DNA of 20,395 bases from a virus: IMG/VR virus record IMGVR_UViG_3300006853_000473, positions 1-20,395 of that record, one strand, 5' to 3'. A program made the translations under genes and the position numbers. Below are positions 1 through 20,395 of this stretch, one piece after another. Within the stretch, counting starts at the first letter, position 1. Each line of letters begins with the position of its first letter. The notes beneath the pieces are model-generated. The model saw only the letters and a list, made by a program, of their open reading frames with translations, did not search any database and was not told the origin of the DNA.

Positions 1-119
1 CGCGTAGTCGTGCAGGTTGGCGTAGCGCTTCCAGGGCTTGGTTCTCAGGTCAGCTCAGCAAATCTCCCTACCGCTACCGTTACCGCCTTGCCTCCCGTCA
101 GTTCTGACCCTGCCGAGTA

Positions 120-189
120 GTCACACGGCATGAACGCGACACAGCGCTAGATACGCAGCAATACGGCCCATCGAGCACGGCCGTGTGAC
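120..189. repeat. 10-bp inverted repeat with nested palindrome
   Basis: The arms are GTCACACGGC at 120-129 and GCCGTGTGAC at 180-189, a perfect inverted match separated by 50 bases. The right arm overlaps a perfect palindrome, CACGGCCGTG, at 176-185. This could be a protein-binding site or a cruciform. No function can be assigned. Confidence 0.6.
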
Positions 190-355
190 CAATCGCGCGC
201 CTACATACCTCGCCTTCTAGCCTGCGATCGTGTCCGCCACTTCGGGAGGCACCCGGCTTACCACCCACACCCCCGGTGGGAGGGGCACCTATCTCGGGAC
301 ACATTTCCCGTTTTTGACACCCTACAGGCCCCAACTAGGCCCTACTGCTGGTATG

Positions 356-379
356 CAATCTGGCAATCTGGCACACTGG
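356..379. repeat. Three tandem 8-bp units
   Basis: Two exact copies of CAATCTGG (356-363 and 364-371) are followed by CACACTGG (372-379), which differs at two positions. The array borders the most A/T-rich stretch of the left segment, ending about 100 bases before the first gene. Iteron-like or regulatory use is possible but unproven. Confidence 0.55.
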
Positions 380-475
380 CAAAACATACAGACAAATAAC
401 TAGCGAGTAATGTACTAAAGAGAGATGGGAATTGGGGTTTGGCAGTACAGGGTACAGGCCCGGCGGGCATAACTC

Positions 476-976
476 ATGCACAGGACGCCGACGACCATGC
501 ACGGTGAGATCGATCGCTTCACCCCGCTCCGCGAGCAGTCGCGCCGCCTCCAACACCTGCGCCTCGCGCTCGAACGGCAACAAGACGAGGCACGCGGCAC
601 GCGTACAGTACCCCCGCCCGATACAGGCGATCAGCGTGAGTCTCGGCGCGCCTACCGCACCCCGGTTGAATTGGCTGAGGAGCACGACGAGGATCCTGCC
701 CTCCGCGATCGCAAGCGTACCCAACCCTGGACGATGCGAGCAGTGTGGCGGCATCGGGTAGGCCCGGCGCCGACCCAGGGCCAAGCGGCGGCAGGCCATT
801 ACCTCGAACAACTGATGGATGTCCTCGATCAGCACCAAAGCGAGCAGGCCCCGCTCACGCGCTCGGAAGCTGCCTACCTCCGCCTTCAGATCCAGCGGTG
901 GTCCCTGCGCGCCGCGGGTTTAGACAAGCGGTACCTCCATCACGGCACCAAACCCGGAAGGCCACGCCGCCGATAG
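476..976 (+). CDS. Hypothetical protein, basic C-terminus (166 aa)
   Basis: I do not recognise this protein. The reading frame has G/C-rich third positions like the rest of the window and a plausible composition, so it is probably real. It is highly charged: rich in Arg and Gln in residues 10-45, acidic around residues 68-75, and ending in a basic Gly-Arg-Pro-Arg-rich tail suggestive of nucleic-acid binding. The start is uncertain: ATG 476 has no clear ribosome site, and ATG 497 has a weak AGGA about 11 bases upstream. It contains the first copy of a 28-bp direct repeat (588-615) whose second copy lies just past its stop. Its place before the terminase genes would suit a packaging-related or DNA-binding role, but this is inference only. 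Confidence 0.6.
   Translation: MHRTPTTMHGEIDRFTPLREQSRRLQHLRLALERQQDEARGTRTVPPPDTGDQRESRRAYRTPVELAEEHDEDPALRDRKRTQPWTMRAVWRHRVGPAPTQGQAAAGHYLEQLMDVLDQHQSEQAPLTRSEAAYLRLQIQRWSLRAAGLDKRYLHHGTKPGRPRRR
588..615. repeat. 28-bp direct repeat, copy 1
   Basis: Bases 588-615 (beginning AGGCACGCGG and ending AGTACCCCC) are identical to bases 989-1016, 401 bp downstream. Copy 1 lies within the 166-aa gene and copy 2 in the gap after it. The core contains the small palindrome GTACAGTAC. Confidence 0.85.
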
Positions 977-988
977 CTTGCAAGCCCT

Positions 989-1016
989 AGGCACGCGGCA
1001 CGCGTACAGTACCCCC
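989..1016. repeat. 28-bp direct repeat, copy 2
   Basis: This is an exact copy of 588-615, here in the 80-base gap before the next gene. A perfect hairpin-like repeat TACCTT-C-AAGGTA (1045-1057) follows and reaches the first base of the next start codon. It could be a recombination scar, a protein-binding site, or a remnant of a duplication. Confidence 0.85.
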
Positions 1017-1056
1017 TTCCCCTCATCCCTTTGCCCCCGCCCTGTACCTTCAAGGT

Positions 1057-1398
1057 ATGGGCGACGAATCAATCCTCTCTTCCGGCCTCCGGCGCGCCAA
1101 GCGTGCCGCGGGTCTCGGGACATCCGGCAAGGATGTCAACCTCCCCCTCGAAGGCGACATGGCTGACGCCGAGGAAACGAAGCGCAAGACCTTCGAATCC
1201 CAACAGCGTAAAGCCGTGGGCCGCCTCGGGGATCTCATCTCGGGTGATGCCTCTTCGGTCGTCGGCGAGAACGTCCGCATCGGCAAGTCGCGCGGCCTCT
1301 CGGAGTACGACGCGACGAAAGCGGCGCTCGCGAAGGTGAAGGCCCAAGCGGCGAGCCGCAAGAAGCAACCCCTCGCCGACGAGGATCCGGATTTCTGA
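1057..1398 (+). CDS. Hypothetical protein (113 aa)
   Basis: Not recognised. It is a small, highly charged, Lys/Ala-rich protein with a predicted helical C-terminal half (about residues 70-105) and an acidic final stretch. Codon use matches the neighbouring phage genes. The ATG at 1057 overlaps a 6-1-6 inverted repeat (1045-1057), whose AAGG is too close to the start for a normal Shine-Dalgarno, so initiation may be unusual. It sits where small terminase subunits are often found, two genes before the large terminase. I see no helix-turn-helix pattern clear enough to call it a small terminase. Confidence 0.65.
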   Translation: MGDESILSSGLRRAKRAAGLGTSGKDVNLPLEGDMADAEETKRKTFESQQRKAVGRLGDLISGDASSVVGENVRIGKSRGLSEYDATKAALAKVKAQAASRKKQPLADEDPDF

Positions 1399-1414
1399 GC
1401 GATGCGAGCGCGGG

Positions 1415-1636
1415 ATGTGGTTCATGTCGTCGGCAAACCTTCGATGCCCACGGTGTTCCTGGGTCTATACCGGCACTGATCGCATCGCGGCGGTCACCGC
1501 GCTTCAGACCCATCTCCATTCGCATCCGAAGCTCGATCACGCCGAAGCCTTCTTGGCCGGAGTGACGCAGAACGATCGCCGCTTCCTCCGGTCCCTCAAG
1601 CTCGCCCCCGGCGCGCTCGACGATTTCGACGCATGA
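1415..1636 (+). CDS. Small Cys2-His2 zinc-finger-like protein (73 aa)
   Basis: Residues 11-37 hold Cys11-x2-Cys14 followed by His33, His35 and His37, with spacing compatible with a single C2H2-type zinc finger; the second half is acidic and unrecognised. It could bind DNA or protein, perhaps assisting packaging, since its stop overlaps the large terminase start by four bases (ATGA, 1633-1636), which implies translational coupling. The start may be ATG 1415 or the in-frame ATG 1424; the latter has GGGATG roughly ten bases upstream. Function beyond zinc binding is not known. Confidence 0.7.
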   Translation: MWFMSSANLRCPRCSWVYTGTDRIAAVTALQTHLHSHPKLDHAEAFLAGVTQNDRRFLRSLKLAPGALDDFDA

Positions 1637-3222
1637 CTGTCGCCGCCCCTACCCTCCTGAGCCAATTACCGGCGGCGATCATCCCATCGGGCTTCATCCC
1701 CGGTGAGACGCCGCTGATTTGGACCGTCAACCCGAACACCGGGCAATCGGTCCCCTTCTACACCCCGACTGAGAAGCAGTGCGAGCTGCATTTCGCCACG
1801 TCGCGCAACGTGTTGTACGGGGGACGCGCAGGCACCGGGAAATCGGTCGCCCTCCGCATGGATGGTCACCTCCGCTGCCTGACGCAAGCCGGGTATCGCT
1901 GCCTCCTCGTGCGCCGGTTGATGACCGAACTGCGCGATACCCATTTGGACAAGCTGCAAACCGAAGCCGAAATGATCGGCGGCCGGTACCGGGCGAGTGA
2001 AACCACCGTCGTTTACCCCAAGGGATCGCGCTTCCGCTTCGGGCACGTCGAAGATGACCAAGCCCTGAAGCAGTACTTGTCTTCGGAATTCGATTGCATC
2101 TATTTCGACGAACTCGCCACCTTCACCGAGTTCATGTTCCGGTTCCTGTGCTCGCGCCTCCGCAGCTCGAAGACATCCGGCAACATCCCGATCACCCGCG
2201 CCGGGTCCAACCCTGGCGCCGCATGGATCCCTGACTACTACATCAACAAGGACGTCGATTCAGAACGCGATCCGGCCTTTCACCCGGATAACTATCACTT
2301 CATCCCGGCGACGATCGCGGACAACCCGCACGTCGATCAGAAGGAATACAACCTCCGCCTCGATGCGCTCCCCACTGAAGCCCTCCGCAAGATGTACCGC
2401 GACGGCGATTGGCAGGCGGTCGAGGGCCAATTCTACGAAGAGTGGCGCGAGAAGAAGGCATGGGGCGAAGACATCATGCCGTGGCATGTCATCGAGGAGT
2501 TGCCGTACTTCAAAGGTCTCCCGTGCCTCATCACGTCGTGGATCGAAATTGTCCGTGCGATCGATTGGGGGTATTCAGAGGAGGAACCAGGGGTGTGCAT
2601 TTGGTTCGCGCTCCTTCCTGACGGGTCCGCGATTGGCTTCCAAGAGTACAAGTTCACCAAAACCAAGCCGGAAGATGTTTCCGTCGCGATCCGCGATATG
2701 TCGCGCTTCGATCCGCATCTCCACAACCGCAAAGGCCCGATGAAGATCCGGTACACGGTGGGCGACCCTTCGATGTTCGCCCATCGCACCGGAGAATCGA
2801 TTGCGGAAACCTTCGCGAAGCGGAAGCACGGTGCCATTTCGATGATCGAAGGCGACAACTCGCACCCGGCGGGCTTCACGCGCGTCCATAGTTGGCTCAC
2901 GACCGAATTTTTCAGCACGCGCCCCTACCCTGCCCTCCAATTCCTCCGCCCGTCCTCGTCGCACGGGTGGTCAGGGTGCCCGTACGCCATCAAAACCTTT
3001 CCGACACTGACCAAAGACAAATTGGATCCGACGAAGATCGGCTCTCACCAACCCGATCACGCCGCGGACGCCACCAAGTACTTCTGCATGTCGCGGCCGA
3101 ACCCCTCGCGGAAACCCACGGGCCTCAATCTCCAATCTCTCCCGCCCGCAATTCGCGCGGCAATCACGAAGGGACACCAAACCCGTTTACCCCTAGGCGT
3201 AGAATCGGTACGAAAACGATAG
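1633..3222 (+). CDS. terL: Terminase large subunit
   Basis: This is the ATPase and nuclease that cuts concatemeric phage DNA and pumps it through the portal into the prohead. The N-terminal ATPase has Walker A (GGRAGTGKS, residues 63-71), Walker B (IYFDE, 156-160) and a downstream SNPG coupling-type motif (192-195). The C-terminal RNase H-like nuclease shows the expected acidic residues: Asp311 in AIDWGY, Asp378 in VGDPS, and Asp475/Asp479 in DHAADA. At 529 aa it is a full-length terminase. The start overlaps the preceding gene's stop by four bases and there is no strong ribosome site, so it is probably translationally coupled. The portal gene follows after 27 bases. Family assignment is firm; the packaging strategy (cos or headful) cannot be told. 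Confidence 0.95.
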   Translation: MTVAAPTLLSQLPAAIIPSGFIPGETPLIWTVNPNTGQSVPFYTPTEKQCELHFATSRNVLYGGRAGTGKSVALRMDGHLRCLTQAGYRCLLVRRLMTELRDTHLDKLQTEAEMIGGRYRASETTVVYPKGSRFRFGHVEDDQALKQYLSSEFDCIYFDELATFTEFMFRFLCSRLRSSKTSGNIPITRAGSNPGAAWIPDYYINKDVDSERDPAFHPDNYHFIPATIADNPHVDQKEYNLRLDALPTEALRKMYRDGDWQAVEGQFYEEWREKKAWGEDIMPWHVIEELPYFKGLPCLITSWIEIVRAIDWGYSEEEPGVCIWFALLPDGSAIGFQEYKFTKTKPEDVSVAIRDMSRFDPHLHNRKGPMKIRYTVGDPSMFAHRTGESIAETFAKRKHGAISMIEGDNSHPAGFTRVHSWLTTEFFSTRPYPALQFLRPSSSHGWSGCPYAIKTFPTLTKDKLDPTKIGSHQPDHAADATKYFCMSRPNPSRKPTGLNLQSLPPAIRAAITKGHQTRLPLGVESVRKR

Positions 3223-3249
3223 CGAAGATTTCGCGAAAGTCATCCGATC

Positions 3250-5412
3250 ATGGCCGAAATGTCCGCCAACGACGAACCCGCCACCGAAGGCCCGTCTTCC
3301 ATTTCCACGGATGAGGGCGACGGCAAGCGCGGGAATCGTACCGCCAAACTCTTGCGCTCCGGCATCGACTCGTGCCGCCGGTTGCGCCGCGAACTCGTCG
3401 ATCGCTGGCAAGACAACGTGGCGTTCCGGACCGGCCGCCCGTTCAACGAAACGCCCGACACCGATACGGTCAACATCCCGGCGGATTGGTCGCGCACCAA
3501 GAACAAGCAGGCGCAGCTCTTCGCGGTCCTCCCCGATCTCAAGCTCCGCTCGCGCAACCCGAAGTTCCAACCGCTCTCCCCATTGGCCTCCGCCGCTCTC
3601 AACTTCGAGATGCGGGAACGGATCCACGCGGAATACCCGATGGATGAGTGCGGCGGCGACGTCATCAACGCTGCGGGCCTCATGGCGGCGCGCGTCATCT
3701 ACACCGCGGTCTTCGGTGATCCGCAAAAGGTACCCGTTGGCGACGTCACCGGGATCCCGCCCGAAGACTTGGAACAGATGATCGCGGGCGATCTCATTCC
3801 TACGGAAGAAGTGCGGCCGACGCTGTACGAGTGCTACGACTTGGAGCGCGTCTCGCCCGCTCGCCTCCTGTGGCCGGTCGAATTCCGCGGGTCGAATTGG
3901 CAGAAATCTCCCTGGCTCGGGCACGACGGGCACATCGCGATCGAAGAGGCGCGGCGCCGCGGGTGGGTGGATGACGACTACGAACCCGAAGAGGCGGGCG
4001 AGACAACCGTCGATGAATTGCTGTCGGATGAAGATCACGAACTCAAGCTCCTCCCCTCCGGCCGCTACCTCCGGTACAGCGAACTGTGGTACCGCGCGGC
4101 CTTCTACGACGCGACTGAGCGTCACCCGCGCAAACTTCGCCACATGGTTTTCATCGACGGGATCGATGAGCCTGTCGTCGACGAAGATTTCGCGTGGCAA
4201 GAATGGGTAGAGGGGAGCGAGGGTGAGCCTCCCTCCCCACAGGCCCCACAAGGCGTTCCTCCGTCGTCGGGTCGCTATATCGGGATGACCGATTTCCCGA
4301 TCAAGGTCCGCACCCTCACCTACATCTCGGATTCCGCGATCCCGCCATCCGACTCCGAGATGGGCCGCCCGCAAGTGAAGGAGATGATTCGATCGCGCTC
4401 GCAGATGATTCGGCAGCGCGAGCATTCCCTCCCGATCCGCTGGTTCGACGTGAACATGGTCGACGAGGAGATCGCCGCCCAACTACGCGCCGGGGTCATG
4501 CAGGACATGATCCCGATGAACGGGCCGGGCAGCAACGCGATCGGCGAAGTGGCGCGTGCCAACTATCCGCGCGAGAACTTCGAGTTCATGCGGATCTTCA
4601 ACACCGATCTCGATGAAACGTGGTCGATGGGCGCCAACCAGATGGGCATCGAGGCCCCTGGCGACCAGTCAGCGACGGAAGCGAAGATCGTCCAATCTTC
4701 CGGCAACGTCCGCATCGAATACGAGCGATCGAAGTACCTGTCGTTTTACGTGGAGTGTGCCCAGGGTGTGTTTGCCCTCATGCAGCTCTTCTCCGATTAC
4801 ACCGATTACGTTGAGGTGATCGGGGATAACGGGGTACGCACGCTCCAACAGTGGAACAAGGACAAGATCCCCGGCGATTGGATCTTCGAAGTCAAGCCGG
4901 ATGCGGCCGTCCGCGTCGATATCAATCAGCGCAAGCAAGAAATCCTGAACGTCTACAAACTCCTGCGCCGCGATCCGCTGATCAACCCGAGCGCGGTGAT
5001 CATGGAACTCTGCGAGGTGTACGGGCTGGATCCTGCGCGGTGGATCGCGCCGCCGAAAGAAGAGAAGCCACCGGCGCCGAACATCCGTTACTCGTTCAAG
5101 GGCGACGATACCCTCAATCCGTTTGTCATTGCGTTGATTCAGAAAAGTCCGAATCCCGTCACCGCTCAGGACATCGCCCAGGCGAAGGCACTCTTGACCG
5201 ATGCCTTGTCGATGATGCCGCAGATCGCCGAAGCGGTGCCCGGCGCGGTGAAGGATCCGACCGCCGAAGCGCGGCAGAAGGCCGACGCGAAGAATCAGCC
5301 GCATCCCGGCCCGGCTGCGACCGTCCAGCCCCTCAATCGCCGCTATGAAACGTCCGAAGACGCCGCGGGAACCGTGACCCAGGCCGCCGGTCCGCAAGGA
5401 AGTGCCCAATGA
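3250..5412 (+). CDS. Portal protein (720 aa)
   Basis: The portal forms the dodecameric ring at one capsid vertex through which DNA enters and leaves and to which terminase and the neck dock. Assignment rests on its position directly after the large terminase, its size (720 aa, like the long portals of P22-type podoviruses) and a portal-like sequence: a charged N-terminus, a region around residues 199-226 with the pattern RVSPARLLWP...SPWLGHD, a long helical middle, and a charged, Pro-rich disordered C-terminus from about residue 650. An in-frame ATG at 3259 is an alternative start. A perfect palindrome TTTCGCGAAA (3229-3238) lies in the short gap before it. The stop overlaps the next gene by four bases. 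Confidence 0.88.
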   Translation: MAEMSANDEPATEGPSSISTDEGDGKRGNRTAKLLRSGIDSCRRLRRELVDRWQDNVAFRTGRPFNETPDTDTVNIPADWSRTKNKQAQLFAVLPDLKLRSRNPKFQPLSPLASAALNFEMRERIHAEYPMDECGGDVINAAGLMAARVIYTAVFGDPQKVPVGDVTGIPPEDLEQMIAGDLIPTEEVRPTLYECYDLERVSPARLLWPVEFRGSNWQKSPWLGHDGHIAIEEARRRGWVDDDYEPEEAGETTVDELLSDEDHELKLLPSGRYLRYSELWYRAAFYDATERHPRKLRHMVFIDGIDEPVVDEDFAWQEWVEGSEGEPPSPQAPQGVPPSSGRYIGMTDFPIKVRTLTYISDSAIPPSDSEMGRPQVKEMIRSRSQMIRQREHSLPIRWFDVNMVDEEIAAQLRAGVMQDMIPMNGPGSNAIGEVARANYPRENFEFMRIFNTDLDETWSMGANQMGIEAPGDQSATEAKIVQSSGNVRIEYERSKYLSFYVECAQGVFALMQLFSDYTDYVEVIGDNGVRTLQQWNKDKIPGDWIFEVKPDAAVRVDINQRKQEILNVYKLLRRDPLINPSAVIMELCEVYGLDPARWIAPPKEEKPPAPNIRYSFKGDDTLNPFVIALIQKSPNPVTAQDIAQAKALLTDALSMMPQIAEAVPGAVKDPTAEARQKADAKNQPHPGPAATVQPLNRRYETSEDAAGTVTQAAGPQGSAQ

Positions 5413-6002
5413 AAGCCGTAATCCTCGCACTCACCCTCGCCTTGACCGCGGCATGCGGCCCCATTTACCCGGCCGCCCTCCTCCCCGCGCGGATCGAGAT
5501 GGCGCGCACCTCGGGGTTGTTCCTCGGTGACCCGCGCCACATTCAGGGCCGATCACACGAATGGGCGCTCGAACCTCTCGTCGCGTTTGCCAAATCGCGC
5601 GGCGTCGAAGTGTCGTTCGATGGTACCGGCGGGATGACACATGATCGCTTGGCAGGTGCCTACTCCCGTGAATGGAATGTGATCTTCATCAACTTGGACA
5701 TCTCGACGAATTTCCAAGTCAGTACGCTCGCGCATGAGATCGCCCATTCGATGTTGGAACCCAAGATCGGCGTGGAAACGGCGGAAGTCCTCGCCGAAGC
5801 GATTGCATTCTTCGTGATGCAGAAGATCGGCCTCGATACGGCGGTCGAGTCGTTAAAATACATCGCGCGCTACCCCGCCGACATTCGCGATCGTGTCCTG
5901 ACGTTCCGCGATCGTGAGATCGAAGAAAAATCGACCGCGATCGCTGCATTCATCCTCCCGTATCGCCCGAAGGTGCAACCGCATGGCTCTTCCGCTCATT
6001 AA
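5409..6002 (+). CDS. Secreted or lipoprotein zincin-like metallopeptidase (197 aa)
   Basis: An N-terminal hydrophobic segment (residues 3-15) is followed by Cys16, giving a signal peptide with a possible but weak lipobox (Thr at -3). Residues 107-113 hold the zinc-binding HExxH motif (HEIAH, 109-113), and a glutamate-bearing helix follows at residues 125-135 (AEVLAEAIAFF), the arrangement of gluzincins such as the ImmA/IrrE and ArdC C-terminal domains. It therefore probably binds zinc and may cleave protein. It sits between the portal and scaffold genes, overlapping the portal stop by ATGA. Possible roles are a cell-envelope protein altering the infected host, an ejected protein, or a maturation protease. 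An exported enzyme in a head module is unusual. The substrate is unknown. Confidence 0.72.
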   Translation: MKAVILALTLALTAACGPIYPAALLPARIEMARTSGLFLGDPRHIQGRSHEWALEPLVAFAKSRGVEVSFDGTGGMTHDRLAGAYSREWNVIFINLDISTNFQVSTLAHEIAHSMLEPKIGVETAEVLAEAIAFFVMQKIGLDTAVESLKYIARYPADIRDRVLTFRDREIEEKSTAIAAFILPYRPKVQPHGSSAH

Positions 6003-6270
6003 TACCGCCGCTGCTCTCGCGATCGGCGAGCCGTGTGTCGTCCACTCCGGTACCGGCAACGTCTCCGTCGTCATCACGTGCAGGTGCCATCCCGAGAACG
6101 TACCGATGGTGCTCAAGGGCGCTGATTGCGGCGCGCTCTGCCTCAATTGCGGGAATGTGTATCAGATCGTGAAGGCGGAGTACGACGTTCGCTTCCACGA
6201 AGGCGGGATCCCGCTCGTCGGCGTCGCGGTCGTTGCTCGCCAGTCCAAAGAATCCTCAATCGATGCCTGA
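5983..6270 (+). CDS. Small zinc-ribbon-like protein (95 aa)
   Basis: Five cysteines at residues 33, 35, 49, 53 and 56 (CRC, then CGALCLNCG) form a zinc-ribbon-like cluster in the middle of a small beta-rich protein. I do not recognise the family. I chose ATG 5983 over an upstream in-frame start at 5914 because it has GAAGGTG at 5969-5975 with seven bases of spacing, and because the longer version would overlap the previous gene by almost 90 bases with an Arg/Ser-rich shadow sequence. The gene still overlaps the preceding one by 20 bases. Role unknown; likely an accessory head-module or regulatory protein. Confidence 0.68.
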   Translation: MALPLINTAAALAIGEPCVVHSGTGNVSVVITCRCHPENVPMVLKGADCGALCLNCGNVYQIVKAEYDVRFHEGGIPLVGVAVVARQSKESSIDA

Positions 6271-6339
6271 ACCCGCCTCAACCCTTTGGATCCCTTTGGT
6301 AAGGTCTGATCTCAGAAGCGAAGATAAGGCGAAACGCTC

Positions 6340-6708
6340 ATGAATTACGTCACCACGCGCGTCATTCCGACGACCAAACAGGTTCATCAGCCAGCCGCGG
6401 CGACCGCAGCGGTTGTGACGGTCGCGGCACCGGGAGCAAAGCGGCGCACGGTCATCTGTCTCATCGCGTACTCCTACTCCGAGGCCCCCGCCGCGGGTAC
6501 GGGCTTACTCACGATCACAGACGGCGGCACGACGATCGCGGTGTTCAGCATCACCGCGGCCGGTCCGGGGTTTGTGGTCTGCGAGATCCCGGCCAACGTG
6601 AATTCGGAAGTCGTCGCCACCCTGGCATCGGGCGGCGGCACGAGTGTCGCCAAGCTCACGGTCCACTCCTACAACGAACCGGAGGCGCCGAACGTCGCGG
6701 TGAGCTAA
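6340..6708 (+). CDS. Small beta-rich hypothetical protein (122 aa)
   Basis: The sequence is rich in Ala, Thr, Val and Gly in alternating hydrophobic strands, with no transmembrane helix and a single Cys pair unlikely to bind metal. This is the look of a small virion component such as a decoration or head-fibre protein, but I recognise no family. ATG 6340 has AAGGCG eight bases upstream. The 69-base gap before it carries no obvious terminator. It lies in the accessory block between portal and scaffold; the next gene starts three bases after its stop. Confidence 0.65.
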   Translation: MNYVTTRVIPTTKQVHQPAAATAAVVTVAAPGAKRRTVICLIAYSYSEAPAAGTGLLTITDGGTTIAVFSITAAGPGFVVCEIPANVNSEVVATLASGGGTSVAKLTVHSYNEPEAPNVAVS

Positions 6709-6711
6709 TCG

Positions 6712-7248
6712 ATGCCGATGTACGACAGAACATGCGCGAACGGGCACCTCAAACGCGACTGCTTCGAGCCGATCGCGTGCGAACTCGAACCGCTTTGCTC
6801 CGAGTGTGGCGAGCCGATGCGCCGCGCACTCGTGACGGGCGGGAAATCGAGCGCCGTTCGCGACGACAGCATTCCCGGCGGACTTTGGATACGGAATGGT
6901 CTCTGCAATCCCGACGGTACGCCCCGTCGCTTTGACTCGTTCACAGAGATCCGCCGGGAAGCTCAAAAACGCGGCCTCACCAATGCGGTAGAGCACGTCA
7001 CGGATCCCCGATCAGGATCCGACAAATCCGTGCATACCTCGCGGTGGACCGCAGCCGACACCACCAACTACGACGATCCCGCGATTCGCGACGAGCGGCG
7101 CCGGGCGACCGCGGCGTGGTTGGGTGTGTCGATGGATGAATACGACCGGATTACGAACCCCCCACCGGCTGATGCATTGCCGATGGATGACGTCGAGTTC
7201 GCGATTCGGCAGGAAGTCAGTCAGTACATGCTCGCGCAGTCTGACTAA
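6712..7248 (+). CDS. FmdB-type zinc-ribbon protein (178 aa)
   Basis: The N-terminus has the FmdB-like zinc-ribbon signature: a YD-x-x-C-x-x-G-H start (Cys8, His12) followed by Cys29-x2-Cys32-Gly. Such N-terminal ribbons are common in small phage proteins near portal and scaffold genes, where their role is not established. Residues 40-178 are hydrophilic and charged, with no motif I recognise. The initiator may be ATG 6712 or ATG 6718 (second Met). It follows the beta-rich gene with a three-base gap and precedes the scaffold gene by 83 bases that hold no recognised signal. Confidence 0.75.
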   Translation: MPMYDRTCANGHLKRDCFEPIACELEPLCSECGEPMRRALVTGGKSSAVRDDSIPGGLWIRNGLCNPDGTPRRFDSFTEIRREAQKRGLTNAVEHVTDPRSGSDKSVHTSRWTAADTTNYDDPAIRDERRRATAAWLGVSMDEYDRITNPPPADALPMDDVEFAIRQEVSQYMLAQSD

Positions 7249-7331
7249 CAGCTCGCGCATCGAGGCACGGCGCGATACCAACGGCCTCTTCGCGGTGATT
7301 CGGCCGCGACACCAAACCGAAAGTAGGAACC

Positions 7332-8540
7332 ATGTCAGACGAACTGACCCAAGCGATCGCGGGAGCCATGACGGAGGCAGGATTGTCGACGTCCGGCGAT
7401 GACGCTGGCGACGGCAGCCCCGATCCAGGCACCGGAACCGATACCGACCTTGGGGATGGGAACGACGGCGATCCTGACGACGCACTCGATGAGGGCGACG
7501 GCACAACGGACGAGGGGGATGACCCTTCGGACGACGCGGGCGACGGCGACACAGGCGCGGACGACGGCGATCCCGACGCATCGGCAAGCAAGGACGACAC
7601 TGATTCGAAAGACCAAGGGGATGGCGAGGCAGTAACGAGTGATAGCAAGCCCACGGGGAAAGACAAAAAGAAGGGTCCAATCCCCTTCTCTCGGCATGAA
7701 GAAGTTCTCAAGAACCTCCGTGACGAGTACGAACACCCCGAGAAGGGCAAGCTGACGCTCGCGACCAAGCGGGTCAAAGAACTCGAATGGGCGGATTCAC
7801 GAGAGGCGAAGGCGATCTTCAACGCCTTCAACCTCGCGGACACCGACCAGAAGGGTTTCATCCGCCTTCTGCTGAAAGACAGACGTTTCGCCGACATCGT
7901 TCAGATCCGAGGCGAAGGTGGCGATGCTCCCATCGCGACCCGCAACGATCGGAAAGCTGTCGGAGAGAAGCCCGGTCCCAACGCCGTCTACAAAGATCCC
8001 GAGAGCGGGAAAGAAGTTGCCTATTACGACGACAAGGGTCTCGCGGCCCTCACCGATTGGCAGATCGCGAAAGCGGAAGAGACCGCTCAAGCCGCCGCCG
8101 ATCAGGTGCGTCAGGAACTTCGCGACGAATACGAGAAGAAGTACGGTCCCATCACGCGCGATCACGAAGCGCGGCAACTGTGGGACAGCCAAGTCCTCGA
8201 AGAGCGTAAAGCCATCAACTACGCCGAGGATCACTGGCCGCACTTCAAAGAGTTCAAGGAGCAGATCAAGGAAGCCGTCTTCAAGGATGGCAGTCTGACG
8301 CTCTTTGCGGCTTACCTCGGTACCGTCATCCCGGCCCTCGAAGGTCGCGCCAAGGTCAACGAAGAGGCGATGCGGAAGAAGGTTCTGGCGCAGATCAACA
8401 AGAAGAGGAAAGCAGCCCAACCCCCCACCAACCGTTTCCCGCAACCGAAAGCGGAAGAGCGGGAGGCGAACGTATCGGCAGGCGATGACGAAATCATGTC
8501 CGCCATGCGCCACGCGGTGAGGACGAAGCTGCGGAGTTAG
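7332..8540 (+). CDS. Probable capsid scaffolding protein (402 aa)
   Basis: Scaffolding proteins guide assembly of the coat protein into the prohead and then leave or are cleaved. The case here is positional and compositional: it directly precedes the major capsid gene; residues 20-105 are almost entirely Asp, Gly, Ser and Thr (very acidic and disordered); the middle and C-terminal parts (about 140-370) are helical and charged, with probable coiled coil at about 240-275; and the last residues are basic, as in scaffolds that bind coat through a positively charged C-terminus. AGGA lies just upstream of ATG 7332. No protease motif is visible. The alternative is an internal virion protein. Confidence 0.75.
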   Translation: MSDELTQAIAGAMTEAGLSTSGDDAGDGSPDPGTGTDTDLGDGNDGDPDDALDEGDGTTDEGDDPSDDAGDGDTGADDGDPDASASKDDTDSKDQGDGEAVTSDSKPTGKDKKKGPIPFSRHEEVLKNLRDEYEHPEKGKLTLATKRVKELEWADSREAKAIFNAFNLADTDQKGFIRLLLKDRRFADIVQIRGEGGDAPIATRNDRKAVGEKPGPNAVYKDPESGKEVAYYDDKGLAALTDWQIAKAEETAQAAADQVRQELRDEYEKKYGPITRDHEARQLWDSQVLEERKAINYAEDHWPHFKEFKEQIKEAVFKDGSLTLFAAYLGTVIPALEGRAKVNEEAMRKKVLAQINKKRKAAQPPTNRFPQPKAEEREANVSAGDDEIMSAMRHAVRTKLRS

Positions 8541-8552
8541 GTAGGTTTCGCC

Positions 8553-9488
8553 ATGCCATCTGTCTCACAGATTGCGGCGGTGTCGTACAACGTCGTACTC
8601 GCCAAGAAGCGGAAGGCCGACAACCAGTGGGCCGAATCGCCGCTCATGAAGGAGTACGAGCGTCAAGGTTTCGTGAAGCGTGTCCCTGGCGGTCCGCAGA
8701 TCGAAGCGCAGCTCGACTACCGCCGGAACCCCGGTGCGGGCTTCCAGTCCAACGATCTCGATCCGTTGGCGATGGGTAAGACCGAAGTCGTCACGGCAGC
8801 CATCTACGATCCGGCGCAGCTCAGCGTGCCGGTTGTGTGGTCAAAGGCTGACGAGGCGAAGAATCCCACGGTCAACCAGAAGATCGCACTCACCAAGCAA
8901 CTCCTGTCCAACGCGATCGATTCGCACGATGACATCGTGGAACAGGCGTTGTTCGCCGTGTCGACCAACGGCTTCTTCGGCTTCCAGACCCTCATCCCCG
9001 ACTCCGGTCAGGGCACGGTCGGGGGCATCAACGCGGCGACCGACACGTGGTGGAGGAATTTCAGCACCACGTACGCGGCGGCGGGCACCGATATCAAGTC
9101 GAAGCTCACGCTGACGTGGAACACCGCGACGAAGGGATCCGGGGCGACGATTCACCCGTCGCTCATCACGTCCGACGCGGAAACCCAGGCCACTTACGAG
9201 GGGCAAGAGCAGTCCCTTCAGCGGTGGGTCGGTACCAAGGATCTGGACGGCGGCTTCAAGACGCTGGCGTTCAAGTCCGCGCGGTGGATCTTCTCGCAGT
9301 ACGGCGGCACGCGCATTCACATGAACACGCCGAAGGCCATCAACCTGATCGTGTTCCAGGGCGCATTCCGCGACAAGGGCGACACGCAGGAATTGGAGAG
9401 CGGACAGGGCTACCGCTTCAGCATCTTCTCGATGTTGCAGCACGTCCAGCGGAACAAGAGCCGGACGGCAGTCATGACCGAGATGTAG
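8553..9488 (+). CDS. Major capsid protein (311 aa)
   Basis: This would be the shell subunit, probably of the HK97 fold. It follows the scaffold gene by 12 bases, has a strong ribosome site (AGGTAGG) and a coat-like size. The sequence contains the GINAATDTWWRN stretch (residues 158-169), a pattern I associate with one branch of phage major capsid proteins, plus a long helix around residues 100-135 that fits the HK97 spine helix. No N-terminal delta domain needing proteolysis is evident. The C-terminal half alternates strands and turns, as expected for P and A domains. Confidence in the role is high from context; the exact subfamily is not determined. Confidence 0.85.
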   Translation: MPSVSQIAAVSYNVVLAKKRKADNQWAESPLMKEYERQGFVKRVPGGPQIEAQLDYRRNPGAGFQSNDLDPLAMGKTEVVTAAIYDPAQLSVPVVWSKADEAKNPTVNQKIALTKQLLSNAIDSHDDIVEQALFAVSTNGFFGFQTLIPDSGQGTVGGINAATDTWWRNFSTTYAAAGTDIKSKLTLTWNTATKGSGATIHPSLITSDAETQATYEGQEQSLQRWVGTKDLDGGFKTLAFKSARWIFSQYGGTRIHMNTPKAINLIVFQGAFRDKGDTQELESGQGYRFSIFSMLQHVQRNKSRTAVMTEM

Positions 9489-9495
9489 TACGGCG

Positions 9496-9747
9496 ATGGC
9501 TCCCCCTTATCGAATCTTCGTCGGGAAGCAGCGGCTATCGGATCGCCTGAGATATCGAGATGTCTCAGGGTTTGAAACGACGGACGCTGTGATCGCGGTG
9601 ACACGAGAGGGGGAGCCGCGCCAGTTTGCGCGCCGTGTGCATATTCTCGGCCCATCGCGGGTTATCGCGAAGCCGGATGATCCACTGATGCTCGGCGGCG
9701 CGGTCCATGTCTGGATAGAAACTGACGGTCCGATTGAAATGGAGTGA
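9496..9747 (+). CDS. Hypothetical small head-module protein (83 aa)
   Basis: Not recognised. It is a compact, basic, beta-predicted protein lying seven bases after the capsid gene, in the slot where many phages keep decoration, stopper or head-completion proteins. No clear Shine-Dalgarno precedes ATG 9496, so it may rely on readthrough of ribosomes from the capsid gene. It carries the ribosome site of the next gene (GGAG at 9741-9744) in its last codons. Confidence 0.62.
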   Translation: MAPPYRIFVGKQRLSDRLRYRDVSGFETTDAVIAVTREGEPRQFARRVHILGPSRVIAKPDDPLMLGGAVHVWIETDGPIEME

Positions 9748-9752
9748 CGGAC

Positions 9753-10016
9753 ATGATTACGACAACTCAAGTCAGCGTGAGCACGACAGCGGTTTTGCTC
9801 CATACCGCAGTTGGTCGCACGCGAGTTCGGCTGCGAGGGGGCGGAACAAGTGGGACGTTCATTGGTGACAGCAATGTCACCACCTCGAACGGGTTTCAAA
9901 TCCCGTCGACTGAACACCCCAACAACCTCGTGATCGACTTGGCGGACGGCGAAGCGTTGTATGCCGTCCGTGTAAGCGGAACTGAAGTTGTCGGCGTGTT
10001 CGCCAACTCGATCTAA
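9753..10016 (+). CDS. Small beta-rich head-module protein (87 aa)
   Basis: Not recognised. It is Thr/Ser/Val/Gly-rich with alternating strands and no Cys, consistent with a small virion surface protein. I chose ATG 9753 because GGAG at 9741-9744 is eight bases upstream; the longer frame would use GTG 9744, inside the preceding gene and on top of that ribosome site. Thirty-four bases separate it from the next gene. Confidence 0.65.
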   Translation: MITTTQVSVSTTAVLLHTAVGRTRVRLRGGGTSGTFIGDSNVTTSNGFQIPSTEHPNNLVIDLADGEALYAVRVSGTEVVGVFANSI

Positions 10017-10050
10017 CTCGGAATCCCGTTTTCACGAAAGGAACACGATC

Positions 10051-10521
10051 ATGCCTCAACTCAGGGGACCGGGCGGTTTGGGGGTGGGTGACACCACCGA
10101 CCGTTCGACGACACAGAAGGTGCCACTCGGGTTTGTCGCGTATGACAACCTCGGGAACTCATGGCGCTACATCAAGGCGGGCGCCACCATCGCGCTCAAC
10201 GACTACCTCCGTTTTCAGGGATCTGCGCTCGGGTGGGATGACGTGCGTCCCACGTCTGCCGCCGCGCAGCCGGTCGTGGGATTGAACCCCTCGGCCGCGG
10301 AAGGCGGAGCGGCGTTTGCCACAGGCGAGTACGGGTTCGCACTCGTCGATGGCGTCGGGTCCGGCAAAACCGCGGGCGCGGTCGCTGCAAACGTGCAGCT
10401 CGTCTCGTCGGCCACCGCCGGTCAGCTCGCCGCGTACGCGAACACCGACATCACGGCTCCGGTCGTGACGGTGCTCGTCAACTCGGCGTCGCCGCAAGTC
10501 ACGCGTGTCAAAGGGCTGTAA
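10051..10521 (+). CDS. Putative capsid decoration protein (156 aa)
   Basis: The protein is Ala/Gly/Val-rich and beta-predicted; near residues 25-35 it has a VPLGFVAYDNLG stretch, then an AGATIALNDYLRF segment and repeated short strands ending in Val-Thr patterns. This resembles capsid cement or decoration proteins (DUF2190-like) that bind the outside of the shell, and the gene is the last of the capsid block, just before a strong terminator. That is a resemblance plus context, not proof. ATG 10051 has AAAGGA about ten bases upstream, preferred over an in-frame upstream start at 9988 that would overlap the previous gene and add a Cys/Arg-rich shadow sequence. Confidence 0.68.
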   Translation: MPQLRGPGGLGVGDTTDRSTTQKVPLGFVAYDNLGNSWRYIKAGATIALNDYLRFQGSALGWDDVRPTSAAAQPVVGLNPSAAEGGAAFATGEYGFALVDGVGSGKTAGAVAANVQLVSSATAGQLAAYANTDITAPVVTVLVNSASPQVTRVKGL

Positions 10522-10559
10522 AGCAGCTCGTTCGATCGCGTGAGGTTTCGTTTCACCTC

Positions 10560-10597
10560 GGGAGGGCAGGCGTCCAAATTCCCTGCCCTCCCCTTTT
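10560..10597 (+). terminator. Rho-independent-type terminator after the capsid block
   Basis: Arms GGGAGGGCAGG (10560-10570) and CCTGCCCTCCC (10582-10592) form a perfect 11-bp GC-rich stem with an 11-base loop, followed by CTTTT (10593-10597). A weaker hairpin TCCGCG-CAA-CGCGGA follows at 10597-10611. The T tract is short, so partial termination is likely. It would separate capsid from tail gene transcription, as is common downstream of coat genes. Confidence 0.75.
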
Positions 10598-10627
10598 CCG
10601 CGCAACGCGGACGAAAGCAGGCCCATC

Positions 10628-11317
10628 ATGAATCGCGAAGATCCCAAGGAACGGTACGCTGGGCAGAAGCCCGTCACCGTCGATGACAGCGTGGAAGCGG
10701 TGTCGATCATCTCTCCCGAGGTGGAAGAGGAGATCGAGACCACTACGCGCGAAGAGATGCGGAAGGATGAGGAAGAGCGGAAGCGTCTCGCAGCGATCGC
10801 CGCGCAGACCGCCGCAGGCATTCCCGTCATCCCGGCGGCGCCCGAAGGATCCACTCCGGACCCTTACACCCTCCTCTTGCTCCAGGGGATGCAGGCGACG
10901 CAGCAAGCCCTCCTGCAATTCCTCCAGAAGCAGAACGAAACGGAGATCGTGCCCTTCCACAAGATCAAGCACGACACGCCGTGGAATCCCACCGGCAAGC
11001 GTGAGCGCGTGAAGCTCCGCCGTCCGACGTTCATCTCCGGGTATCCCGTGAACCCGATGATGCACACGGAAGAGGAAATCACACTGCTGAACGAAGTGAA
11101 ACCCGGCCGCTACAACAACCGGCGGTGGGAAGTCACGCGGTTCGACGACGGCTCGATCGATATCAGGTATCCGAATCGGACGTTCGAACAGCGGATGGAG
11201 ATGGCGTTGAAAGCGCCGTCGATCTCGGAACTGTGCAAGCAAATCATCGCCGAGCGTGAACAGCAGGACGCCAGGAAGCGCGCGGGCGACAGCCTGTACG
11301 GCGACGAAGACGAATAA
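10628..11317 (+). CDS. Hypothetical coiled-coil protein (229 aa)
   Basis: Residues 30-65 are very rich in Glu, Arg and Lys in a heptad-like pattern (probable coiled coil), followed by an Ala/Pro linker and a Gln/Leu helix (83-103). Residues 128-190 form a better-ordered segment including FISGYPVNP and a Lys-Pro-Gly-Arg-Tyr turn. I have no function for it. It is the first gene after the capsid terminator and precedes the adaptor gene by 11 bases, so a neck or internal virion role is possible. Its start is preceded by AGCAGG, a weak ribosome site. Confidence 0.65.
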   Translation: MNREDPKERYAGQKPVTVDDSVEAVSIISPEVEEEIETTTREEMRKDEEERKRLAAIAAQTAAGIPVIPAAPEGSTPDPYTLLLLQGMQATQQALLQFLQKQNETEIVPFHKIKHDTPWNPTGKRERVKLRRPTFISGYPVNPMMHTEEEITLLNEVKPGRYNNRRWEVTRFDDGSIDIRYPNRTFEQRMEMALKAPSISELCKQIIAEREQQDARKRAGDSLYGDEDE

Positions 11318-11328
11318 GGGGGTGCGCG

Positions 11329-11994
11329 GTGACGTTCAAGCAGGCACAGGATCGCGTTATGGGGCGGCTGAACCTCACGAGTGCAGACGCCCGTACGCGC
11401 ATCAAGGAATTTCTGAACGAGCGTTACCGCGAACTCCAAACCTCGGTCGGCCTCGGGCGGGTACGTCGGACGACCGGCACACTGAACACCGTGAACGGTA
11501 CGCCGACGTACACCCCCGCGGGCTTCATCAAGATTTTCCAGATTGCCTATCCCGCGGGCAACAAGATCCTCCTCGAAAAGTCGGAGGATTACATCCGCGA
11601 GGTGGATCCGAATCTCAACAAGGTCGGCGATCCCGAATACTTCGTCACACAGAAATTCACCGCGACCGGCGTGGTGATCCGGATTTGGCCGACACCTACT
11701 TCTGTGATGGTCCTCAACGTCGACGGGTTGGCGAGCGGGACCGAATTGAGCGCCGATGGGGATGTCCCGGCGTTCCCTGAAGACTTTCACGACATTCTCG
11801 TCTATCACGCGCTCGCGGATGAACTCGACAAGATGGAGAAGCCCGATCTCTCCTCGAAGATGGCAAAGCGCGCCGAAAAGCGTACGTCCGAACTCCGCTA
11901 CTTCCTGGCGAAGTCGGCTTACCTCTATCGCCAGCAGGGCACACAGTTTTGGTGGTGGGGTCCGCATCTCAGTCGGCCGTACGGATGGGCGTGA
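11329..11994 (+). CDS. Head-tail adaptor-like protein (221 aa, GTG start)
   Basis: The first 50 residues form amphipathic helices with the pattern RI-x-EFLNERYREL typical of ring-forming phage adaptor (head-completion) proteins, which bind under the portal and connect it to the tail. The middle (50-140) is beta-rich, and the last third returns to helices, ending in an aromatic WWWGP-type tail. Position between the capsid and tail genes fits. The start is GTG 11329, preceded by AAGGGGGTG, because no ATG exists at a sensible place. No enzymatic motif is visible. It could alternatively be a P22 gp4-like neck protein without the muramidase activity. Confidence 0.65.
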   Translation: MTFKQAQDRVMGRLNLTSADARTRIKEFLNERYRELQTSVGLGRVRRTTGTLNTVNGTPTYTPAGFIKIFQIAYPAGNKILLEKSEDYIREVDPNLNKVGDPEYFVTQKFTATGVVIRIWPTPTSVMVLNVDGLASGTELSADGDVPAFPEDFHDILVYHALADELDKMEKPDLSSKMAKRAEKRTSELRYFLAKSAYLYRQQGTQFWWWGPHLSRPYGWA

Positions 11995-12003
11995 GGTTGC
12001 GTC

Positions 12004-14601
12004 ATGGCATCTCGCCCCCCTCTCCCTGAACCGTTCCTCCTCCGCGATCTGCGCGGGGGGATGGAGAACACCGACGAGCCGCAGGCCATCCCCGAGAACA
12101 TGGTCGCCGACGCGCGCAACATCGATTGGATGTTGGGGACCATCGGCGGCAAGCGCGCGGGATGTTCGAGTCTGTCGGTTGATGCCTCCGTGTTGAATCG
12201 CGTCATTCCGATCCGCGCGCAGACGGCGACTGGCGGGGTGACGGGTGGCGCGAGCTTCAACATCTCCGTTCCCGCGACCACGAACGATGGAACCGGGACG
12301 ACGTTCACCGCGATCGTGGTGCGTATTTCGACCAAGGCCAATACCGATGTGACGGCGGTCACATATGGTGGCGTCGCCTTGACGGAGCGGTCGGCGGATA
12401 ACTCCGGGGCTTCAGGCCGATTGGAAACGTGGGCGCTCACCGGCGCCTCGCTCGCAGGCGGCACGGTGGCGGTCACCCTGGCCGGGGCGTGCGATGCGGC
12501 CGGAGTGGCAGAGTTCTATCAACGTGTCGATCTCCTCACGATCGGCGCCGCCGGGGCGTCAGCGATCAACACGCAGCCGCGCGTGACCACGGTCACCGAT
12601 CCCACGTTCCTCGTCACCGCGGGCTTCTCCTACGATACGGGTGCCACCGGGACGACTCCGTTGTTCGCACCCGTCGCCAGCCTCTCGCAAGGCAACGCGC
12701 GGCTGTGGGTCGCGTCTGAACAGGGAAGGAAACCGAGTACCGTCAATTGGTTCACCCTTTCCGCCTCCAAGGAATGGGTCGGTCGCTCGCTCACGCTTCG
12801 TGGTGCGCCCCTCTCCAGTTTTACGGCCGTGGGCTTCACTTTTCTTGCGGTGATGCGGCACACGCCGACCATCAATTTGTCGGAAGACGAATTGTGGATG
12901 GTCGATCTGTTCGGTCGTATCGATCGCCGGGTAGGCGGGACGTGGCAAACCGGCGTCCCCGTCGTCAACTATTACATCGGTGTGTTTGATTCCACGGGAC
13001 TGGACATCAACGGCGCCAGTCTGCACGGCAAGTTCTTCATCGCCGCGCAGCAAGTCATCAACGGCTTGCTCGTGTGGGATGGAACCATCTTGCGGCACGC
13101 GGGCTTCCCGAACGTCCCACCCGCGCCAACGGTCGCCAGTACCGCGGGCGTAGGCACGTATTCAGGCACGCGGTACTTCCGTATCCGGTACACGGCGCAG
13201 GATGGCAGCGGGCGCACGTTGCGGCGCTCTGAACCCACCACCGTCACGGCCTTTGTTCCCGGCGGGGCCAATGACGGCGCGGTGATCACCAAACCGAGCG
13301 GAACCGAGGATTACACCTCCCTGTTCATGAATGGGCAGACCCATTGGGAAGTGGAAGCCTCGCTCGATAACACCATCTTCTATCGCATCGCGACCGTCGC
13401 CATCGGCACCGCTACTTACACCGATACCACTGCGCTCGGGACGACGTACAGCAGCAACCCGGTCAGCGAATCGATTGGTGAGTACGTCGCTCCTGGCGCC
13501 GTCCGACACATCGCGGTCGATGACGATCGCTTGATGATGGCGGGCAACCGCTTCACCCAGGGAAGCGATGCGCGCGTGCAATGGACGCCGGTCGCCCTAG
13601 CATCAGGTGTCGGGAACGATGAGCGCATTCCGGCGACGACTGGCAACACGCTCGATCTCGACAACCTCGATGGCGGAGGCGTCACGATGATGATCGCCGG
13701 TGAGTCGGGCAACGTGTACGCCTTCAAAATGGAACGGACGTACAAGCTCACCCGTACCGGCATTCTGACGGATGCGTATCGCCATCACACGGAGAGCCAT
13801 TCGCGCGGCGCCATCATTCGCGCGGCGTGTTCCGGCCACGCACGGACAGCCCAAGGATGGGCGCCCTGCGTCTATTTCGTCGATCCCGCGGTGGGACTGT
13901 GCCGCGCCTCGCGCGACGGCATTCAGGAACTCGGTGAGGCGGTCCTCGATACGTGGGAGGCGGCGGAAAAGGGTACCGCCTCGGTCCGCGGCCCGAGGAT
14001 CGCGTACCACCCGACGAAGCGGCAAGTGTGGGTCGCCTACGGCGCGAATGGCAGCGACATCCCCAACAAGCTCCTCGTCTACACCGCGCGGTACGGTGGG
14101 TTCGCGATATACGAATCGCCGCTCATGGACAACGGGATCTACGGCGACATTGTGATGTATCCGGATGGCGGGTTGCCCCTCTTGCCCGTCATAGGCATGC
14201 TCAACCCGCCACTCGTGAAGTTCCCCGTGGATGCGATCACCGATGCGGGCCATCGGTATCGCGCGTACTTCCTTTCGCGCGCCTATCATCTCGGCATCTA
14301 TCAGAAGTTCGGTGTCGTGGCGGGCTTGCTGTTCGCACGTGTCGCCAATTCGACGATCGGCATCAAGTTGATTCGCAACCTGGGGCTTGGCACCAACTCC
14401 GTGACCAAGAGCATTGCCTCCTCCGGCGGCAGTGAGACCCACGTCTTCAAGCCTATCGACGACGCGAGGATTTCCGAGTGCAACGTGGTGCAGTTTGAGA
14501 TCGGCGACCCCTCAACCTTCTCCGGCTCCCAACTCGATCAGTCGTGGATTCTGGATGAGTACATCGCCAAGGTGCGATTCGAGGAAGAGAGCACGAGCTA
14601 A
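12004..14601 (+). CDS. Large tail hub or stabilisation-type protein with inserted domain (865 aa)
   Basis: In short-tailed phages the large protein following the adaptor forms the tail hub (beta-propeller in P22 gp10). This one is almost all beta, with repeated strand-turn blocks through residues 270-865, including DELWMVDLFGRIDRRVGGTW near 294-313, a fibronectin-like segment at about 370-480, and DDDRLMMAGNRF near 505. Residues 1-70 read as the same protein's N-terminus (RDLRGGMEN, then a YxG-type strand), but residues about 72-258 form a separate Thr/Ala/Gly-rich beta domain containing VTYGGVALT and a Gly-Thr-Val-Ala-Val-Thr strand, which looks like an inserted Ig- or lectin-like module. 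GAGGTTG precedes ATG 12004. Its stop overlaps the fibre start (TAATG). Confidence 0.68.
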   Translation: MASRPPLPEPFLLRDLRGGMENTDEPQAIPENMVADARNIDWMLGTIGGKRAGCSSLSVDASVLNRVIPIRAQTATGGVTGGASFNISVPATTNDGTGTTFTAIVVRISTKANTDVTAVTYGGVALTERSADNSGASGRLETWALTGASLAGGTVAVTLAGACDAAGVAEFYQRVDLLTIGAAGASAINTQPRVTTVTDPTFLVTAGFSYDTGATGTTPLFAPVASLSQGNARLWVASEQGRKPSTVNWFTLSASKEWVGRSLTLRGAPLSSFTAVGFTFLAVMRHTPTINLSEDELWMVDLFGRIDRRVGGTWQTGVPVVNYYIGVFDSTGLDINGASLHGKFFIAAQQVINGLLVWDGTILRHAGFPNVPPAPTVASTAGVGTYSGTRYFRIRYTAQDGSGRTLRRSEPTTVTAFVPGGANDGAVITKPSGTEDYTSLFMNGQTHWEVEASLDNTIFYRIATVAIGTATYTDTTALGTTYSSNPVSESIGEYVAPGAVRHIAVDDDRLMMAGNRFTQGSDARVQWTPVALASGVGNDERIPATTGNTLDLDNLDGGGVTMMIAGESGNVYAFKMERTYKLTRTGILTDAYRHHTESHSRGAIIRAACSGHARTAQGWAPCVYFVDPAVGLCRASRDGIQELGEAVLDTWEAAEKGTASVRGPRIAYHPTKRQVWVAYGANGSDIPNKLLVYTARYGGFAIYESPLMDNGIYGDIVMYPDGGLPLLPVIGMLNPPLVKFPVDAITDAGHRYRAYFLSRAYHLGIYQKFGVVAGLLFARVANSTIGIKLIRNLGLGTNSVTKSIASSGGSETHVFKPIDDARISECNVVQFEIGDPSTFSGSQLDQSWILDEYIAKVRFEEESTS

Positions 14602-16475
14602 TGCGCCTCGTCAATCCTTATCGCGAGGAGTTGCGCGGGGTCGGCGATTGGATGCTCACCCTGTGGGACAGCTTGCTCGCGTCGATCGCTGGATCTTGGG
14701 CCAAGGAACACACCGATGACGATCGGCACGGGCATGTCCATGCGACCACGCTGCAAGTCGGTCGCCTCAGCTTCTCGACGATCCTGACTCCGGCGCCGTT
14801 CACCTCGGCGACCATCCACAATTTCAACGATGAGCGGTTGCGCGACGCGGGCCTCCTCCGTCTCTCCACCACGCTCGCCGAATGCACGATCACCGGCATC
14901 CAAATTCCAGTTGATGAATTGGGCAACGTGCTCGATGGCCGCGTCCTCGTTATCGAGAATGCGTCGGACACCGGAGTCCTGATCTTAGAGCACGAACACA
15001 CCGGCAGTACTCCCGCGAATCGCTTTGCCCTCCCCTACAATCCGGCCTCGGTCACCGGCGCGACGAACCGTTATTTCCTCCCGCCGAAGACGATGACCGC
15101 GATTGTCTCGGATTCCGCGGCGGCGCGATGGCTGTTGCTGTCACGCACGCATGACGAGGTGATGTCGTACGCGGAATTCGGGTCGAATCAGAACGATTAC
15201 GCGCCCGCCAACTTTCGCGCGGCGCGTGTAGTGCGGCTAGTTCCCACGGCGGCGAATCTGACGATCACCGGGTTCAGCGCCACGAACATCTCCGCCCCGT
15301 CGCGTAAGACGATCATCAACGAAGGGATCTATCGGTTCGCGATCCTTCATATGAACACCGGCAGCACTGCTGCGAATCGTGTGCAGTGCCCGGCGGGTTC
15401 GATGTATTACCTGAATCCACGCGAGTCGGTAGACATCTACCGTGAGACGGATGGGACGTGGCACATCATCCTGAAAGCCGATCAGTGGGTGGACGTGCCT
15501 TTCGCGGCGGGGAATTTCACCGCGAGCGCGGGGTCATGGACCGTCACGTCGGACGATCAACACTATTTCGCTTACCAGATCGACGGCAACAAGATGACCG
15601 TCGATTTCGAGATTCACAACACTGACGTGAGCGCCGCGCCGGGGGAACTGAGGATCACGGTTCCCGCCGGGCGCACCATTGCCCGCGATGCGCGAAACCC
15701 GATCTCCGTGGCCGATGCGGGTACGTTTCAGATCGGCATATGCGTCGCGACGGCCGGGCTGACCCACTTGAAGTGTTACGCCAATGGCGCCTACGGGGGT
15801 TGGACGACCACCGCGGGGGATAACACGTATGTCATGGGTCAGATCACCTTCATGGTGGAGACGAGCTGTGCGACGGTGAGCGAACTGCACACCGATGCGG
15901 CCCATCAGGATACCGCGCACGCGGATGCGAGCCACAGCGACGTGGCCCACGTGGACACCACCCACGTCGATACCCACAACGATGTGGCACACGCGGACGC
16001 CGCGCACGGTGATTCGGCGCACGCCGACGCCCATAGCGATGTCGCGCACTCGGATGTCGCGCATGAGGACGTGGCCCACGTCGACGGCGCCCATCAGGAC
16101 ACCGCGCATCAAGACGTCGCCCACGACGATCAGCACGGCGACGAAAACATCGACTTTCAGGATGGGTTCATCCACCAAGATCAGCACATCGATCTGCACT
16201 TCGACACACCCCACACCGACGTGGCGCATGCCGATGCCTCGCACGGCGATTCCCATTCCGACGTAGCGCACGTCGACGTTGCCCATGCCGACACGCACAG
16301 CGATGCGGCGCATTCCGACTCGGGGCATTCGGATACCCCGCACTCCGATTCGCATTCGGACACGCCGCACGCGGACACACCGCACACAGATGGCGGGCAC
16401 TCCGACACCCCGCACGCGGACGTTCCGCATACCGACGTCGGCTATCACTGCGACACGACGCACTCTGATATTTGA
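14601..16475 (+). CDS. Tail fibre protein with C-terminal His-Xaa-Asp repeat array (624 aa)
   Basis: Residues 1-50 (helical, then His-rich) look like a virion-attachment segment. Two related beta units follow, about 85-182 and 210-292, sharing a CTITG or LTITG strand, a GSTxANR loop and a strand ending in ...W; this is a tandem duplication typical of fibres. Residues 300-420 form another beta domain with aromatic strands. From His430 to the end (195 aa) the protein is an array of 39 H-x-D motifs spaced four or five residues apart, in blocks 430-514 and 525-624 split by a 10-residue linker. The frame starts at TAATG overlapping the preceding stop. I infer a receptor-binding fibre whose tail is either a metal-binding tip or a substrate for the radical SAM enzyme at 17328. 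Exact fibre family not recognised. Confidence 0.8.
   Translation: MRLVNPYREELRGVGDWMLTLWDSLLASIAGSWAKEHTDDDRHGHVHATTLQVGRLSFSTILTPAPFTSATIHNFNDERLRDAGLLRLSTTLAECTITGIQIPVDELGNVLDGRVLVIENASDTGVLILEHEHTGSTPANRFALPYNPASVTGATNRYFLPPKTMTAIVSDSAAARWLLLSRTHDEVMSYAEFGSNQNDYAPANFRAARVVRLVPTAANLTITGFSATNISAPSRKTIINEGIYRFAILHMNTGSTAANRVQCPAGSMYYLNPRESVDIYRETDGTWHIILKADQWVDVPFAAGNFTASAGSWTVTSDDQHYFAYQIDGNKMTVDFEIHNTDVSAAPGELRITVPAGRTIARDARNPISVADAGTFQIGICVATAGLTHLKCYANGAYGGWTTTAGDNTYVMGQITFMVETSCATVSELHTDAAHQDTAHADASHSDVAHVDTTHVDTHNDVAHADAAHGDSAHADAHSDVAHSDVAHEDVAHVDGAHQDTAHQDVAHDDQHGDENIDFQDGFIHQDQHIDLHFDTPHTDVAHADASHGDSHSDVAHVDVAHADTHSDAAHSDSGHSDTPHSDSHSDTPHADTPHTDGGHSDTPHADVPHTDVGYHCDTTHSDI
15888..16472 (+). 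repeat. DNA encoding 39 His-Xaa-Asp units
   Basis: The 585 bases encode H-x-D every four or five codons. His codons mix CAC and CAT, Asp codons mix GAC and GAT, and the middle residue varies widely (S, A, T, V, Q, G, E, N, D, I, F, C). Only His and Asp are invariant, so selection is on the protein rather than on a recent DNA duplication. Interspersed pairs are mostly Val-Ala, Thr-Pro or Thr-Ala. The reverse strand has a long open frame caused only by the periodicity. Confidence 0.95.
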
Positions 16476-16483
16476 GGGTCATC

Positions 16484-17035
16484 ATGGCGAATCTCGCAGA
16501 CATCCTGACGCAAGCGATGCTGAATTCGGGATTGGCGCAATATCCCGACGCGAAGTTGTACAACGCCGCCAAACTCCTGTTGCCGGAAGAGCGGCCGATC
16601 GTGCCGGTGGAGATGGCCCAGGACGATTGGCGCACGAAACAGGGCGTGGAGGCGCAGTACTTCGGCGAGATCAACAAGTACAATCCCGATCGCCAGCGGA
16701 TCACGGTGCAGCGCAAGGGAGACCCGTACAAGAAGTTCGAGAAGCAGCCACACCGGCTCGCGGGAATCCTGGCGCACGAAGCCGAGCACTCCAAACGCAA
16801 CGATCCGTTTGAGGCGCCAGCTTACCGGAAACATAAAGAGGTGCTGTTGCGGCTTGGGGAAAAGGATAAGGGGTTCCTTACGGCAATGGACGCGGCGATC
16901 GCGCGGCACGAAGGTCTCGACGAGGAACAGCGGGTGAAAATGGCGAAAAAGGCCGCCATCGAACAAACGGCGAAAGCACCCCTCCCGCTCCTCCCGGTGC
17001 CCCGCTCTCCCCTTCAGGCGGCGTTTGCGCGATAA
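16484..17035 (+). CDS. HExxH metallopeptidase-like protein (183 aa)
   Basis: Residues 93-102 (AGILAHEAEH) contain HExxH (98-102), and Glu110 with Tyr114 follow in DPFEAPAY, the spacing of zincins that use a downstream glutamate as third zinc ligand. The protein is soluble, with no signal peptide and a Pro-rich C-terminus. Start ATG 16484 has GAGGG at 16474-16478, five bases of spacing, beginning inside the fibre stop codon. It lies directly between the fibre and the maturase genes, so it may process the fibre or its modified tail, or act as a virion-associated hydrolase; this is inference. A non-catalytic structural role cannot be excluded. Confidence 0.75.
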   Translation: MANLADILTQAMLNSGLAQYPDAKLYNAAKLLLPEERPIVPVEMAQDDWRTKQGVEAQYFGEINKYNPDRQRITVQRKGDPYKKFEKQPHRLAGILAHEAEHSKRNDPFEAPAYRKHKEVLLRLGEKDKGFLTAMDAAIARHEGLDEEQRVKMAKKAAIEQTAKAPLPLLPVPRSPLQAAFAR

Positions 17036-17060
17036 TACCCGCCTAGGTGGAGGTGGGTAT
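17035..17060 (+). promoter_or_regulatory. Hairpin covering the ribosome site and start of the 27-aa gene
   Basis: Bases 17035-17044 (ATACCCGCCT) pair with 17051-17060 (AGGTGGGTAT) over ten base pairs with one G-T pair, loop AGGTGG. The 3' arm includes most of the GGAGG ribosome site and the first two bases of the ATG at 17059. In RNA this would mask translation initiation unless opened by upstream ribosomes, heat or a protein. There is no T tract, so it is unlikely to be a terminator. Confidence 0.6.
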
Positions 17061-17142
17061 GTCCGATCTCGTGTTCTGGACGCTCGCGATGGTGGTGGCT
17101 GTCGTGTTCTCGTGGTTGGAAGGGAAAGGGAAGAAGGCGTAA
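17059..17142 (+). CDS. Tiny single-span membrane protein (27 aa)
   Basis: ATG 17059 opens a 27-codon frame ending at TAA 17140-17142. Residues 4-19 form one hydrophobic transmembrane segment (Leu, Val, Phe, Trp, Ala) and the last eight residues are charged (Glu, Lys), giving a membrane peptide with a cytoplasmic basic tail. GGAGG at 17049-17053 is five bases upstream of the start, the strongest ribosome site in this part of the window. It is too short for automatic callers. Function unknown; possibilities are a lysis-associated peptide, an anchor for neighbouring proteins, or nothing at all. Confidence 0.5.
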   Translation: MSDLVFWTLAMVVAVVFSWLEGKGKKA

Positions 17143-17156
17143 GTAGTTACCCGTGC

Positions 17157-17189
17157 GGCATGGTCCCTGCACAGGGATCCCCGCATGCC
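17157..17189 (+). promoter_or_regulatory. Hairpin covering the start codon of the 48-aa gene
   Basis: GGCATG (17157-17162) pairs with CATGCC (17184-17189), which contains the ATG at 17185, and inside it TCCCTG (17164-17169) pairs with CAGGGA (17172-17177), which contains the ribosome site AGGGA. A short internal loop separates the two helices. Both the ribosome site and the start codon would be hidden in the folded RNA, as at the 17035-17060 hairpin. Confidence 0.55.
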
Positions 17190-17331
17190 AAACGGACGGG
17201 ACGAACTCCTCGCGATCGCTGAAGTTCTCAAGAATCGTTTCCCTAATCTCTCGACGAAGGAAACGATCGCCCTCGCCTTCGACATCCTCGAAGCTGTACG
17301 CGTAGTGCAAGCTGCCCAGGTTCAGAAGTGA
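17185..17331 (+). CDS. Small helical protein overlapping the maturase start (48 aa)
   Basis: ATG 17185 begins a 48-codon frame ending at TGA 17329-17331, whose first bases overlap the GTG start of the radical SAM gene (GTGA, 17328-17331). The protein is charged and mainly helical: an Asn/Arg/Asp start, an amphipathic helix rich in Leu/Ile/Ala and a Val/Gln-rich C-terminal helix. Ribosome site AGGGA is seven bases upstream. Tight coupling suggests it works with the maturase, for example as a partner or peptide-binding helper, but it is too short to be a standard RRE domain and I find no precursor-like repeat in it. It could also serve only to deliver ribosomes to the next gene. Confidence 0.55.
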   Translation: MPNGRDELLAIAEVLKNRFPNLSTKETIALAFDILEAVRVVQAAQVQK

Positions 17332-18644
17332 GTATCGAACTCCTTCCCCTCGGGCAGCGGTGCAATCTCAAATGCCCATACTGCTATGAGAATGCCATGC
17401 GCGAGGCAGGTAACGAAGACCCGATCGAAGGCAATTACGACTTCGACAAGATGTTCGCCGCGCTCAGGAACGAAGGGGTAGGGTCTCCCGATGTACGCGG
17501 CGGGAAGACAGGCTTTACCCTCTTCGGCGGCGAACCCCTCCTCCTTCCCTTAAAGGATCTCGAACGCATGTTTTCCTGGGGGAAGGGGTTAGGGGTACCC
17601 ATCTCTATCCAAACCAACGCGAGCTTGATCACCGATCGCCACCTCGATTTGTTCGTTCAGTTCGGCGTGAGCGTTGGTGTCAGTATCGATGGACCGAAGG
17701 AATTGAATCGGCTGCGCGCGTCGGAGACTATCGAGGCGACGGATCGGACGACAGACTTATCGAATCAGGCGTTCTTGAAGCTCCTCGCGCGTGGGATCGG
17801 CGCGAGCCTGATCGTCACGCTGTCGACAGTGAACGCGGGCGCCGATGTCATCAAGTACTTGTCAGGGTGGATCGTCGAGCTGTACCACCGAGGACTTCGC
17901 CACGTCAATTTCCACCTCCTTGAAGTCGACGGCGACATCGCGCAATATGTCCTCCCGCCAGAAGAACAGATTGCCGCGCTCCGAAAGCTGCGATCCACCG
18001 TGCAGTCGTGTGCCGGGTTGCGCGCCATGCCCTTCGACAGCATGCGCGCTCTCCTCATTGGCGAGGATGAACAGAACGTCGAATGTATCTGGCACGCGTG
18101 CGACCCGTACACCACGAATGCCGTGCGTGGAATCGACGGCCAAGGGAATAGGGGTAATTGCGGGCGCACGAACAAGGATGGGGTGCCCTACGTGAAGGGC
18201 AGCGTCGCCGGGTACGAGCGGCAGCTCGCCCTGTACCTCACCCCGCAGGCGCATGGCGGGTGCCAGGAGTGCCGGTTCTTCTTCGCGTGCAAAGGCGAAT
18301 GCCCAGGCACGGGCGAGGGAAGTGAATGGAGAAGCCGCACGACGCACTGCGCGAGCTTGATGGCGATCTTCGCGGATCTCGAACAGGAATTGATTGGGGA
18401 AGGGAAGACTCCGTTGTCGTCATCGTTGATGCGACCGGCGATCGAGGCGGCGTTGCTCCGCTCGTGGTCCTCCGGTCAGAATGTGAGCATTGGTGCGGCG
18501 TTGAGGCAAGGCGCCACCGGCAGCGGCATCGTGCCGCACGGCGATGTACCGCACGGAGATGTGCCGCACGGCGATCACACCGACGCGGAGAGGCCGGTAC
18601 GGACGCACGGCGATCACGGTGATGCGGAGAAAGCGAGATCTTGA
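17328..18644 (+). CDS. Radical SAM/SPASM peptide maturase with C-terminal H-x-D tail (438 aa)
   Basis: The enzyme uses a [4Fe-4S] cluster to cleave S-adenosylmethionine and drive a radical modification of a peptide or protein. Cluster motif CxxxCxxC is at Cys12, Cys16, Cys19 (CNLKCPYC); the SAM-binding GGEP is at 67-70 and SIDGP at 119-123. A complete SPASM domain carries the auxiliary-cluster cysteines in the canonical pattern: Cys258-x14-Gly-x4-Cys278, then Cys312-x2-Cys315-x5-Cys321-x3-Cys325, and Cys341. From residue 404 the protein ends in six H-x-D motifs like those of the upstream fibre. GTG 17328 overlaps the 48-aa gene's stop, so it is translationally coupled. The likely substrate is the fibre's H-x-D array (inference). 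Sulfatase maturation is the main alternative, but no sulfatase is in the window. Confidence 0.93.
   Translation: MSIELLPLGQRCNLKCPYCYENAMREAGNEDPIEGNYDFDKMFAALRNEGVGSPDVRGGKTGFTLFGGEPLLLPLKDLERMFSWGKGLGVPISIQTNASLITDRHLDLFVQFGVSVGVSIDGPKELNRLRASETIEATDRTTDLSNQAFLKLLARGIGASLIVTLSTVNAGADVIKYLSGWIVELYHRGLRHVNFHLLEVDGDIAQYVLPPEEQIAALRKLRSTVQSCAGLRAMPFDSMRALLIGEDEQNVECIWHACDPYTTNAVRGIDGQGNRGNCGRTNKDGVPYVKGSVAGYERQLALYLTPQAHGGCQECRFFFACKGECPGTGEGSEWRSRTTHCASLMAIFADLEQELIGEGKTPLSSSLMRPAIEAALLRSWSSGQNVSIGAALRQGATGSGIVPHGDVPHGDVPHGDHTDAERPVRTHGDHGDAEKARS
18537..18623 (+). repeat. H-x-D motifs at the end of the maturase gene
   Basis: Six motifs (four with few residues between them at residues 404-419, then a pair at 427-432) repeat the HGD or HTD theme, with VP as the commonest spacer. 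This is the same motif class as the 39-unit array in the fibre, about 2 kb upstream. Confidence 0.9.
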
Positions 18645-18913
18645 TGCCCTCCGATCAGCCCATCACGAGAGAACAGGCGCGAAAGGTTCACATCGCTCTG
18701 AACGTGGCTATCCACCGTGTTGGTGGTGCCGCGCCAGCGTGCGACGGTGACGCGTGCGAAGTATGCGAGGTCATCATCCGCGAGCTGCTCGCCCAGGTGC
18801 AGGGAGACGGCTGGCAACCGATAGAGACTGCGCCGAAAGATGCCGATGTGCTGTTGTTAACACCCGCTCGCGGTGTTGTTCGTGGACGCTGGCAAACCGA
18901 CCGATATGCTTAA
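18644..18913 (+). CDS. DUF551-like protein, N-terminal part in frame 1 (89 aa)
   Basis: The last 33 residues carry the start of a DUF551-type domain: Trp57, then ETAPKD (61-66), a Leu-rich strand and GRW (81-83). Residues 1-50 are helical with three cysteines (Cys33, Cys38, Cys41). The frame stops at TAA 18911-18913, before the usual C-terminal THWMPLP-type motif, which is present in the +1 frame just downstream (18906-19037). ATG 18644 overlaps the maturase stop (TGATG). The full-length protein is probably about 130 aa through a frameshift or indel. DUF551 proteins are common in phages and have no known function. Confidence 0.7.
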   Translation: MPSDQPITREQARKVHIALNVAIHRVGGAAPACDGDACEVCEVIIRELLAQVQGDGWQPIETAPKDADVLLLTPARGVVRGRWQTDRYA

Positions 18914-19037
18914 GCAGCCAAGACCGTATTGGACGAACGACCGCGAACGCCTGTGGGGTGTAAATGCGACACGGCAGGACCAACCAACCCACTGGATGCC
19001 CTTGCCGCTACCGCCCGCTGACGGGAGGGAGACATAG
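18906..19037 (+). pseudogene. DUF551 C-terminal half in the +1 frame (43 aa)
   Basis: The +1 frame from ATG 18906 continues with PYWTNDRERLW and then the DUF551 ending QPTHWMPLPLPP, stopping at TAG 19035-19037, directly before the next gene. This is the missing half of the preceding frame, so the gene is broken by a single frameshift (a base to skip, or two to insert) near 18895-18915. Alternatives are a sequencing or assembly error, a programmed frameshift at the GCT-TAA-G stop, or two overlapping genes. Confidence 0.65.
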
Positions 19038-19229
19038 ATGGCTCCGCACAAGATGGCCGATTGCGTCGACTGCCGAATCAACAAGCGCATCCGCGAACTG
19101 GCGAAGGAGTCTTGCGGCGATTGCAGCTCGACCCCCTGCCCGTATTGTCGGAGCTTGCGCGTTTTTGGTCGCGCGGTGGCTCGGGCTGTCAAGCGTGAAC
19201 TAGAGGCTGACGGGAGGGAGGGACAATGA
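19038..19229 (+). CDS. Small Cys-rich zinc-binding-type protein (63 aa)
   Basis: Six cysteines in pairs CVDC (9-12), CGDC (26-29) and CPYC (34-37) look like a compact zinc-binding protein; the C-terminal half is basic and helical. No family recognised. The ATG follows the DUF551 stop directly, with the ribosome site GGGAGGGA just upstream (19023-19030). Its stop overlaps the next gene by ATGA. Confidence 0.65.
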   Translation: MAPHKMADCVDCRINKRIRELAKESCGDCSSTPCPYCRSLRVFGRAVARAVKRELEADGREGQ

Positions 19230-19432
19230 GCGTATTTAAAAAAGGCGACAAGGTTGTGAAGATTCTGCGCGGTGGCGGTGTTGAAACTGCGACCATTCAA
19301 TTCGTGAATGGCGTGAAAAAGGGAAAGGTGCTATTGGAAGACTCCTCGCTCGAATATGACGCAAAGACAGGGCAGGAAATCGACCCGGTCATTCCCGGCT
19401 TTTCATCACGCTTGGTGATGTTGGAAGAATAG
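19226..19432 (+). CDS. Small hypothetical protein, KOW-like (68 aa)
   Basis: The first 25 residues (KKGDKVVKI..GGGVETATI) read as a short beta barrel strand pattern reminiscent of KOW/SH3-type modules, but this is a weak resemblance. Base composition is lower in GC than upstream genes, with AAA-rich Lys codons. GGAGGGA lies about seven bases upstream of the ATG. Confidence 0.6.
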   Translation: MSVFKKGDKVVKILRGGGVETATIQFVNGVKKGKVLLEDSSLEYDAKTGQEIDPVIPGFSSRLVMLEE

Positions 19433-19434
19433 CG

Positions 19435-20280
19435 ATGACCAATCACCCGAAGCCTGCCCCCGCGCCGTCCTCCAGCACAGGGGGGAGAGAAATGAATGTG
19501 CATTTCACAAAACAAGCCTTGTCCGTTGACGCCCCTTGGACCGCTCAGCGAAAAATGAAACCAACGTGGTTCACGTTGTGTCGTAGGCGCGTGAGGGAGC
19601 AAAAGCGTATCACGATGGTTCCAGCGCTTGTAACGTGTCGCTTTTGCCTATCAAAAATGGAGTCCCCTGCCCCTGCGTCCTCGCCGTCTGTGTTGGAGCA
19701 ATTGGTTCTATCGCTTAAGCAAGATGTGGACGGAATGGTATGCGTAGAAGGTCCGCAGCCATGCCGAAAGTGCCGATTGGGTGCGCGGCTAAACCAACTT
19801 GCCGCCGCCCTCGCTGCCGCCGAGAGCCAGCGAGACGAGTATTGGGCTGACCTGTGCGAAGTCAAGGCTGGTAGCGGGGTGGTTCCACAAGCGCTCTATG
19901 ACGAGGCTATGAAGCGTGCCGCTGCCGCCGAGAGCCGACAGCGGGAGTTAGAGCAGGAGCGGGACAAAGCAATAGAAGAACGCAACCGGACCAAGGCGTT
20001 TTTTGCCGATGCGAGTCCTAAAAGCCAAGCGGCCCTAGACAAGTTTATTGCGGAGAAGGAAGCCGCCGAAGCCCTCAGCGCCCAGCAGGCCGAGCGTTTA
20101 GGGGAACGCATTAAAGAGTTGGAAGATGCGCTGTTGTCTCAATGTTCGCTTTGCGCGCCGCCAAATCTCTATCGTGAGGATTACGACGAGCAGTGCTGGT
20201 GTGCGTTCAACAGCGGATTTAGAGACGACCACGACGAGACGTGCCAGCGTGCCAAGCAGGCTCTCACGAGAAAGAACTGA
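19435..20280 (+). CDS. Zinc-binding/coiled-coil hypothetical protein (281 aa)
   Basis: Residues 25-75 contain WFTLCRRR and VTCRFC (Cys49, Cys68, Cys71), resembling small phage proteins with an LCGRR...VTCxxC zinc site. Two more Cys pairs follow at 110-113. Residues 118-235 form a long charged coiled coil, with the AAAES motif twice (about 127 and 164) and near-identical DNA for both. A second Cys cluster lies at the end (237, 240, 254, 256, 270). The start may be ATG 19435 (GGAAG upstream) or ATG 19492, which has a better ribosome site (GGGAGAGA). The mix suggests a fusion of two smaller genes. Function unknown. Confidence 0.6.
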   Translation: MTNHPKPAPAPSSSTGGREMNVHFTKQALSVDAPWTAQRKMKPTWFTLCRRRVREQKRITMVPALVTCRFCLSKMESPAPASSPSVLEQLVLSLKQDVDGMVCVEGPQPCRKCRLGARLNQLAAALAAAESQRDEYWADLCEVKAGSGVVPQALYDEAMKRAAAAESRQRELEQERDKAIEERNRTKAFFADASPKSQAALDKFIAEKEAAEALSAQQAERLGERIKELEDALLSQCSLCAPPNLYREDYDEQCWCAFNSGFRDDHDETCQRAKQALTRKN

Positions 20281-20327
20281 CCACGCGTGATCCCCAGGGA
20301 AACAATCGGTAATCAGGAGAATTCGAG

Positions 20328-20395
20328 ATGAAGAAGATGACTATGAAAGTGCTCTGTATCCTCGCATTGATGTGTGGGACGCTGGCCCTCGCCGA
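20328..20395 (+). CDS. Start of a secreted protein (partial)
   Basis: ATG 20328 follows CAGGAG (ribosome site) by about 11 bases. The visible 22 codons read as a signal peptide: a basic start (MKKMTMK), a hydrophobic core (VLCILALM) and an ALA-type end that fits signal peptidase cleavage. The rest lies outside the window, so product and function are unknown. Confidence 0.6.
   Translation, partial: MKKMTMKVLCILALMCGTLALA

Follow-up and report, generated by a model that had tools for sequence, protein, structure and literature searches.

Radical chemistry of the RiPP type is known mainly from small peptides. In the Hxs system, the HxsA protein with His-Xaa-Ser repeats is accompanied by HxsB and HxsC, and in the HK97 capsid chainmail the subunits are joined by autocatalytic Lys-Asn isopeptide bonds. 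According to the available part of a paper on three-residue cyclophane enzymes, i,i+2 crosslinks are formed between Tyr-Asp, His-Ala, His-Arg, Phe-Asn, and Trp-Asn/Asp, and the dynobactin enzyme makes one C-C plus one C-N crosslink (PMC11002830). Related genes of the Thermus phages Cumys and phiMa have been named the rSAM module in the accessible text of PMC11437467. Among titles and the openings of abstracts, with subscription papers mostly outside this coverage, no published description of a system combining an HxD array with such an enzyme was found.

The array-bearing fibre gene and the enzyme

The window, i.e. the whole stretch of 20,395 nucleotides of viral DNA that was analysed, carries the features listed in Table 1. 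The initial annotation had described a fibre protein ending in 39 H-x-D motifs, followed 852 bases past its stop by a radical SAM/SPASM enzyme with all canonical cysteines; the coordinates agree with this distance, and the last 195 residues of the fibre hold 39 motifs. The small intervening genes had also been called tightly spaced. This applies to the outer junctions, where the fibre stop falls inside the 187-aa ORF and the enzyme start inside the 48-aa ORF; these two ORFs, however, are roughly 150 bases apart.

Table 1. Positions in the window of the array-bearing gene, the enzyme, and their neighbours
Feature	Position	Strand	Basis
SU10-type head-tail adaptor	11329..11994	+	PF24175, 57.6 bits, cut-off 27
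865-aa protein directly upstream of fibre, presumably tail structural	12004..14601	+	ORF
Fibre / tail protein, 624 aa, presumed substrate	14601..16475	+	ORF
HxD array, 39 motifs, residues 430-623, spacing mostly 5 or 4	15888..16469	+	motif count
Phe-Gln-Asp (FQD), residues 519-521, aromatic-x-Asp unit in the array's single 13-residue gap, where HxD is missing	16155..16163	+	
187-aa ORF with HExxH-like HEAEH, between fibre and enzyme	16472..17035	+	ORF
48-aa ORF overlapping enzyme start	17185..17331	+	ORF
Radical SAM/SPASM enzyme, 438 aa, GTG start, presumed maturase of the array	17328..18644	+	Pfam, cysteines, AlphaFold2 model
Enzyme's own C-terminal HxD tail, six motifs (five HGD, one HTD)	18537..18623	+	motif count

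The fibre ORF contains 40 HxD motifs in total, 39 of which start at residues 430-621. The 39 gaps between them measure 5 in 28 cases, 4 in eight, 6 in one, and 13 in one, and the remaining gap of 393 extends from an isolated motif at residue 37 to the array. When the last 194 residues, which include every array His except the first, were shuffled 5000 times, the mean HxD count was 8.2 and the maximum was 17. The best self-match of the array DNA over the lags tried was 52% (15 bases), and the codons are mixed (27 CAC and 12 CAT for His, 23 GAC and 19 GAT for Asp), which rules out a tandem repeat at the DNA level; together with the shuffling, this non-tandem DNA also rules out chance or low complexity as the origin of the array.

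Residues 1-430 of the fibre share 35-43% identity with array proteins of related records (L113/L131, L133, L093/L132, and L079), as compared outside the arrays of these proteins. No family was found for the fibre in Pfam and NCBIfam at E 0.1, and its single PHROG match (E 0.043) is annotated as of unknown function, while the 865-aa protein gave only a weak PHROG match to an internal virion protein (E 0.067). Since an SU10-type head-tail adaptor is encoded upstream, the fibre is placed in a structural gene block. Apart from copies of the window's phage, relatives of the 187-aa ORF were limited to L158 and L113/L131, the latter being a single record, and the 48-aa ORF had none among the fetched loci. 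With so few relatives, both ORFs were dropped as regular parts of the module.

The enzyme matches Pfam Radical_SAM with 49.1 bits (cut-off 29.5). Its CX3CX2C motif (C12, C16, and C19), as well as C258, G273, C278, C312, C315, C321, C325, and C341, is invariant across an alignment of 51 sequences, and it satisfies the seven-cysteine SPASM signature, C-x9-15-G-x4-C ... C-x2-C-x5-C-x3-C ... C. In the AlphaFold2 model (pLDDT 89.4, pTM 0.86), the nearest solved folds are ChlB and anaerobic sulfatase maturase, the latter also being the top profile match among solved structures; the score against TIGR03942 (anaerobic sulfatase maturase) is 64.4 bits, below the cut-off of 349.45. The enzyme reaches the cut-off of none of the named cyclophane families listed here, the scores being 65.7 bits against 445 for YhhB, 61.3 against 425 for AmcB, 45.3 against 370 for FxsB, 40.1 against 450 for XyeB, and 37.9 against 310 for GrrM/OscB. 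All 51 enzymes of set A3 match NCBIfam models of cyclophane or related maturases (such as DynA, AmcB, YhhB, XyeB, and FxsB).

The C-terminal HxD motifs of the enzyme itself, the extent of this HGD tail among relatives, and a DUF483-like gene are observations that go beyond the initial annotation. Seven HxD motifs are present in the enzyme, six of them within residues 404-430, and 65 of 71 non-redundant viral relatives have at least two in their last 130 residues. Docking of the tail in the enzyme's own active site was sought in the AlphaFold2 model, in which the tail is predicted to be disordered (pLDDT <50 over most of residues 403-438). The DUF483-like gene occurs in 127 of 139 enzyme loci, a count that is the same whether the profile includes the methyltransferase or the DUF483 part alone. 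Foldseek listed 50 matches for the DUF483-like part, all of them methyltransferases or proteins resembling methyltransferases, and the solved structures matched by sequence (60 of 191 listed) are likewise methyltransferases. The DUF483-like/methyltransferase protein is probably responsible for a second tailoring step.

Association of arrays and enzymes across phages

In many uncultured phages and in three Thermus phages (Cumys, phiMa, and phiLo), tail-region proteins end in dozens of HxD motifs with a radical SAM enzyme near. A pattern scan for HxD-array DNA, which is blind to the enzyme, gave 49 dense arrays among the matches listed. These were split by a DNA self-match limit of 0.75, set after inspection of 18 arrays, into seven tandem and 42 non-tandem arrays. 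Among these listed matches, a related enzyme is present at 34 of the 42 non-tandem loci (31 in the locus DNA and three more in the whole record) and at none of the seven tandem-repeat loci in either the locus DNA or the whole record; of 70 non-array loci, one has it in the locus DNA. The same 31 listed array loci were recovered by an HMM built from only four enzymes. When the 42 listed loci are grouped by array similarity, at least one member has the enzyme in 27 of 31 clusters. With a stricter self-match cut of 0.60, chosen after the counts were seen, the enzyme is present at 32 of 36 listed loci. The enzyme was not detected at eight of the 42 listed non-tandem arrays, of which L026, L055, L077, and L087 look like real arrays; four loci within the 42 (L054, L060, L061, and L121; self-match 0.61-0.71) also look like simple repeats.

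The search from enzyme to array gave a similar picture. Of 143 enzyme relatives on viral contigs, the best 80 were kept. These represent 56 enzyme clusters, and 76 of the 80 have an array; in 67 of the 80, an array ORF ends within 1 kb upstream. At a coverage of 80% or more of its length, the enzyme was matched in only three of 50,697 phage records, and all three carry arrays of at least 53 HxD in the 9 kb retrieved to each side. A three-unit HxD pattern was not matched in the 156-kb record of one enzyme locus (L203), and a few phages have a second copy of the enzyme family. The genome scan for the enzyme covered the best 80 of at least 415. Among 22 bacterial or archaeal relatives (L208-L229), an ORF of at least six HxD is present in the locus DNA of 14 and absent from that of eight, and in one of the 14 (L218) the HxD frame lies over the enzyme gene; several bacterial contigs carry an array beside the enzyme. 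The loci are not independent, as the 31 enzyme-bearing array loci include a near-copy of the window (L118) and the record of a seed (L051, the record of L003), some records are counted under several loci, and the enzyme seeds were mostly drawn from array loci. The claim that HxD arrays are the substrate of a nearby SPASM enzyme held up in the kind of search proposed in the initial annotation and is strongly supported.

The 95 array ORFs range from 41 to 1476 aa, some being truncated at the ends of their loci. In 89 of them, no more than 60 residues separate the end of the dense array from the C-terminus; one L003 array sits inside a tail-hub J-like protein.

Motif grammar and the proposed reaction

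The 95 non-redundant arrays contain 2896 HxD motifs. Where a His is lost in register, it is replaced by Tyr or Phe in 49 of 64 cases, against a spacer background of 7.6%, and an aromatic residue is present at 51 of 627 comparable positions that lack D/N at +2; where Asp is lost in register, Asn takes its place in 33 of 47. The binomial test on these replacements assumes independent positions, which related arrays do not provide. The FQD unit of the fibre lies outside the gaps of 8-12 residues used for these counts. Relative to expectation, F-x-N is found at 5.2, Y-x-D at 1.6, W-x-D at 1.2, and F-x-D at 1.1, so that F-x-D and W-x-D taken alone are near expectation, whereas x-D units headed by Q, R, K, N, L, M, or P are found at 0.14-0.29 and H-x-E at 0.22. 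W-x-E and Y-x-Q also exceed expectation, though at low counts (8 and 25).

Orthologous arrays were compared in 20 pairs; one of these consists of tandem-repeat ORFs (L027/L114), and some others match two array genes from the same records. Between them, 38 of 541 H sites, 33 of 531 D sites, and 698 of 3074 spacer sites differ. Changes at H sites are to Phe or Tyr in 15 of 38 cases, with changes to Gly (7) and Ser (5) also occurring, and those at D sites are to Asn in 23 of 33. The in-register replacements obey an aromatic-x-Asp/Asn rule, and this grammar matches known three-residue cyclophane synthases. The likeness to Hxs pointed out in the initial annotation did not hold at the motif level, since only nine H-x-S occur in the 95 arrays, compared with 325 expected by composition.

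The array, the enzyme with its complete cysteines, their tight linkage in diverse phages, the motif grammar, the HGD tail, and the DUF483-like partner are established at the level of sequence. It is very likely that the enzyme acts on the arrays and likely that the product is a crosslink from ring to beta carbon, while a mechanical purpose is plausible. Overall, we assign a probability of about two in three to the reading in which the phage module modifies its own putative tail, with the enzyme crosslinking aromatic residues to Asp/Asn along the array. The enzyme would abstract a hydrogen atom, and the aromatic ring, mostly of His and sometimes of Phe, Tyr, or Trp, would be joined to the beta carbon of the Asp/Asn two residues later. 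Repeated at many places along the array, this would turn the fibre tail into a chain of three-residue rings (up to 39 HxD and one FQD in the window's phage), which would stiffen the tail and shield it against proteases.

Another reaction on the arrays, such as epimerisation, a change at the beta carbon of Asp/Asn, or N-C bonding from His, is unlikely, although the linkage and the grammar would fit it too. It has to be considered because the best profile match among solved structures is anaerobic sulfatase maturase; moreover, all 51 enzymes match the model of DynA, and the two crosslink types described for the dynobactin enzyme in the available text include C-N (PMC11002830). However, epimerisation would need no aromatic residue two positions before Asp/Asn, and the presence of Phe or Tyr in place of His fits ring chemistry rather than a reaction at the His nitrogen only. 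Binding of metal ions through His and Asp, with the nearby enzyme in an unrelated role, is improbable. His and Asp are classic ligands, and an HDD-rich repeat (L060) occurs in a record without the enzyme; however, the grammar speaks against it, as Phe, Tyr, and Trp replace His, Asn replaces Asp, and Glu, an equally good ligand, is avoided. The linkage also runs both from array to enzyme and from enzyme to array, and the same motif is found in the enzyme's own tail.

A role of the enzyme and the DUF483 protein in DNA modification, with their position beside arrays due to chance, is highly improbable. DNA modification was suggested for Cumys from related genes near deazapurine genes in cyanobacteria, in a paper whose available text does not mention the array (PMC11437467); however, arrays accompany 76 of the best 80 viral enzyme relatives, and they occur on several bacterial contigs as well. 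Ring formation along the array is the preferred reading. A wider proposal, favoured more guardedly, is that phages of several tail types share a dedicated post-translational machine, composed of the enzyme and the DUF483-like protein, often with a methyltransferase, which converts long aromatic-x-Asp/Asn arrays of tail proteins into chains of His-Asp rings as a covalently stiffened virion polymer, and that relatives on bacterial chromosomes target this motif in proteins of the cell.

If the arrays are crosslinked, viruses would apply RiPP chemistry to a structural protein, with dozens of modified sites in each chain, and a peptide chemistry of the antibiotic style would be used in tail building as a new route to a stiff, protease-resistant fibre. 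The arrays would then represent a very large natural substrate set for an enzyme family tolerating His, Phe, Tyr, and probably Trp. The DUF483-like family would gain a testable job, and the radical SAM genes of these phages would have their place in the assembly of virions and not in DNA or host metabolism. Since Cumys, phiMa, and phiLo carry the module, the proposal can be tested in cultured phages.

Comparison with known systems

The rSAM module of Thermus phages belongs to the same enzyme family (46.9% identity for Cumys and 46.6% for phiMa) and also has a DUF483 neighbour. It differs in the role suggested, which is DNA modification in the available text, where the repeats of Cumys_13 are not mentioned (PMC11437467). 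This gene, which is adjacent to the Cumys module, encodes 54 HxD and phiMa_29 encodes 53, both counted per stop-to-stop ORF.

As in the triceptide systems (XncB, OscB, MscB, YxdB, HaaB, and YhhB), a radical SAM/SPASM enzyme adjoins a substrate with aromatic-x-X3 motifs. Both Asp and Asn are known at X3 in those systems, and the first residue can be His, Tyr, Phe, or Trp, as far as the available text extends (PMC11002830). Triceptide substrates are small precursor peptides, whereas the presumed substrate of the phage system is usually a large protein with tens of motifs. Unlike triceptide enzymes, the phage enzyme ends in an HGD tail and is regularly accompanied by a DUF483-like partner, and the enzyme of the window scores far below the NCBIfam cut-offs. 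The Hxs system likewise places His-containing three-residue repeats beside radical SAM/SPASM enzymes, in the text available (PMC9062424). It differs in its Ser, which is nearly absent from that position in phage arrays, and its HxsB model is only weakly matched, by 48 of 51 enzymes (best E 1.7e-11). In the HK97 chainmail, as proposed here, covalent crosslinks strengthen the phage particle; however, the phage module would use an enzyme, and its rings would form within one chain.

The fibre, its array and the neighbouring enzyme

In this virus record of 20,395 bases, the structural genes, including those for terminase and the major head protein, all run in one direction. The initial annotation had placed 39 His-x-Asp (HxD) motifs at the fibre end, and this number was confirmed, all lying within 195 residues; shuffled tails contained 8.2 on average and 17 at most (5000 trials). 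The array DNA shows little self-similarity (52% at 15 bases) and uses both codons for His and both for Asp; therefore, the fibre repeat exists at the protein level. On inspection, Phe-Gln-Asp sits inside the only 13-residue gap of the array.

The radical SAM/SPASM enzyme begins 852 bases past the fibre stop, as had been noted, and the cysteines described as canonical, for both radical SAM and SPASM, are conserved in all 51 aligned sequences. Its C-terminus bears six HxD of its own, five of which are HGD. The enzyme is duplicated, in tandem or within the same locus, in L052/L198 (one record), L173, L182, L188, L201, and L203. Eight of 121 plus-strand enzyme loci (copies of one record among them) have an HExxH ORF no more than 1.5 kb ahead of the enzyme.

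Coordinates of features in the window and in related viral loci
Feature	Location	Remark
ORF with HExxH-type motif	window 5409-6002	HEIAH
SU10-type adaptor	window 11329-11994	precedes 865-aa protein, fibre next
Fibre	window 14601-16475	after 865-aa protein in structural gene order
ORF with HExxH-type motif	window 16472-17035	HEAEH
Radical SAM/SPASM enzyme	window 17328-18644	
DUF483-like/methyltransferase gene	L002:12119-13768	~21.4-23.1 kb in window coordinates, past window end
Array ORFs with ~95-residue N-terminal domain	L192:7120-7998; L004:7952-8989; L040; L188; others	
Near-perfect HTDTA-type tandem arrays	L057 record (G007, 205,857 bases): 139005-141845	2312-aa open frame

Co-occurrence of arrays and enzymes

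IMG/VR DNA was scanned for four HxDxx coding units, blind to the enzyme, which gave at least 119 loci. Arrays were called as ORFs with at least 10 HxD in 100 residues, and DNA tandem repeats by a self-match limit of 0.75; among the 119 loci listed, 49 had an array ORF, 42 of them not tandem repeats. Among the matches listed, the enzyme was present in the locus DNA of 31 of these 42, the same 31 being recovered by an HMM built from four enzymes, and elsewhere in the record for L007, L083, and L101. The proposal that an enzyme accompanies HxD arrays thus holds for 34 of the 42 loci among the matches listed, although the linked records are only partly independent and often fragmentary. Grouped by similarity, the 42 arrays fall into 31 clusters, and 27 of these include at least one array with the enzyme. 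Among the matches listed, the enzyme was found in 1 of 70 non-array loci (locus DNA) and in none of seven tandem-repeat loci (locus DNA and whole records); none was detected anywhere in the L057 record.

Of the eight non-tandem arrays without a detected enzyme, L054, L060, L061, and L121 resemble simple repeats, and L087 lies at the edge of a 10-kb record. L026, L055, and L077 form one array family, whose sister L083 has the enzyme at least ~43 kb from the array in a 105-kb record, beside other arrays (L151).

Starting from the enzyme instead, a 22-enzyme profile, with seeds taken partly from array loci, found 143 IMG/VR relatives, the best 80 of which (56 enzyme clusters) were analysed. Among these best 80 of 143, locus DNA held an array ORF (at least 7 HxD in 100 residues) in 76, the array ended within 1 kb upstream of the enzyme in 67, and the enzyme's own last 120 residues had at least two HxD in 71. 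The array-less L138 and L200 are contigs of 8 kb and 4 kb, and array-less L141 has only ~0.35 kb of locus DNA before the enzyme ORF; a three-unit HxD pattern search of L203 (156 kb, enzyme present), the fourth locus lacking an array, gave no match.

Twenty-two closer relatives from bacterial and archaeal assemblies (L208-L229) were inspected. An ORF with at least 6 HxD accompanies 14 (e.g. Acidobacteria, Nitrospinaceae, Chengkuizengella), counting L218, where it is merely a frame over the enzyme gene. No such ORF was found for the other eight, which include Nannocystis (L212), where the protein immediately upstream has four HxD at its end. The L224-L227 enzymes have an HxD tail; L208-L223, L228, and L229 have zero or one HxD among the final 100 ORF residues. 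In L224, a Candidatus Diapherotrites archaeon contig, the array adjoining the HxD-tailed enzyme mixes Trp-x-Asp and Trp-x-Asn with HxD.

Among 50,697 phage records searched at the protein level, six gave any match. In three, the match covered 80% or more of the enzyme (42-47% identity); these are all Thermus phages (Cumys, phiMa, phiLo), and each has arrays. Cumys_13 (54 HxD) and phiMa_29 (53 HxD) adjoin the enzyme upstream, and phiLo has three array ORFs (72, 101, and at least 23 HxD) on the opposite strand, starting ~4.4 kb past it. One of two arrays in the uncultured record L003 lies within a J-type tail-hub protein (PF13550, phrog_31); therefore, at least one array belongs to a recognised tail protein.

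The DUF483-like gene and the array termini

Of 139 enzyme loci, 127 contain a gene matching the DUF483-like part; in the remaining 12, locus DNA stops ~1.4 kb or less from an enzyme ORF, on one side or both. The window also ends ahead of this gene, which in L002, a record with an identical enzyme, lies ~2.8 kb past the enzyme. The 132 DUF483-like ORFs carry [FY]PxCC in 118 and HxPCxxxC in 103 cases, and in an alignment of 30, C104, C105, H155, C158, and C162 (L158 numbering) never vary. A methyltransferase domain forms the C-terminal end of many copies (PF13489 in L003; structural matches), and the gene is fused to the enzyme in 7 of 22 enzymes from genome assemblies. Pfam DUF483 scores 19.7 in L003 and 20.4 in phiLo, below the cut-off of 25, and a Pfam search at E 0.01 gave no match for Cumys_11, annotated as DUF483. 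The Cumys account notes the enzyme and DUF483 gene and proposes DNA modification; the array goes unmentioned beside those remarks (PMC11437467).

An N-terminal domain of ~95 residues with GSxWxEG-like (GSxWxEG...YxD..G) repeats is common to 49 of 95 array ORFs, and a short HxDxPxxxGP-like C-terminus closes many arrays.

Array grammar and the putative reaction

Substitutions were counted in 95 non-redundant arrays (2896 HxD), at gaps of 8-12 missing one unit. Where Asp is kept and His lost, the His position is Tyr in 28 and Phe in 21 of 64 cases (aromatic share of spacers 7.6%; binomial p 8e-42, positions treated as independent); without Asp/Asn at +2, the same positions are aromatic in 51 of 627. 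Of 108 such positions with Asn at +2, 45 are Phe, 4 are Tyr, and 3 are Trp, and where His is kept and Asp lost, Asn appears in 33 of 47. Aromatic-x-Asp replacements occur in 34 of the 95 arrays and non-aromatic ones in 11; for Z-x-N, Z is aromatic in just 14 arrays versus non-aromatic in 36, so evidence for the Asn case comes from fewer arrays. Orthologues differ in 38 of 541 His-site, 33 of 531 Asp-site, and 698 of 3074 spacer comparisons; His changes to Phe or Tyr (15), Gly (7), or Ser (5), and Asp to Asn in 23 of 33. Pro is the middle residue in 4 of 2896 HxD versus 642 of 7358 spacer residues. In the L190 record (G022:C1:15963-16031), the DNA reads HCDQSHCDQGHCDAPHSD, with Cys as middle motif residue (overlapping pattern matches).

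Over whole arrays, observed/expected ratios are 5.2 for H-x-D and F-x-N, 1.9 for H-x-N, 1.6 for Y-x-D, 1.2 for W-x-D, 1.1 for F-x-D, and 0.14-0.29 for Q/R/K/N/L/M/P before -x-D. W-x-E (8 seen, 2.1x) and Y-x-Q (25 seen, 1.6x) also exceed expectation, for which no explanation is offered. H-x-E and H-x-S reach 0.22 and 0.03. A metal-binding reading of the arrays fits such a pattern poorly, since Phe in the place of His would be unacceptable and Glu ought to work wherever Asp does.

The enzymes studied here are related to cyclophane synthase families, yet the one in the window scores far below their cut-offs, and its AlphaFold2 model (pLDDT 89.4) has ChlB and anaerobic sulfatase maturase as nearest structures. 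On this reading, the HxD arrays are very likely substrates of the radical SAM/SPASM enzyme (a probability of about 0.93, judged from sequence), and the product is probably a ring-to-beta-carbon crosslink. Such crosslinks may stiffen or protect the fibre. Among known enzymes, YxdB forms a Tyr-Asp, HaaB a His-Ala, and YhhB a His-Arg crosslink, and OscB and XncB join Phe-Asn, OscB also Trp-Asn/Trp-Asp (PMC11002830). The arrays described here carry the three-residue cyclophane synthase motif, in which Asp/Asn follows an aromatic residue at +2.
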